Positions 1 through 64,000 of a DNA stretch of 64,000 nt are shown one piece after another. Source of the stretch: Hylemonella sp. (lineage in GTDB: Bacteria; Pseudomonadota; Gammaproteobacteria; Burkholderiales; Burkholderiaceae_C). Location of the stretch: the NCBI GenBank assembly GCA_030680575.1, contig JAUXVI010000041.1:1-64000 (forward strand). Reading direction: 5' to 3'. Every line of letters begins with the position of its first letter. Positions within the stretch are counted from its first letter, which is position 1. Below the pieces are notes generated by a model, which was given only the letters and a program-made list of their open reading frames with translations, was not told the DNA's origin and did no database searches. Position numbers and translations under genes: made by a program.

Positions 1-1
1 C

Positions 2-163
2 ACCAAGAACCGGGGCTCCTTCCCCAGTGATGACGCACTGCTGAAATTGTTCTATCTGGCCCTGGCCAACATCAGCAAAAAGTGGACGATGCCGCTGCGC
101 GACTGGAAGGCTGCATTGACCCGGTTTACCATCCAGTTCGAAGAGAGAATGCCCAAGAATTAA
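2..163 (+). pseudogene. IS256-family (mutator-type) transposase, C-terminal fragment cut by the window edge
   Basis: Frame 2 reads TKNRGSFPSDDALLKLFYLALANISKKWTMPLRDWKAALTRFTIQFEERMPKN*, typical of IS256-family transposase C-termini. It may be intact outside the window. Confidence 0.85.
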
Positions 164-173
164 CGCTCGCCCC

Positions 174-199
174 GTTTACACAAAATTCGGGACACCCTC
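174..199. mobile_element. Probable terminal inverted repeat of the IS256-like element
   Basis: gtttacacaaaattcgggacaccctc lies 10 bp after the transposase stop, the expected position of the IS end. Confidence 0.6.
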
Positions 200-294
200 T
201 TGCCGGGGGCCGACCCCGGCTGCGTTTCGCGCCTTGCGCATGGCCTTTTTGATCCACAACGCATCTTGTGAAATTAGTGTGAACAGGCCCTAAG

Positions 295-323
295 AAAAAG
301 GGCTGCAGTTGCAGCCCTTTTTT
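295..323. terminator. Bidirectional Rho-independent terminator at the end of flgMN
   Basis: aaaaa-gggctgc-agtt-gcagccc-tttttt; 7-bp stem with A/T tracts on both sides. Confidence 0.75.
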
Positions 324-341
324 AATCTTGTCTGACAGCAC

Positions 342-722
342 TCACGCCGTGAGCAGCTTGAAAGCGCCACTTTGTTTTGCCGCAGCGCCATAGGGTCCGG
401 CCGCCTGACCATAAGTGGACTCGCGCGTGGCAGGCATCATGGCATTCAAGCCACGTTCGACCACCGCCGCACGGCGCGCCAAACTGCCGCGCTGCGCGCC
501 AATCCCGCCGACGACCTTCTGCAAGCGGGCCTTGAACGCCTGCATGGTTTGCGCATCCAGGTGAGAGACTTCCTGCGACCGGGCTAATTCGACGGCCAAC
601 TGGCGCAACTGGGTGCTGGCGGCCTCCAATGAAACCGGCTCGCCACTGCTCACAGCCTCAGCCAGCGCCGCGCATTGCTGCTCGATCTCGGACAACTGCT
701 TTTCAAGCTGTGCTGGAAACAT
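342..722 (-). CDS. flgN: FlgN-like flagellar export chaperone
   Basis: 126 aa helical protein directly downstream of flgM in the flgA-flgM-flgN order. Confidence 0.8.
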   Translation of the reverse strand: MFPAQLEKQLSEIEQQCAALAEAVSSGEPVSLEAASTQLRQLAVELARSQEVSHLDAQTMQAFKARLQKVVGGIGAQRGSLARRAAVVERGLNAMMPATRESTYGQAAGPYGAAAKQSGAFKLLTA

Positions 723-748
723 GGCAAGACAACCTTAATTAAGGAAAA

Positions 749-1078
749 TCAGCTTCGGGTACGGTCAAGCATTTCCTTGGCATTGGCCAACAGCTTGTCG
801 GCAATGACTTCGGGGTTGACCACGTAGGTCCCCTGCTCGATCTCGCTGCGCACGGCATTCACCTTGTCCATGTCCACGTCGGCAGACTCGGATGGATCGG
901 CCTGCGCCAAGGTACGCACCTGCGCCGACACCGTGACCGACACGCTCGCCGAACTGGCGTTGCGGGAGGCTGTCGCGGCGGCGCCCTGCGAAGCCGCTTT
1001 GGCGGACGCAGCGGAACTCTCCGACGCCACGGCGGGCGTCGAAACAACGGGCAAATCTGATGGCTGACCTATTTTCAT
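749..1078 (-). CDS. flgM: Anti-sigma28 factor FlgM
   Basis: 109 aa; MKIGQPSDLP...VDMDKVNAVRSEIEQGTYVVNPEVIADKLLANAKEML, conserved FlgM C-terminal region. Confidence 0.92.
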   Translation of the reverse strand: MKIGQPSDLPVVSTPAVASESSAASAKAASQGAAATASRNASSASVSVTVSAQVRTLAQADPSESADVDMDKVNAVRSEIEQGTYVVNPEVIADKLLANAKEMLDRTRS

Positions 1079-1120
1079 CGCGTTCTCCAGAACTACTGTG
1101 GAAGTAGCCTTGTACGATTG

Positions 1121-1147
1121 GTATCGGCACGATCATGACTTACTTTA
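1121..1147 (-). promoter_or_regulatory. Sigma28 (FliA) promoter for flgM
   Basis: Minus strand reads TAAAGTAA-N11-GCCGATAC, near-perfect FliA consensus, in the flgA-flgM gap. Confidence 0.8.
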
Positions 1148-1179
1148 GATTTTTCCGCATCCTTTTGGAAAAATCTGTC

Positions 1180-1926
1180 TTACATCTCCAACTTCACTGT
1201 TCGGGCATCCAGTACCGTGCCGGACATCACACGGCCATTGTCCATCCGGACCCTGGCCAGTTGCCCGACCACCTCGGGCGAGATCGCCTGTCCGTCCGAA
1301 GTGATCTGAAAACCGGTGCCTTGCGCCACAATGCGAACCTGGGCACCCGCCTGAAATACCTGGGCCGGACGCACCATGTTCTGGCGCAGGGCCTGGCCGG
1401 TCATCAGATTGCGGACCGCCACCTGACCCACCCAGAGCGCCGGATCCGCAATGATCGGACTCGGCTCCTCCGCCCAGTCGACCTCGGACTCCATCACATC
1501 GGCCTCGCCCAGCACCGTACCGGGCGTCACGTCCCGCCGCATGACCCAAGCGCGCCCGATCGCCTTGATGGTGACGGGCAGGAAGACGTTCCACTTCCCC
1601 ATGCCTTCGATGCAGCGTAAACCCAGGCGGGTTCTCCCCCACAACCGGGTTCCCACCGGAATGTAGGGCTCGACCCGGGAGCAGCTGGCCAAGCGCAGCC
1701 GACTGTCCAGCGCGCCCACCGAAACCTCCATGCGCAAGGGCGTGGCGCCGGACGACTGGATGCCGGAGACGGCCTGATCCAGCCATTGACGCGTGGCACC
1801 AAGAAATTCTGATTCTGCCGCCACAGCCTGCGCCTGTGCGGCCGTGGCCATCAGGGTCGCCAACACCCAAAAAAGGACGGCCCGTAGCGGGCGCCGTAGC
1901 ACTACCTGATTCACTTTTCCATACAT
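1180..1926 (-). CDS. flgA: Flagellar P-ring assembly chaperone FlgA
   Basis: 248 aa with signal peptide; SAF-like region RDVTPGTVLGEADVMESEVDW and C-term VRMDNGRVMSGTVLDARTVKLEM. Confidence 0.9.
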   Translation of the reverse strand: MYGKVNQVVLRRPLRAVLFWVLATLMATAAQAQAVAAESEFLGATRQWLDQAVSGIQSSGATPLRMEVSVGALDSRLRLASCSRVEPYIPVGTRLWGRTRLGLRCIEGMGKWNVFLPVTIKAIGRAWVMRRDVTPGTVLGEADVMESEVDWAEEPSPIIADPALWVGQVAVRNLMTGQALRQNMVRPAQVFQAGAQVRIVAQGTGFQITSDGQAISPEVVGQLARVRMDNGRVMSGTVLDARTVKLEM

Positions 1927-2144
1927 GACGGGAGTCCTTTCCGAACACGGGGTCCAGGGCGAGCGTCGGCCTCTACCCCACGCTGAGAACTATACGGACG
2001 GGCGCCCCGGGTGAATCGGGCAAATACAGGGTGTTTTCCCCTTACTTCAAGGACTCGAAAATTTAAGTTATTTCCATAATTGCCAGACGTCGAAAGCCCG
2101 GGCAGCGGCCTGTGGCGTAGCAAGACCGAAAGTTGAGGTAATTC

Positions 2145-2570
2145 ATGTTTGCACAAATGACCAACAGTCTGGACTTCCATTCGAAGGCCCTGGTTGTGCG
2201 CGCCGAGCGCCAGCGGGTCATCGCAAGCAACATTGCCAACGCCGACACGCCCGGTTATGTGGCACGCGATGTGAATTTCCGTGAAGCCATGGCCAACGCC
2301 ACCGGCAGCAGCACATCGCCCGTTGCCGCCCGCATGAGCAACAGTGTCTCCAGCAGCAAACACATCCCGTTGGCCAGCAGCACCGGCGAACTCGGCGGCG
2401 CCACACCGCTGGCCTATGCCCCGCAAACCCAGCCGAGCATGGACGGCAACAGCGTTGACCTTGACCGTGAACGCAGCAACTTCGTGGACAACGCGGTGCG
2501 TTACGAGTCCACCCTTCGTTTTATTAACGGCCACGCCAAGACAATCTTGAGCGCGATCCAGGGTCAGTAA
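2145..2570 (+). CDS. flgB: Flagellar basal-body rod protein FlgB
   Basis: ALVVRAERQRVIASNIANADTPGYVARDVNF; start of flgB-L operon. Confidence 0.97.
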   Translation: MFAQMTNSLDFHSKALVVRAERQRVIASNIANADTPGYVARDVNFREAMANATGSSTSPVAARMSNSVSSSKHIPLASSTGELGGATPLAYAPQTQPSMDGNSVDLDRERSNFVDNAVRYESTLRFINGHAKTILSAIQGQ

Positions 2571-2598
2571 CGTTTAACCGACCCCAAGGAGCCCCCCC

Positions 2599-3003
2599 AT
2601 GTCCATGTTCTCCATCTTTGGTGTTTCCGGCAGTGCCGTCAGCGCGCAGTCGCAGCGGCTCAACGTGGTGGCCAGCAATCTGGCCAACGCCGATGCCGTG
2701 GCCGGTCCGGACGGCAAGATTTACAAAGGCCGCCAGGTCGTTTTCGAAACTGTCCTGATGGACTCGCAGGCTTCGGCCGGCGTCAAGGTCAGCACCATCA
2801 GTGAAAACCAGGAACCCGGCAAACGTACGCACAACCCGAGCCATCCGATGGCCGATGCCGAAGGTTTCATCACGCAATCCAACGTCAACCCGGTCGAGGA
2901 AATGGTCAACATGATTTCCGCGTCCCGCTCCTACCAGAACAACGTCGAGGTCATGAACACCGCCAAGACGCTGCTGCTCAAAACCCTCCAACTCGGCCAA
3001 TAA
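2599..3003 (+). CDS. flgC: Flagellar basal-body rod protein FlgC
   Basis: SQRLNVVASNLANADAVAGPDGKIYKGRQVVFE; C-term SRSYQNNVEVMNTAKTLLLKTL. Confidence 0.97.
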   Translation: MSMFSIFGVSGSAVSAQSQRLNVVASNLANADAVAGPDGKIYKGRQVVFETVLMDSQASAGVKVSTISENQEPGKRTHNPSHPMADAEGFITQSNVNPVEEMVNMISASRSYQNNVEVMNTAKTLLLKTLQLGQ

Positions 3004-3021
3004 GCCAGAAGGACCCAGACC

Positions 3022-3675
3022 ATGACCACCACCTCTTCCGTGAGCAGCAGCACGGCTGCCCTCAACAACCTGACCAGCGGCTCGGGCACCGTGAGCGACG
3101 CGACGGCCGCACAGGACCGGTTTCTCAAACTGCTTGTCGCGCAGCTGAACAACCAGGATCCGATGAATCCGATGGACAACGCGCAGATGACCAGTCAGAT
3201 GGCGCAGATCAACACCGTCACCGGCATCAACAAGCTCAACGAGACCATGTCCAACATGGTTTCGCAACTGCTGTCGACCCAGATCCTGCAAAGCGCCTCC
3301 ATGGTCGGCCACAACGTGCTGCTGGCCGGCAACACCTTGAGCGTGAGCAAAGGCGTTGCCGCTGGTGCCGTGGATATCGGTGCCAGCGCTGACTCCGTGA
3401 GCGTCGAAATTCAATCTCCCGGTGGCCAAGTGCTCGACACCTTCAACCTGGGGGCCAAGAGTGCCGGCCGTCACGAATTCACCTGGGATGCCTCGGCCTA
3501 CCAGGGTCAAACCGTCAAGATTGCCGTCAAAGCCAGCATGGGTGGCAAGAGCGTGTCGGCCACACCGATGGCTGTCGACACTATCCAGTCAGTCAGCAAT
3601 GAAAGCGGCACGCTGAAGCTGAACCTGACCAACGGCGCCAGCGTTTCTTACACCGACGTCGCGGCCATTTATTGA
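3022..3675 (+). CDS. flgD: Flagellar hook capping protein FlgD
   Basis: DRFLKLLVAQLNNQDPMNPMDNAQMTSQMAQINTVTGINKLN. Confidence 0.96.
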   Translation: MTTTSSVSSSTAALNNLTSGSGTVSDATAAQDRFLKLLVAQLNNQDPMNPMDNAQMTSQMAQINTVTGINKLNETMSNMVSQLLSTQILQSASMVGHNVLLAGNTLSVSKGVAAGAVDIGASADSVSVEIQSPGGQVLDTFNLGAKSAGRHEFTWDASAYQGQTVKIAVKASMGGKSVSATPMAVDTIQSVSNESGTLKLNLTNGASVSYTDVAAIY

Positions 3676-3734
3676 CCCGACCTGTTCATCGATCCATTTC
3701 ACCGCCAGACATCTTCCATAAAGGAACCTAGATC

Positions 3735-4958
3735 ATGAGTTTCCAAACCGGCCTCTCCGGCTTGAACGCCGCCAGCAAAAACCTCGACGTCATCGGCAAC
3801 AACATCGCCAATGCCGGCACCGCGGGCGCGAAGAAGTCGCGCGCCGAGTTCGCCGAAGTGATTGCGTCCACCATTGGTGCCGGGGGCGGGGGCGCGGGCC
3901 AGGCCGGTATCGGCGTGGAGATCTCCGCGGTCTCCCAGGAGTTCTCTCAGGGCAATATTTCCGTCACAGGCAACGAACTGGACCTGGCCATCAATGGCAA
4001 CGGGTTCTTCCCGCTGATTCCCCTCAACGCCCAAGGCCAGGACAAGGACAACCCCTCGCTGTACAGCCGCTCCGGCATCTTCAAGCTCGACAACGCTGGC
4101 TACATCGTCAACAACAATGGCGAGAAGCTGCATGGCATCAACTACAACCTGGACGGCAGCCAGACCATCGGCCCGCTGAAGATCGATACCAGCACCAGCA
4201 ACGCGCCGACACAGACCACCACCGTCGACATGCAGTTCAACCTGGATGCGCGCGCCGACATCTGGAACGCGGTGACACCCAACACCCCGCTGACGACCTA
4301 TGGCACGTCCATCACGACCTATGACACGCAGGGTATTCCCAAGGACGTCAAGGTCTACATGCGCAAGACGGCCCTGAACACCTGGGAGGTCTACACCGAC
4401 CCGACCAGCGCCGCCACCGCCACCGCATCCAACGTCGCCACGCTGGCATTCGATACCAACGGCAAGCTGACCACCCCCGGCCCGCACACTCTCAGCTGGA
4501 CGACTGCCAATGGCACCTTCACTGGTTCGACGAACTTCACCAACTCGACCCAGTTCGCCTCCTCTTTTGGCGTGACGACGCTGGCCCAGAACGGTAATCC
4601 GGATGGCTCCTTCACTGGCATCAAGATTTCAGAATCCGGCGTCATCACTGCCCGTTACTCCAATGGCAAGAGCGTGGATGCCTGCCAGATCCAGTTGGTG
4701 TCCTTCCGTAACAACCAAGGCCTGCAACCGGTCGGCGGCGGCAACTGGGTGGCGACCAACGCATCGGGCATCGCCACGCCGGGAACCCCCGGAACCACCA
4801 GCCTGGGCTCCGTCCGTGCCGGCGCACTGGAAGACTCCAACGTCGACCTGACGGCCGAGCTCGTCAACATGATGACCGCACAACGTGCCTATCAGGCCAA
4901 CGTGCAAACCATCAAGACGCAGGATCAGGCCCTGTCGGCACTGACCAGCCTGCGCTGA
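3735..4958 (+). CDS. flgE: Flagellar hook protein FlgE
   Basis: MSFQTGLSGLNAASKNLDVIGNNIANAGTAGAKKSRAEFAE; C-term AYQANVQTIKTQDQALSALTSLR. Confidence 0.97.
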   Translation: MSFQTGLSGLNAASKNLDVIGNNIANAGTAGAKKSRAEFAEVIASTIGAGGGGAGQAGIGVEISAVSQEFSQGNISVTGNELDLAINGNGFFPLIPLNAQGQDKDNPSLYSRSGIFKLDNAGYIVNNNGEKLHGINYNLDGSQTIGPLKIDTSTSNAPTQTTTVDMQFNLDARADIWNAVTPNTPLTTYGTSITTYDTQGIPKDVKVYMRKTALNTWEVYTDPTSAATATASNVATLAFDTNGKLTTPGPHTLSWTTANGTFTGSTNFTNSTQFASSFGVTTLAQNGNPDGSFTGIKISESGVITARYSNGKSVDACQIQLVSFRNNQGLQPVGGGNWVATNASGIATPGTPGTTSLGSVRAGALEDSNVDLTAELVNMMTAQRAYQANVQTIKTQDQALSALTSLR

Positions 4959-4995
4959 TCTGCTTTTCTGAACCTGTTATTGATCGCATTCCGCC

Positions 4996-5736
4996 ATGGA
5001 CAAACTGATTTACACCGCGATGACGGGCGCCAATGCGGCCGCCCAGCGCCAGGCCGTGTTGTCGAACAACCTGGCCAATGTATCGACCAACGGGTTCCGC
5101 GCCGAGCTGGCAGCCTACCGCGCCGTGCCCCTGCGCGGCGACGGCGCCACCACCCGTGTTTTCGCGCTGGAAACCACCACCGGCCACCTGGACACGCCTG
5201 GCCCCTCGCAACAAACCGGGCGTGATCTTGACGTGATGGCCCAAGGCAATGCCTGGTTTGCCGTGCAGGGACTGGACGGCACCGAGGCCTATACGCGCAA
5301 CGGCGCGATGCAGGTCTCATCCACCGGCACCTTGCAAACGAACAGCGGCTTGGCCGTTCTGTCAGACGGTGGTGCACCGATCGACATTCCGGCCGGCGCC
5401 ACGGTCAGCATCGGTGCCGACGGCACGATCACGGCCAAGGTCAGCGGCCAGCAACCGGCAACGGTGGGGCGCCTCAAGATGGTCACCCCGACCGCGGATG
5501 AACCGATCAAGCGCGGCGCAGATGGCTTGTTTCGCGCCACCGCCGGCGATGCCCTGCCCAACAACGCCACGGCCCGCCTGATGCCCGGCGCGCTGGAAGG
5601 CTCCAACGTCAACGCGGTTGAAAACATGGTCGGCATGATCCAGACCGCACGCCAGTTTGAAGTGCAGATGCGTCTGCTGCAGACCGCCGAATCCAATGAC
5701 CGATCGGCCGGTCAACTGTTGAACCTGCAGGGCTGA
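4996..5736 (+). CDS. flgF: Flagellar basal-body rod protein FlgF
   Basis: [38 protein letters not shown]. Confidence 0.96.
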   Translation: MDKLIYTAMTGANAAAQRQAVLSNNLANVSTNGFRAELAAYRAVPLRGDGATTRVFALETTTGHLDTPGPSQQTGRDLDVMAQGNAWFAVQGLDGTEAYTRNGAMQVSSTGTLQTNSGLAVLSDGGAPIDIPAGATVSIGADGTITAKVSGQQPATVGRLKMVTPTADEPIKRGADGLFRATAGDALPNNATARLMPGALEGSNVNAVENMVGMIQTARQFEVQMRLLQTAESNDRSAGQLLNLQG

Positions 5737-5778
5737 AGCCCGCTCTGAAACGCCCCCTACAAGCCCAAGGAACCCATC

Positions 5779-6567
5779 ATGATCAACTCCCTGTGGATTT
5801 CGAAAACCGGCATGGAAGCCCAGCAAATGCAGCTGGACACCATCTCCAACAACCTGGCCAATGTCTCGACCACCGGCTTCAAGCGCTCCAATGTGGCATT
5901 TGAAGATCTGATGTACCAGAACCTGCGCCAGGTCGGCTCCGCCACCTCTGAGCAGTCGCAACTGCCCACCGGCCTGCAACTCGGTACCGGTGTGCGCGTG
6001 GTCGGCACGGCCCGTCAGTTCACGCAAGGCAATGTGCAGCAGTCAAGCAACAACCTTGATGTGGCCATTCAGGGCAATGGCTTCTTCCAGGTCACCATGC
6101 CCGATGGCTCCATCGGCTACACCCGCGATGGCTCGTTCAAGGTCAACGCCCAAGGCCAGGTGGTGACCAGCAACGGCTTTGCGGTCGCCAACGGCATCAC
6201 CGTGCCAGCCAATGCCGAGAATCTGGTCATCAGTGCGGACGGCAATGTCACCGCCTCGATCAAGGAAAACGGCCGGATGGTCGAACGGCAGATCGGCACC
6301 ATCGCCCTGGCCAGCTTCATCAACCCGGCCGGCCTGGAGCCGCGCGGGCAGAACATGTACATCGAGACCGCTGCTTCGGGTCAGCCCAACACCGGCACAC
6401 CGGGCCTCAATGGCATGGGCAGCCTGATGCAAGGCTACCTGGAAACCTCCAACGTCAACGTGGTGCAGGAACTGGTGACCATGATCCAGACCCAGCGTGC
6501 CTACGAGATGAACTCGAAGGCGATCCAGACCTCTGACCAGATGCTGCAGAAACTGGGGCAATTGTGA
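5779..6567 (+). CDS. flgG: Flagellar basal-body rod protein FlgG
   Basis: [48 protein letters not shown]. Confidence 0.98.
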
Positions 6568-7262
6568 TGAACACGACGGTTTACTCCTCATTGCAACGCC
6601 TGGGCTGGGTGGTGGTGATTGCAGGCCTGTGCGCCGGCTGCGAGACCACCGCGCCCAAGGTCGACTTCGCCGAGCCGAAGCCTGCGGCCATCCCCAGCCC
6701 GTCCGCCCGGCCTGTCACCGGCAGCCTGTTCCAGACGGTCGGCTATCGCCCATCCTTCGAAGACCGGCGCGCCCGCGTGGTCGGCGACACCCTGACGGTG
6801 GTGATCGTGGAAAACGTCACGGCCAGCCAAAAGTCGACCTCCACGGCCAACCGCACCAGCAGCGCCAATTCGTCCGTTACAGCTGTCCCCGGGTTTAACT
6901 TCCCGGCCACCGCCGCTGAAAATCAGACCCGTATCGCCGGCACATCGGCCAACGACTTCTCCGGCAAGGGCGGCACGGAAAGCGCCAACACCTTCTCCGG
7001 CTCGATCACCACCACGGTGGCCGAGGTCCTGCCCAATGGACATCTGGTGGTGGTGGGGGAAAAGCAGATCGGTGTGAACCAGAACGTCGACGTGTTGCGC
7101 TTCTCCGGCACGGTCGATCCGCGCTCTGTCCTGCCGGGCAGCATCGTGAACTCCAGCCAGGTGGCCAATGTCCGCGTCGAATCCAAGGGCCGCGGTGCCC
7201 AGAACGAAGCGCAAACAGTTGGCTGGTTAATGCGGTTCTTTTTCAGCGTTTTGCCGTTCTGA
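6564..7262 (+). CDS. flgH: Flagellar L-ring lipoprotein FlgH
   Basis: Lipobox-like [31 protein letters not shown]; overlaps the flgG stop. Confidence 0.96.
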
Positions 7263-7332
7263 GCCGATACAGAATTGGATTGTCTGATTTCGTCTTTATC
7301 GGTCCATTTCGCCAATACTTGAGTCCTACGCC

Positions 7333-8475
7333 ATGAATGCCTGCACGCTTTGCCCCTCGCTGAACCGGCTCCGCCAGCTGGCCACGCTGCTGGTGGCTGC
7401 CTGCATGCTTGCGGGCGGCAGTGCCATGGCGGGCCGCATCAAGGAAATCGCCTCCATTGATGGTGTGCGCAGCAACCAGTTGACCGGGTTCGGCCTGGTC
7501 ATCGGCCTGGACGGCACCGGCGACCAGACCACCCAGATGCCCTACACCACCCAGGGCATGAACAACTACCTGCAGCAGCTCGGCATCACCCTGCCCTCGG
7601 ACGTCATTTCTCGTCTGCAATTCAAGAATGTGGCCGCCGTGCTGGTGACGGCGCAACTGCCGGCGTTTGCCCGCCCGGGCCAGATGGTCGACGTGACCGT
7701 CTCGTCCATGGGCAATGCCAAGTCGCTCAAGGGCGGCACCCTGATTTCCACCCCGCTCAAAGGCGCCGACGGTGAGATTTACGCCCTGGCGCAAGGCAGC
7801 ATGGTGGTGGCCGGTGCCGGCGCAGCCGCAGGCGGCAGCAAGGTCCAGATCAACCACCTGAGCGCCGGCCGCATTCCGGGCGGCGCCCAGATCGAGCGCG
7901 CCGTCCCTACGCCGCTGCTCGAAGGCAACAGCATCCGGCTCGGCCTGGATGCCTCCGACTTCCAGACCGCACGCCGCGTGGCCGAAGCCATCAACCGCCG
8001 TTTCGGCGACGGCATCGCCCGCGCCCTGGACGGCCGCACGGTTGACGTCTTGGCCCCGGTTGACCCCAACGCACGTATCACCTTCATCGCCGAGATGGAG
8101 GAGTTGCCGCTGGAAAACTCCATCCGTGCCGCCAAGGTGGTCATCAATTCGCGCACCGGCTCGGTGGTGCTCAACCAGGCCGTGACGCTGGGGCCCTGCG
8201 CCATTGCGCACGGCAACCTGTCGGTCACCATCACCTCCACCCCGGTTGTCAGCCAACCCGGCCCCCTGTCCGGCGGCCAGACCGTGGTAACGGAAAAAGC
8301 CAACATCCAGATCAAGCAGGAACCGGGTGTACTGATCCAGGTGCCGGCCTCGCCCCAATTGTCGGAAGTGGTGCGTTCCCTGAACGCACTGGGCGCCACG
8401 CCGCAGGACCTGCTGGCCATTTTGCAGGCCATCAAGGCGGCCGGCGCACTGAATGCGGAGCTTGAGGTGATCTGA
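7333..8475 (+). CDS. flgI: Flagellar P-ring protein FlgI
   Basis: RIKEIASIDGVRSNQLTGFGLVIGLDGTGDQ, hallmark FlgI N-terminus. Confidence 0.98.
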   Translation: MNACTLCPSLNRLRQLATLLVAACMLAGGSAMAGRIKEIASIDGVRSNQLTGFGLVIGLDGTGDQTTQMPYTTQGMNNYLQQLGITLPSDVISRLQFKNVAAVLVTAQLPAFARPGQMVDVTVSSMGNAKSLKGGTLISTPLKGADGEIYALAQGSMVVAGAGAAAGGSKVQINHLSAGRIPGGAQIERAVPTPLLEGNSIRLGLDASDFQTARRVAEAINRRFGDGIARALDGRTVDVLAPVDPNARITFIAEMEELPLENSIRAAKVVINSRTGSVVLNQAVTLGPCAIAHGNLSVTITSTPVVSQPGPLSGGQTVVTEKANIQIKQEPGVLIQVPASPQLSEVVRSLNALGATPQDLLAILQAIKAAGALNAELEVI

Positions 8476-8476
8476 C

Positions 8477-9352
8477 ATGGGTGTCGGCAACCTGACCCAC
8501 AACTCCAATGCGCTGGCGGCCGATGCGCGCTCGCTCAACAGCCTGAAACTGCAGGCCGGCCAGAACACGCCCGCCGCCATCAAGGAAGCTGCCAAGCAAT
8601 TCGAATCGCTCTTCATGCGCGAGTTGATCAAGAGCATGCGCGAGGCCACCATGAAATCCGGCATGCTGGAAAGCGCCCAGGGCGACCTCGGCACCGATCT
8701 GCTCGACCAGCAGCTGGCCGTGCAGATGTCGGGCCGTCCCGGCGGGCTGTCGGACATCATCGCCCAGCAGCTCTCGCGCCAGATGGGTGCGGCGGAGACA
8801 CAAGGACAAGGCAGTGCGCACGCTGCCGGCAAACAGGCCATCCAGCCGGCCGCCGGCCAGGGCAACGCCACGCCGACCGTCAGCCAGACCAGTTTTGTGC
8901 AACGCTTCAATGGCGTCGCCGCCAAGGTGGAACAAAGCAGCGGCATTCCCGCCAGCTTCATGATCGGCCAGGCCGGGCACGAGACCGGCTGGGGCCGGCG
9001 CGAAATCACCAACGCCGACGGCTCGACTTCGTTCAACCTGTTCGGCATCAAGGCCGGCCCGGGCTGGAAAGGCAAGGTGGCCGAGGTCACCACCACCGAA
9101 TACGTCAACGGTGTGCCGCAAAAGACCGTGGCCAAGTTCCGCGCCTACAACTCGTATGAAGAATCGTTCCGCGACTATGCCCGCCTGATTTCCGACAGCC
9201 CGCGTTACGCCCAGGTGCGCCAGCAGACCGGCTCGGTCCAGGCCTACGCCAGCGGCTTGCAGCGCGCCGGCTACGCCACCGACCCCGATTACGCCAACAA
9301 GCTGAGCCGGGCCATCAACACCACGCTGCGTCTGCAGCGCGCCACCGCCTGA
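8477..9352 (+). CDS. flgJ: Flagellar rod assembly protein / peptidoglycan hydrolase FlgJ
   Basis: Rod-binding N-terminus (AAKQFESLFMRELIKSMREATMKSGML) fused to a glucosaminidase domain (MIGQAGHETGWGRREI). Confidence 0.96.
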   Translation: MGVGNLTHNSNALAADARSLNSLKLQAGQNTPAAIKEAAKQFESLFMRELIKSMREATMKSGMLESAQGDLGTDLLDQQLAVQMSGRPGGLSDIIAQQLSRQMGAAETQGQGSAHAAGKQAIQPAAGQGNATPTVSQTSFVQRFNGVAAKVEQSSGIPASFMIGQAGHETGWGRREITNADGSTSFNLFGIKAGPGWKGKVAEVTTTEYVNGVPQKTVAKFRAYNSYEESFRDYARLISDSPRYAQVRQQTGSVQAYASGLQRAGYATDPDYANKLSRAINTTLRLQRATA

Positions 9353-9363
9353 GGGAAGAGAGC

Positions 9364-11292
9364 ATGGGCAACATCCTGAACATTGGCGCACGGTCCTTGC
9401 TGGTCAACCAGAAGATTCTTGAGACCGTCGGCAACAACATTGCCAACGTCAACACGCCGGGCTACTCGCGCCAGACCGTCATCGTCCAGAACGTGGAAGG
9501 CCAGTTCACCGGTGGCGGCTACTACGGCAACGGCGTTGACATCACCACGGTTCAGCGCAACTACAGCGACTTCCTGACCAAGCAGGCCACGCTGATGAAA
9601 TCCGTCGCCGCCAGCGACGCGACGCGTTACGACAAATTGCAGCAACTTGAGAGCGTTTTCTCCGGCGGCACCGACGGCCTGGGCGCCTCGGTCAGCGACT
9701 TGCTCAATTCGTTTTCCGACATTGTCAGCGCCCCTTCCGACCTGACGGCGCGCGCGGTGGCACTGACCAGCGCGGACGAAATGGCTGCGCGTTTCCAGAC
9801 CGCCTCCAACCAGCTCTATCAACTCCGGCTGGGCGTCTCACAAGAGCTGCAAACCAACGTCACGACCATCAACAACCTGGCCACCCAGATTGCCAAATCC
9901 AATCAGGAAATCTCGCGTGCCATGGGCAGCGGCCACCTGCCCAATGACCTGCTGGACCAACGCGACCAGTTGGTCAGCGAATTGAACAAATACATCCAGA
10001 CGACCTCGATCCCGTCCGCGGACGGCACCGTCGGCATCTTCGTGGGCGGTAGCCAGGCCCTGGTGCTCGGCACCACGGTATCGAAGCTGGAGGTGGCTCC
10101 CACCAATTACTCGGGCGATCCCAACCAGAGCCAGTTGTTGATCAATGTGGGTAGCTCCAAGTACCCGATCAATACCAGCATGCTGGGTGGCGGAGAAGTC
10201 GCGGGACTGTTGCGCTTCAAGAACGAAGACCTGGTCAATGCCGGCAACCTGCTGGGTCGCATGGCACTCGCCATCGGCACGCGCATGAACGAGCAGCAGG
10301 CCCTGGGCCTGGACCTCAACGGCAACCCCGGCACGGCCCTGTTCACGCTCACCTCCATGCCGGATGGCTATCCGGCCGACACCAACACCCCGCCGGGCAC
10401 CACCCTGAGCCTCGGTGTTCAGTCCAACCCGTCTGGCACGACCCAATTGATGGCGTCTGATTACGAGGTGACGTTCACCTCGGGCACCGCCGGCACCATC
10501 GTGCGCCTGTCGGACGGCAAAGCCACGGCGTTTGATTTCGGGGCCACCAATCCGGTCAAGATTGACGGCCTTGACATCCAGCAGAGCGCCACACCGGCAA
10601 CCGCCGGCGACCACTTCCTGCTCAAACCTTTCAGCACCGCCGCAGGGTCGATTGCCACGGCGTTTTCGTCTCCCCGCGGCTTGGCCATGGCCAGCCCGGT
10701 GACCGCCACCGCAGGGACCACCAACACCGGCACCCTGTCGGTGGGCGACCTCACGACACGCTCCGTGCCGGTGCCTCCCGCTGTCACGCTGACCTTCACC
10801 GGCACCAGCACCTACACGCGCTCCGATACCGGTGCCACGGTCCATACCTACACCCCGGGTCAGCCGATCGAATACACCTATCCGGCTGTGGCACCGCTGG
10901 CGGGCTGGTCGCTCACGCTCAAGGGAACACCACAGGTTGGTGACACCTTCAAGGTGGATACCAACCCCTATCCGGCCCTCAATGCCGGCAATGCGCAAGC
11001 GATGCTGAACCTGCGCGATGTGGCGATGTTCGACGGTGGCCCCTTGACCGACGGTTATGCCGGCCTGATGGCCGAAATCGGCATCCAGGTGCAAAGCGCG
11101 AAATCGGCCAGCACCGTTTCCGGCAATATTGCCAGCAGCATCGAGCAGCAGCGCGCCAGTGTTTCCGGCGTCAACCTGGACGAAGAGGCCGCCAAGATGC
11201 TGCAATACCAGCAGGCCTATCAGGCCTCCGGCAAGATGATGCAACTGGCCCAGAATATTTTCGACTCGCTGCTGCAGAGCCTGGGCCGTTGA
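9364..11292 (+). CDS. flgK: Flagellar hook-associated protein 1 FlgK
   Basis: ILNIGARSLLVNQKILETVGNNIANVNTPGYSRQTV; C-term NLDEEAAKMLQYQQAYQASGKMMQLAQNIFDSLLQ. Confidence 0.97.
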   Translation: MGNILNIGARSLLVNQKILETVGNNIANVNTPGYSRQTVIVQNVEGQFTGGGYYGNGVDITTVQRNYSDFLTKQATLMKSVAASDATRYDKLQQLESVFSGGTDGLGASVSDLLNSFSDIVSAPSDLTARAVALTSADEMAARFQTASNQLYQLRLGVSQELQTNVTTINNLATQIAKSNQEISRAMGSGHLPNDLLDQRDQLVSELNKYIQTTSIPSADGTVGIFVGGSQALVLGTTVSKLEVAPTNYSGDPNQSQLLINVGSSKYPINTSMLGGGEVAGLLRFKNEDLVNAGNLLGRMALAIGTRMNEQQALGLDLNGNPGTALFTLTSMPDGYPADTNTPPGTTLSLGVQSNPSGTTQLMASDYEVTFTSGTAGTIVRLSDGKATAFDFGATNPVKIDGLDIQQSATPATAGDHFLLKPFSTAAGSIATAFSSPRGLAMASPVTATAGTTNTGTLSVGDLTTRSVPVPPAVTLTFTGTSTYTRSDTGATVHTYTPGQPIEYTYPAVAPLAGWSLTLKGTPQVGDTFKVDTNPYPALNAGNAQAMLNLRDVAMFDGGPLTDGYAGLMAEIGIQVQSAKSASTVSGNIASSIEQQRASVSGVNLDEEAAKMLQYQQAYQASGKMMQLAQNIFDSLLQSLGR

Positions 11293-11317
11293 AGAAAGAC
11301 AGGACGAGGATTGAAAC

Positions 11318-12514
11318 ATGAGCATGCGACTGGGTAGCGCCAACGCCTACGACAACTCCCTGGCCAAACTGAGCAGCCATCAGGTCGGCCTGTCCGAACT
11401 GCAGGAAAAACTGACAGCCGGCAAGAAAGTGCTGCGCCCCAGCGACGACCCCACCGGCGCCGCCCAGGCCGAGCGGGCGATGACCCGGATCAGCCGCATC
11501 GAAACAGAGCAGCGCGCACTCAACGTCCAGAAAAACTCCATGGCCATGGCCGAGTCCACTTTGGGCAGCGCCACCGAAACGCTGCAGAACATCCGCGACC
11601 TGGTGGTCAGCGCCGGCAATGCCGGCTACACCAGCGTCAACCGCAGCAGCATCGCGCAGCAGATCTCCGCGCTTCGCGACCAGCTGTTCGGTTATGCCAA
11701 CAAGGCCGACAGCAACGGCGTGCCGCTGTTTGGCGGACTGGGCAGCGCCAGCGCCCCCTTTACCGATGCTGCCACCGGTGTGGAATTCAAAGGCATTGCC
11801 GGACAGAATGCCAGCTCGACCGTCGCAATCCCCAGTGCCATGGACGGCCAGGCCGTCTGGATGAATGTGCCATCCGGCAATGGCGTATTCGATGTCTCGC
11901 TCGGCGGCGCCAACACCGGCACCGCCTGGACCGACGCCGGCCAGGTCGTCAACCCGTCGGCCGTGACCGGGGACAACTACACCGTCACCTTCAACGTCGT
12001 CGCCGGCGTCACCACCTATGACGTGGTGGACACCACCACCGCCGCCACGGTCGCAACCGGCCAGCCCTACACCAGCGGCCAGAACATCCAGTTTGGCGGT
12101 ATGGCACTGCGCGTCGAAGGCGTGCCGGCCAATGGCGATACCCTGCAGGTCGCGCCCAGCAGCATCTCCAACATCTTCAAGGTGATCGACAAGGCCGTTG
12201 CCGGCATCAACAACGCCAACAACAGCAATACGCTGAGCCAGGCTTTCACCAAGGCCCTGGCCGAGCTTGATACCGGCATGAACCGTATCCAGTCGGCCCG
12301 CGGCTTGGCCGGCGACATGCTCAACCGTGCCGACAACATCGACAGCAACCAGCAGACCAAGTCCAACCAGCTCGAGACCGACCGGTCGCGCGCCGAAGAC
12401 ATGGACATGATCAAAGGCATTTCGGACTTCCAGAACCAGCAGACCGGTTACGATGCAGCGCTGAAGACCTACGCACAGGTTCAGCGCCTGTCTCTGTTCA
12501 ACTACCTGGGTTAA
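11318..12514 (+). CDS. flgL: Flagellar hook-associated protein 3 FlgL
   Basis: LTAGKKVLRPSDDPTGAAQAERAMTRISRIETEQ; flagellin-like ends; directly after flgK. Confidence 0.95.
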   Translation: MSMRLGSANAYDNSLAKLSSHQVGLSELQEKLTAGKKVLRPSDDPTGAAQAERAMTRISRIETEQRALNVQKNSMAMAESTLGSATETLQNIRDLVVSAGNAGYTSVNRSSIAQQISALRDQLFGYANKADSNGVPLFGGLGSASAPFTDAATGVEFKGIAGQNASSTVAIPSAMDGQAVWMNVPSGNGVFDVSLGGANTGTAWTDAGQVVNPSAVTGDNYTVTFNVVAGVTTYDVVDTTTAATVATGQPYTSGQNIQFGGMALRVEGVPANGDTLQVAPSSISNIFKVIDKAVAGINNANNSNTLSQAFTKALAELDTGMNRIQSARGLAGDMLNRADNIDSNQQTKSNQLETDRSRAEDMDMIKGISDFQNQQTGYDAALKTYAQVQRLSLFNYLG

Positions 12515-12532
12515 AAACACCCGCTTCGCCCT

Positions 12533-13777
12533 ATGGCCCAAACCGTTCTTGGCAGCATCTCCCTGGGCTACCAACTGTTGTGGAACCAGTTGCGACAACC
12601 CGCTGCGGTACGGATCTTTGTCGACGCGGATGCGGCGGTGCCGGTGGATGCCCAGCACCTGCTGGCCGCCTTGCGCGAGCAATGGCCGGAACAGGCCCCG
12701 GTGCTGCTGCTGGAGATCCACTCCGCCTCGCTGTTGAACGATATCCTGGAACATGGCACCGCCAGCGACCCCTGGGTGCAGGTGCCCGAAGCCTGGCTGG
12801 GCGATGCTGCCCTGGCGCAGCGTGTGGAGCACGCCCATCGGCGCGGCCTGCGGATGATCTGGTGCGGGGCACCTAGCCAACGCCCCGACCCCGCCATCAG
12901 TGAACGCTTCCATAAAAGCATCATCAACCTCACGGCCGAGGAAGCCCTGCTGGGCCTGCGCGCCTCGCTGCAGACCCACCGTGATCATGACAGCGAGGCC
13001 CCGCTCAAGAGCCCGGTCGTGCCCGGCCAGATCTACGAGGCCATCGCCAATCGCGCGTTGGCCGAACATTGTCTGGACCAGCAAGGCGCCTGGGCGCTGG
13101 CCGGCTGGCCGGTGGACGACGTGCTGCACAGCTACCGGCAGCAGCTCATCCAGCCGGGCCAGACCGCCATCCTGCACCTGGTCGAAGCCATTGAGGCCGA
13201 CGTCTCGCTCGATACCATCGAACTCATGCTGAGCGAAGAGCCGGTGCTGGCCTACAGCTTTCTGCGCTATGTCAACTCGGCTGGCCTGGGTCTGCGCAGC
13301 GAAGTCGAATCGATCCGGCGCGGTCTGATGGTGCTGGGCTACTCGGTGCTCAAGGCCTGGCTGCTGGAGCAGTTGCCGCATGCCGCCAGCGACGTGAACC
13401 TGCAACCGGTACGCACCGCGCTGGTCATGCGTGCCCACCTCATGGAGCGCCTGCTGGACGCCGGCGAAGAAGACAACCTGCGGCGCGAGGTCTACCTGTG
13501 CGGCCTGCTGTCGCAGATCGACCTGCTGCTGGGCGAACCCCTGGCCGCCTCACTGGAGCGCCTGCCCCTGTCCGAGCGCGTCAACGCCGCGCTGCTGCAA
13601 AACGACGGCCCCTACGCGCCTTACCTCGCCATTGCCGCGGCGCTGGAGTCACCCAACACCCGTGCCACCCATGCCCTGTGCAACGAGCACCAGATCGACA
13701 TGGAAGAAGTCAACCGCGCCTTGCTGCGCACCTTGTCGGCCATGTTGGCGCGACCCGCGCGCGGCCTACCGGCCTGA
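12533..13777 (+). CDS. HDOD-domain protein with a degenerate EAL-like N-terminus (YuxH-type)
   Basis: C-terminal half IEADVSLDTIELMLSEEPVLAYSFLRYVNSAGLGLRSEVESIRRGLMVLGYSVLKAWLL fits HDOD; N-terminus GYQLLWN resembles EAL-HDOD proteins. Confidence 0.75.
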   Translation: MAQTVLGSISLGYQLLWNQLRQPAAVRIFVDADAAVPVDAQHLLAALREQWPEQAPVLLLEIHSASLLNDILEHGTASDPWVQVPEAWLGDAALAQRVEHAHRRGLRMIWCGAPSQRPDPAISERFHKSIINLTAEEALLGLRASLQTHRDHDSEAPLKSPVVPGQIYEAIANRALAEHCLDQQGAWALAGWPVDDVLHSYRQQLIQPGQTAILHLVEAIEADVSLDTIELMLSEEPVLAYSFLRYVNSAGLGLRSEVESIRRGLMVLGYSVLKAWLLEQLPHAASDVNLQPVRTALVMRAHLMERLLDAGEEDNLRREVYLCGLLSQIDLLLGEPLAASLERLPLSERVNAALLQNDGPYAPYLAIAAALESPNTRATHALCNEHQIDMEEVNRALLRTLSAMLARPARGLPA

Positions 13778-13850
13778 GCCAAACCGCCGGACTTCTCCGG
13801 CCATGGCGGCAACGCTTCTGCGCGCGACCGCCGCATGAAAGCGCGGTAGA

Positions 13851-14807
13851 GTGAGCCCCATGCCCCGTCCGTCGAACCCCGCCGCCAACATCCGCCAGGG
13901 TCTCTGGCTCGGCCTGCTGGGCGTTGCCATCTTCGCACTCACCTTGCCCATGACGCGCCTGGCCACCGGCACACCCGATGCGCCTCAGCTGTCGGGCCTG
14001 TTCATCGCGCTCGGCCGCGCCACCGTGGCGGCCGCCCTGTCTGCCGTCCTGCTGCTCATCCTGCGTGCGCCCTGGCCCAAGCCGGAAGACTGGCGGGCGC
14101 TGGCCATCGTGGCACTGGGCGTGGTGTTCGGTTTTCCTCTCTGCACCTCGCTGGCCATGCGCCAGGTGGAGGCGGTGCATGCCAGCGTCATCCTCGGCGT
14201 GCTGCCGCTGGCCACAGCGGCCGTGGGCGCCTGGCTGCACCGGCAGCGGCCTTCGGCCGGCTTCTGGCTGTGCGCCGTGGCGGGTACGGCACTGGTCATG
14301 GTGTTTGCCGTGCTGCATTCGGGCGCCAGCGGCCTGGCGCTGCAAGCCGCCGACCTTCTGCTGCTGGCCGGCATGCTGTGCGCGGCAGTCGGTTATGGCT
14401 ATGGCGCCCAATTGGCCCGCCGCATGCCGGCCGAGCACGTGATCTGCTGGGCCCTGTTGCTGGCACTGCCCGTCACGCTGCCGCTGACCCTCTGGACCTG
14501 GCCGGCCACACAGGTCAGCCCTGCCGCCTGGGGCGGCTTCGCCTATGTGGCGCTGTTCTCCATGTGGCTGGGCTTCTTCGCCTGGTACCGTGGCCTGGCC
14601 CTCGGCGGCACGGTGCGTGTGAGCCAGCTGCAGTTGCTGCAACCCTTTCTCTCCATGCTGTTTGCCGTGCCGCTGCTGGGCGAAACACTCGACACGGTCA
14701 CCGTCGGCTTCGGCCTCGCGGTGATGGCGGTGGTGTTCGCCGGCCGCAAAATGCCCGTTGACACCATCCGATCAAACTCTCTCGACCCAGAAGGAACCGC
14801 ACCATGA
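13851..14807 (+). CDS. EamA/DMT-family transporter
   Basis: About 10 hydrophobic segments; typical DMT C-terminal half RVSQLQLLQPFLSMLFAVPLLGETLD. Confidence 0.88.
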   Translation: MSPMPRPSNPAANIRQGLWLGLLGVAIFALTLPMTRLATGTPDAPQLSGLFIALGRATVAAALSAVLLLILRAPWPKPEDWRALAIVALGVVFGFPLCTSLAMRQVEAVHASVILGVLPLATAAVGAWLHRQRPSAGFWLCAVAGTALVMVFAVLHSGASGLALQAADLLLLAGMLCAAVGYGYGAQLARRMPAEHVICWALLLALPVTLPLTLWTWPATQVSPAAWGGFAYVALFSMWLGFFAWYRGLALGGTVRVSQLQLLQPFLSMLFAVPLLGETLDTVTVGFGLAVMAVVFAGRKMPVDTIRSNSLDPEGTAP

Positions 14808-16003
14808 ATCCGAGTGCCCTGCACACCCCGTCACCCTGGGTGCTGGCCGCACGTGCCGAAAAAATGAACCCCTCGGTGCTGCGCGAGCTGCTCAAAGTCA
14901 CCGAGCGCCCGGGCATCATCAGCTTCGCCGGCGGGCTGCCCTCACCCAAGACCTTCCCGGTGGAAGAGTTTGCCGCCGCCTGCGCCAAGGTGTTGCGCGA
15001 CGACGCCTCGGCCGCGCTGCAATACGCCGCCAGCGAAGGCTACGGCCCCTTGCGCGAGATGGTGGCGGCATCCCTGCCGTGGTCAGTGGATCCGGCGCAG
15101 GTGCTCATCACCACCGGCTCGCAACAGGGCCTGGACCTGGCAGCCAAGGTGCTGATCGACCAGGGCAGCCGCATCCTGGTGGAAACGCCCACCTACCTCG
15201 GGGCCCTGCAGGCCTTCGCGCCGATGGAGCCGCAGGTACAGAGCGTGGCCAGCGACGAGGAAGGCGTGGACATCGCCGATCTGCGCCGCGTGCAAGCCGC
15301 CGGTACGCCGGCGCGTTTTTTGTACGTGCTGCCCAACTTCCAGAACCCGACCGGGCGCACCCTGAGCGAAACCCGGCGTGCGGCACTCTCCGCCTGCGCG
15401 GCCGAACTGGGCCTGCCGCTGATCGAAGACAACCCCTACGGTGAACTCTGGTTCGACACCCCACCGCCGGCACCACTGACCGCGCGCAACCCGGACGGCT
15501 GCCTCTACCTCGGCTCGTTTTCCAAGGTGCTGGCGCCCAGCCTGCGCCTGGGCTTCGTGGTGGCACCCAAGGACCTCTTCCCCAAGTTGCTGCAGGCCAA
15601 GCAGGCGGCGGACCTGCACAGCCCCGGCTTCAACCAGCGCGTGGTGGCCGAGGTGATGAAAGACGGCTTCCTCGATCGCCACGTGCCGCGCATCCGCGCG
15701 TTGTACAAGGCGCAGCGCGATGTGATGCTGGCCGCGCTCGCGCAGCACATGCCGCCTGGCGTGACATGGAACCGGCCTGACGGCGGCATGTTCCTCTGGG
15801 CCCGCCTGCCCGAAGGGCTGGACGCCGCCGCCCTGCTGCCCAAGGCGGTGGACCGGGATGTGGCCTTTGTGCCGGGCGCCGCGTTTTATGCCGACCATGC
15901 CGATGCGCGCACCCTGCGTCTGTCTTTCGTCACTGCCAGCGAGCAGGAGATCCAGCAGGGCGTGACCGCCCTCGCCGCCGTCATCCAGGAGAACATGGCA
16001 TGA
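14804..16003 (+). CDS. PLP-dependent aminotransferase, class I (2-aminoadipate/MocR-like family)
   Basis: ISFAGGLPSPKTFPVEEF, YVLPNFQNPTGRTLS, YLGSFSKVLAPSLRLGFVVAP. Confidence 0.93.
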   Translation: MNPSALHTPSPWVLAARAEKMNPSVLRELLKVTERPGIISFAGGLPSPKTFPVEEFAAACAKVLRDDASAALQYAASEGYGPLREMVAASLPWSVDPAQVLITTGSQQGLDLAAKVLIDQGSRILVETPTYLGALQAFAPMEPQVQSVASDEEGVDIADLRRVQAAGTPARFLYVLPNFQNPTGRTLSETRRAALSACAAELGLPLIEDNPYGELWFDTPPPAPLTARNPDGCLYLGSFSKVLAPSLRLGFVVAPKDLFPKLLQAKQAADLHSPGFNQRVVAEVMKDGFLDRHVPRIRALYKAQRDVMLAALAQHMPPGVTWNRPDGGMFLWARLPEGLDAAALLPKAVDRDVAFVPGAAFYADHADARTLRLSFVTASEQEIQQGVTALAAVIQENMA

Positions 16004-16064
16004 GCGCCGTACCAGGCCGCCCCAAGCAAGCGCGCAGTGCAGTGCACAGCACGGAGGTGACCCC

Positions 16065-17027
16065 GTGAACAGCCACCACCGCCAACGCCCCTTCAAGCAG
16101 GTTGACGTCTTCACCGCCACGCCCTACTACGGCAACCCGCTGGCCGTGGTGCTTGACGGCTCTGGCCTGAGCGACGACGAGATGCAGCGCTTTGCGCGCT
16201 GGACCAACCTGTCGGAAACCACCTTTGTGCTGCCGCCCACGCAGCCGGGCGCCGACTACCGCGTGCGCATCTTCACGCCGGGTGCCGAGCTGCCCTTCGC
16301 CGGACACCCGACGCTGGGCACATGCCATGCCTGGCTGGAGGCGGGGGGCACCCCGCGAGCGTCAGGTGCTGGCGGCGGCACGCCGAAGCAGGCCGAGGTG
16401 ATCGTGCAGGAATGCGCGGTGGGTCTGGTGTCGATCCGCCGCGCCGGCCATCACCTCACCTTTGCCGCGCCGCCGCTTCAGCGCAGCACGCCGACGCCCG
16501 AGTTGCTGTCCAACGTGGCGCAAGCGCTCGGCATCAGCGTGACGCAGATCCGTGCCGCCCAGCACTTGAACAACGGCCCGGAATGGCTCGGCCTGCTACT
16601 GGACAGCACCGACACCGTGCTGGCGTTGGAGCCGAACCACCAGGCACTCAAGGATTTGAAGCAAAAAGTGGGTGTATGCGCCGTCGAATCGGCGCAACCA
16701 GCTATTAATTTGATAGCAAAATCGAGCCGCGAGGCACGCGCTTTTGCCGAGCACGCGGCCGACGCGCCGCAACAGGCCGCAGCGGACCTGGAGGTGCGCG
16801 CCTTCGCCGCGCCGGTGGGCATCCCCGAAGACCCGGTCACCGGCAGCCTCAACGCCAGCCTGGCGCAGTGGTTGATGGCCGAAGACCACCTGCCCGAGCG
16901 CTACCTGGCCTCGCAAGGCACGTGCCTGGGCCGTGCCGGGCGCGTGCAACTGGAGCGCGACGCCGGCGGCCAGGTCTGGGTCGGTGGCCAGGTGGTGACC
17001 TGCATCGACGGCCGTGTGCAGCTGTGA
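16065..17027 (+). CDS. PhzF-family isomerase/epimerase
   Basis: QVDVFTATPYYGNPLAVVLDG, LPFAGHPTLGTCHA, GIPEDPVTGSLNASLAQWL. Confidence 0.92.
   Translation: MNSHHRQRPFKQVDVFTATPYYGNPLAVVLDGSGLSDDEMQRFARWTNLSETTFVLPPTQPGADYRVRIFTPGAELPFAGHPTLGTCHAWLEAGGTPRASGAGGGTPKQAEVIVQECAVGLVSIRRAGHHLTFAAPPLQRSTPTPELLSNVAQALGISVTQIRAAQHLNNGPEWLGLLLDSTDTVLALEPNHQALKDLKQKVGVCAVESAQPAINLIAKSSREARAFAEHAADAPQQAAADLEVRAFAAPVGIPEDPVTGSLNASLAQWLMAEDHLPERYLASQGTCLGRAGRVQLERDAGGQVWVGGQVVTCIDGRVQL
16662..16721 (-). repeat. Interspersed repeat copy D, inside the PhzF gene
   Basis: Reverse complement contains AATAGCTGGTTGCGC..ATTC.A..GGC.....CCACTTTTTG, matching copies B and C. Confidence 0.5.
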
Positions 17028-17053
17028 GTCCTCCAGCGCTTTGACACCGGCCC

Positions 17054-17112
17054 AATCACTCCTGATTTGATAGCTGACGTCGCACGAGCGACAAGGGCCA
17101 GGGCCGTTTTTT
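17054..17112 (+). repeat. Interspersed intergenic repeat copy A (diverged)
   Basis: aatcactcctgatttgatagctgacg...acaagggccagggccgttttttg. Confidence 0.6.
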
Positions 17113-17127
17113 GCCACAATTTCTGGC

Positions 17128-17823
17128 ATGGGAACCCTTTACCTCGTACGCCACGGCCAGGCCTCATTTGGCGAACAGGACTATGACCGCCTGAGCGAAC
17201 TCGGCCACAAGCAGAGCGTGCGCCTGGGGCAGTACTGGCGCGAGCGCGGCATGACGTTCGACGCGGTCATCACCGGCACACTGCGCCGCCATGCACAGAC
17301 CTGGGCCGGCATTGCCGAGGGCCTGGGACTGGCCCACCCGCAGGACGCCGCGGCCCACGCCAGTACCGCCTTGCTGTGGCCCGGCCTGAACGAGTACGAC
17401 AGCGAAGCGGTGATCGCCACCATCCACCCGCACAAACTGCAAAAACCGGACACCCCCGAGCTGTACCGCCACCACTTCCGCCTGCTGCGCGACGGCCTGA
17501 CGCAGTGGATGAACGGCGTGGTCAGCCCCAAAGGCATGCCGAGCTACGACGCCTTCCAGGCCGGCGTCACCGGCGCACTCGACCATGTGCGGCAGAACTT
17601 CGAGGGTAATGTGCTGATCGTCTCCAGCGGTGGGCCGATTGCCACCGCCGTGGGCCATGTGCTGGGCACCACGCCCGAAACCACCATCGAACTCAATATG
17701 CGCATCCGCAACAGCGCGGTGACCGAGTTCACCTTCAACCCGAAGCGCCATACCTTGCTGAGCTACAACACCCTGCCGCACCTGGACCAGCCCGGGCTGG
17801 CGGACTGGGTCACCTACGCTTAG
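17128..17823 (+). CDS. Histidine phosphatase family protein
   Basis: LYLVRHGQASFGEQDYDRLSELGHKQSVRLG (RHG motif). Confidence 0.92.
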   Translation: MGTLYLVRHGQASFGEQDYDRLSELGHKQSVRLGQYWRERGMTFDAVITGTLRRHAQTWAGIAEGLGLAHPQDAAAHASTALLWPGLNEYDSEAVIATIHPHKLQKPDTPELYRHHFRLLRDGLTQWMNGVVSPKGMPSYDAFQAGVTGALDHVRQNFEGNVLIVSSGGPIATAVGHVLGTTPETTIELNMRIRNSAVTEFTFNPKRHTLLSYNTLPHLDQPGLADWVTYA

Positions 17824-17844
17824 GAACCGGCAGCTCGGCGACGC

Positions 17845-18279
17845 TCAGGCGCTGCCAATCAGCATCGCCAGCTCCCGGCCCAGCAACGCCGGGTCCTGCG
17901 CATTGCGCTCAATGAGTTGGCGCAGATGCGTCACGCTGTCGAGGTCGATGTGCGTGCATTGCAGCCCCAGCTGGCTGCCCTGCACACGCGCCACCACGAT
18001 GTCCATGGCGATGAAGGTGGTCGACGACAGCATCAGGCGCAGGCGGCCGTGCGTGCCCACCGGGCAGCGCAGCGCAGCGCCCATGTCCACCAGCGCCCCT
18101 TTGAGTGAGACGTCGAGCAGTTGCACCTCACGCATGCGCCCACTCAGGTTGAGCCGGGCCGGCGCCTGGAAAACCATGCGCAAAAAGCGTCGGTAAGCCA
18201 GTGGCCGGACAAGCACCGGCAGCACCTCGACAGGCTCAACCGGCTTGGCAACGACGGGTTTCTTCCAGAATTTCCACAT
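17845..18279 (-). CDS. PilZ-domain protein
   Basis: From Met at 18279: MWKFWKKPVV...FLRMVFQAPARLNLSGRMREVQLLDVSLKGALVD. The longer ORF to 19059 overlaps the NifA-like gene and is not accepted. Confidence 0.75.
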   Translation of the reverse strand: MWKFWKKPVVAKPVEPVEVLPVLVRPLAYRRFLRMVFQAPARLNLSGRMREVQLLDVSLKGALVDMGAALRCPVGTHGRLRLMLSSTTFIAMDIVVARVQGSQLGLQCTHIDLDSVTHLRQLIERNAQDPALLGRELAMLIGSA

Positions 18280-18357
18280 GGGGCTTGAACAAAGCACTGA
18301 CGTAGACCATACCATGAGGCGGCCCCTGCCCGGCCGCCAAGCAGGCCAGCTTCTTGC

Positions 18358-19989
18358 TTGTATCCGCACATGCCCCCACCCCTGACCTCTCTGCCCCCTC
18401 CAGGCGACCCCGGCGCCGCGCCTGAAGTGCAGTGGCGCGCCCAGGAACTGCTGCTGATGCGCGAAGTGATGCGCCTGATCGGCAAAAGCCTGGCGCCCGG
18501 TGTGGTGCTGCGCGAGATGCTGCACCTGATGTCGGAACTGCTGGGCCTGAACCGCGGGCGCATTGTGCTGCTCGATGCCGACGCCGAGCCCCCCACGGCC
18601 CGCATCCGCCACGCCTACGGTCTGACCCAGGCCGAGGTGGCGCGCGGCGTTTATGCCGTGGGCGAAGGCGTCACCGGCCGCGTGCTGGCCACCGGCCAGC
18701 CCATTCTGGTGCAGGACATCGACGCCGAACCGCTGTTTCTGGCGCGCAGCGTGACGCGCGCTCAGCTGCCGCCCGATACCGTGGCCTTCATGGCGCTGCC
18801 GATCGAAGTGAACCACCACACCGTGGGCGTGCTGGCCTGCCACCGCATCCGCAGCCGGCTGCGTCACCTGAACGACGACATGGCACTGCTGCAGATCCTG
18901 GCCACGCTGGCCGGGCAGATATTGCAGCTGCACAGCCTGCTGCAGGAAAAAACCCGCGACCTGGAAGCGCGCAACGCCCTGCTCACCCACGCGCTGGAGG
19001 CCGCGGCCGTCCGCTACGGCATCATCGGCAGCGCCTCGGCACTGCTGCAGGCGCTGCACGAGCTGGAGCGCGTGGCGCCGTCACAGGCCAGCGTGCTGCT
19101 GCTGGGCGAGTCGGGCACCGGCAAGGAACTGTTCGCGCGTGCCCTGCACCTCTCCAGCCCGCGGCGTGACGCGCCCTTCATCAAGGTCAACTGCGCCGCC
19201 ATTCCCGACTCGCTGCTGGAGTCCGAACTGTTCGGCTACGAGCGCGGTGCCTTCACAGGCGCGGCCAGCGCGCGCGCCGGCTGGTTCGAGCAGGCCGACG
19301 GCGGCACCATCTTTCTGGACGAAATCGGCGACATGCCACTGGCCATGCAGACCAAGCTGCTGCGCACGCTGCAAGAGGGCACGGTGGTGCGGCTGGGCGG
19401 CAAGCGCGAAACCCGGGTCGACGTGCGGCTGGTCACCGCCACCCACCGCGACCTGGAGGCCGAAGTGGCGCGCGGCGGCTTCCGCCAGGACCTGTACTAC
19501 CGCATCAGCGTGGTGCCGATCCACCTGCCGTCCTTGCGCGAGCGGCGCGAGGACATCCGCACGCTGGCGCTGCACTTCGTCAACCGTGCCAACCAGGCCA
19601 ACCAGCGCAACGTGCACCTCACGCCTGCCGCGCTCGCCCGGCTGGAAGCCCACCCCTGGCCCGGCAACATCCGTGAGCTGGGCAACGTCATCGAACGGCT
19701 GGTGCTGCTGACCGACAGCACCCAGGTTTCGGCCGCCGAGCTGGATCGCTTCCTGCCGCGCGGCAAGGCTGCCGCCAGCCCCGCTTCTGAGCCGCCACCG
19801 CCCTTCGCGGAACCGGCCACCGATGCCCCACTGGTGCGCAACTACCTGCCGGCCGATTCGCACACGCTGGACGAGCTGCAGCAGGTGCTGGCCCTGCATC
19901 GCGGCAACCAGTCACGCGCCGCGCAGGCCCTGGGCCTGACGGTGCGGCAGTTCGGCTACCGGCTGAAGAAAGCGCAGCGCGGGCCATAG
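18358..19989 (+). CDS. Sigma54-dependent Fis-type activator, GAF-AAA+-HTH, NifA/NorR-like
   Basis: GAF region, Walker [42 protein letters not shown]-term [25 protein letters not shown]. Confidence 0.93.
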
Positions 19990-20017
19990 AACACCGTCGC
20001 CCTCCTGCTCCTGCGCG

Positions 20018-20821
20018 TTAGTTTGCCGGTGGTGCGGCGGGCGCGCGCAACAGCATGGCAAACAGCTCGTTGCGGAAATGGATGCCCAGGCGGGCAAAGG
20101 CGCGGTTGCGGTAGGTCTTGACGCTGGGCAGGCTTAAGCCCAGGTCACAGGCAATGCCGTCCTGCGTCATGCCCGTCAGCAGCCGGGCGCAGACGTCCAG
20201 CTCGCGCGGTGTCAGCGCCGGGTTGAGCTGGCGCAGGCGCTGCTGCCAGGTCGCAATCGGGTCGTCGGCCAACTGCGGACTCGACAAGGCGATGTGCTTC
20301 TTGGCCAGGGCCAGCAACGCCGGCGCCATGTCCGCAAAACCAGCCACCTGCTGGTCGCTGAACGGCCGCTGATGCTGGTGACGGTAGAAATTGAGCGCCA
20401 GCAGCGACGCCCCGGTCTGCTGCACCACCGACACCCGTTCCGCCACGCCATGCGCCTCGTACACCCGGGCCCGGTGTAACACCGGCACCTCCTGCGCCGT
20501 GATGTGGCACAGCAGGGGCGTGCTGTCGCCAGCGCGCTCGGACACCAGCGTCTGGTCGCTCAGGTAAGGGCCTGAGAGGTAGGCGCGCCAGCAGTCACGC
20601 GTGGTGTCCGGCACGCCGAAGCTGCCTGACATGAAAAGCTGCGGCACGCAGCTGCGGCCGGTCTGGTAGATCGAGAACGACGCGGCCGGCACCAACGGGT
20701 TCAACCCTTCCAGCAGGGTCGAGGCGAAACGCGGCTGGCCCAACTGGCCGATCAGGTCCGCCAGCACGTGCGCGTAGCGGCCCGTGCTGCTGGTGCTGAC
20801 CGCAGGTGTCCATTTCCTCAT
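20018..20821 (-). CDS. LuxR-family transcriptional regulator
   Basis: C-terminal HTH LTPRELDVCARLLTGMTQDGIACDLGLSLPSVKTYRNRAFARLGI. Confidence 0.88.
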   Translation of the reverse strand: MRKWTPAVSTSSTGRYAHVLADLIGQLGQPRFASTLLEGLNPLVPAASFSIYQTGRSCVPQLFMSGSFGVPDTTRDCWRAYLSGPYLSDQTLVSERAGDSTPLLCHITAQEVPVLHRARVYEAHGVAERVSVVQQTGASLLALNFYRHQHQRPFSDQQVAGFADMAPALLALAKKHIALSSPQLADDPIATWQQRLRQLNPALTPRELDVCARLLTGMTQDGIACDLGLSLPSVKTYRNRAFARLGIHFRNELFAMLLRAPAAPPAN

Positions 20822-20893
20822 CGCTTGTCTCTCTCTTTTTTGTCATCTTAAGGGATGACAGCAGATGACGCCCACCCGCCTTAAGCTGCCGCC

Positions 20894-21361
20894 ATGCTGA
20901 ACCTGCCCCAACCTGCCCTGGAATTTTTTGCCGATCTATCCGTTATCGTGGACAAGCCCCAGGAGGTCGGGCAGACCCTGCACGGCATGCGCCGCCTGAT
21001 TCCGATTCTGGGCGGGCAGGCGCAAGGCCAGGGCTGGACGGCGCGCGTGCTGCCCGGCGGCGCCGACTTCCAGCTGATCGTGACGCCACGCCTGGCCGAA
21101 CTCGACGCCCGCTACGTGCTGGAGACCGATGCCGGCGACCTGATCTATGTGCAGAACCGGGCCGTGCGCGTGGCGCCGCCGGAGCTCACCGCCCGGCTCA
21201 TCCGCGGCGAGCCGGTGGACCCGCAGCTGATCTATTTCCGCTGTTGCCCGAGTTTCGAGACCGCCTCGCCGGCGCTGGGCTGGATCAGCGAGCGCCTGTT
21301 CATCGGCACCGGTGCGCGGCACCCGGACCGTGTCGAGATGAAGTTGTTTGCCGTGGCGTGA
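20894..21361 (+). CDS. DUF3237-family protein
   Basis: 155 aa; GQTLHGMRRLIPILGG...LIYVQNRAVR...YFRCCPSFETASPALGWISERLFIGTGAR. Confidence 0.8.
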   Translation: MLNLPQPALEFFADLSVIVDKPQEVGQTLHGMRRLIPILGGQAQGQGWTARVLPGGADFQLIVTPRLAELDARYVLETDAGDLIYVQNRAVRVAPPELTARLIRGEPVDPQLIYFRCCPSFETASPALGWISERLFIGTGARHPDRVEMKLFAVA

Positions 21362-21418
21362 ACCCGGCCACGCCATTCCAGCCCCCCCTTTTTTCATAAC
21401 AAAGCAGGAGACACCTCC

Positions 21419-22417
21419 ATGAAAACAAGCCTCACTCCCACCACCCGCCGCGCCGTACTCACCGCAGCAGCTTTGCTAGCCTGTACCGCGGCACCCATCG
21501 TGCAGGCGCAAGCGGCCTACCCGTCGCGGCCGGTGCGCATCATCGTCGGTTTCCCGGCCGGCACCGGCCCTGACATCGTGGCCCGCCTGCTGGCACAAAA
21601 GCTCTCCGAGGGTTGGGGCAACCTGGGCGTGATCGTGGACAACAAACCCGGTGCCGGCGGCCTGATCGCCGCCAGCGAAGCCGCGCGCGCCACGCCCGAC
21701 GGCTACACCCTGATGCTGGGCGAGACCGGCCAGCTCAGCATCGCCCCCAGCAGCTACACCAAGCTGCCCTACAACCCGGCCAAGGACTTCGCCCCCGTGA
21801 GCCAGGTGGTGAGCGCGGACTTCGCACTGCTGGTCAACCCGCAGAAGGTGCCGGCCAGGAACGTGAAGGAATTTGTCAGCTGGACGCAGCAGCAGAAAGG
21901 CCTGTTCATGGCCACCTTCGGTGCCGGCACGCCGGGCCACTTCGGCGCCTTCATGTTCGGCGAGGCGGTCAAGCTCAAGCCGGAAGCGGTGCACTACAAG
22001 AGCACGGCTGATGCGCTGGGCGGCCTGTTCAGCGGCGACGTGCAAGGCGTGTTTGCCAGCGTGGGGCTGGCAGCGCCCAACGTCAAGGCCGGCAAGCTGG
22101 TGGCGCTGGGCACCACCGGCGCCACACGTGCCGCCGCCTTGCCCGATGTGCCCACCATCAAGGAACAGGGTTACCCCACCTTGGAGTTCAGTTCCTGGTT
22201 CGGCATCGTGGCGCCGGCCAAGACGCCCAATGACATCCTGGTCAAACTCAGTGCCGATATCCAGAAGGCCATGAAGGCCCCGGACGCCAAGGCCAAGATG
22301 GAAGAGGCCGGCTTCCGCGTCACCGGCACCGACCGCGAGGAGTTCGCCCGCATCATCGCCGCCGACACCATCACCTGGGGCAAGGCCGTCGCGGCCACCG
22401 GCTTCAAGGCCGACTGA
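21419..22417 (+). CDS. Tripartite tricarboxylate transporter (Bug-type) substrate-binding protein
   Basis: Signal peptide then YPSRPVRIIVGFPAGTGPDIVARLLAQKLSEGWGNLGVIVDNKPGAGG. Confidence 0.93.
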   Translation: MKTSLTPTTRRAVLTAAALLACTAAPIVQAQAAYPSRPVRIIVGFPAGTGPDIVARLLAQKLSEGWGNLGVIVDNKPGAGGLIAASEAARATPDGYTLMLGETGQLSIAPSSYTKLPYNPAKDFAPVSQVVSADFALLVNPQKVPARNVKEFVSWTQQQKGLFMATFGAGTPGHFGAFMFGEAVKLKPEAVHYKSTADALGGLFSGDVQGVFASVGLAAPNVKAGKLVALGTTGATRAAALPDVPTIKEQGYPTLEFSSWFGIVAPAKTPNDILVKLSADIQKAMKAPDAKAKMEEAGFRVTGTDREEFARIIAADTITWGKAVAATGFKAD

Positions 22418-22454
22418 CTCCGCATCAGCAGGTTCAGGGCGGGTTCACCGCGTT

Positions 22455-22495
22455 CACCTCCAGCCGCCCATCCTGCGGCTGGAGGTGCGGTCTTT
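22455..22495 (+). terminator. Rho-independent terminator after the Bug-receptor gene
   Basis: cacctccagccgc-ccatcct-gcggctggaggtg, perfect 13-bp stem, then cggtcttttg. Confidence 0.65.
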
Positions 22496-22734
22496 TGCGA
22501 CTGGCTAGCAGGTGGCGTGACGCGGTGCGCGATCAGGGCAGCACGTCATTCATGGCATTTCGCCTCGGATTTGAGGAAGCGCGGGCATTTCGCGGGGCTG
22601 GGTGCGGCAGCGCACAGACGGGGCCGGCGGCACGTCTTATCGTGACCCCATTGGCGCAGGGTATTGAACCGGTTCGCCATGCAGTGCATCCCCTTGTTGC
22701 ACAGCCAGTTCAACCCTTTCACAGGAAAACCCTC

Positions 22735-23049
22735 ATGAAAACCACCCAACGTTTCTTCACCCTTCTGCTGGCTGCCGCGGCCCTGACTTCCATCGTGGCT
22801 TGCTCATCGACCCCCACGCAGGAAAGTACCGGCCAGTACGTGGACGACACCGCCATCACCACCAAGGTGAAAGCCGCCATCTTCAACGAACCCACTCTGA
22901 AATCGGCAGAGATCAATGTCGAGACCTTCAAGGGCGCGGTCCAGCTGAGCGGATTTGTCAGCACCCAGGCCGACATCCAGAAAGCAGTTGCCATCACGCA
23001 GGGCGTCGGCGGCGTGAAATCGGTCAAGAACGACATGCGGCTCAAGTAA
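22735..23049 (+). CDS. BON-domain lipoprotein (OsmY-like)
   Basis: From Met at 22735: signal with AC lipobox, then YVDDTAITTKVKAAIFNEPTLKSAEINVETFKGAVQLSGFV. Confidence 0.88.
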   Translation: MKTTQRFFTLLLAAAALTSIVACSSTPTQESTGQYVDDTAITTKVKAAIFNEPTLKSAEINVETFKGAVQLSGFVSTQADIQKAVAITQGVGGVKSVKNDMRLK

Positions 23050-23089
23050 TCCCCGCACGATCCCATCACAACCTTTTAGAGCAAACACC

Positions 23090-23314
23090 ATGAATACATT
23101 CACCCGCATCGCCCCCCGCCAGCTTGCGCTGGCCGGCATCCTGACCCTGCTGGCCGGCTTGGGTGCCTGCAGCAACATGTCGCGCCAAGACCAGAACACC
23201 GCCATCGGTGCAGGTGCTGGCGCCATCGGCGGCTCCGTGCTGACCGGCGGCAGCACCGCCGGCACCCTGGGTGGCGCCGCCATCGGCGGCATCATCGGCA
23301 ACCAGGTCAAGTGA
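23090..23314 (+). CDS. Glycine-zipper lipoprotein
   Basis: GACSNMSRQDQNTAIGAGAGAIGGSVLTGGSTAGTLGGAAIGGIIGNQVK. Confidence 0.85.
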   Translation: MNTFTRIAPRQLALAGILTLLAGLGACSNMSRQDQNTAIGAGAGAIGGSVLTGGSTAGTLGGAAIGGIIGNQVK

Positions 23315-23343
23315 GCGCAAACGCCCACTGAACAAGGAAGACC

Positions 23344-23493
23344 ATGCTTTACACCATCGCCGTTGTGCTTCTCATCCTGTGGCTGCTCGGTCTGGTGACC
23401 GCCACCACCATGGGCGGATTCATTCATGTCTTGTTGGTCATTGCCGTCGTGGTGGTCTTGATGCGAATCATCAGTGGCCGCCGACCGCTCTAA
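23344..23493 (+). CDS. Small membrane protein, lmo0937-like (49 aa)
   Basis: MLYTIAVVLLILWLLGLVTATTMGGFIHVLLVIAVVVVLMRIISGRRPL*; below the supplied ORF length cutoff. Confidence 0.8.
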   Translation: MLYTIAVVLLILWLLGLVTATTMGGFIHVLLVIAVVVVLMRIISGRRPL

Positions 23494-23556
23494 GAAAAGC
23501 TATTCGGATCTGTCTCCACGCAAGCCCTGAAGCTTGTTCGTGAACGCGCAGACGCT

Positions 23557-23585
23557 AGCCCGGCCGCCGCCGGGCTTTCTGTTTA
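23557..23585 (+). terminator. Rho-independent terminator after the small stress genes
   Basis: agcccggc-cgcc-gccgggct-ttctgttt. Confidence 0.6.
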
Positions 23586-23600
23586 GCCATCCACACCGGT

Positions 23601-25334
23601 TTGCGGTGTTCACCTGGAACCTCGATGGTCAAAGACAACAAGCACCCCCATAACACCGATGTCCAGGCCAGGCCCGAAGAGACGAACGAACCGGGACGTC
23701 GCAACGCGCTGCTGAAAGCGGGAGCGCTGCAAAACGCGATTCTCACCAGCGCCAATTTCTCGATCATTGCGACCGACGAGAAAGGCATCATTCAACTCTT
23801 CAATGTGGGTGCCGAGCGCATGCTGGGCTATCGGGCCGATGAGGTCATCAACCGCACCCGCCCGAGCGACATGCACGACCCGCAGGAAGTGCGGGCACGG
23901 GCGCAGGCGCTGAGCGCAGAGCTCAACACCCCCATCGCACCCGGTTTTGAGGCCCTGGCATTCAAGGCCTCACGCGGCATCGAGGACATCTACGAGCTGA
24001 CCTACATCTGCAAGGACGGCAGTTCCTTTCCGGCCCTGGTGTCGATCACCGCGCTTCGCGACGACGACGGCGCGCTCATCGGCTACCTGCTGATCGGCAC
24101 CGACAACTCGGCACGAAAGCGGGTGGAGCAGCAACTCAACGAGGCGGTGGCGGCCGCAGAGAGCGCCAACCGCGCCAAGACCGATTTCATCTCCAGCATG
24201 AGCCACGAGCTGCGCACCCCGCTCAATGCCATTCTGGGCTTTGCCCAGCTGGTGGAGTCGGGCACCCCAGCTCCCACGCCGACCCAGAAACGCAGCATCG
24301 ACCAGATCCTCAAGGCAGGCTGGTACCTGCTGGACCTGATCAACGAAATCCTGGACTTGGCGCTGATCGAGTCCGGCACGCTCAGCCTGTCGAGCGAACC
24401 GGTCTCGCTCTCCGAAGTGCTGCTGGAATGCCGTGCCATGGTGGAGCCGCAGGCCCAGCAGCGCGGCATCGGACTGGTCTTCACGCGGCTGGAGATGCCG
24501 CGCTATGTCAAGGCCGATCGAACGCGGCTCAAGCAGGTGATGATCAACCTGCTGTTCAACGCCATTAAATACAACCAGCCGGGCGGCCATGTGACCGTTG
24601 AGTGCACGCTCAGTCCGCCGCAGACCATTCGCATCAGCGTGCGCGACACCGGCGCCGGGCTGACGCCCGCGCAGCTGGCCCAGCTGTTCCAGCCGTTCAA
24701 CCGCCTGGGGCAGGAGTCAGGGGGCGAAGAAGGCACCGGCATCGGTCTGGTGGTGACGCAGCGGCTGGTGCATCTGATGAACGGCAAGATCGGGGTCGAC
24801 AGCACCCCGGAGGTGGGCAGCGTGTTCTGGGTTGAGATGGCGCTGACCGATGCGCCACAACTCATCGCCCAGGACCAGGCGTTGGCGACGCCGACACGAA
24901 CCGACGCCCCTCTGGCGACACCGCTGCAGACCCTGCTGTATGTGGAAGACAACCCGGCCAACCTGGAGCTGGTCGAGCAGATCATTGCGCGCCGCAGCGA
25001 CCTGCGAATGCTGGGCGCGGCGGACGCCAGCCTGGGCATCGAATTTGCGCGCGTGTACCTGCCCGCGGTGATTCTGATGGACATCAACCTGCCTGGCATC
25101 AGCGGCATAGAAGCGATGAAAATTCTGCGCGCCGAACCCAGCACGGCCCACATTCCCATCATCGCGCTGAGCGCCAACGCCGCGCCGCATGACATTCAAA
25201 AAGGCACGGAAGCGGGGTTCTTCAACTACATCACCAAACCCATCCGGGTCGATCAGCTCATGGACGCGCTGGACGCGGCCCTGCTGTTCTCGAAAACGGC
25301 CCGCAGCGCATCCACCCACAAGGAACCCGCATGA
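23601..25334 (+). CDS. PAS-containing hybrid histidine kinase with C-terminal receiver
   Basis: PAS region, HisKA FISSMSHELRTPLNAILGFAQL, HATPase GTGIGLVVTQRLV, receiver VILMDINLPGISG. Start may be 23625. Confidence 0.92.
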   Translation: MRCSPGTSMVKDNKHPHNTDVQARPEETNEPGRRNALLKAGALQNAILTSANFSIIATDEKGIIQLFNVGAERMLGYRADEVINRTRPSDMHDPQEVRARAQALSAELNTPIAPGFEALAFKASRGIEDIYELTYICKDGSSFPALVSITALRDDDGALIGYLLIGTDNSARKRVEQQLNEAVAAAESANRAKTDFISSMSHELRTPLNAILGFAQLVESGTPAPTPTQKRSIDQILKAGWYLLDLINEILDLALIESGTLSLSSEPVSLSEVLLECRAMVEPQAQQRGIGLVFTRLEMPRYVKADRTRLKQVMINLLFNAIKYNQPGGHVTVECTLSPPQTIRISVRDTGAGLTPAQLAQLFQPFNRLGQESGGEEGTGIGLVVTQRLVHLMNGKIGVDSTPEVGSVFWVEMALTDAPQLIAQDQALATPTRTDAPLATPLQTLLYVEDNPANLELVEQIIARRSDLRMLGAADASLGIEFARVYLPAVILMDINLPGISGIEAMKILRAEPSTAHIPIIALSANAAPHDIQKGTEAGFFNYITKPIRVDQLMDALDAALLFSKTARSASTHKEPA

Positions 25335-26161
25335 CGATCTCCGCGCAGGACATTCTCAACGCCCGCATCCTGATCGTGGACGATCAGCAGGCCAATTGCA
25401 GCCTGCTCGAAGAAATGTTGCGCGGTGCTGGCTACAGCCAGGTATCGACCACCATGGATCCTCAAATCGTCTGCGCGTTGCATCGCAAGACGCCGTTTGA
25501 CCTGATCCTGCTCGACCTGCAGATGCCCGTGATGGACGGCTTTCAGGTGATGGACGGTCTCAAGGCCAACGCCATCGACGACTACCTGCCCGTGCTGGTC
25601 ATCACCGCCCAGCCGGGCCACAAGCTGCGCGCCCTGCAGGCCGGCGCCAAGGATTTTGTCAGCAAGCCGTTTGACCTGGTTGAAGTCAAGACGCGCATCC
25701 ACAACCTGATCGAGGTCCGCCTGCTCTACCAGCAGCTGGCCAGACACAACCAGTTGCTGGAACGCCAGGTACAGGAACGCACCGCCGAGTTGCGTGAAAG
25801 CGAAGCGCGTTACCGCGGCTTGACCGAGTTGGCCACCGACTGGTACTGGGAGCAGGACAACGAAGGCCATTTCACCAAGGTATCGGGCCCGGTGCTGGAG
25901 ATGCTGGGGCTGCGGGTCGATACGCTGGCCAGCAGCGCCCACGAGCCGGCCGAAGAGGGCTGGAACGAGGTCGAACGACAGGCCTTGCAGGCCCGCATCG
26001 CAGCTCACAGCCCGTTTCTGGATGTGGTGTTGAACCGGGTTCTCGCCAATGGCGTCACCCAGCAGTACCGGGTGAGCGGTACACCGATGTTCGACTCGAA
26101 GTGCAACTTCATCGGCTATCGGGGCTTCGGGGTGGAAATCCTGCCGCGGCGGCACGACTGA
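25331..26161 (+). CDS. Response regulator with C-terminal PAS domain
   Basis: ILIVDDQQANCSLLEEML, LILLDLQMPVMDGFQVM; overlaps the upstream kinase by 4 nt. Confidence 0.9.
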   Translation: MTISAQDILNARILIVDDQQANCSLLEEMLRGAGYSQVSTTMDPQIVCALHRKTPFDLILLDLQMPVMDGFQVMDGLKANAIDDYLPVLVITAQPGHKLRALQAGAKDFVSKPFDLVEVKTRIHNLIEVRLLYQQLARHNQLLERQVQERTAELRESEARYRGLTELATDWYWEQDNEGHFTKVSGPVLEMLGLRVDTLASSAHEPAEEGWNEVERQALQARIAAHSPFLDVVLNRVLANGVTQQYRVSGTPMFDSKCNFIGYRGFGVEILPRRHD

Positions 26162-26265
26162 AGCAGGCGCCGCACGCTGAGGTACGATGAATCCCCTGTG
26201 CGATGGATGTCCCCCATGCATCGCCCCGCCCCGCCTCGATCAGCACTCAACGGCAGGAACTGCAC

Positions 26266-26985
26266 ATGACCCCACCGAGCGACCCCAGAACCAATCAACT
26301 GCTGGCCGCGCTGCCCGAGGCGGAGTGGCTGCGCTGGCTACCCCAGCTGGAGCCGGTGACTCTGGCGCTGGGGCAGGTGCTGTACGAGTCGGGCGCCAAA
26401 ATGACCTACGTGTACTTCCCCACCAGCGCGATCGTGTCCTTGCTCCACGTGCTGGAAAACGGTGCCTCGGCTGAAATTGCCGTGGTGGGGTTTGAAGGGG
26501 TGGTCGGCATTTCCATCTTCATGGGCGGTGGTTCCACACCTAGCCGGGCCGTGGTGCAAAGTGCGGGCATGGGATTCAGGCTGCGCTCGGACGCCATCAA
26601 ACAGGAGTTTGACCGTTCCAGCCCGGTGATGCACCTGATGCTGCGCTACACCCAGGCACTGATCACCCAGATGGCGCAGACGGCGGTATGCAACCGCCAC
26701 CACTCGCTGGACCAGCAGTTGTGCCGCTGGCTGTTGCTGAGCCTGGACCGGCTGCAAAGCAACGAATTGGTGATGACACAGGAACTGATCGCCAACATGC
26801 TGGGTGTACGACGGGAAGGTGTGACGGAAGCGGCACTCAAGCTGCAAAAAGCCTGTTTGATCCGCTACGCACGGGGGCACATCAGCGTGCTGGATCGCCC
26901 CGGCCTGGAGCAACGCACCTGCGAATGTTATGCAGTGGTTCGAAAAGAATACGACCGGCTACTGCCTTGCAAAGAGGCCATCTAG
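26266..26985 (+). CDS. Crp/Fnr-family transcriptional regulator
   Basis: From Met at 26266; cyclic-nucleotide-like fold then HTH MTQELIANMLGVRREGVTEAALKLQKACLI. Confidence 0.88.
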   Translation: MTPPSDPRTNQLLAALPEAEWLRWLPQLEPVTLALGQVLYESGAKMTYVYFPTSAIVSLLHVLENGASAEIAVVGFEGVVGISIFMGGGSTPSRAVVQSAGMGFRLRSDAIKQEFDRSSPVMHLMLRYTQALITQMAQTAVCNRHHSLDQQLCRWLLLSLDRLQSNELVMTQELIANMLGVRREGVTEAALKLQKACLIRYARGHISVLDRPGLEQRTCECYAVVRKEYDRLLPCKEAI

Positions 26986-27048
26986 CCAAGCTTGACGCAA
27001 ACGTGCCCAGCGGGCCGGGCCGGTACAGCCCGCCGGGCACGCTCAAGC

Positions 27049-27309
27049 TCACACCGCGGCGGGTTTCACGCTGGCAGGTGCCGGCTCGCCGGCCACCACA
27101 AACCAGGCTTCCGTCGCTCCATCTTGCCAAGCCTTGAGCTGCTTTTCAGCATCGTCTTTGGCAATGCCGTAGCGCTCCTGGATCTTGCCAGCCATCTGAT
27201 CACGGTGTCCCGCGACAACTTGCAGGTCGTCGTCGGTGAGCTTGCCCCATTGCTGTTGGGCTTGGCCCTTGACTTGTTTCCAGTTACCTTCAATGCGATC
27301 CCAGTTCAT
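27049..27309 (-). CDS. CsbD-family stress protein
   Basis: MNWDRIEGNWKQVKGQAQQQWGKLTDDDLQVVAGHRDQMAGKIQERYGIAKDDAEKQL. Confidence 0.93.
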   Translation of the reverse strand: MNWDRIEGNWKQVKGQAQQQWGKLTDDDLQVVAGHRDQMAGKIQERYGIAKDDAEKQLKAWQDGATEAWFVVAGEPAPASVKPAAV

Positions 27310-27508
27310 GCTGATTCCTTGGTTCGGGTGAATAAAACTTTCACCACGTTGTCACTTTATGCAGGGGGATAGCGGGCGTCTGTGCGCCAGAGCACCGACA
27401 GGAAAGCAGCCACAGCGCAAAGTGCGTTTGTGAGTTCCAGGCATCCGTCTGTGGCCACAGGGTTTTCTTGATGCAGCGGGCCATCGCGACCGAATCCCTT
27501 CCTTTTGA

Positions 27509-27949
27509 TTGATGGCCATGAAGGGACCCACGATGAACACCGTTTTCAAATCGCACAGGAACAACAACCGCGCTTCGCAACGCAGCCCCATGCACTGGCT
27601 GCCTGCAATCGTCCTGATGACCGCTTTTCTGCAGTCGGCCTACGCAATCACACCGCTCCCCGCCGAGCAGATAGCGGTATCCACCGCCGCAGTAGACAGT
27701 GCCGCACGCGCCGGTGCCACCGAATTGGCGCCGACCGAGATGGCCATCGCCCGCGACAAACTGGCCCAGGCCAAAACGGCCATGGCCGACGGCAAGGACC
27801 AACGCGCCCTGATGCTGGCCGAAGCCGCCCAGGTGGACGCCCTGCTGGCCGAGGCCAAGGCACGCAACATCCGGGCCGGCAAAGCGGCCACCGAACTGCG
27901 CGAAAGCAACCGGGTGCTGCGTCAGGAAATCGAACGCGGCGCCAAGTAA
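27509..27949 (+). CDS. DUF4398-domain protein
   Basis: AARAGATELAPTEMAIARDKLAQAKTAMADGKDQRALMLAEAAQVDALLAEAKAR. Start may be 27533. Confidence 0.82.
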   Translation: MMAMKGPTMNTVFKSHRNNNRASQRSPMHWLPAIVLMTAFLQSAYAITPLPAEQIAVSTAAVDSAARAGATELAPTEMAIARDKLAQAKTAMADGKDQRALMLAEAAQVDALLAEAKARNIRAGKAATELRESNRVLRQEIERGAK

Positions 27950-27970
27950 ACCTCCCACAGAAAGATCATC

Positions 27971-28819
27971 ATGAAAAATTTCAATTTGCTTTCCCTGACC
28001 ATCGTGGCTGCGGCTGTTCTGGCGGGCTGCAGCAGCGTTCCCAACAACAATGCCCGGCTGGAACAGGCACGCAGTGATTACCGCACCGTGCAAGCCGATC
28101 CGCGCGCGCAAAACCAGGCCGGCGCCGAAATGCAGCTGGCGAGCGACGCCATGAGCAAGGCCAACGCAGCCTGGGGCCGAGACGAGGATGCGGCCCAAGT
28201 CGACCACCTGGCCTACCTGGCCTCGCAACGCGTGGCCATCGTGCGTGAAACCATGGACATGAAAACGTCCGAAGCCATGGTGGCCAGCGCTGGCGCTGAA
28301 CGCAACAAAGTCCAGCTCGCAGCGCGCACCCAGGAAGTCGATATGGCACGCAGCGAATCGGCCGAAGCGCAACGTCTGGCCCAGATGACGCTGGAACGCA
28401 ACCGGCAGCTCGAAGCCCGGCTCAGGGAACTCAACGCCCAAGCCACCCCGCGCGGCATGGTCATCACGCTGGGTGATGTGCTGTTCGACGTGAATCGCGC
28501 CGAGCTCAAACCCGGCGGCTTGCGCATGGTCGACCAGCTGGCGGCAGTGCTCAAGGAGTTCCCGCAACGCAATGCATTGGTCGAGGGATTCACCGACAGC
28601 ACCGGCAGTGAGGCCTACAACCAGAACCTCTCCAATCAGCGGGCCGACTCCGTGCGCATGGCGCTCGCGCGACAGGGCATCGGCATGGAACGCGTGACGG
28701 CGCGCGGCTACGGCGAAACCTCGCCCGTGGGCAGCAATGACACCGCGGCCGGCCGGCAGATGAACCGACGGGTCGAAGTCGTCCTGTCCGACGACAGCGG
28801 CAGGCTGATCGCCCGCTGA
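27971..28819 (+). CDS. DUF4398/OmpA-family lipoprotein
   Basis: Lipobox LAGCSS; OmpA-like VEGFTDSTGSEAYNQNLSNQRADSVRMALARQGI. Confidence 0.92.
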   Translation: MKNFNLLSLTIVAAAVLAGCSSVPNNNARLEQARSDYRTVQADPRAQNQAGAEMQLASDAMSKANAAWGRDEDAAQVDHLAYLASQRVAIVRETMDMKTSEAMVASAGAERNKVQLAARTQEVDMARSESAEAQRLAQMTLERNRQLEARLRELNAQATPRGMVITLGDVLFDVNRAELKPGGLRMVDQLAAVLKEFPQRNALVEGFTDSTGSEAYNQNLSNQRADSVRMALARQGIGMERVTARGYGETSPVGSNDTAAGRQMNRRVEVVLSDDSGRLIAR

Positions 28820-28845
28820 CCCCGGGCGGTCTAGCAAGCAACGGC

Positions 28846-28885
28846 GGCGTGACATGACGAGCCATCTGCTCTGTCATGCCACGCC
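28846..28885. repeat. Inverted repeat after the OmpA-family gene
   Basis: ggcgtgacatgac / gtcatgccacgcc, 12 of 13 bp paired around a 14-nt loop, no T tract. Confidence 0.6.
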
Positions 28886-29087
28886 AGGCCGCAGCCTCCA
28901 CAGATAGAGATCAAGCTTCTGGCCGCCATGCAGGCGACAGGATGCGGCATGACACACCCAACTCTCGCGCCAGCGCGGCCGGAGATCCGAGCATTGCGAA
29001 ACTGACTGGCAACGCAGGCGGTGTTAACAAGAGTGGCAACTGGGGCGGCAAATAACGCAGAATACAGAGACTCATGCCTCGGAGGAG

Positions 29088-30743
29088 GTGATCCTCCATC
29101 TGTTGAGTAATGCATCTCACGCCACCCGCCCTCGCTGCCTTCACTTCACTGCGTTCATTTTCATGCCGCCTGCACAACAAATCGGTGACCTGGTCTTTCT
29201 CGTGGTCGATGACCTGGAAACCATGCGCCACATCACCATCAACCAGCTGCGCCTGCTGGGCGCAGGCAAGATCCTGGCCGCCCACAATGGCCTCGAAGGG
29301 TTGAAGCTGTTGCATCACCACCATGTGGACGTGGTGCTCGCTGACCTGAACATGCCGCTGATGGATGGCCTGGGCATGCTCAAGACCATCCGGGCTGATG
29401 CGAAGCTGCGCAAACTGCCTGTGATCATGATCACCTCGTCCGCCGAGCGCGACCGGGTGGATGAAGTCATCGCCGCCGGCGTGACCTCGCTGCTGGTCAA
29501 GCCCTACTCGCAGGCCCTGCTGGAAGCACGGGTGACACGCGCCCTGACCTGGACGCCGCCCGCACCACCCACCCGCCAACGCGCCACGTCGAAGGCCCTG
29601 CCGCCAGATGCAGCGACGCCAATGACACCGGCCACCCCCACGCAAGAGGAAGCCCGCCCGCTGCCCTGCGTGCTGGTGCTGGCAGACAACAATGCCGACT
29701 GGCTGCCTGCCTTGTCAGCGCAGGACTACCGGATCATCCGCACCACCACCGAGGCCCAGGCACTCAAGGCGGCCGCGTCAGAGCAGCACCCGGACTTGGT
29801 GGTGCTGGACTGCGCCGCCACCGGGCCGGCCCCTTATGCGCTGTTGCAGCAGCTGCGCGCCCTCCCGGGCACCGAGGAAGTGCCCGTGGTGTTGCTCGAA
29901 GACAGTGCGCACGCGCTGGATGTGACCCGCCTGGAGCCACTGGGAACCGTGGATGTCGTGGAGCGCGCCGCTGCCCCGCGCCTGCTTCGCCTGCGCCTGC
30001 GCAACCTGTTGCATGGCCTGCAGTTGCGCCACGGCCTGCAACAACACTACGACCGGCTGCTGGAAACCGCCCAGTTGCAGGAAGATGTGGAACACATCAT
30101 CCGCCACGACATCAAGTCCCCCCTGTCCGGCGTGGTGGAGCAGCTGCAAGGCCTGCTGCAGGACCGCGACCTCACCCACCGCCAGCTGGCCACGCTGCGT
30201 GCCATCGAACAGGGCAGCCTGCACGCGATGAACCTCATCAACCTCTCGTCCGAGCTGTTCAAGATCGAGACCGGCCGCTTTGTGCTGGACTCCAAACCGG
30301 TCCCCATCGTCGACCTGCTGCGCCGCATTGCCGACATCGACCGCGTGAGTTACGCCGACAAACGCCTCACCGTGGCCGTGCTGGCCGACGACACCCCGGG
30401 ACGCCCCGCTCTGTTGGCACGCGGCGACGCCACGCTCTGCTACTCCATCTTCGAAAACTTGCTGCGCAATGCCTGCGAAGCCTCGCCGGCCGGCGCACGC
30501 GTCGAGATCGCCGTGCAGGAACAGGACAAGTTACGCATTGAAATCCGCAACCCCGGCGCCGTCCCGCCCGCGCTGCGTGAACATTTCTTCGACCGCCTCG
30601 AACCCGGCCAGGAGGGCAAAACAGGCCTGGGCATCTACTCGGCACGGGTACTGGCCCGCGCCCAGGGTGGGGATGTGGAACTGGTCGTATCGGATGCAAC
30701 GGACAGCACGACGTTGATCATCAGCTTACCGGCGTTCCGCTGA
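29088..30743 (+). CDS. Receiver-receiver-histidine kinase protein
   Basis: Receiver VDVVLADLNMPLMDG; second receiver-like region VVLDCAATG; HIIRHDIKSPLSG; HATPase GKTGLGIYSARVLARAQGG. Start may be 29163. Confidence 0.85.
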   Translation: MILHLLSNASHATRPRCLHFTAFIFMPPAQQIGDLVFLVVDDLETMRHITINQLRLLGAGKILAAHNGLEGLKLLHHHHVDVVLADLNMPLMDGLGMLKTIRADAKLRKLPVIMITSSAERDRVDEVIAAGVTSLLVKPYSQALLEARVTRALTWTPPAPPTRQRATSKALPPDAATPMTPATPTQEEARPLPCVLVLADNNADWLPALSAQDYRIIRTTTEAQALKAAASEQHPDLVVLDCAATGPAPYALLQQLRALPGTEEVPVVLLEDSAHALDVTRLEPLGTVDVVERAAAPRLLRLRLRNLLHGLQLRHGLQQHYDRLLETAQLQEDVEHIIRHDIKSPLSGVVEQLQGLLQDRDLTHRQLATLRAIEQGSLHAMNLINLSSELFKIETGRFVLDSKPVPIVDLLRRIADIDRVSYADKRLTVAVLADDTPGRPALLARGDATLCYSIFENLLRNACEASPAGARVEIAVQEQDKLRIEIRNPGAVPPALREHFFDRLEPGQEGKTGLGIYSARVLARAQGGDVELVVSDATDSTTLIISLPAFR

Positions 30744-30981
30744 ATCGCCTCAGGACTTGGTGATGGAGAGCAACGACTTCACAAAACGGAATTGGCGCAG
30801 AGGGCCTTATTGGGGAGACCTAGAAGCACCGAAACGTTGACTGGTTTCGGCCAGGAGCAGACATCCAAGAAGATGCCCAAAAGCGGTCTTTGCCCCCCAC
30901 GTTTATGGGATGCCACTACGACAAATATCTTGCTATTCTTCAAGTATTTAAGCAACACCCGGTTGGATCCGAGTTAGCACA

Positions 30982-31206
30982 ATGAAGATGCCTGTCGCCA
31001 TATATGTTTGCTATGTACTTTTTGCTGTGCATACAGGAATTTATTGGTACAACCGAACCCACGGTAAGTCGGCACAATTTGGGGTCTCTCGAGTCTTCCA
31101 GGATAGTTCGAATGAATTCAAGATGATCGCCGATCTCTGTGTTGTCATCTCCTTTTTATTTCTTACGGGCGCCGTTCTCTATCGAAGTTTTTTTGATAGC
31201 TGGTAA
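30982..31206 (+). CDS. Hypothetical small membrane protein (74 aa)
   Basis: Hydrophobic ends, low-GC codon usage unlike neighbours. Confidence 0.5.
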   Translation: MKMPVAIYVCYVLFAVHTGIYWYNRTHGKSAQFGVSRVFQDSSNEFKMIADLCVVISFLFLTGAVLYRSFFDSW

Positions 31207-31418
31207 TCAGGTTCAGCGGGGGCGTCCATCACATTGCTTGCCCAAGCTGGCTACTTCCGCTTTGGGCACGATGAGGTTCCTGGCAACTTCCGGCCAGAAG
31301 CTGTCATCTAAGAATCAATCTGAAAGTGGTCGCTCATCCCCCGTTTTGGGGATGGCCCGTTGCAAGCGCCAGGCTAGACTGTTTCACCGCATAGATACTC
31401 GTTAAGTGGCAGAAAGAA

Positions 31419-31850
31419 ATGAAGCGCGCTTGGAAGGTCGTTAAATGGATCGGCATAGGGGGCACATCACTCGTAGCCATACTCTTCGCTGTCGTCTACT
31501 TCAAACTTGACTCGGCATGCGGGAACAATGTGCTCGCAGAGGCAGCATCGCCAGATGGGAAATTTCAAGCCGTCGTGTTCGAGAGAGATTGCGGTGCAAC
31601 TACAGGCTTCAGCACCCAAGTCTCCGTTCTCGCGCGGTCATCAAATTTGGGAAATAAAACAGGCAACGTCTTTGTCGCGGATACAGGCCACGGAGCGGCG
31701 CCATCCGGACCAAGGGGCAGCCCTGTTGTGAATGTGCAATGGCGCTCACCAAACTTGCTATCTATATCGCACCATCCTGCGGCTAGAGTATTTCTGGCAA
31801 AGCATGATGCGTACTCAATTCAAGTTCAGTATGAGCATGTGTCACAGTAA
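31419..31850 (+). CDS. Hypothetical membrane-anchored protein (143 aa)
   Basis: One TM then ASPDGKFQAVVFERDCGATTGFSTQVSVLARSS; stop lies 4 nt before the attC-like hairpin. Confidence 0.65.
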   Translation: MKRAWKVVKWIGIGGTSLVAILFAVVYFKLDSACGNNVLAEAASPDGKFQAVVFERDCGATTGFSTQVSVLARSSNLGNKTGNVFVADTGHGAAPSGPRGSPVVNVQWRSPNLLSISHHPAARVFLAKHDAYSIQVQYEHVSQ

Positions 31851-31854
31851 AAAT

Positions 31855-31918
31855 GACACCTAAAATTTCCTTCCAGCGGACTTGCTGCACAAGCCGTTGA
31901 AGTCAGGCGTTGAATGTC
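31855..31918 (+). other. Putative integron attC-like recombination site
   Basis: gacACCTAAAattt...gcggActtg-ctgca-caag-ccgt...gcGTTGAATgtc: imperfect inverted repeat, GTTRRRY right core, 6/7 left core, one unpaired A. Confidence 0.5.
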
Positions 31919-31987
31919 TGCTTTTGCAGACCGGCCACTTCCGCTTTGGGTCGATATCAGCCTCTTGAACGACTGGTACTCGTCAAG

Positions 31988-33580
31988 CTAGTTTGCGTTA
32001 AACCAGTCCGTCGGCAACACCACGGCCCAATCCACCGTCTGGCTGGTATCCACCTCCACCGCACAGGCCCGCTCTTCACCCGTCAACGGTTCGCGCGCCT
32101 TGAGTTGCCCCTCCAGCACCGCCACATCCGCCTCTGAAGGATCGTTCCCTTTCGCTGCGCGCTGCAGCACACGCTGGTGCAACACGTCCACCGGCGCGTC
32201 CAGCGCCAGGATGCGGCAGGGCACACCGAGTTCTTGCGCCAGCGTCATGAAGATCTGGCGCTGCGCCACCTTGAGGCAGGTGGCGTCCACCAACACCGGC
32301 AAGCCGGCGGTCAACACAGCGTGGGCCACCTCGCGCAGGCGTGCGTAGGTGCGCTGGCTGGCGTCGGGTGTGTAGATGCCGCCGGGCACCACGTTCGCAC
32401 TTTTAGCCAAGGCGGGCAGACCGAACAAGCGCTTGCGCTCCACGTCCGCCTTCACACGCACGATGCCCAGCCGTTCGATCAGCCGCTGGCTATGCCTGCT
32501 CTTGCCGGAGCCGGAGACACCACTGACGAGCCACAGCGCCAGCGAACGTGGCTTGATCAAGTCAGCCGCCAGCTGCAGGTAACGCACCACCTCCTGCTGC
32601 GCGGCCGCTTGCGCGTCAGCCTGCCCCTGCAGTTGCGCCCAGCGCAGCGCGGCCACCTTGGCGCGCACCATGGCGCGGTAGCACTGGTAGTAGGGCAGCA
32701 GGCGCAGCGCGCTGTAGTCGCCGGTCCGCTCCAGGTAGGCGTTGAGCAGGCGCCACGCATAGTCGGCCCGGCCGTGGGCCTGCAGGTCCATCAGCACAAA
32801 GGCGAGATCGGCCAGCACGTCGGTCCAGCGGAAGGCGGGGTTGAACTCGATGGCGTCGAACAGTTGCGGTGTGTTGTCGATCAGCACCAGGTTGTTGAGG
32901 TGCAGATCGCCATGGCATTCGCGCACCCAGCCCTGCGTGCGGCGCTGTGCCATCAGCGCGGTCAGCTGCTCACCCTGCTGCGTGCTCCAGGTTTGCACCG
33001 CCTGCAGCGTGGTGGTCAGCGCACGATCGGCGACAGCATCCACCACCGCCGACACATCGGGGAAGTTGTGCGCCACCGCCTCACGCATGGCTTCGGCTTG
33101 GCCCCAGGGGCTGTCGGCGCCGGCCACGGCGGCACTGGCATGGAACGTGGCGATGTGGTGGGCTAGCTGATCAATGTGTGCCGGCAGCAGCTGGCCCTGC
33201 GCCGCCAGATGGCTCAGCAGGCCGTCTTGCGCAAAGCGGCGCATGTGCACGGCCCACTCCAGCACCGGCATGCCCTCCTCCAGCGCTTGCAGCGGCACGA
33301 GACGCGGCGCCTGCAGCGTTCCGGTAACGGCCACCACATCGAGGTAGATGCCGGGCGCGGTACGGCGGTTAATGCGCAGCTCTTCCTCGCAGGCAGCGCG
33401 GCGCAACGCCAGGGTGCTGTAGTCCAGAAAGTCCAGCGCCAGCGGCTTCTTGAACTTGTAGACGTGCTCGCCGGCCAGCAGCACCCAGGAGATGTGCGTT
33501 TCGATGCACTCGATGCCCTGCACCGCATGCGGGAAGGCGGCGGGCGTTTGCTGCAAGAAGGCAATGAGTTGGGCCGGCAT
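31988..33580 (-). CDS. Bifunctional aminoglycoside phosphotransferase-like / AAA ATP-binding protein
   Basis: HISWVLLAGEHVYKFKKPLALDFLDY, ECHGDLHLNNLVLI, and C-terminal Walker A VSGVSGSGKSRHSQRL. Start moved to 33580; the ORF extension to 33790 is repeat-derived. Confidence 0.88.
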   Translation of the reverse strand: MPAQLIAFLQQTPAAFPHAVQGIECIETHISWVLLAGEHVYKFKKPLALDFLDYSTLALRRAACEEELRINRRTAPGIYLDVVAVTGTLQAPRLVPLQALEEGMPVLEWAVHMRRFAQDGLLSHLAAQGQLLPAHIDQLAHHIATFHASAAVAGADSPWGQAEAMREAVAHNFPDVSAVVDAVADRALTTTLQAVQTWSTQQGEQLTALMAQRRTQGWVRECHGDLHLNNLVLIDNTPQLFDAIEFNPAFRWTDVLADLAFVLMDLQAHGRADYAWRLLNAYLERTGDYSALRLLPYYQCYRAMVRAKVAALRWAQLQGQADAQAAAQQEVVRYLQLAADLIKPRSLALWLVSGVSGSGKSRHSQRLIERLGIVRVKADVERKRLFGLPALAKSANVVPGGIYTPDASQRTYARLREVAHAVLTAGLPVLVDATCLKVAQRQIFMTLAQELGVPCRILALDAPVDVLHQRVLQRAAKGNDPSEADVAVLEGQLKAREPLTGEERACAVEVDTSQTVDWAVVLPTDWFNAN

Positions 33581-33720
33581 GCTCGAAAGAATGGGTTGCA
33601 CTGCGAATGAACTCAGATGGTAGCCGGGTCGCCGCCGTCGCCGCATAACCTGCTGTGCAGCAGCCGCCATGCCCGGAACACGGCCGACACACACCGCTTC
33701 ACCAGCCAGTCTAATTGCCC

Positions 33721-33781
33721 CGAGTGCTCCTGTTTTGATAGCTGATTGCTCATATTCCATAAGGCCTGGGGCCACTTTTTT
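33721..33781 (+). repeat. Interspersed intergenic repeat copy B
   Basis: cgagtgctcctgttttgatagctgattgctcatattccataaggcctggggccactttttt. Confidence 0.75.
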
Positions 33782-33859
33782 ATCAGGCATCAGAACACAC
33801 CGCGATGAAGCACCTGATCCCGGCGAAGTGAATCCGTTGCGGCCTAAAGACGTCAGGTG

Positions 33860-33877
33860 CTGTCACAACGCAGTCAC
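33860..33877 (+). promoter_or_regulatory. Candidate Pho box upstream of phnF
   Basis: CTGTCACAACGCAGTCAC: two 7-mers resembling CTGTCAT with 4-nt spacer. Confidence 0.5.
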
Positions 33878-33926
33878 ATTCGCCCCCTACGCTCCCGCTC
33901 ATCTACATGTATAGACCACCGAGCCC

Positions 33927-34655
33927 ATGAGTCTTTATGCCGTCACCCGCGACACTGGCGAAGCGCTGTATGCGCAGATCGCCCGCCAGCTGGAACAGGA
34001 TGTCGTCAACCTGTACGGGCCGGGCGACTGCCTGCCCGCTGAGGGCGAACTGGCACTCCGATTCGGCGTCAACCGGCACACGCTGCGCCGGGCCGTTGAC
34101 GAGCTGGTCGACGCCGGCCTGCTGGAGCGTCGGCATGGGCGGGGCGTGTTCGTGCTGGACACGCAGCTCGACTACCAGATTGGCAAGAGCACCCGCTTCA
34201 CCGAAAACCTCGCAGCCCTGGGCCTGCTGGCCGTCAACCGCATTCTGCGCAAGCAGACCCTGCCGGCCATCGCGCGCGTAGCGCAACGGCTGGCCTTGGC
34301 CGAAGGCGAAGCGGTGCATTGGGTCGAATCACTGCGCACGGTGGATGGGCGCCCGATGTGCGTCATCTCCCATTTCATTCCCGCGCAGCGTTTTCCCGAC
34401 CTGATCACCCGCTATGAAGAAGGCTCGCTGCACCAATTCCTGAGCGCCAGCTACGGCTGCCAGTTGCGCCGGACCGAAAGCCATGTGACGGCGATGCTCC
34501 CGCAAGGGGACGACGCCAAGCACCTGGGCATGCCGCAGAACCGACCGGTGCTGCGGGTCAAGAGTGTGAATGTGGACGAGCGGGATGGTGCCCCGGTCGA
34601 ATACGCCATTACCCGGTTCCGTGCAGACCGGATCCAACTGCGCATCAATCCCTGA
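33927..34655 (+). CDS. phnF: Phosphonate metabolism GntR-family regulator PhnF
   Basis: GntR HTH FGVNRHTLRRAVDELVDAGLLERRHGRGVFV plus UTRA domain; first gene of the phn operon. Confidence 0.93.
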   Translation: MSLYAVTRDTGEALYAQIARQLEQDVVNLYGPGDCLPAEGELALRFGVNRHTLRRAVDELVDAGLLERRHGRGVFVLDTQLDYQIGKSTRFTENLAALGLLAVNRILRKQTLPAIARVAQRLALAEGEAVHWVESLRTVDGRPMCVISHFIPAQRFPDLITRYEEGSLHQFLSASYGCQLRRTESHVTAMLPQGDDAKHLGMPQNRPVLRVKSVNVDERDGAPVEYAITRFRADRIQLRINP

Positions 34656-34705
34656 TGGTCTCGACCACCTGATTTTTCATCTTTCCACCTGCAGGAGCTT
34701 TTGCC

Positions 34706-35653
34706 ATGTCTTTGAAACACACCTTCCGCCGCCGATCCCTGGCCCTTGGACTCGCCGCTGCGGCCCTGTTGCCCTCGGCAGCCTTTGCGCAAGCCCAGCA
34801 TGATGGCAGCGCCAACCGGCCGCTGCGCGTGGTGTTGATCCCTGCCGATGGCGGCACGGAAGACGGCACCAAGAAAGATTTCCAGCCCATCTTTTCCGCC
34901 CTGGAGCAGGCCACCGGCCTGAAGTTCGACATCAAGGTCGGCCAGAGCTATGGCGCTGTGGTGGAAGCGCAATGCAACGGTGCGGCCGACATCGCGTTCT
35001 ATGGCCCGGTCTCCTATCTGCAAGCCCGCAACCGCGGTTGCGCCGAGCTGCTGGCACTGGCAGTGCGCGGCGGCGACTCGGTGTACTACTCGGGCATCTT
35101 TGCACGCACCGACAGCGGCATCAACTCGCTGGCGGACCTGAAAGGCAAGCGCATGGCTCTCGGCGATGTGAACTCGACTTCGAGCTTCAACGTTCCGGTG
35201 GCGATGCTGATGCAGGCCGGCGTCCAGCCGTCACGCGACTTGGGTGTCATCAACATGGCAGGCAGCCATGCCAATGTGATCAAGGCGCTGGCCGAGGGCC
35301 TGGTGGATGCCGGTGGTGCATCGTTCGACTCGTTCGAAAAGGCGGTCAACAGCAAGGCGATCGACCCGAGCAAGATCAAGGTGATTGCCAAGAGCTCGCC
35401 CATTCCCTATCCGCCGCTGGCCATCCACCCCAAGGTCAGCGACAGCGTGAAAGCCAAGCTGCGCGAAGCTTTCAACAACATCCACAAGCTGCCCGGCATC
35501 AGCAAGGACCAGATTCGCGGCTACGGCGGCAGCAAGGTTGACGGCTACACCGCCAAGGTGAGCGAGGCCGAGATGGCCGCCACCGGAAAGATGTTCGAGC
35601 TGGTGACCGACCAGGTCAAGCAGGACATCATGAAAAAGGCCAGCGCACGCTGA
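34706..35653 (+). CDS. phnD: Phosphonate ABC transporter substrate-binding protein PhnD
   Basis: LRVVLIPADGGTEDGTKKDFQPIFSALEQATGLKFDIKVGQSYGAVVEAQCNGAADIAFYGPVSYL. Confidence 0.95.
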   Translation: MSLKHTFRRRSLALGLAAAALLPSAAFAQAQHDGSANRPLRVVLIPADGGTEDGTKKDFQPIFSALEQATGLKFDIKVGQSYGAVVEAQCNGAADIAFYGPVSYLQARNRGCAELLALAVRGGDSVYYSGIFARTDSGINSLADLKGKRMALGDVNSTSSFNVPVAMLMQAGVQPSRDLGVINMAGSHANVIKALAEGLVDAGGASFDSFEKAVNSKAIDPSKIKVIAKSSPIPYPPLAIHPKVSDSVKAKLREAFNNIHKLPGISKDQIRGYGGSKVDGYTAKVSEAEMAATGKMFELVTDQVKQDIMKKASAR

Positions 35654-35730
35654 AGGCCTGCAGCGCCCCTTGCATCCGGCTCACCAGGCGCCTGGCCTGG
35701 TGAATCCTCACACGCCCAGAAGGAAGCACC

Positions 35731-36528
35731 ATGATCCGCTTTGAATCAATCACCAAGACCTGGCCCGATGGCACCAAGGCGCTGAGCGATGTCACGCTCG
35801 ACATCCCGCGCGGGCAGTTCTGCGTCATCCTCGGCCCGTCCGGTGCCGGCAAGTCCACGCTGCTGCGTGCGGCCAATGGTTTGATGAAACCGAGCACCGG
35901 CGGCGTGGTGATTGACGGCACGCCACTGACCGCCGCGAGCGAAAAGCAGCTGCGCCAGCGGGTGGCCATGATCCATCAGCACTTCAACCTGACGACACGC
36001 ATGAGCGTGGCGGGCAATGTGCTGTCGGGCCTGCTGCCGGTGGTGTCCACCGCCCGGGCGCTATCCGGCTGGTTCAAGCCGGAGCAGCGCCACAAAGCGT
36101 GCGCCCTGCTGGCCCGTGTGGGGCTGTCGCCGGCGCACCTCAAGCGCCGCGCTGGCGATCTCTCGGGCGGCCAGCAGCAGCGCGTGGGCATTGCCCGCGC
36201 CTTCATGCTCGACCCGGAAGTCGTGCTGGCCGACGAGCCGGTTGCCAGCCTGGACCCCAAGATCTCGCGCGACATCCTGACCCTGATCCGCGACGCCGCC
36301 CGCGAACGCAACACCACCGTGCTGTGCAGCCTGCATCAGGTCGACCTGGCGCGCGAGTTCGGCGACCGCATCGTCGGCATGCGCAATGGCCGCGTCGTGT
36401 TCGACGGCACGCCCGCCGAGTTCACCGATGAACGCGTGCAGGGGCTCTACCACGGCGCGCAGTGGGACGACACGCACGAGACCACAACGGACGAGGAAGC
36501 GTCCCCGCGACTGGCGATGGTCGCCTGA
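35731..36528 (+). CDS. phnC: Phosphonate ABC transporter ATP-binding protein PhnC
   Basis: Walker A LGPSGAGKSTLLRAANGL, signature LSGGQQQRVGIARAF. Confidence 0.95.
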   Translation: MIRFESITKTWPDGTKALSDVTLDIPRGQFCVILGPSGAGKSTLLRAANGLMKPSTGGVVIDGTPLTAASEKQLRQRVAMIHQHFNLTTRMSVAGNVLSGLLPVVSTARALSGWFKPEQRHKACALLARVGLSPAHLKRRAGDLSGGQQQRVGIARAFMLDPEVVLADEPVASLDPKISRDILTLIRDAARERNTTVLCSLHQVDLAREFGDRIVGMRNGRVVFDGTPAEFTDERVQGLYHGAQWDDTHETTTDEEASPRLAMVA

Positions 36529-36537
36529 GGACCCACC

Positions 36538-37563
36538 ATGATGAGCAAACCCATTCCTGTCCCGGCCCGCGGTACGCCGCTGCAATGGCACCTCGATCCG
36601 CCCTACAACGCCCGGCACCTGCTGGCACTCATCCTGTTCGTATTGTTGCTGCTGTTCACCGGGCACCGCACCGAGATGGACCGCATGGTGGTCATGAGCA
36701 CCCAGGCCGTGGGCAATCTGCTCGGCGTGGTGGACGATTCGCAGGTGGTGCGCGGCCTGTCGCGCGTGGCCGACTCGATGTGGCCGCCGGTGATCGCCGA
36801 AACCGAAGAGGTGGGCCGTCTGCCCGAGCTGAACCGCGACCGCCTGCCCCCGCTTGCCTACATCGAAACCCAGGAGCACGTGGAGCAGAAGATGAACCTG
36901 CAGACGCTGCAACTGGAGGTCACGCGTGAGCAGGTGGAGGTGCTGGTCCAGCCGCTGGGTTACGTCTGGACTGTCTTCGTCAAGATGATCCAGACGCTGG
37001 AGATTGCCTTGTGGGGCACCATCCTGTCGGTCTTGCTGTCGATTCCACTGGCCTATTTCGCAGCGCGCAACTACAGCCCGCACCGCTTCACCTACACCAC
37101 GGCACGTGGCCTCATCAGCCTGCTGCGCTCGGCGCCGGAGCTCATCGTCGCGCTGTTCCTGGTGCTGGCCTACGGTTTCGGGCCGATTGCCGGGGTGCTG
37201 GCACTCGGGCTGCATGCGGCCGGTTTCCTGGGCAAGTTCTACGCCGAAGACATCGAGAACGCGGACACCAAACCGCAAGAAGCGCTGGAGGCTATCGGCG
37301 CCGGCAAGCTCAAGACGCTGTGGTACGGCGTGATGCCACAGGTGCTGCCGCAGTACATCGCCTACACCGCCTACATCCTGGACCGCAATCTGCGCATGGC
37401 CACCGTCATCGGCCTGGTCGGTGCGGGCGGCATCGGCCAGGAGCTCAAGGGGCGCTTCGACCTCTTCCAGTACGGCCACGTGATGACCATCCTGATTGCG
37501 ATCTTCCTGTTCGTCTTCCTGCTCGACCAGCTCTCCGCACGCCTGCGGGCCAAGCTGATCTGA
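36538..37563 (+). CDS. phnE: Phosphonate ABC transporter permease PhnE
   Basis: RSAPELIVALFLVLAYGFGPIAGVLALGLHAAGFLGKFYAEDIEN. Confidence 0.95.
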   Translation: MMSKPIPVPARGTPLQWHLDPPYNARHLLALILFVLLLLFTGHRTEMDRMVVMSTQAVGNLLGVVDDSQVVRGLSRVADSMWPPVIAETEEVGRLPELNRDRLPPLAYIETQEHVEQKMNLQTLQLEVTREQVEVLVQPLGYVWTVFVKMIQTLEIALWGTILSVLLSIPLAYFAARNYSPHRFTYTTARGLISLLRSAPELIVALFLVLAYGFGPIAGVLALGLHAAGFLGKFYAEDIENADTKPQEALEAIGAGKLKTLWYGVMPQVLPQYIAYTAYILDRNLRMATVIGLVGAGGIGQELKGRFDLFQYGHVMTILIAIFLFVFLLDQLSARLRAKLI

Positions 37564-37584
37564 AACCGTTACCTGCCACTTTCG

Positions 37585-38073
37585 ATGACAAGCACGCCTC
37601 CCTCTCACACCCACCCGCGCAGCCAGTGGCTGCGGCACTGGTCAGCGCTGCCGCAAGGCCAGGTCAAGGCCGCGGCCGACACGCTGGCGCAGCGCCACCC
37701 GGTGGAAGACCTCGCACTGGCGCAGTCCGGTCTGGGCCTGCTGCCGCTGGCCGACAGCGCCCTGGGCGAACCCTATTTTCTGGGTGAAATCCCGCTGGCT
37801 CAGGCGCATGTGCGCCTGCGCGGCGACAACGGCCAGACGGCTGAAGGCGCCGCGCTGCTGCTGGACGACCGTACCGGCGTGGCACGCGCCATGGCGATTC
37901 TGGATGCCGTGCTGGCGGCCCGGCTCCCTGGCCATGAACTGGCCGAGGCGCTGCTGCACGAGGGCGCCGCGGTGGTCCGGGACCACGAACGCCAGCGGCG
38001 TGCCCTGCTCGCGGCCACCCGGGTGGACTTCTCGCTGCTGGGCAGTGCCGACGAGGAGGACGACGATGAGTGA
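37585..38073 (+). CDS. phnG: C-P lyase subunit PhnG
   Basis: 162 aa in phn order; LGEPYFLGEIPLAQAHVRL. Confidence 0.93.
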   Translation: MTSTPPSHTHPRSQWLRHWSALPQGQVKAAADTLAQRHPVEDLALAQSGLGLLPLADSALGEPYFLGEIPLAQAHVRLRGDNGQTAEGAALLLDDRTGVARAMAILDAVLAARLPGHELAEALLHEGAAVVRDHERQRRALLAATRVDFSLLGSADEEDDDE

Positions 38074-38647
38074 CGTCTTGCTGGCCGCGCCCCCCCAGGG
38101 CACGCCGTCCATCTGGCAACCGGCAACGCAACAGCAGGCGTTTCGCGCCCTGCTGGACGCTTTTGCCTACCCCGGCCGGGTGGTCCCGCTCGGCACCGCG
38201 CACGCCCCAGCCTTGCGGCTGGTGCTGGCCACGCTGATCGATGCCGCGACCACGCTGGCCGATCCTGCTGGCCTGGTCGATGCCGACGAGCTCCGCCGGC
38301 TGGGTGCGCGCACCACCGCGCCGGACGAGGCCCAGTTTGTCGTCGTGCCTGGCACCCACCCGCCCGGTTGGTCTCCGCGTCTGGGCACGCTGGAAACCCC
38401 GGAGCAGGGCGCCACCGTGATCGTGGCGGTCGAGACCCTGGATGCCGGGGCCGCCTGGACCCTCAGCGGCCCCGGCATCAACGGCCAGACGCAACTGCGG
38501 GTCAGCGGCATGGACCCACTGTGGTGGTCGTTGCGCGCCGGCTGGAACGCCAGCTTTCCCATGGGCGTGGACCTGCTGCTGGTGAGCCGTCAGCACGTGG
38601 TGGCGCTGCCGCGCACGACACGCGCCCAGATTCAAGGAGAACACTGA
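38066..38647 (+). CDS. phnH: C-P lyase subunit PhnH
   Basis: From ATG at 38066; FRALLDAFAYPGRVVPL...WTLSGPGINGQTQLRVSGMD. Confidence 0.93.
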   Translation: MSDVLLAAPPQGTPSIWQPATQQQAFRALLDAFAYPGRVVPLGTAHAPALRLVLATLIDAATTLADPAGLVDADELRRLGARTTAPDEAQFVVVPGTHPPGWSPRLGTLETPEQGATVIVAVETLDAGAAWTLSGPGINGQTQLRVSGMDPLWWSLRAGWNASFPMGVDLLLVSRQHVVALPRTTRAQIQGEH

Positions 38648-39774
38648 TGGGTTATGTTGCCATCAAGGGCGGCGGCCGCGCCATCCGGGGCGCCGAGGCC
38701 GCGCTGGAAGCCCTGCGCACCGCCGAAGGTGCGGCGGGCACGCCCCTGTCGCTGTCGACCATCGAACAACAGCTGCGCCTGCTGACCTCGCGCGTGGTGT
38801 CCGAAGGTGGGCTGTACCACCCGCGCCTGGCGGCATTGGCCATCAAGCAGATGCAGGGCGACACGCTGGAGGCGGCTTTTGCCTTGCGTGCCTACCGCTC
38901 AACCAAGCCGCGCCTGCTGGAGGCACCGCTGCAGGACACGAGCCGCATGCGGCTGATCCGCCGCATCTCCAGCGCGTTCAAGGACATCCCGGGCGGCCAG
39001 ATGCTGGGCCCCACCAGCGACTACGCCTTGCGCCTGATGCGCATGGAGCTGGCCCACGAAACACCCGAGGTGTTCCGCGACGTGTCGCGGCGCTTCCTGG
39101 ACGGCGTGGCCGACACCGACCTGCCCGACACGTTCCCCAAAGTGGTGGAAGCTCTGCGTGCCGAAGGGCTGTTGCCGCCGCTGGCGCCGGTCAAGCGTGC
39201 CCCCTTCGACATCACCCGCGATCCGCTGGTGTTTCCGGTGCCGCGCTCGGCGGCGCTGGCCACCATGGCGCGGGCCGAAACCGGTTCGCTGCTGGCAATG
39301 GCCTATTCCAACATGCGCGGTTATGGCGACGTGCACCCCACGGTGGCCGAGCTGCGGGTGGGTTACCTGCCGGTGCTGCTGCCGCACCCGGTGACGGGCG
39401 AGCCGATCGAGGCCGGGGAGGTGCTCATGACCGAGTGCGAGGTCGTGGCCATGTACGAAGGCCCTACCGCCGGCGGCCCGCCGGTCTTCACGCTGGGCTA
39501 CGGCGCCTGTTTCGGCCACAACGAGACGAAGGCCATTGCCATGGCCATCCTGGACCGCGCGCTGCAAAAAGGCATGCGCGACGGCCCCGGCAACCCGTCT
39601 GAAGACCCCGAGTTCGTGCTGCTGCACGTCGACGGCGTCGACTCCATGGGTTTTGCCAGCCATTACAAGATGCCGCACTACGTGACCTTCCAGTCCGACA
39701 TGGACCGCCTGCGCACCACCCAAGCCAAGGCGGCTGCCGCCACACAAGACCCGACACAAGGAGCCCCGGCATGA
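38647..39774 (+). CDS. phnI: C-P lyase core subunit PhnI
   Basis: From ATG at 38647; MGYVAIKGGGRAIRGAEAAL...FTLGYGACFGHNETKAIAMAILD. Confidence 0.97.
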   Translation: MGYVAIKGGGRAIRGAEAALEALRTAEGAAGTPLSLSTIEQQLRLLTSRVVSEGGLYHPRLAALAIKQMQGDTLEAAFALRAYRSTKPRLLEAPLQDTSRMRLIRRISSAFKDIPGGQMLGPTSDYALRLMRMELAHETPEVFRDVSRRFLDGVADTDLPDTFPKVVEALRAEGLLPPLAPVKRAPFDITRDPLVFPVPRSAALATMARAETGSLLAMAYSNMRGYGDVHPTVAELRVGYLPVLLPHPVTGEPIEAGEVLMTECEVVAMYEGPTAGGPPVFTLGYGACFGHNETKAIAMAILDRALQKGMRDGPGNPSEDPEFVLLHVDGVDSMGFASHYKMPHYVTFQSDMDRLRTTQAKAAAATQDPTQGAPA

Positions 39775-40676
39775 ACGCGGGTTATGAACTGCCGCTGGAC
39801 GAAGCGGCTTACAGCTTCGGTTTCCTGGACGAATTCGCCAAGCGGGAAATCCGCCGCACGGTGCTCAAGGCCATCAGCATTCCGGGTTACCAGACACCCT
39901 ACGCCTCGCGCGAAATGCCCATGGGCCGGGGCTTCGGCACCGGCGGCCTGCAGCTCACGCTGTCGCTGGTGGGCGTTGGCGACACGCTCAAGGTGATCGA
40001 CCAGGGTGCGGACGACTCCGTCAACGCGGTCAACCTGCGCCAGTTCGTGGAACTGACCTGCCCTGGCGTGGACACCACCGAGCACACCGCCGAGGCCAGC
40101 CTCATCCAGTCGCGCCACCGCATCCCGGAAGTGGCGTTGACCGAGCAGCAGGTGCTGGTGCTGCAAGTGCCCTACCCCGACCCGTTGGTGGTGGTGGAGC
40201 CGTCCGAGGCCAGGCGCAAGGTGATGCACGGCGAGGGCGACTACTCGCGCCTGCTGACCAAGCTGTACGAGGACATCGTGCAGTTCAACGAGATCACGAT
40301 TTCGCACCGTTACCCGACCCGCATCAACGGCCACTACGTGATCGACCCCAGCCCGATCCCGCGCTACGACATCCCGCGGCTGCACCAGTCCAAGGCACTG
40401 ATGCTGCTGGGCGCCGGCCGGGAACGCAAGATCTACGCCGTGCCACCCTACACGGAGGCGGTACCTCTGGCGTTCGAAGACGTGCCGTTTCGCACCGAGG
40501 ACTTCCTGGACGAGCAGGGCGAGCGCCGCGCCTGTGCGCGCTGCGGTGCACGCGACAGCTTCCTGGACGAGCTGATCGGCGACGACGGCCGCAAGACCTG
40601 GCATTGCTCCGATTCGGACTACTGCAATGACCGGCTGGCCGACCAGCCTCAACAGCCTGCGGAGCTCGTGCGATGA
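39771..40676 (+). CDS. phnJ: C-P lyase radical SAM subunit PhnJ
   Basis: YAFGFLDEFAKREIRRTVLKAISIPGYQTPYASREMPMGRGFGTGG-type sequence with C-terminal cysteines (CARCGARDSF). Confidence 0.98.
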   Translation: MNAGYELPLDEAAYSFGFLDEFAKREIRRTVLKAISIPGYQTPYASREMPMGRGFGTGGLQLTLSLVGVGDTLKVIDQGADDSVNAVNLRQFVELTCPGVDTTEHTAEASLIQSRHRIPEVALTEQQVLVLQVPYPDPLVVVEPSEARRKVMHGEGDYSRLLTKLYEDIVQFNEITISHRYPTRINGHYVIDPSPIPRYDIPRLHQSKALMLLGAGRERKIYAVPPYTEAVPLAFEDVPFRTEDFLDEQGERRACARCGARDSFLDELIGDDGRKTWHCSDSDYCNDRLADQPQQPAELVR

Positions 40677-41503
40677 AAAAAATTCTGGAAGTGCGCGGAC
40701 TGGCCAAGATCCACGGCCGCGGCTGCGCCCATTGCATCGACAGCACCGGCCCCGAGATGGACACCAATATCTGCGCCCATTGCGGCTCGGTCGTGGCCAC
40801 GCACGGGGTCAGCTTCGACCTGCATGAAGGCGAGATCCTGGGCATCATGGGCGAGTCGGGCAGCGGCAAGTCCACGGTCGTGAAGACCCTGTTCTTCGAT
40901 GACGCGCCCAGCGCCGGCGAAGCCCTGTTCTTCCACGGCGAGCGCCAGTGGAACCTGTTCGACCTCAACGCCGCACAGCAGCGCTGGCTGCGCAACCACC
41001 GCTTCGGCATGGTGTACCAGAACCCACACCTGGGGCTGAATTTCAACGTCACCGCCGGCGGCAACATCGCCGAGCGCCTGCTGATGAGCGACCTGGCGCA
41101 TTACGGCGAGATCCGCGAGCGGGCCCGGCAGCTGCTGTCGCGCACCGAGGTGCTGCCCGAGCGCATGGACGAGTCGCCGCGCAAGTTCTCGGGCGGCATG
41201 CAGCAACGGGTGCAGATCGCCAAGGCGCTGGCGACGCGGCCGCCGCTGCTGTTCCTCGATGAAGTCACCACCGGACTGGACCTGTCGGTGCAGGCCCGAA
41301 TCCTGGATCTGATTCTGGAGATCCAGCAGGAACTGGGCACCGCCATGATCGTGGTCACACACGACCTCGGTGTCATCCGCCTGCTGGCGGGCCGCACCAT
41401 CGTCATGAAGTATGGCCGCGTCATCGAGTCGGGCCTGACCGACCAGATCCTGGAAGACCCGCAGCACGCCTACACCCAGCGCCTGGTGGCGTCTGCCCTG
41501 TGA
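40673..41503 (+). CDS. phnK: C-P lyase ATP-binding subunit PhnK
   Basis: GESGSGKSTVVKTLFFD, FSGGMQQRVQIAKAL; follows phnJ. Confidence 0.96.
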   Translation: MKKILEVRGLAKIHGRGCAHCIDSTGPEMDTNICAHCGSVVATHGVSFDLHEGEILGIMGESGSGKSTVVKTLFFDDAPSAGEALFFHGERQWNLFDLNAAQQRWLRNHRFGMVYQNPHLGLNFNVTAGGNIAERLLMSDLAHYGEIRERARQLLSRTEVLPERMDESPRKFSGGMQQRVQIAKALATRPPLLFLDEVTTGLDLSVQARILDLILEIQQELGTAMIVVTHDLGVIRLLAGRTIVMKYGRVIESGLTDQILEDPQHAYTQRLVASAL

Positions 41504-42240
41504 GGAACCCGACCATGAGCGACGCCATCCTGAGCATCGAAGGACTGTCCAAGCAGTTCCAGCTCCATGAGCAGCACAAGCTGATCCCGTCCTGCGCCCA
41601 CGTGGCGCTGCAAGTCTTCAGCGGCGAACTTTGCGCGCTGATCGGCCCCACCGGCGCCGGCAAGTCCTCGGTGCTCAAGTGCATCTACCGCACCTACCTG
41701 CCCAGTGCCGGGCGCATGCTGTACCGCGATGCGCAGGGGCACGTCACCGACCTGGCGCAGGCCTCCGAGCACCGCATGCTGGCACTGCGACAGAACGACA
41801 TCGGCTTCGTGACGCAATTCCTGCACTGCCTGCCGCGCAAGTCAGCCCTGGATGTGGTGGCCGAACCCCTGATGAGCCGGGGTGCCGACCGCAGCCTGGC
41901 GCACTACAAGGCACGCGAACTGCTGGCGCGGCTGAATGTGCCCGAGCGCCTGTGGGGTGTGCCGCCCGCCACGTTCTCCGGCGGGGAAAAGCAGCGCGTC
42001 AACCTGGCGCGCGGCCTGATTGCCCGCCCGCGGCTGCTGCTGCTGGACGAGCCCACCGCCAGCCTCGACCCGGCCACCACCGAGCGCGTCATCGAGCTGC
42101 TGCAGGCCATCAAGGCCGAGGGTGTGGCCATGCTGGCCATCTTCCATCAACCCGGACTGGTCCAGCGCCTGGCGGACCGTGTCGTCGAACTCAAACCACC
42201 GGTGGCCGCCACCGACCTGCTGGAGACCTGTGCCTCATGA
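41500..42240 (+). CDS. phnL: C-P lyase ATP-binding subunit PhnL
   Basis: GPTGAGKSSVLKCIYRTYLPSAGRMLYR. Start may be 41515. Confidence 0.96.
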   Translation: MRNPTMSDAILSIEGLSKQFQLHEQHKLIPSCAHVALQVFSGELCALIGPTGAGKSSVLKCIYRTYLPSAGRMLYRDAQGHVTDLAQASEHRMLALRQNDIGFVTQFLHCLPRKSALDVVAEPLMSRGADRSLAHYKARELLARLNVPERLWGVPPATFSGGEKQRVNLARGLIARPRLLLLDEPTASLDPATTERVIELLQAIKAEGVAMLAIFHQPGLVQRLADRVVELKPPVAATDLLETCAS

Positions 42241-43391
42241 AACCGATTCTGCTGACCCACGCCCGGGTCGTTCTGGCCAGCGAGGTGCGCGACGATGTGG
42301 CGGTGCTGATCGAAGGCGGCATCATCACCGCGCTCGACCCGGTCTCCAGCGCCGGCGCCACCGAACTGAACCTGGCCGGCCGTGTGCTGATGCCGGGCAT
42401 CGTGGACCTGCACTGCGATGCGCTGGAAAAGGAAGTGGAGCCACGCCCCGGCGTGCATTTCCCGCTGGACTTCGCCTGCGCCCAGGCCGACAAGCGCAAC
42501 GCGACCGCAGGCATCACCACCGTCTACCACGCGCTGTCGTTCGCCAACCATGAGCTGGGCGTGCGCAACAACGCCTTTGCGGCCGAGATCGCGCGCGCCG
42601 TCCACGACTGGCAGCCGCACGCGCTGGTGGACAACCGGGTCCATGCCCGCTACGAGGTGACCGACGAAACGGCGCCGCCGGTGCTGCACGCGCTGCTTGC
42701 GGCGGGCCATGCCCACATGCTGTCGTTCATGGACCACAGCCCGGGCCAGGGCCAGTTCCGCGACGTGGAGGCCTACCGCGCCTTTCTGTCCAAGACCTAC
42801 AAGACCGATGACGCGGCCTTCGACGAGATCCTGGCACGCAAGGCCGAAGCGGCCCAAGGCGCGATGAGCCGCATCGAAGCCCTGGCGACGCAGGCCCGGG
42901 CGCGCGGCGTGGCCATTGCCAGCCACGATGACGACTCGGCGGCCAAGGTGACCACGGTACAGGCGCTCGGCGCGGTGATCTCCGAATTCCCGATCAATCT
43001 GGAAACGGCGCAGGCCGCGCGGCAGCACGGCTTGGCCACCCTGTTCGGCGCCCCCAACATCCTGCGCGGCAAATCGCAGTCCGGCAACATGCGCGCGCTG
43101 GACGCTGTGCTGGCCGGCGTAGCCGATTGCCTGTGCGGCGACTACTCGCCCGCCGCCTTGCTGCCCTCGGTGATGCGCCTGCCCGATCTGGCCGGCATCG
43201 CCCTGCACGAGGCGATTGCGCTGGTGACCCGCAACCCCGCCCGCGCCGCCGGCCTGCACGATCGCGGCGAGATTGCCGCGGGCCAACGCGCCGACCTGGT
43301 GGCGGTCAAGTTCCTGGGCGGGCTGCCCCAGGCCGAGCGCGTCTGGTCGGCCGGCAAGCCGGCCCTGTCGGCGCACTTCGACCACGCCTGA
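42237..43391 (+). CDS. phnM: RPnTP hydrolase PhnM
   Basis: From ATG at 42237; GIVDLHCDALEKEVEPRPGVHFPLDFA, ASHDDDSAAKVT. Confidence 0.97.
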   Translation: MKPILLTHARVVLASEVRDDVAVLIEGGIITALDPVSSAGATELNLAGRVLMPGIVDLHCDALEKEVEPRPGVHFPLDFACAQADKRNATAGITTVYHALSFANHELGVRNNAFAAEIARAVHDWQPHALVDNRVHARYEVTDETAPPVLHALLAAGHAHMLSFMDHSPGQGQFRDVEAYRAFLSKTYKTDDAAFDEILARKAEAAQGAMSRIEALATQARARGVAIASHDDDSAAKVTTVQALGAVISEFPINLETAQAARQHGLATLFGAPNILRGKSQSGNMRALDAVLAGVADCLCGDYSPAALLPSVMRLPDLAGIALHEAIALVTRNPARAAGLHDRGEIAAGQRADLVAVKFLGGLPQAERVWSAGKPALSAHFDHA

Positions 43392-43397
43392 GTTCCC

Positions 43398-43964
43398 ATG
43401 ACGGCATCACTCATTTATGTGGTCGGGCCCTCGGGCAGCGGCAAGGACAGCCTGATCGCCTATGCACGCGAGCAACTGGGGGCGGAGCCGGGCGTCTGTT
43501 TTGCGCACCGCTACATCACACGGCCGGCCGATGCGGGCGGCGAGAACCACGTGGCCTTGACGCCGCAGGAGTTCGACGCCCGTCTGCACGCCCGGCTGTT
43601 TGCCCTGCACTGGCAAAGCCACGGCCTGCACTACGGCATCGGCATCGAGATCAACCAGTGGCTGGGCAAGGGCGTGGTGGTGGTGGTCAACGGCTCACGT
43701 GCCCACCTGCCCCAGGCCCGGGCCAGCTACCCCGAACTACGGCCGGTGCACATCACCGTGTCCAGCGAGATCTTGCGGCAGCGACTGCTGGCGCGCGGAC
43801 GCGAAACCGAAGAACAGGTGGCGCAGCGCCTGGCGCGCAACTGCCAGCTGGACAACAGCCCCACCAGCGGCGTCGTGATCCGCAACGACGACCGCCTGGA
43901 GGTTGCGGGCGAGGCGCTGGTCGCAGCGATACGGCAGTACGGCGGGGTCGCGGCATGCGCGTGA
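43398..43964 (+). CDS. phnN: Ribose 1,5-bisphosphokinase PhnN
   Basis: VVGPSGSGKDSLIAYARE, FAHRYITRPADAGGENHVALTPQEF. Confidence 0.96.
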   Translation: MTASLIYVVGPSGSGKDSLIAYAREQLGAEPGVCFAHRYITRPADAGGENHVALTPQEFDARLHARLFALHWQSHGLHYGIGIEINQWLGKGVVVVVNGSRAHLPQARASYPELRPVHITVSSEILRQRLLARGRETEEQVAQRLARNCQLDNSPTSGVVIRNDDRLEVAGEALVAAIRQYGGVAACA

Positions 43965-44722
43965 CCTTTCTGGGCACCGGCGCTGCGGGCGGCGTGCCGC
44001 TGTACGGTTGCGACTGCACCGCCTGCCAGCGCGCGCACGCCCACCCGGCTTACGTGCGCCGCCCCTGCAGCGCGCTCGTCGAGACCGCGTCCACCCGGGT
44101 GCTGCTGGACGCTGGACTGCCGGACCTGCACACGCGGTTTGCGCCGGGCAGCCTGTCGGCCATCGTGCTGACCCATTACCACCCGGACCACGTGCAGGGC
44201 TTGCTCCACCTGCGCTGGGGCGTCGGGTTGAAGATCCCGGTGATCGGACCGCACGATGCCGAAGGATGCGCCGACCTGTACAAGCACCCGGGCGTGCTGG
44301 ACTTCCAGGCGGCCGACAAGTTCGAGCCCTTCGAGGTCGGCGATCTGCGCTTCACACCTCTGCCCCTGATCCACTCCAAGCCCACCTTCGGTTATGCGGT
44401 GGAAGATGCCCAGGGACACCGCTTCGCCTACCTGACCGATACCCAGGGCCTGCCGCCCAAGACCATGGACTGGCTGCAGCAGTGGGGGCGCTTTGAAGTG
44501 GCCCTGGACTGCTCCTTCCCACCGCGCCCGCAAGCCCGCGGCCACAACGACTGGCCGCAGGCCGTGTCGCTGGTGCAGGAACTGGCTGCAGCGCGCGGCT
44601 GGCTGACCCATATCGGCCACGAACTCGATGCCTGGCACATGGCCACCGCGGCGCATCTGCCTGCGCACATCCAGATCGCACGCGATGGCCTGCAGCGCCT
44701 GGTGGATGATGTGGCCCCATGA
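43955..44722 (+). CDS. phnP: Phosphodiesterase PhnP (metallo-beta-lactamase fold)
   Basis: From ATG at 43955; GTGAAGGVPLYGCDCTACQRA, LTHYHPDHVQGL. Confidence 0.95.
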   Translation: MRVTFLGTGAAGGVPLYGCDCTACQRAHAHPAYVRRPCSALVETASTRVLLDAGLPDLHTRFAPGSLSAIVLTHYHPDHVQGLLHLRWGVGLKIPVIGPHDAEGCADLYKHPGVLDFQAADKFEPFEVGDLRFTPLPLIHSKPTFGYAVEDAQGHRFAYLTDTQGLPPKTMDWLQQWGRFEVALDCSFPPRPQARGHNDWPQAVSLVQELAAARGWLTHIGHELDAWHMATAAHLPAHIQIARDGLQRLVDDVAP

Positions 44723-45567
44723 GCGAAGCAGGTTTGGCCGTCAGCGTCTCGGTACTCATGCATGTGGCATGGAACCTGATTGCGCGCCAGCAGGCCAAGG
44801 AGGCCTATCCGCTTTGGTGGGTGCTGCTGGCCCATCTGGTCCTGCTGGGGCCCTGGGGCTTCTACCACCTGTGGTTACAGACTGACTGGACGCCCAGGTT
44901 CGCGGGCCTGCTGGCCATCTCGGCCCTGGCCAACGTGGTGTACTTCCTGGGGCTGCGCAAGGCTTACGAGCATGCGCCGGTCTCGCTGGTCTACCCCCTG
45001 GTGCGCAGTTCACCGTTGCTGATTGCCGCCTGGGGCGCATGGCTGTTCGATCAACCCTTGCCCGCGACGGCCTGGCTCGGCATTGCCGTCAGCGTGCTGG
45101 GCTTGTGGTGGATGGCCAGTGGCGCCTTGCGCAGCCAGGACCGGGGCGCACTGCCCTGGGCCGGCTTGGCCATGCTGGCCACCAGCGTGTATTCGCTGAG
45201 CGACAAGGCGGCCACCGCCAGCGTCCCGTCGTTCGCCGGGCTGGTCGGCTTCATTTCCGTCGGTTACCTGGCCTCCTGGATCAGCATCTCCGTCGCGCTC
45301 AAGCGCAGCACCGGGGCCTGGATGCCGGCACGCCGCATCGGTGTGGCCGCCTGGCTGGCCGGCGGGCTGTGCATCGGTCTGGCCTATGCATTGGTCATCC
45401 ATGCCATGCGCTATCTGCCCTCGGCGGAAGTGGTCTCGTACACCAATGCGGGCATTGTGGTGGCGACCGTGCTGTCCATCACGCTCTTTCGGGAGCGCCT
45501 GGACTGGCGCCGCCGCCTGGGTGGGGCCTTGGTGATCACGGGCGGCTTGGCGATCATGGCCTGCTGA
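44719..45567 (+). CDS. EamA/DMT permease attached to the phn operon
   Basis: About 10 TM segments; ATG overlaps the phnP stop. Resembles the phosphonate-utilisation-associated membrane protein family. Confidence 0.85.
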   Translation: MSEAGLAVSVSVLMHVAWNLIARQQAKEAYPLWWVLLAHLVLLGPWGFYHLWLQTDWTPRFAGLLAISALANVVYFLGLRKAYEHAPVSLVYPLVRSSPLLIAAWGAWLFDQPLPATAWLGIAVSVLGLWWMASGALRSQDRGALPWAGLAMLATSVYSLSDKAATASVPSFAGLVGFISVGYLASWISISVALKRSTGAWMPARRIGVAAWLAGGLCIGLAYALVIHAMRYLPSAEVVSYTNAGIVVATVLSITLFRERLDWRRRLGGALVITGGLAIMAC

Positions 45568-45597
45568 CCGACGGGCGAGCACCCACCCCGCACACAT

Positions 45598-45625
45598 TGT
45601 CGACATTCGGTCGACATTGTCGACA
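45598..45625. promoter_or_regulatory. Candidate upstream activator site cluster
   Basis: TGTCGACAttcGGTCGACAtTGTCGACA, three TCGACA copies in 28 bp. Confidence 0.45.
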
Positions 45626-45660
45626 CATCACTCAGCTGCCCGCCATTGGCATCGCCCGAT

Positions 45661-45718
45661 CTGCTCCTGTTTTTATAGCTATTGGCGCATATTCAATAAG
45701 GGCCACGGCCACTTTTGA
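45661..45718 (+). repeat. Interspersed intergenic repeat copy C
   Basis: ctgctcctgtttttatagctattggcgcatattcaataagggccacggccacttttga. Confidence 0.75.
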
Positions 45719-45744
45719 CACAAATTTTCGCGGTGTGCCGTCTT

Positions 45745-45762
45745 CTGGCACAGGGGTTGCAA
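45745..45762 (+). promoter_or_regulatory. Sigma54 (-24/-12) promoter
   Basis: cTGGCACaggggTTGCAa with GG-N10-GC spacing, 45-60 nt before the rhodanese start. Confidence 0.75.
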
Positions 45763-45805
45763 TAAGTCCTGCAGGCATCTGCCTTCAACTCCAGGAGAAG
45801 ACACC

Positions 45806-46717
45806 ATGAGCACAGCCCCGACCGCGGATTCCAGCGTTCTGATTTCTCCCACCCAACTGCAGGCTCTGCAGGCCAGCGAGCCGGTGGTCCTCATCGACAC
45901 GCGCGATGCCGACACCTATGCCCTGGGCCACATCCCGGGCGCCGTGAACCTGCGCGAAACCTTCACCTACCTGGCCACCTCCACGCCCGTGGGCCTGCAG
46001 GAACTCAAGAGCACCTTTGCCGCGCACCTGGGTGCGGTGGGCCTCTCCGGCAAGGAGACGGCGGTGTTCTACGAGGACGCCATGAACAGCGGCTACGGCC
46101 AGTCCTGCCGCGGCTACTACCTGCTGACCTGGCTGGGTTACCCCAAGGTGAAGGTGCTCAACGGCGGTTTCTCGGCCTGGAAAGCGGCCGGCCTGCCGGT
46201 CTCCACCACGGCGGTAACGCCGGTGCCGGCCACCTTCCCCACCGGCCTGAAAACCGCCGACGTGATGTTGACCAAGGAAGACGTGGCCGCCGCCCTGGGC
46301 ACCGACACCGTGCTTCTGGACGTGCGCGACGTGGACGAGTGGATTGGCGACAGCTCCAGCCCCTACGGCAAGGACTTTGCGCCACGCAAGGGCCGCCTGC
46401 CGGGCGCCAAGTGGGTGGAGTGGTACCGCTTCATGAAACCCTCGGCCCAGGGCCCGGTGTTCAAGTCACCCGACGAGGTGCGCGCCGAATGCGCCACGCA
46501 GGGCATCAGCCCGGGCGACACGGTCTACCTCTATTGCTTCAAGGGTGCGCGCGCCTCCAACACCTTCCTGGCACTCAAGCAGGCCGGCTTCAAGGACGTG
46601 CGCATGTACTTCGGCTCGTGGAACGAGTGGTCGCGCGACGACGCGCTGCCGATCGAGACCGGCCTGCCGACCGTCAAGCCCAGCTGGACGCAGCCTTCGC
46701 TGGCGCTGGCAGCCTGA
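45806..46717 (+). CDS. Two-domain sulfurtransferase (rhodanese)
   Basis: VVLIDTRDADTYALGHIPGAVNLRE; active-site loop YLYCFKGARASNTF. Confidence 0.93.
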   Translation: MSTAPTADSSVLISPTQLQALQASEPVVLIDTRDADTYALGHIPGAVNLRETFTYLATSTPVGLQELKSTFAAHLGAVGLSGKETAVFYEDAMNSGYGQSCRGYYLLTWLGYPKVKVLNGGFSAWKAAGLPVSTTAVTPVPATFPTGLKTADVMLTKEDVAAALGTDTVLLDVRDVDEWIGDSSSPYGKDFAPRKGRLPGAKWVEWYRFMKPSAQGPVFKSPDEVRAECATQGISPGDTVYLYCFKGARASNTFLALKQAGFKDVRMYFGSWNEWSRDDALPIETGLPTVKPSWTQPSLALAA

Positions 46718-46779
46718 GCCCCCGCTTTTCAAGCACTGTCACAGCTTTTTTCAACCTTCTCTTACCTTAGGAAAATTTC

Positions 46780-47352
46780 ATGTCCTCCACCGACCTGCTC
46801 GAACCCACGGCCCCTGTGACCACCGTCAAGGCCTACCTGCGCCCGATCGACCGCGACGGCCTGATGGCCTTTGCCGAGAAAGGCCGCAACAACCCGACCA
46901 GCCGCGGCACCAACAAGGTCCACACCGTGATGGAAGGCCAGTACCGCTCGCTCAGTTATGTGGGCAACCACGCACCGGTGGTGGTGGACGAGCCGCTGCA
47001 CCTGTTCGGCCAGGACACTGCGCCGGCGCCGGGCGAGATCGTGCTCTCGGGCCTGGGCGGCTGCCTGTCGGTGGGCATCACCGCCGTGGCCACCTGGAAG
47101 CGCGTCAAGCTGACCAAGCTGGAAGTGTTCTTGGAGGGCGACATCGGCAACCCGGCCGCCTGGGGTGCCGACGGCGCGCTGCAGAAGATGCCACCCGAGA
47201 TGGGTTTCCAGGCCATCCGCGTCAAGGTGCTGCTGGAAGGCGATGCGCCGCGCGAGGTGCTGGACGAGATCGTGCAGCACGCCAACTACTACTCGCCGGT
47301 GGCCAACACCATGCGCAACCCGATCCCGTTCACCATCGGCCTGGCTGACTGA
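46780..47352 (+). CDS. OsmC-family protein
   Basis: APAPGEIVLSGLGGCLSVGITAVATWK; second motif reads YYSPVANTM. Confidence 0.88.
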   Translation: MSSTDLLEPTAPVTTVKAYLRPIDRDGLMAFAEKGRNNPTSRGTNKVHTVMEGQYRSLSYVGNHAPVVVDEPLHLFGQDTAPAPGEIVLSGLGGCLSVGITAVATWKRVKLTKLEVFLEGDIGNPAAWGADGALQKMPPEMGFQAIRVKVLLEGDAPREVLDEIVQHANYYSPVANTMRNPIPFTIGLAD

Positions 47353-47397
47353 ACGCCTTGCCCCGAAATTCACCTGCTGCCAACTGAGGAGTCCTGC

Positions 47398-48552
47398 ATG
47401 AATGCCGCCGACCTGCCCCGTGAAGTCACCAGCCTGCCGCCGCTGTCCGGCGACGCCCTGCTGGCCGCCGTGCGTACGGTGGCGCAGGGGCCGCTGCAGC
47501 AGCAGGTGGAGGCGATCGACCGCCAGGGCCACTACCCGGCTGCGGTGCTGCAGCAGCTCGCGGCGCTCGGTGCCATGAGCGCGCACCTGGACGCGCACGC
47601 CGGCCCGGGCAGCTACGCGCTGGCGATCCAGGCCATGGCCGAGGTGTCGCGCGTCTGTGGCGCCACCGGCTTCATGATGTGGTGCCAGGCGGTGTGCGGC
47701 CTGTACATGCAGCAGTCGGGCAACCCGGCGCTGATGGGCGAGGCGCTGATGGAACACGCCAGCGGCGTCGGCCTGGGCGGCACCGCACTGTCCAACCCGA
47801 TGAAAAGCTACGCACAGATCGAGAGCCTGCTGCTCAAGGCCACCCCGGTGGAGGGCGGCTACCTGGTCAACGGCACGCTGCCCTGGGTCAGCAATCTGGG
47901 CCCGGACCATTACTTCGGCGCCATTGCTGCGGTGGTGGAGGGTGACGCCCCTGCCGACAAGGAAGTGATGTTTCTGCTGCGCTGCGATGCCCCCGGCGTG
48001 GAACTGCGCGAGTGCCCCAGCTTCTCGGCCATGGAAGGCACCGGCACCTACGCCGTGCGCGTGAAAGACCTGTTCATCGGCGCCGACGAGATCATGGCCG
48101 ACCCGGCCAAACCGTATATCGCGCGCATTCGCGCCGCCTTTGTCATGCTCCAGTGCGGCATGGCGGTGGGCATCACGCAGGGCGCCATCGATTCCATGTG
48201 GACGGTGGAGCCGCAACTCGGCCACGTGAACCAGTTCCTGGAAGACCGGCCCGCCACGCTGCAGGCCGAGCTCGATGCCCTGACGGCACGCGTGATGAAG
48301 ATGGCTGAAACGCCGTTCGACCCGTCGACCGAATTCTTCATCGACGTGCTCGATGCCCGCGCGCACGGCGCCGAGTTATGCCTGCGCGCCGCGCAGTCGG
48401 CCCTGATGCACCAGGGTGCGCGTGGTTACCTGATGAGCTCGGACGTGCAGCGCCGCGTGCGCGAGTCGCACTTCGTGGCCATCGTCACGCCGGCCATCAA
48501 GCACCTGCGCAAGGAGATGGCGCGCCTGAGCGCCGAGGAGCTGCCGGCATGA
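47398..48552 (+). CDS. Acyl-CoA dehydrogenase-like flavoprotein
   Basis: [65 protein letters not shown]. Confidence 0.87.
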
Positions 48553-49808
48553 ACACCCTCACCCCGATTGCCGAGGCGATTCAGAGCCTGGCGCCATGGC
48601 AACAGTACATCTGCAACGCCTGCGGCTACATCTACAACGAGGCCGATGGCGACCCCGACAGCGGCCTGCCCGCCGGCACGCGCTTCAACGACATTCCGGA
48701 CGACTGGGCCTGCCCGCTGTGCGGCGTGACCAAGGCCGACTTCGCGCCCTACACCCCGCCGGACCTGGTCGCCCTGCAGGCACAGGCCCTCTGTGCTGCC
48801 ACGCCCGCCGTGGCCGGCCGCCAGACGCCGGGCGTGGTCATCGTCGGCGCTGGCCGTGCCGGCTGGCAACTGGCCGAGACGCTGCGCGCCCTGGATGCCG
48901 CGCTGCCCATCACCGTGGTGACGGCCTGCGCCGGCGACGTGTACGACAAGCCGCTGCTGTCGGTGGCGGTGGCACGGCAGCTGGAAGCGCAGAAGCTGGT
49001 GCGTGAGACCGGGGCCGCCGCGGCGCAGCGCCTGAACGTGCGCCTGCTGGCGCACACCCATGCCATTCGCATCTGCGCCGACACGCAGCAGCTGCGCACC
49101 ACACGCGGCACGCTGCGCTACGACCAGCTGGTGCTGGCGCACGGCGCGCAACCGGCGCTGCCACCCAACCTGCCGGCTGCGCTGTGCTGGCGCGTCAACC
49201 ACCTGGGGGCCTACCTGCAGTTGCGCGCCGCGCTCGGAGACACACCCAAGGACGTGCTGATCGTCGGCGCCGGCCTGGTGGGCAGCGAGCTGGCCAACGA
49301 CCTGGCGCTGGGCGGTCACCGCATCACGCTGCTGGACGTTCAGGCCGAACCGCTGGCGCGCTGGCACGACGCGCAGGCCGGCGCGCAGGTGCTGCAGGCC
49401 TGGCAGGATCTGCCGATCCGTTTTGTTGGCGGCGTGTGCGTGGCCAGCGTGGAAAAGCTCCAGGGGCGCTATCGCGTGACGACCGAATGCGGCCAGCGCT
49501 TTGCCGCCGACCAGGTGATTGCCGCCACCGGCCTGCAGACACCGAGCCGGCTGGCGCAGGGCGCGGGGCTGGCCTGGCAAAACGGCATTGCCGTGGCGCC
49601 CGACACGCTGCGCACCAGCGACCCGCACATCCACGCGCTGGGCGACTGCATCACCATCGAGGGCCAGGCCAGCCGTTTTATCGAACCGATTGCGCGCCAG
49701 GCCCGCACCATTGCGGCCGACATCTGCGGCTGCACACCGGTGCCCTATGAAAACAAAGCAGCCATGGTGCGCGTGAAAACCACCTCGCTGCCGCTGACGC
49801 TGCACTGA
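48549..49808 (+). CDS. Rubredoxin-FAD-dependent oxidoreductase fusion
   Basis: Rubredoxin [45 protein letters not shown] fused to [18 protein letters not shown]; overlaps the upstream stop. Confidence 0.93.
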
Positions 49809-50476
49809 TGCGGATGCCCTCGTCGCCCCGGTTCGAGCTCTACGCCTTTTGGCGCACGTCCGCCACCTACCGGGTGCGCGTGGCGCTGGCCATGAAGGGC
49901 CTGCCAACCCATGAGCACATCGTCAACCTGGATGCCGGCGAACAGCACAGCCCGGCCTACCGGGCGCTCAACCCGCTGGGCGGCATCCCGACGCTGGTGG
50001 AGCCGGGCCACGCGCCCATCACCCAGTCGTTGGCCATCCTGGAGTTTCTGGAAGAGACCCGGCCGCTGCCACCGCTGCTGCCGGCCGACCGCCATGGCCG
50101 CGCACGGGTGCGCTCTCTTTCGGGCATGCTGGCGGCCGACACACACCCCTTGATCACGCCACGGGTCAGAAAGTACCTCAACGCCTCCCATGGTTTGGAC
50201 GATGCCGCCTGGCGGGCCTGGCAAACCCACTGGTTTGGCACCGGGCTGCGTGCCGTGGAGCAGCGCCTGGCCAGCGAGCCGGCGACCGGCGCGTTCTGCC
50301 ATGGCGACCAGCCCGGCATGGCCGATATCTGCCTGGCCAGCGTGGTGGCGGTCATGCGCGTCTTGCAGATCAGCGTGCCCGACACACCCACCATCGACCG
50401 GATCGTGGACCGCTGCAACACACTGGACGCCTTTGCGCAGGCGCAGCCGAGCCGACAAGCCGGCGCGCCCGCGTGA
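49808..50476 (+). CDS. Glutathione S-transferase / maleylacetoacetate isomerase-like
   Basis: LYAFWRTSATYRVRVALAMKGLP...ALNPLGGIPTLVEPGH; start overlaps the upstream stop. Confidence 0.9.
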   Translation: MRMPSSPRFELYAFWRTSATYRVRVALAMKGLPTHEHIVNLDAGEQHSPAYRALNPLGGIPTLVEPGHAPITQSLAILEFLEETRPLPPLLPADRHGRARVRSLSGMLAADTHPLITPRVRKYLNASHGLDDAAWRAWQTHWFGTGLRAVEQRLASEPATGAFCHGDQPGMADICLASVVAVMRVLQISVPDTPTIDRIVDRCNTLDAFAQAQPSRQAGAPA

Positions 50477-50525
50477 TCCTCCGTCCCGCGCGATCACGGC
50501 ACGGCAACGACGCACACCGGCAAGT

Positions 50526-51098
50526 TCAAACGGTGCTTGACGGCAGCCGTGCCAGCACGCGCGGCACACCGGCGGCATCCACACGCAGAACCAGCCCCTC
50601 ACCCGAATCGGTGCTGCTGCCAACCAGCGCCGACAGCACGAACATGTGCGTCACCCAGACCTCGAAGCGGCCCGGCTGCCGGGAGGCAAGGGCCAGCGCC
50701 TGGCGCAGTTCGCGCAGGTGGGCCTCGTTGGTGGCCTCGACGTTACCGTTCGGCGAGCCCAGTGCGGCCCAGACCTCGGCTTGACCAAAGGCGAGCCGGG
50801 CGGTGTCGAGACAGCGGCACCACGGGCTGGCGCGCACGCGCGCCGGCACCAGTGTCCGGGCCTGGAACCAGTTGCCGATGCGTCGCGCCTGCGTTCGCCC
50901 CTCTTCGCTCAGGTTGCGCTGGGTGCGGCAGTCACCCGGGCGAAACCCGGGCGGGTCGAAGGTACCGGGCGCCAACGCATGGCGGAAAGCCACCACCACG
51001 CCGCCGGTACGGATCAGAGCCAGTGCCTCGGGGTCGGTGGCCCAGGCCGGCAGGGCTACACTCAGGCCAGCCCCCAGCAAAAAACGTCGTTGCAACAT
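50526..51098 (-). CDS. Exported histidine phosphatase family protein
   Basis: From Met at 51098: MLQRRFLLGAGLSVALPAWA then VVVAFRHALAPG...RNLSEEGRTQARRIG. Confidence 0.82.
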   Translation of the reverse strand: MLQRRFLLGAGLSVALPAWATDPEALALIRTGGVVVAFRHALAPGTFDPPGFRPGDCRTQRNLSEEGRTQARRIGNWFQARTLVPARVRASPWCRCLDTARLAFGQAEVWAALGSPNGNVEATNEAHLRELRQALALASRQPGRFEVWVTHMFVLSALVGSSTDSGEGLVLRVDAAGVPRVLARLPSSTV

Positions 51099-51253
51099 GC
51101 CCACCTCGTGTTGCCGGGATGTCCGGTCTGGCCGTGATGCTACGGTCGCCAGGGGCCGGTCGCCGCGGCGGCGGCCAATCCAGCGCAGACGCCAGGGTTT
51201 ATCGGGCCCGACGCACCCGCGCCTGGCCACCCGTTTTCAGGTCCAATAGTGCC

Positions 51254-51472
51254 ATGAAACACCCGCACGACACCGACCACCGCCTGACCGAGCTGGAGAT
51301 CAAGGCCAGCTTCGCCGAAGACCTGCTCGACCAGCTGAACCAGACCATTTTTCGCCAACAGCAGCAGCTCGACCTGCTGCTGCGCGAAGTGGCTGAACTG
51401 CGCCGGCAGCAGCCCGAAGACGGCCCGGTGGGGCAACGCAACCTGCGCGACGAACTGCCGCCGCATTACTGA
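51254..51472 (+). CDS. slyX: SlyX-family protein
   Basis: From ATG at 51254: RLTELEIKASFAEDLLDQLNQTIFRQQQQLDLLLREVAELRRQ, C-term DELPPHY. Confidence 0.9.
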   Translation: MKHPHDTDHRLTELEIKASFAEDLLDQLNQTIFRQQQQLDLLLREVAELRRQQPEDGPVGQRNLRDELPPHY

Positions 51473-51800
51473 CACGGGCCGGCCCTGTTGGGGGCAAACG
51501 TGTTACAGTTATTCAACGTTTCAAGCGACTGTGTGCGTCCGTCCTTTCAGGTATGACGCCTGCGCCCTGGCAGAGGGGCAGCCAGTCCAGCCCCGCCTGA
51601 GCGCTCCTGCCACCCTTCTCTCGACTCGGCAGGTTTTGATTCCCTGCTGTTCTACACGCCGTCCCTGCTGTGACGCGTGCCCTGCCCCAGCGCTTCAGCG
51701 CAGGCCCGCAGGGTGATCAGTCGGACCCCACCGGCACAGGTGCGTGCCAACTGCTTATTCGTCCGTTGAGCGCTCAGCGCCCGGACCTGTTTGTTTGCTA

Positions 51801-51965
51801 ATGGTTCAACACAACTCGATTTCTCATGCGCCGCCCATCGCGTTGGGCAACTACCGGGTGATGCGCTTCACCCCCGATTTCCCCACGGACCAGGACGCTG
51901 CGCACGACGTGATCGAGCAAGGCCTGAACTCGGTGCGCGCCACCCCGCGCGCGCCTACCCACTGA
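51801..51965 (+). CDS. Hypothetical 54-aa ORF in the infA leader
   Basis: MVQHNSISHAPPIALGNYRVMRFTPDFPTDQDAAHDVIEQGLNSVRATPRAPTH*, 24 nt before infA. Confidence 0.4.
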   Translation: MVQHNSISHAPPIALGNYRVMRFTPDFPTDQDAAHDVIEQGLNSVRATPRAPTH

Positions 51966-51989
51966 CATAACCAACACAGGAGTACCAAC

Positions 51990-52253
51990 ATGGCAAAGGA
52001 AGAACTGATCGAGATGGCCGGCGTCGTCAAGGAAGTCCTGCCCGACACGCGTTTTCGCGTGGTGCTGGAAAACGGCCATGAGCTGATCGCCTATTCCGCC
52101 GGCAAGATGCGCAAGAACCACATCCGCATCCTGGCCGGCGACAAGGTGACTCTGGAGCTCTCACCCTATGACCTGAGCAAGGGCCGCATCAAGTTCCGCC
52201 ACCTCGAAGGCCGCGGCCCGGCCATGGCGCCGCGCCGCCCGCCGGCACGTTAA
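51990..52253 (+). CDS. infA: Translation initiation factor IF-1
   Basis: [70 protein letters not shown]. Confidence 0.95.
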
Positions 52254-52270
52254 GCCACGGCCCCAAACGC

Positions 52271-52319
52271 CAAGGCCTGGCGGCACCCCGAACGGGTTGC
52301 CGCCAGGCCTTTGGTTTTT
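52271..52319 (+). terminator. Rho-independent terminator after infA
   Basis: aaggcctggcggca-N-tgccgccaggcctt, 14-bp stem, then tggttttt. Confidence 0.85.
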
Positions 52320-52329
52320 CAGGTCAGCC

Positions 52330-52797
52330 TCACAACCCCAGATCGCTCAGGCCCGGATGGTCGTCCGGGCGGCGACCCAGCGGCCAGAAGAACTTGCGAT
52401 CATCCATCTTGATCGGCAGGTCGTTGATGCTGGCAAAGCGCCGCTGCATGAAACCCTGCTCGTTGAACTCCCAGTTCTCGTTGCCGTAGGAGCGGAACCA
52501 CTGGCCGGCGTCGTCACGCCACTCGTAGGCAAAACGCACCGCAATGCGGTTGCCACTGCAGGCCCACAACTCCTTGATCAGCCGGTAATCCAGTTCGCGC
52601 ACCCATTTGCGCTCGAGGAACTGTCGCACCTGCTCGCGCCCGACCGGGAACTCGGCGCGGTTGCGCCAACGCGTGTCTTCGGTATAGACCTGCACCACCC
52701 GGGCCGGGTCGCGCGAGTTCCAGGCGTCCTCGGCCAGGCGCACCTTTTGCGTGGCAGTCTCAAGGGTAAAGGGCGGCAGCGGCGGTTTGGTTTCCAT
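52330..52797 (-). CDS. DUF1348 / NTF2-like family protein
   Basis: [62 protein letters not shown]. Confidence 0.9.
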
Positions 52798-52822
52798 GCT
52801 TGATTCCTCATGTGGGGTTAGA

Positions 52823-52842
52823 TGTAGACAGATCTGTCTACA
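52823..52842. promoter_or_regulatory. TetR operator, copy 1
   Basis: tgtagacagatctgtctaca, perfect 20-bp palindrome. Confidence 0.75.
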
Positions 52843-52860
52843 TGCCGCAGTCTACCCAAA

Positions 52861-52878
52861 GTAGACAGACCTGTCTAC
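52861..52878. promoter_or_regulatory. TetR operator, copy 2
   Basis: gtagacagacctgtctac, near-identical second copy next to the TetR start. Confidence 0.75.
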
Positions 52879-52887
52879 AATGACCCC

Positions 52888-53493
52888 ATGCACCTGACCG
52901 AACCCACCGACACCCAGAACCTCTCCGCCCGCGAGCGCATTCTGCTGACCGCGCATGACCTGTTCTACCGCGAAGGCATCCGGGCGACAGGGATTGACCG
53001 CGTCATTGCGGCATCCGGCGTCACGAAAGTCACCTTCTACCGGCATTTCCCGAGCAAGAATGACCTCATCCTCGCTTTCCTCGAATACCGGCATCAACGC
53101 TGGATGGACTGGTTCACCGACGCCTTGCAGCGCAAGGGCAAAGGCCTGAAAGCGCTGGTGCCGGCACTCGCCGAGTGGTTCGGGGCTGAGGATTTCCGCG
53201 GCTGCGCCTTCATCAACAGCGTTGGCGAACTCGGCAGCACGTTGCCCGAGGTGGTCGCCATCTCGCAACGCCACAAGCAGGACATGGTGGCCGTCATCAC
53301 GACGCTGCTGCCGCCGTCGAAACAGCGCGCCCGGGACGCCCAGGCCATTGCACTCGCGGTGGACGGCGCCATCATCCGGGCGCAGTTCGACCAGGCCCCC
53401 GACGCCGCATTGCAGGCGCTGGAGCGCATCTTGAAGTCGCTGCAGACCAGCGCCCCCCAACGCACATCGGCAGCCAAAAGCACGGCGCACTGA
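52888..53493 (+). CDS. TetR-family transcriptional regulator
   Basis: ARERILLTAHDLFYREGIRATGIDRVIAASGVTKVTFYRHFPSKNDLILAFL. Confidence 0.95.
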   Translation: MHLTEPTDTQNLSARERILLTAHDLFYREGIRATGIDRVIAASGVTKVTFYRHFPSKNDLILAFLEYRHQRWMDWFTDALQRKGKGLKALVPALAEWFGAEDFRGCAFINSVGELGSTLPEVVAISQRHKQDMVAVITTLLPPSKQRARDAQAIALAVDGAIIRAQFDQAPDAALQALERILKSLQTSAPQRTSAAKSTAH

Positions 53494-53545
53494 GCGTGTC
53501 ACCCGGGCAAAGGCGGGAGGCCCAGCCCCTGCCAGGGGGTAACAC

Positions 53546-53989
53546 TCAATACTGCTTGTACGGCAGGAACTTGCCCGACAGCACCACGTTGACGCGGTCG
53601 CCTTTCGGGTCGGGCTGGCGCACGATGTCCATGCTGAAGTCGATGGCACTCATGATGCCGTCGCCGAACTCTTCATGGATCAGCTCCTTGATGGTGCTGC
53701 CGTAGACGCTGACGATCTCGTACCAGCGGTAGATCAGCGGATCGGTCGGCACCGGCGTGGGCAGTGAGCCTTTGTAGGGCACGACCTGCAGCCACTTCTG
53801 TTCTTCGGCGTTGAGGCCGAAGATCTTGCCCAGGACCTTGGACTGTTTCTCGTCAAAGGTCATCTGGCCCAGGCAGCCGGCGGTGACCCACTCCTTGGAG
53901 AGGCCGACCTTTTTGGCCACGTCTTCCCACTTGATGCCTTTCGACACCTTGGTGGCGATGATTTTTTCGGTGACGTCGTTGCGGTTCAT
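53546..53989 (-). CDS. cynS: Cyanate hydratase (cyanase)
   Basis: GIKWEDVAKKVGLSKEW...VPTDPLIYRWYEIVSVYGSTIKELIHEEFGDGIMSAIDF. Confidence 0.97.
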   Translation of the reverse strand: MNRNDVTEKIIATKVSKGIKWEDVAKKVGLSKEWVTAGCLGQMTFDEKQSKVLGKIFGLNAEEQKWLQVVPYKGSLPTPVPTDPLIYRWYEIVSVYGSTIKELIHEEFGDGIMSAIDFSMDIVRQPDPKGDRVNVVLSGKFLPYKQY

Positions 53990-54032
53990 GTTGGCTCCGT
54001 TGTTGAGTTAAAAGTTGAACAGGTAGAGGGTC

Positions 54033-54905
54033 TCAGTGCGCTACGGCGCGCGTGACCAGGAAGTCGACGATGTGGTTGCGCAGCTCGTAGTAGCCGTCCA
54101 GGTGGTGCAGGCCGGCGCGCGTGCGTTCGCGCGGCAGCGGGTTGACCACCACTTCGGCGATGCCACCGGGCACGTAGCCGGTGGCGGTCTCGCTGCCATT
54201 GCTCATCAGCAGGATGCGGTCGGCCAACAGGATGGCTTCGTCCACGTCGTGCGTGATCATGAAGACGGTCTGCTGCGTCTGGCGCACGATGGTCATCAGC
54301 TCGTCCTGGATGGTGCCACGCGTGAGCGCATCGAGCGCGCCGAAGGGCTCGTCGAGGAGCAGCATCTTGGGTTGGATGGAAAAGGCGCGCGCAATGCCGA
54401 CGCGCTGCTTCATGCCGCCCGAGAGCTGGCTGGGTTTCTTGTCGATGGCGTGCGACAGCCCCACCATGGCAACAAATTTCTCCACCTGCACGTTGATCTG
54501 GGCCGCCGGCCATTCGGGCCAGCGCGACTTGACGGCAAAAGCGATGTTCTGGCGCACGGTGAGCCAGGGCATGAGCGCATGGCCCTGGAACACCACACCA
54601 CGCTCCAGGCTGGGGCCGGCCACCTCGCGCCCGTCCATGAAGACGTGGCCGCTACTGGCAGTGTCGAGCCCGGCCAGCACGTTGAGGATGGTGGTCTTGC
54701 CGCAGCCCGAGTGACCGATGATGCAGACGAACTCGCCGCGCTCCAGCGTGAACGAGACATCGGCGAACACCGGCTTGTCGGACTGGTAGGCCTTGCTGAG
54801 TTGTTCGATTTTGAGGAAACCGTCCACGGGGGAAACCTTTCGTTGTGGCGAGGTAGGTGCAATGGCCACTGGCGTGGCGACGCGCGAGGGGACTTCACTC
54901 CACAT
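54033..54905 (-). CDS. Nitrate/cyanate-type ABC transporter ATP-binding protein (NrtD/CynD-like)
   Basis: IGHSGCGKTTILNVLAGLDTASSGHVFMDGREVAGP, LSGGMKQRVGIARAF. Confidence 0.93.
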   Translation of the reverse strand: MWSEVPSRVATPVAIAPTSPQRKVSPVDGFLKIEQLSKAYQSDKPVFADVSFTLERGEFVCIIGHSGCGKTTILNVLAGLDTASSGHVFMDGREVAGPSLERGVVFQGHALMPWLTVRQNIAFAVKSRWPEWPAAQINVQVEKFVAMVGLSHAIDKKPSQLSGGMKQRVGIARAFSIQPKMLLLDEPFGALDALTRGTIQDELMTIVRQTQQTVFMITHDVDEAILLADRILLMSNGSETATGYVPGGIAEVVVNPLPRERTRAGLHHLDGYYELRNHIVDFLVTRAVAH

Positions 54906-55761
54906 AGGTCACCGCCTTCTGCAACTGGCCGAAGGCCAGGTCAAGCAGCATGCCGACCACGCCGATCACCAGGATGGCGAAGATCACGTTGGTGAGCGAC
55001 AGGTTGTTCCACTCGTTCCAGACGAAGTAGCCAACGCCCGTGCCGCCCACCAGCATCTCGGCCGCCACGATCACCAGCCAGGCAATGCCCATGCTGATGC
55101 GCATACCGGTCAGGATGGTGGGGGCTGCCGCCGGCAGGATGACGAGGAAAGCCTTGCGTAGCGGGGTGACCTCCAGCGTGCTGGCCACGTTCAACCAGTC
55201 GCGCTTGACCGCCGACACGCCAAAGGCGGTGTTGACCAGCATCGGCCAGACTGAGCAGATGAAGATGACGAAGATGCCCGACACCGAAGAGTCCTTGATG
55301 GTGTAGAGCGCCAGCGGCATCCACGCCAACGGGCTGATGGGCTTGAGCACCTGGATGAAGGGGTCGAAGGCGCGGCGCAGCAACGGCGACATGCCGATGA
55401 TGAAACCAAGCGGAATCGCCACCAAACAGGCCAGCGCGAAGCCCAGCCCGACCCGGCCCAGCGAATGGGCCAGCTGGATGGCGATGCCCTTGTCGTTGGG
55501 GCCGTTGTCGTAGAACGGGTTGGCCAGATGGCCCCAGACCGTGCTGCCCATCTGGCCCAGCGTCGGGAAGCCTTCGCTCTTGCTGTTGCCGATCTCCTTG
55601 CCCATCATCTTGGCGTACTCGATCTGCTCGGCCGTCAGGCCGGCCGCCGTCCCACCCGCGCCCGAGGACGCGGTGGCGGCGTACCAGATGCCCAGCAGCA
55701 CCAGCAGGATCAGCGCCGAGAGCAGGGCCGCCTTGAGTTGGAGGGAACGTGCGGCGTTCAT
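54895..55761 (-). CDS. Nitrate/cyanate-type ABC transporter permease (NrtB-like)
   Basis: From Met at 55761; PLLRRAFDPFIQVLKPISPLAWMPLALYTIKDSSVSGIFVIFICSVWPMLVNTAFGV. Confidence 0.93.
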   Translation of the reverse strand: MNAARSLQLKAALLSALILLVLLGIWYAATASSGAGGTAAGLTAEQIEYAKMMGKEIGNSKSEGFPTLGQMGSTVWGHLANPFYDNGPNDKGIAIQLAHSLGRVGLGFALACLVAIPLGFIIGMSPLLRRAFDPFIQVLKPISPLAWMPLALYTIKDSSVSGIFVIFICSVWPMLVNTAFGVSAVKRDWLNVASTLEVTPLRKAFLVILPAAAPTILTGMRISMGIAWLVIVAAEMLVGGTGVGYFVWNEWNNLSLTNVIFAILVIGVVGMLLDLAFGQLQKAVTYVE

Positions 55762-55762
55762 G

Positions 55763-57163
55763 TCATGCCTTTCGAATCGGGAAGCTCTTGGCGTACTCGG
55801 CCGCCTTCGCAGCGTCGAATTCACGGCCCATGATCTTGAACTTCGGGTAGGCGCCGTCGGGCACCTTCTGGTCCAGCGCCTTCATGTGCTTCTTGGCGTC
55901 GGTCAGCAGGAACACCTTCTCGGCGATCTGCTTGTAGTTGACCTCACCTTTGACGTAACCCCAGCGCTGCATCTGCGTGAGCATCCACACTGCCATGCTC
56001 TGCCACGGCATGGGGTCGAAGTCGGCACGGTCGGGCACGTTCTGGATGTTGCCCAGGCCGTCGGCAAACTTGCCGGTCAGCACCTGGTTGATCACCACCT
56101 CGGGCTGGTTGAGGTACTGCGCCGGCGCGATCACCTTGGCGATCAGCTCGCGGTTCTTCGGGTCGCGCGCCATGGCAGCCGAAGTCAGCACGGCGCGGTA
56201 CAGCGCGGCAAAGGTGTTGGGGTTCTTCTGAATGAACTCGGCGCTGGTGCCGAAGGCGCAGCAGGGGTGGCCGTTCCACAGATCCTTGGTCAGCAGGTGG
56301 ATGAACCCCACCTCCTCGTAGACCGCACGCTGGTTGAATGGATCGGGGCCGAGGAAACCGTCGATGTTGCCGGCACGCAGGTTGGCCACCATCTCGGCCG
56401 GTGGCACCACACGCAGTTGCACATCGGTGTCGGGGTTCAGCCCGGCTTCGGCCAGGTAGTAGCGCAGCAGAAAGTTGTGCATGCTGAACTCGAAGGGAAT
56501 GGCAAACTTGAAGCCCTTCCAGTTCTTCGGGTCGCGGTTGTTCTTGTGCTTGAGCGCCAGCGTGATGGCCTGGCCGTTGATGTTCTGGATCGTGGCCACG
56601 TTCATTGGCGTGGCGTTGGAGCCCAGGCCCATGGAGATGGCCAGCGGCATGGGGCTCAGGAAGTGCGTAGCGTCGTACTCCTTGTTGATCATCTTGTCGC
56701 GGATCAGCGCCCAGCCTGCGGTCTTGGTCACCTCGACATTGAGGCCCTGCTGTTTGTAGAAACCCAGCGGGTGGGCCATGATCAGCGGCGTGGCGCAGGT
56801 GATCGGGATGAAGCCGATCTTCAGGTCCTTTTTCTCCAGCGAACCTTTTTCCTGCGCCATGGCCTGCAGGCTGGCCACCGGCAGCACGCTGGCAATGGCG
56901 GCCATGGCCGTGCTCTTGCCCACTGCCCGCAGAAAACGGCGGCGTACTGCGTCTTGCGGGAAGATCGCCTTGACCAGGGTGGCCTCGATGAATTCGTTGC
57001 TGTAGGCCTCGAATTCGCTCGTCAGGCTGCGGCGCTTGAGTTCGGTCACGGCCTGTTCGGCCGCCAGTTCCTGCTGGTGCTCGGCCACGCTGTGTTCACG
57101 GCCGCAGCTGCACTTGAGCATCAGGGGGCGGTCGGCGTCATAGGGATCGAAGTACTGGGTCAT
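55763..57163 (-). CDS. NrtA/CmpA-family substrate-binding protein with N-terminal extension and Tat signal
   Basis: From Met at 57163; LKCSCGREHSVAEH, Tat motif RRRFLRAVG, then LKIGFIPITCATPLIMAHPLGFYKQQGLNVEV. Confidence 0.93.
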   Translation of the reverse strand: MTQYFDPYDADRPLMLKCSCGREHSVAEHQQELAAEQAVTELKRRSLTSEFEAYSNEFIEATLVKAIFPQDAVRRRFLRAVGKSTAMAAIASVLPVASLQAMAQEKGSLEKKDLKIGFIPITCATPLIMAHPLGFYKQQGLNVEVTKTAGWALIRDKMINKEYDATHFLSPMPLAISMGLGSNATPMNVATIQNINGQAITLALKHKNNRDPKNWKGFKFAIPFEFSMHNFLLRYYLAEAGLNPDTDVQLRVVPPAEMVANLRAGNIDGFLGPDPFNQRAVYEEVGFIHLLTKDLWNGHPCCAFGTSAEFIQKNPNTFAALYRAVLTSAAMARDPKNRELIAKVIAPAQYLNQPEVVINQVLTGKFADGLGNIQNVPDRADFDPMPWQSMAVWMLTQMQRWGYVKGEVNYKQIAEKVFLLTDAKKHMKALDQKVPDGAYPKFKIMGREFDAAKAAEYAKSFPIRKA

Positions 57164-57268
57164 GGCATCACCTTCTGGGTTGGGATGCCATGCCTTACGC
57201 AAAGGTCGGGCCAGTTTGTGGGTAGTCGCCCCGCCAGGCCGCAATTCGCACCCACCACCACGACGCGC

Positions 57269-57286
57269 TGTAGGGCCAGCCCTACA
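57269..57286. promoter_or_regulatory. Candidate operator palindrome upstream of the NrtA-like gene
   Basis: TGTAGGGCcaGCCCTACA, perfect 8-bp arms. Confidence 0.5.
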
Positions 57287-57310
57287 TGGCCGTTCGATTT
57301 TTAGGGCGAT

Positions 57311-57967
57311 TCAGGGTGAAGGGGCTGCACGCCCATGCCGTTCGGCAATCAGGGCCAGCTCAACATCGTTCTTGGCGCCGGTTTTTTCCAGGATGCGGGC
57401 GCGGTAGGTGCTGACCGTGTTGGGTGCCAGCTTGAGCTGTGCACCAATTTCGCTCACGCTCTGACCGGCGGTGAGCAAACGGAACACCTGATGTTCACGG
57501 TGCGACAGCGTCTCCAACCCGCCACCGCCTGTTGCCGCAGCCCCGACGGCTGCCGCCAGTGCCTCGGCCGTGGCCGGTGTCACGTAACGACCGCCAGCGG
57601 CCACCTTGCGCACGGCGGCCAGCATGTCGTCAGGGTCGGCGCTTTTGTTGAGGTAACCGCCGGCACCGAGCTTGATGCAACGCACCGCGTACTGGCTTTC
57701 CGGGTAGGTGCTGAGCATCAACACCGGCAGCGCCGGGTGGTCCCGCCGCAGCGCCTGCAGTACCTCCAGCCCATCCAGGCCCGGCAGGGCGATGTCGAGC
57801 AGCACCAGGTTCAGCCCGCCGCCCCCCCCTTGCATCTGCACCTGGTCCAGCACCTCCGGGCCGCTGGGCGCTTCGGCCACGACGCACACATCTGGTGCAT
57901 CGGCAAGCACCTGCTTGAGGCCTTCGCGCACGATGCGATGGTCGTCGCCGATGAGTACACGGATCAT
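57311..57967 (-). CDS. NarL/LuxR-type response regulator
   Basis: From Met at 57967: MIRVLIGDDHRIVREGLKQVLADAP...VLLDIALPGLDGLEVLQAL; HTH LTAGQSVSEIGAQLKLAPNTVSTYRARILEKTGAKNDVEL. Confidence 0.95.
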   Translation of the reverse strand: MIRVLIGDDHRIVREGLKQVLADAPDVCVVAEAPSGPEVLDQVQMQGGGGGLNLVLLDIALPGLDGLEVLQALRRDHPALPVLMLSTYPESQYAVRCIKLGAGGYLNKSADPDDMLAAVRKVAAGGRYVTPATAEALAAAVGAAATGGGGLETLSHREHQVFRLLTAGQSVSEIGAQLKLAPNTVSTYRARILEKTGAKNDVELALIAERHGRAAPSP

Positions 57968-57968
57968 G

Positions 57969-59189
57969 CTATGTATTCCGTAGCGGCACGCGCAGACAGA
58001 ACAAGGTCCCGCGGCCAATTTGGCTTGAAATGTCGAGCTGGCCACCAAAGTGGCGCGCCCGCTCGCGCATGCCCAGCACGCCGTAGGCGGTCTGGGCCTC
58101 AAAAGCCTGCGCCGCCGCGCCGCAGCCGTTGTCCTGCACCGAGATCGTCAACACAGCAGCTTCGATACGAATGCGCACCGCCAGTGCGCTGGCACGCGCA
58201 TGGCGGCCGACGTTGCTGAGCATTTCCTGGAAGATGCGAAACACCGCCATCGCCATGGCTTCAGGCAGTACCACGCCCTCGGTGCCCTGCATGTCCCAGT
58301 CCAGCGCCAGCTCGGCCGACTGGGCGAATTCCTGCGCCTGCCATTCGAGCGCCGCCCACAGCCCCTGGTGGTCGAGGATGCTGGGACGCAGGTCGGTGAT
58401 GATGCGCCCGACGTTGTCGACCGCGGTCTCGATCAGGCGGCTCATGTTCTGGCACTTGCAGCGCAGCCGGGTGCGCATGGCCTCGGCCTCATCCGGTGCG
58501 CGCTGCTGCTGCTCGCCCAGGCGCTTGTCCATCCAGTTGACGTCCATCTTCAGCGCCACCAGCAGGCTGCCGAGTTCGTCGTGCACCTCACGCGCGATGC
58601 GGGTGCGCTCGTCCTCGCGCACTTTTTCCGAATACGCCGCCAGCTCGCGCAACTGACCGAGCGCCACCGACAGCTCGTGCGTACGCGCGGCCACGCGGGT
58701 CTCCAGTTCATCATTGGCGCGTGCCAGCTCGGCGTTGGCCTGCTGCAGTGCTTCGGCGGCGCGCCGGCGTTCGGTGATGTCGACAAAGGTGACCACCGCG
58801 CCGCGCACTTGCTGCCCATCCAGCAGCGGGTAGCTGGAATATTCGACCGGGAAAGGCTGCTGGTCGCGGCGCCAGAACACCTCGGCGTCAATGCGGCAGG
58901 GCAGGCCCTGGCGAAAGGCGTTGAAGATCGGGCAGTCCTGCGCCGGGTAGGTGCTGCCGTCGGCGTGCGAATGGTGGGTCAGCTCGTGCATGTTACGGCC
59001 CAGCACCTCGTCGGCCGCCCAGCCCAGCATGCGGGCGCCGGCCCGGTTGATGAAGGTGCAGTGTCCCTCCAGGTCGATGCCGAAAATGCCTTCACCGGTG
59101 GACTCCAGCAGCAGCTCGAGCTGGTGCTGCCACAGCGGATCTTCGGTGGCGGGCAAAGGGTTCCGGGCTTCGAACGTAGCGGCACGCAT
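57969..59189 (-). CDS. PAS-containing histidine kinase (HisKA_3 type)
   Basis: From Met at 59189; PAS EGIFGIDLEGHCTFINRAGARMLGW, ERTRIAREVHDELGSLLVALKMDVNW, HATPase GCGAAAQAFEAQTAYGVLGMRERAR. Confidence 0.93.
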   Translation of the reverse strand: MRAATFEARNPLPATEDPLWQHQLELLLESTGEGIFGIDLEGHCTFINRAGARMLGWAADEVLGRNMHELTHHSHADGSTYPAQDCPIFNAFRQGLPCRIDAEVFWRRDQQPFPVEYSSYPLLDGQQVRGAVVTFVDITERRRAAEALQQANAELARANDELETRVAARTHELSVALGQLRELAAYSEKVREDERTRIAREVHDELGSLLVALKMDVNWMDKRLGEQQQRAPDEAEAMRTRLRCKCQNMSRLIETAVDNVGRIITDLRPSILDHQGLWAALEWQAQEFAQSAELALDWDMQGTEGVVLPEAMAMAVFRIFQEMLSNVGRHARASALAVRIRIEAAVLTISVQDNGCGAAAQAFEAQTAYGVLGMRERARHFGGQLDISSQIGRGTLFCLRVPLRNT

Positions 59190-59285
59190 GCCACATCTGC
59201 TGCAATGTTTATGCCAGCCGCCTGTTCCATTGGCCGCCAATCCTGAAACAATAGCGGCAGAATCGCAGCTTTCACCCATCCGTCC

Positions 59286-59732
59286 ATGCCCCCCTCCACC
59301 GACGACCTGCTGCTCGAGCAACAGCTCTGCTTTCCGCTCTACGCGGCCTCGCGGCTGCTGACCCGGCTCTACCAGCCCCTGCTGGAGCCGCTCGGGCTGA
59401 CCTATCCGCAGTACATCGTGCTGATGATCCTGTGGGAAGACGCACCCTGCGCCGTGTCCCACATCGGTGAGCGGGCCCAGCTCGCCAGCAACACGCTGAC
59501 GCCGCTGCTCAAACGCCTGGAGCAACTCGGCGTGGTCCAACGCGTGCGTTCCAGCGAGGACGAGCGCGTGGTCAACATCAGCCTCACGCCGGCCGGGCGC
59601 GCCCTCAAGCAGAAGTGCGCCTGCATCCCGACCCAGCTGCTCGAGCGCATGGGCTACTCCAGCCAGGACGCGCTGAAACTCAAGAAACAGCTCGACAGCC
59701 TGCTGGCCCACCTGCAAGCCGCCGCAGACTGA
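59286..59732 (+). CDS. ohrR: MarR-family organic hydroperoxide regulator OhrR
   Basis: LEQQLCFPLYAASRLLTRLYQPLLEPLGLTYPQYIVLMILWE with the reactive N-terminal Cys. Confidence 0.93.
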   Translation: MPPSTDDLLLEQQLCFPLYAASRLLTRLYQPLLEPLGLTYPQYIVLMILWEDAPCAVSHIGERAQLASNTLTPLLKRLEQLGVVQRVRSSEDERVVNISLTPAGRALKQKCACIPTQLLERMGYSSQDALKLKKQLDSLLAHLQAAAD

Positions 59733-59789
59733 CCAAGGCCGGCTCACCCCAATCCCCTGCCCACAGCAAGGTTTTCATAAATCTCCGAC

Positions 59790-59811
59790 AATACATCGCA
59801 CACGATTTAAT
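59790..59811. promoter_or_regulatory. Candidate OhrR operator
   Basis: aatacATCGcacaCGATttaat, imperfect palindrome just upstream of ohr. Confidence 0.5.
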
Positions 59812-59827
59812 CTTTTAGGAGTTATTC

Positions 59828-60244
59828 ATGAAAACCTTGTACCAAACCCGTGCCAGCGCTACCGGCGGCCGCAATGGCCATGTCGTCTCGCAAGACGGCG
59901 TGCTCGATCTGCGCCTGGCCATTCCGAAGGAAATGGGCGGCCCTGGCGGCGCGCTCACCAACCCGGAGCAGATGTTTGCCGCCGGCTATGCCGCCTGCTT
60001 CGACTCGGCCCTGGCTTTCGTCGCCGGCCAGCGCAAGCAGAAGCTGCAAGGCACCCAGGTGGATGCCACCGTCGGCATTGGCCCCAATGACAAGGGCGGT
60101 TTTGGTCTGGCTGTCACGCTGGAAGTCACCATTCCCGACCTGCCGCGCGAAGAAGCGCAGGCCCTGATGGAAGCCACCCACCAGGTCTGCCCCTACTCCA
60201 ATGCGCTGCGCGGCAATGTGCCGGTGGAACTGATCCTGAAGTAA
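59828..60244 (+). CDS. ohr: Organic hydroperoxide resistance protein
   Basis: LYQTRASATGGRNGHVVSQDGVLDLRLA; both catalytic Cys (AACFDSAL and QVCPYSNALRGN). Confidence 0.95.
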   Translation: MKTLYQTRASATGGRNGHVVSQDGVLDLRLAIPKEMGGPGGALTNPEQMFAAGYAACFDSALAFVAGQRKQKLQGTQVDATVGIGPNDKGGFGLAVTLEVTIPDLPREEAQALMEATHQVCPYSNALRGNVPVELILK

Positions 60245-60268
60245 GCAGCGTCCAGGACGTCCAGCCCC

Positions 60269-60658
60269 TCAATGACGCGGGCTGGCGTCCTGGGCCATCA
60301 GTTTGGCCAGGTCACGTTCCAGCACGTCGTGATCGCCGGCATTGAACTCGACCAGCTGGCGCAGGTGGGTGATGCTGTCAAGGTCAATGCGGTCGCAGTG
60401 CAGGCCGATATGGCGGCCCTCCACATGGGCCACCGTGGCGTCCATCACAATCACCGCCCCGGGTGCCAGCTCAAGGCGCAGGTGACAGGGTTGGCCGGTC
60501 ATGGCGGGCCAGGTGTCGTCATGCTCGATCAGCGCGCCCTTGAGCGAGACATCGATCAGGCGCGCCGCATGGTTGCGGCCAGCAACAGACACCAGCGCCG
60601 GCGCATCGAAGCCGGAGCGCCAGAATTGGCGACGTTCGGTGGTCGTGTTCATGAGCAA
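60269..60658 (-). CDS. PilZ-domain protein, paralog of 17845..18279
   Basis: RRQFWRSGFDAPALVSVAGRNHAARLIDVSLKGALIE...GLHCDRIDLDSITHLRQLVE. Start may be 60652. Confidence 0.85.
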   Translation of the reverse strand: MLMNTTTERRQFWRSGFDAPALVSVAGRNHAARLIDVSLKGALIEHDDTWPAMTGQPCHLRLELAPGAVIVMDATVAHVEGRHIGLHCDRIDLDSITHLRQLVEFNAGDHDVLERDLAKLMAQDASPRH

Positions 60659-60720
60659 CTCCTGAAGAGGGAGACGTGCTCACGGTAGCCCTGTGCACCC
60701 GGGCTGTCAAACCGGGATGG

Positions 60721-61530
60721 CTAGGTGTTTACCAGGGTATCGGGCGGCAGGCGATCGATTTCGCCCAGCAATTGCGCCAGTGCCCGGCCACTGGCCTGCA
60801 GCACGGACTGCCCCAGCGCGGCGGTGGCCGCAGCGGCATTGCCGACGGCGCCCGCCCGGTTGTAGTCCTGCATCTGCCAACCCAGCTTGGCACTCTTGCC
60901 GTTGCCGAGGAGAGGGAAATTCTGCGCGCGTTGCTGCGAGGCGGAAGCAAAGTCCTGCGCCTGCGCCATGGCCACCCGCTCGGGCTTGAGCGCCAGCATC
61001 ATGGCAGTCTCGATCTGGCCGGCGTGGATGCCGAAGCGGTGTTCTTCCGCCGTGAACTGCTGCTCCGCCTCCGGCCCCAACGGCAGGTTGAACCAGCTCA
61101 CGCTGTAGACCAACATATCGAGCCGGGCGCGCAGATCGCGCGCCACGATGTCCATCACGCTGACCTGACCGCCATGCGAATTGAGCAGCACCAGCTTCTT
61201 GATGCCGACGCGCGCCACCGATTCGCCGATCTCGGTCCACAAACTGATGACCGTGTGCGACGACAAGGTGAGCGTGCCGGGAAAGCGCTGGTGCTCCGGG
61301 CTCAGACCCACGGCCTGCGTCGGCAGGAACAGCACCGGCAACTCGGCCGGCAGGTGCGGTAGCGTCGCGGCCACCACACCGTCCACCAGATCGGTGTCCA
61401 CGCTCACCGGCAGATGCGGGCCATGTTGCTCAGTGGCCGCCACCGGCAGCACGGCAATGGTGCGGGCCGTGTCGAGTTGCGCAAAGTCGCGCGTGCTCAG
61501 GTCGATCCAGAAACGGGAAGGGATGCTCAT
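60721..61530 (-). CDS. Creatininase-family protein
   Basis: AVLPVAATEQHGPHLPVSVDTDLVDGVV, KLVLLNSHGGQVSVMDIV, FGIHAGQIETAMML. Confidence 0.92.
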   Translation of the reverse strand: MSIPSRFWIDLSTRDFAQLDTARTIAVLPVAATEQHGPHLPVSVDTDLVDGVVAATLPHLPAELPVLFLPTQAVGLSPEHQRFPGTLTLSSHTVISLWTEIGESVARVGIKKLVLLNSHGGQVSVMDIVARDLRARLDMLVYSVSWFNLPLGPEAEQQFTAEEHRFGIHAGQIETAMMLALKPERVAMAQAQDFASASQQRAQNFPLLGNGKSAKLGWQMQDYNRAGAVGNAAAATAALGQSVLQASGRALAQLLGEIDRLPPDTLVNT

Positions 61531-61534
61531 GTGC

Positions 61535-63130
61535 TTATCTTAGAGCCTCAGCCGCCAGCGTTGCCGCGCCGGCACCATCCGGGGAGTCGCTGTGGCGCGC
61601 CTGCCGTTCGGCCCGCACGCGCACGGCTCGCGCCACCGGCACGCCTTGCGCCGGCAGCACCTCGCGCAGGCTGTGCGGCCTGGCCCGCGCGCCGCTGGCC
61701 AGGTAATCGGCCAGCAGCGTCTGGCGCACAGTGTGCGCATCGCGTCGCTGCTCCGTCACCAGGTAATCGAACAGGGCATCCACCAGTTGCTCGGGCGTGA
61801 GGTGGCTGGTCTCGCCGGTGCGCAACCACAACCAGTCCGCAAAGGCCAGGAAGGCCGCGAACGCCGAGGGCCCCTGCAGCAACAGCGGCAAGCTTTGCCG
61901 GAACCGCCCCGAGTTGGCAATCAGATCCCAGTAACGCGCCAAGCGGGTGAAACGCTGCATGGTGGCGGCATCAACGGCGCCGGTCTGGCGCACAGTGTAA
62001 GGCGGCGCGGGGTCGTAGACCATGCCGTAGTCGGCGGTGTGGCGCGCAATCGGCGTGCCGCGCAGGCGCTTCAAGATGCCGAGCTGGATCTCGTGCGGTC
62101 CCAGCCCGTACAGGCGGTCAAAGCCGTCGGCAAAACTGGCCAGCGTTTCGCCGGGCAGGCCGAAGATCAGGTCGGCATGCAAGTGCGCCGGGCTCTCGCC
62201 CACCAGCCAGCGCAGGTTGGCTTCGGTCTTGTCGTTGTCCTGCCGGCGCGAGATGCGCTGCTGCACCTCGACGTTGAAGCTCTGGATGCCGACTTCGAAC
62301 TGCAGCACGCCCTCGGGGAAGCGCACGATCATGGCTTTCAGGCGCTCCGGCAACTGGTCCGGCACCACCTCGAAATGCACGAACAGGTCCGGCACCATAC
62401 GGTCGAGGAAAAACTGCAGGATGCGCACCGAGGCCTCGACCTTGAGGTTGAAGGTGCGGTCGACAAACTTGAAGTGGCGTGCGCCGCGCCGGTACAGCGC
62501 ATCCATCTCGGCCAGGAAGGTCTCGAGGTCGAAAGCCCAGGCGGTCTTGTCGAGCGAACTCAAACAGAACTCGCACTTGAAAGGGCAGCCGCGCGAAGCC
62601 TCCACATACAGCAGGCGGTGTGCCAGGTCGTCATCGCTGTACTCGGCATAGGGCAGCACGATCTCGTCCAGCGGTGGCTGAACGCCTGCGATGACCTTCA
62701 TCAGCGGCGCGGGGCCATGCAACAGCGCTCGGCACAACTTGGGAAAACTGACGTCACCCCAGCCCGTGATGACGTGGTCGGCCAGCCCCACAATCGCCTG
62801 CTCTTCCACTTCATGACTGACCTCGGGGCCACCGAGCACCAGCTTGATATCGGGCCGTGCCGCCTTCAGCAAACGCAGCACCTCGGTGGTCTGCGTCACA
62901 TTCCAGATGTAGACACCGAAACCGACGATGGCCGGGTTCAGGGCCAGCAACTCATCGACGATCTGCTGCGGATCACGCGCAATGGTGAACTCGCGCAGCA
63001 CGCTGCGTGCACGCAAGTCCTCGCCACCATGACGCGCCATATTGGCCAGCAGGTAACGCAGGCCGAGCGAGGCGTGGATGTACTTGGCGTTGAGCGTCGC
63101 AAGGACGATGGCGGCAGGCTGGTCGGGCAT
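61535..63130 (-). CDS. B12-binding domain radical SAM protein
   Basis: From Met at 63130; LATLNAKYIHASLGLRYLLANM, YVEASRGCPFKCEFCLSSLD (CxxxCxxC), QFEVGIQSFN. Confidence 0.93.
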   Translation of the reverse strand: MPDQPAAIVLATLNAKYIHASLGLRYLLANMARHGGEDLRARSVLREFTIARDPQQIVDELLALNPAIVGFGVYIWNVTQTTEVLRLLKAARPDIKLVLGGPEVSHEVEEQAIVGLADHVITGWGDVSFPKLCRALLHGPAPLMKVIAGVQPPLDEIVLPYAEYSDDDLAHRLLYVEASRGCPFKCEFCLSSLDKTAWAFDLETFLAEMDALYRRGARHFKFVDRTFNLKVEASVRILQFFLDRMVPDLFVHFEVVPDQLPERLKAMIVRFPEGVLQFEVGIQSFNVEVQQRISRRQDNDKTEANLRWLVGESPAHLHADLIFGLPGETLASFADGFDRLYGLGPHEIQLGILKRLRGTPIARHTADYGMVYDPAPPYTVRQTGAVDAATMQRFTRLARYWDLIANSGRFRQSLPLLLQGPSAFAAFLAFADWLWLRTGETSHLTPEQLVDALFDYLVTEQRRDAHTVRQTLLADYLASGARARPHSLREVLPAQGVPVARAVRVRAERQARHSDSPDGAGAATLAAEALR

Positions 63131-63168
63131 GCCGCCATTATCGGAGTGCGCCGGTTTCAGCGCTAGCT

Positions 63169-64000
63169 TTAGCGCTCGCTGTACATCCAGCGGCGCGACC
63201 AGGGCAGGCCGCGCGCCTGCCGGCCGGCCTTGCGGCACAGCACCTGGTACAGCGACACCTCGTCGTGCTCGAAGGCCCACTGGCTGCCGGCCAGGTAAAC
63301 GCGCCAGATGCGCCAGCGTTTCTCATCCACCATGCCACGCAGCGTCTCGCCGTTGGCCTCGAAGGCCTGGCTCCACAAGTCGGTGGTGCGCGCGTAGTGG
63401 CGGCGCAGGCTCTCCACATCGAGCGCTTCCAGGCCGCCCTCCTGCATGGCCTTGAGCACGGTGCTGATGTGCGGCAGCTCGCCGTGCGGGAAGACGTAGC
63501 GGTCGATGAAACGGCCGCCGCCGTGGCTGGTCTCGCCGTCGTTGGCGTCGGTGGAGGTGATGCCGTGGTTGAGCACCCAGCCGTCATCGGCCAGCATCTC
63601 GTGGATGCGGCTGAAATAGGCCGGCAGGTGCTGGATGCCGACGTGCTCGAACATGCCGACGCTGGTGATGCGGTCGAACTGGCCCTGCACCTCGCGGTAG
63701 TCCTGCAGGCGAATCTCGACACGGTCCTGCAGCCCGGCTTGGCGCACACGCTCGGTGGCCAGCTCGAACTGCCGCTGCGACAGCGTGACGCCGAGGCAGC
63801 GCGCGCCGAACTGGCTCGCCGCGCGCATGACCAGCGCGCCCCAGCCGCAGCCGATGTCGAGCAGGCGCTGGCCGGGCTGCAACTGCACCTTGGTCAGGAT
63901 GTGGTCGATCTTCTTGGTCTGTGCTTCGCTCAGCGTCTCATCGCCGCGCTCGAAGTAGGCGCAGGAGTAGACCATGGCCGGGTCGAGCCAGACCTGGTAG
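63169..64000 (-). CDS. cfa: Cyclopropane-fatty-acyl-phospholipid synthase, N-terminus outside the window
   Basis: YQVWLDPAMVYSCAYFERGDETLSEAQTKKIDHI...LLDIGCGWGALVMRAASQFGARCLGVTLSQRQ; open frame to 64000. Confidence 0.93.
   Translation of the reverse strand, partial: YQVWLDPAMVYSCAYFERGDETLSEAQTKKIDHILTKVQLQPGQRLLDIGCGWGALVMRAASQFGARCLGVTLSQRQFELATERVRQAGLQDRVEIRLQDYREVQGQFDRITSVGMFEHVGIQHLPAYFSRIHEMLADDGWVLNHGITSTDANDGETSHGGGRFIDRYVFPHGELPHISTVLKAMQEGGLEALDVESLRRHYARTTDLWSQAFEANGETLRGMVDEKRWRIWRVYLAGSQWAFEHDEVSLYQVLCRKAGRQARGLPWSRRWMYSER

Follow-up and report, generated by a model that had tools for sequence, protein, structure and literature searches.

A probable integron cassette in a recurring, integrase-less island type of Hylemonella sp.

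The window, a 64,000-nt stretch of a Hylemonella sp. contig, holds an attC site that closes a small cassette gene, and both lie between two conserved elements, LE and E, whose arrangement recurs at other loci of the genus. We consider it highly probable (about 0.82) that this is a genuine, worn attC of a 508-nt cassette with one ORF in an integrase-less LE/E island, that the cassette was joined there by an integron integrase (IntI) acting in trans or lost since, and that it is now fixed and decaying; we take the site for a fossil platform with a single cassette. Solitary attC sites are a familiar curiosity, usually put down to a broken integron or a stray insertion at an attG site. The lone cassette described here is one instance of an architecture that recurs with fixed ends, at several places per genome, in species in which no integrase was found. 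This recurring LE/E platform and the variable chromosomal spot in which it lies go beyond the initial annotation of this DNA, which had proposed an isolated attC-like site directly after a small ORF.

The attC lies at 31858-31915 on the plus strand and was recognised by two covariance models, R1 and R3. Its right core R' (GTTGAAT, 31909-31915) fits GTTRRRY at 7 of 7 positions, and its left core R'' (ACCTAAA, 31858-31864) fits RYYYAAC at 6 of 7, deviating at the last base, where both models also mark the pair as non-standard. L'' is CCAGCGGAC with a bulged A and L' is CCGTTG; in the inner stem GCGG-A-CTTG pairs with CAAGCCGT, leaving the single A bulged. The initial annotation had described the segment in the same terms, with these two cores and an inner stem with one bulge, and its reading of the sequence stands. 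The GAC/GTC pairs at 31855-57 and 31916-18 are additional outer pairs beyond the limits of the attC, which starts 7 nt 3' of the stop codon (31848-31850) of the preceding gene, ORF2.

Model R1 was built from 21 attC sites of other loci, mostly loci of ORF2 relatives in other taxa, with two sites from an integron of the same genus (genome G015); for training, the loops were cut back to 58 nt, which is also the candidate's length. Model R3, built from attC sites of the same genus and trimmed differently, agrees with it. Both training sets exclude the candidate, and the whole window was searched with filters off. With R1 the candidate was the top match in the window at 28.5 bits (E 7.6e-5, full length and gap-free; runner-up 13.4 bits), and with R3 it was the top match at 27.0 bits (E 9e-4; runner-up 11.5 bits), all of these E-values deriving from short calibrations. 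The covariance search that the initial annotation had suggested as a check was thus positive with two models, both of which place the candidate 15 bits over anything else in the window. In 481 kb of other loci every R1 match above 15 bits was on the plus strand, which is the orientation of the ORF2 relatives, and nearly all of these matches fell within cassette-array loci. The candidate is the sole attC match in its own draft genome at E<=0.05, and it resembles the attC of the first cassette of G015, which had the best score of 21 for the right half and the joint best for the left half. Single-strand DNA folding gave z-scores against shuffles of -1.0 for the top strand and -0.3 for the bottom strand; the bottom-strand fold contained the expected inner stem, with a stability not above that of shuffles, and for every 64 kb of shuffled sequence a scan for hairpins with cores found several sites as good as this one or better. 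These structure-only tests (fold energy and hairpin scan) could not tell the site from chance and were discarded as evidence. The attC resemblance is well above chance by the covariance models and not by structure alone. There was no Rfam match at E<=1 for LE, attC or E.

ORF2 (31419-31850, plus strand) is the cassette gene and encodes a small membrane-anchored protein of 143 aa with an N-terminal membrane segment. It is a distant relative of DUF5412, its match to Pfam PF17428 (5.5e-5) being just under the cut-off. The motif GTTAAGT ahead of ORF2 (31401-31407, plus strand) fits GTTRRRY and, from cassette anatomy, is taken as the left junction; the cassette therefore spans 31402-31909, or 508 nt, and, as in a gene cassette, a single ORF is bounded by a GTTRRRY junction on one side and by its own attC on the other. 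A strict peptide scan for relatives of ORF2 found none, and relatives surfaced only when an alignment of three of them was used as the query, which found 116 encoding loci, 80 of which were kept. Relatives residing in attC-bounded cassettes were found in a gammaproteobacterial MAG (L057), Nitrosomonas (L058), Steroidobacter (L065), Burkholderiales (L069), Geomobilimonas (L072) and Comamonas denitrificans (L132).

A search for intI elsewhere in the genome, also suggested in the initial annotation, gave nothing above the TIGR02249 cut-off (best match 80 bits, cut-off 265) in an assembly that is 93% complete in 58 contigs, where an intI may lie on a missing contig. The matches below the cut-off had the pattern expected for XerC/XerD. 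With no intI over the cut-off in the genome and one attC (E<=0.05), the site is a SALIN, as a single attC without intI is called in the usage of PMC12690207. The proposal that the ORF and the attC form a single integrated or CALIN-type cassette is supported by the covariance matches, the lack of IntI, a gap at this position in the related genome G182 and the ORF2 relatives in cassettes. Among the 19 members of the genus searched, a full IntI with adjoining attC sites was present in one, G015 (locus L038). A short fragment matching the IntI model in G007 (G007:C1:3181633-3181749, model positions 277-315, with one stop) may be what is left of an integron since lost.

The description of the site as isolated holds for attC sites only, since LE and E flank the candidate: it is the sole attC match of the genome at E<=0.05, but it is accompanied by conserved elements on both sides and by a second LE and a small ORF upstream. 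LE2 (31291-31403, plus strand) was defined by an alignment of 20 copies and by a match to the window-free LE HMM at 31291-31365 (E 8.6e-13). The 20 aligned copies have about 110 nt in common, and the first part of LE, with which LE2 opens, is an inverted relative of E. Element E (31909-31965, plus strand) is palindromic, about 57 nt long, overlaps the R' core of the attC and matched its window-free HMM with E 3.1e-6. Its consensus is GTTGARCGTCTGCTTTC-N~8-TGACCGTCCGCTATGGGTCGAAAGC, and the copy in the window has 95% identity over 44 nt to the end of the cassette array of G009. The CTTCCGCTTTGGG repeat was considered as a common genomic repeat of the family and rejected as such, being part of element E; the pattern with <=2 mismatches was found in 5 of 251 genomes, and 5 of 26 genomes had a single copy each of a gapped pattern. 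Plasmid searches with E gave chance-level matches only. A second E in the genome of the window, at 3502-3558 of L237 (G000:C12:44501-44557), comes after the stop of an ORF and what may be a decayed attC, and no LE was detected near it.

Farther upstream in the window is LE1 (30847-30964, plus strand), an upstream unit that matched the window-free HMM at 30847-30919 (E 2.4e-8) and had no counterpart in the reversed window. GTTGGAT at 30962-30968 (plus strand), 13 nt before ORF1, is a GTTRRRY core, not significant alone, that might mark a cassette start. ORF1 itself (30982-31206, plus strand) encodes 74 aa, belongs to no family, and has neither a Pfam match nor a plasmid relative; no attC was recognised after it. 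A tentative partial direct copy of E at 31235-31266 (plus strand), with 78% identity to 31919-31950, was missed by the window-free E model. Lying between LE1 and the partial E copy and with GTTGGAT upstream, ORF1 is possibly a second cassette with a decayed attC.

The window-free LE HMM was made from 17 islands of other genomes. In the reversed window there was no LE match below E 3 and the best E-element match was 0.007, and in 462 kb from other taxa the best match with the LE and E models was 0.006. The one hint of LE outside the genus is a weak match (E 0.006) at 2111-2155 of L062, a Sulfuritalea MAG, about 800 nt upstream of an ORF2 relative. Scans for sigma-70 promoters and terminators gave nothing above shuffles; a conserved TAGAAT-like motif is the basis on which LE may perhaps have a promoter role, to which the promoter scan lends no backing.

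The island lies between a response regulator/histidine kinase gene on the left (29088-30743, plus strand; Pfam Response_reg 4e-29, HATPase_c 2e-11) and, on the right, an AAA_33/zeta-toxin-like kinase gene with a phosphotransferase-like N-terminal part (31988-33790, minus strand; Pfam AAA_33 4e-36). The left gene has 87% identity to its counterparts in G002 and G182 up to the gene end, and the right gene is common to G002, G180 and G182. The spacing between the two genes is about 80 nt in G182 versus 1.26 kb in the window, an insert of about 1.18 kb, which is more than one cassette. The cassette-size gap that the initial annotation had suggested looking for in relatives is in this way borne out in part: G182 is without the insert, but the difference does not match a cassette exactly, as LE/E elements and ORF1 are part of the insert too. 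A precise empty site of one-cassette length was not found, as G002 and G180 hold other inserts and G182 is without the whole insert. In G002 a PD-T7-1 defence gene (PADLOC 1e-177) lies between both flanking genes, and in G180 Wadjet JetD and an SMC-like gene adjoin the same AAA kinase gene. With the spot empty in G182 and defence genes in G002 and G180, the gap between the histidine kinase and AAA kinase genes (30743-31988; L035, L176 and L177) is therefore a variable spot that is used by defence genes.

Eighteen further islands of the genus share the arrangement of LE, one or more ORFs and E, a single genome holding as many as five of them (G003), and an LE model made from three copies matched in most islands. 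Downstream of LE and on the same strand, never upstream, is where E was found in 18 of 18 islands besides the window; the islands were located via E or attC, a selection that in part accounts for E being present in them but not for its order and strand. The islands measure 0.7-5.2 kb and have a GC content of 0.49-0.56 against 0.59-0.69 in their flanks (0.52 against 0.63 for the island in the window). They hold one to eight ORFs in the LE-to-E direction, counting the ORFs of that strand, and contained no match to the IntI of G015. At their outer ends, LE and E form an imperfect inverted repeat (TCGGCCAGAAGCGGAC and TCGACCCATAGCGGAC), which 19 islands share. No 4-9 nt k-mer exceeded permutation as a target-site duplication at the islands, the ends of which are not fixed to the base.

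The offset at which element E adjoins attC in the window is also found in G007, G003, G002, G018 and G009, and in copies outside the model building (L228, L229, L236 and L209, and weakly L225 and L227). The internal attC sites of ordinary arrays are without E. Copies of E found by the model numbered 13 in G003, 12 in G007, 9 in G006, 6 in G002, 5 in G018 and 2 in the genome of the window, counted at E<=0.5, where the weakest may be chance matches. Several cassettes occur in the islands of L175, L228 and L225. The last of these (G003:C1:450000-464000, positions 6511-11750) is a 5.2-kb island with an LE, eight ORFs and six copies of E, and weak or decayed attC sites precede several of the E copies; searches for attC would overlook this cassette array. 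In some arrays, L225 among them, decayed left halves of attC come before each E. An attI-like sequence follows LE in G182 (L209) and resembles the attI beside the intI of G015.

Four other explanations of the site were weighed. That its attC likeness is accidental, the product of a hairpin that happens to follow an ordinary small gene, would agree with the fold z-score of -1.0 and with the number of equal hairpins in shuffled sequence; the 15-bit lead in models of sequence plus structure, the position against E exactly as at other attC sites of the genus, and the carriage of the ORF2 gene family in cassettes elsewhere all argue against it, and the covariance searches largely refute this reading, which we regard as very improbable. 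An IntI might also have put a single cassette at a random attG without any special platform. Insertion at attG sites is an established way for cassettes to come to lie outside integrons (Loot et al. 2024, cited in PMC12690207 and PMC12444791), and PMC12444791 describes attG insertions as broadly spread over many loci. The cassette in the window resembles such attC x attG insertions in lying outside an integron with G^TT junctions, and its one attC and lack of an integrase would suit this route. It differs from them in that the same element adjoins attC at many loci; a random target would leave unexplained why one and the same LE stands on the left, and one and the same E at the attC, at many loci in several species. 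The LE-E architecture of 18 of 18 islands goes part of the way towards refuting a random attG insertion, which we think unlikely. Because LE recurs too, a variant in which E served as one random attG target was rejected.

Somewhat less doubtful, and about equally so, are the two remaining explanations. The island might be a remnant of one broken-up ancestral chromosomal integron, with LE as the old attI or promoter end and E as the old array end. The attI-like sequence after LE in G182, which resembles the attI of G015, and the several cassettes of some islands would agree with this; yet up to five distant two-ended islands in G003 are hard to derive from one array, and neither LE nor E was detected at or near the G015 integron. 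Compared with the island of the window, the chromosomal integron of G015 has a similar attC and, unlike it, a complete integrase, and its attI-like sequence is shared by some islands. The islands might alternatively be MITE-like units, with LE and E as terminal inverted repeats, a transposase supplied in trans and cassettes as cargo. This would fit the dispersed, multi-copy occurrence and the imperfect inverted repeats at the outer ends, and Acinetobacter has class 1 integrons flanked by MITEs, with intI1 lying between identical MITEs (review PMC10969869). The islands share with those integrons the inverted-repeat ends around cassettes; here, in contrast, an integrase is lacking, LE is unlike E except at the outer ends, and no duplication of the target was observed. 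The recurrence of E within arrays (L225 and L228) and the lack of an identified transposase also speak against MITE-like units.

The preferred reading, a fossil single-cassette platform, would have IntI, in trans or since lost, joining the cassette at G^TT between LE and E by way of the folded attC bottom strand, with LE supplying an attI-like acceptor and perhaps a promoter. Because the genome has no integrase and R'' and the outer stem carry base changes, the cassette is probably now fixed and decaying and the site inert. The window matches the SALIN/CALIN concept in having a real attC after a cassette ORF in a genome without intI, and departs from its definition in having conserved LE and E on both sides that are common to many loci of the genus. 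In the open-licence literature we came across no account of a cassette platform that lacks an integrase and has, at many loci of one genus, conserved ends that differ from each other. If the LE/E ends define a mobile or acceptor unit, this would account for cassettes becoming established outside integrons, and LE and E would serve as searchable markers for islands with attC sites decayed beyond recognition; the architecture would also predict where an integrase must act. The islands may transpose as units. It is tempting to speculate, with less than even confidence, that the genus carries a dispersed family of integrase-less cassette platforms with conserved inverted-repeat ends, LE having an attI-like acceptor and promoter and E lying at the attC end, and that these platforms move or multiply as units, are filled by an integron integrase in trans and thereby scatter cassettes over the chromosome, including into defence hotspots.

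Attendant features were seen at the attI-like sequences of the genus, which were noted in L038 (near 10427), L209 (near 318), L139, L140, L144, L146, L150, L187 and L234, several of them in genomes without IntI. Ahead of most of them stand GGGAGG and a short ATG frame, which call to mind the small leader ORF that class 1 integrons have in attI1.
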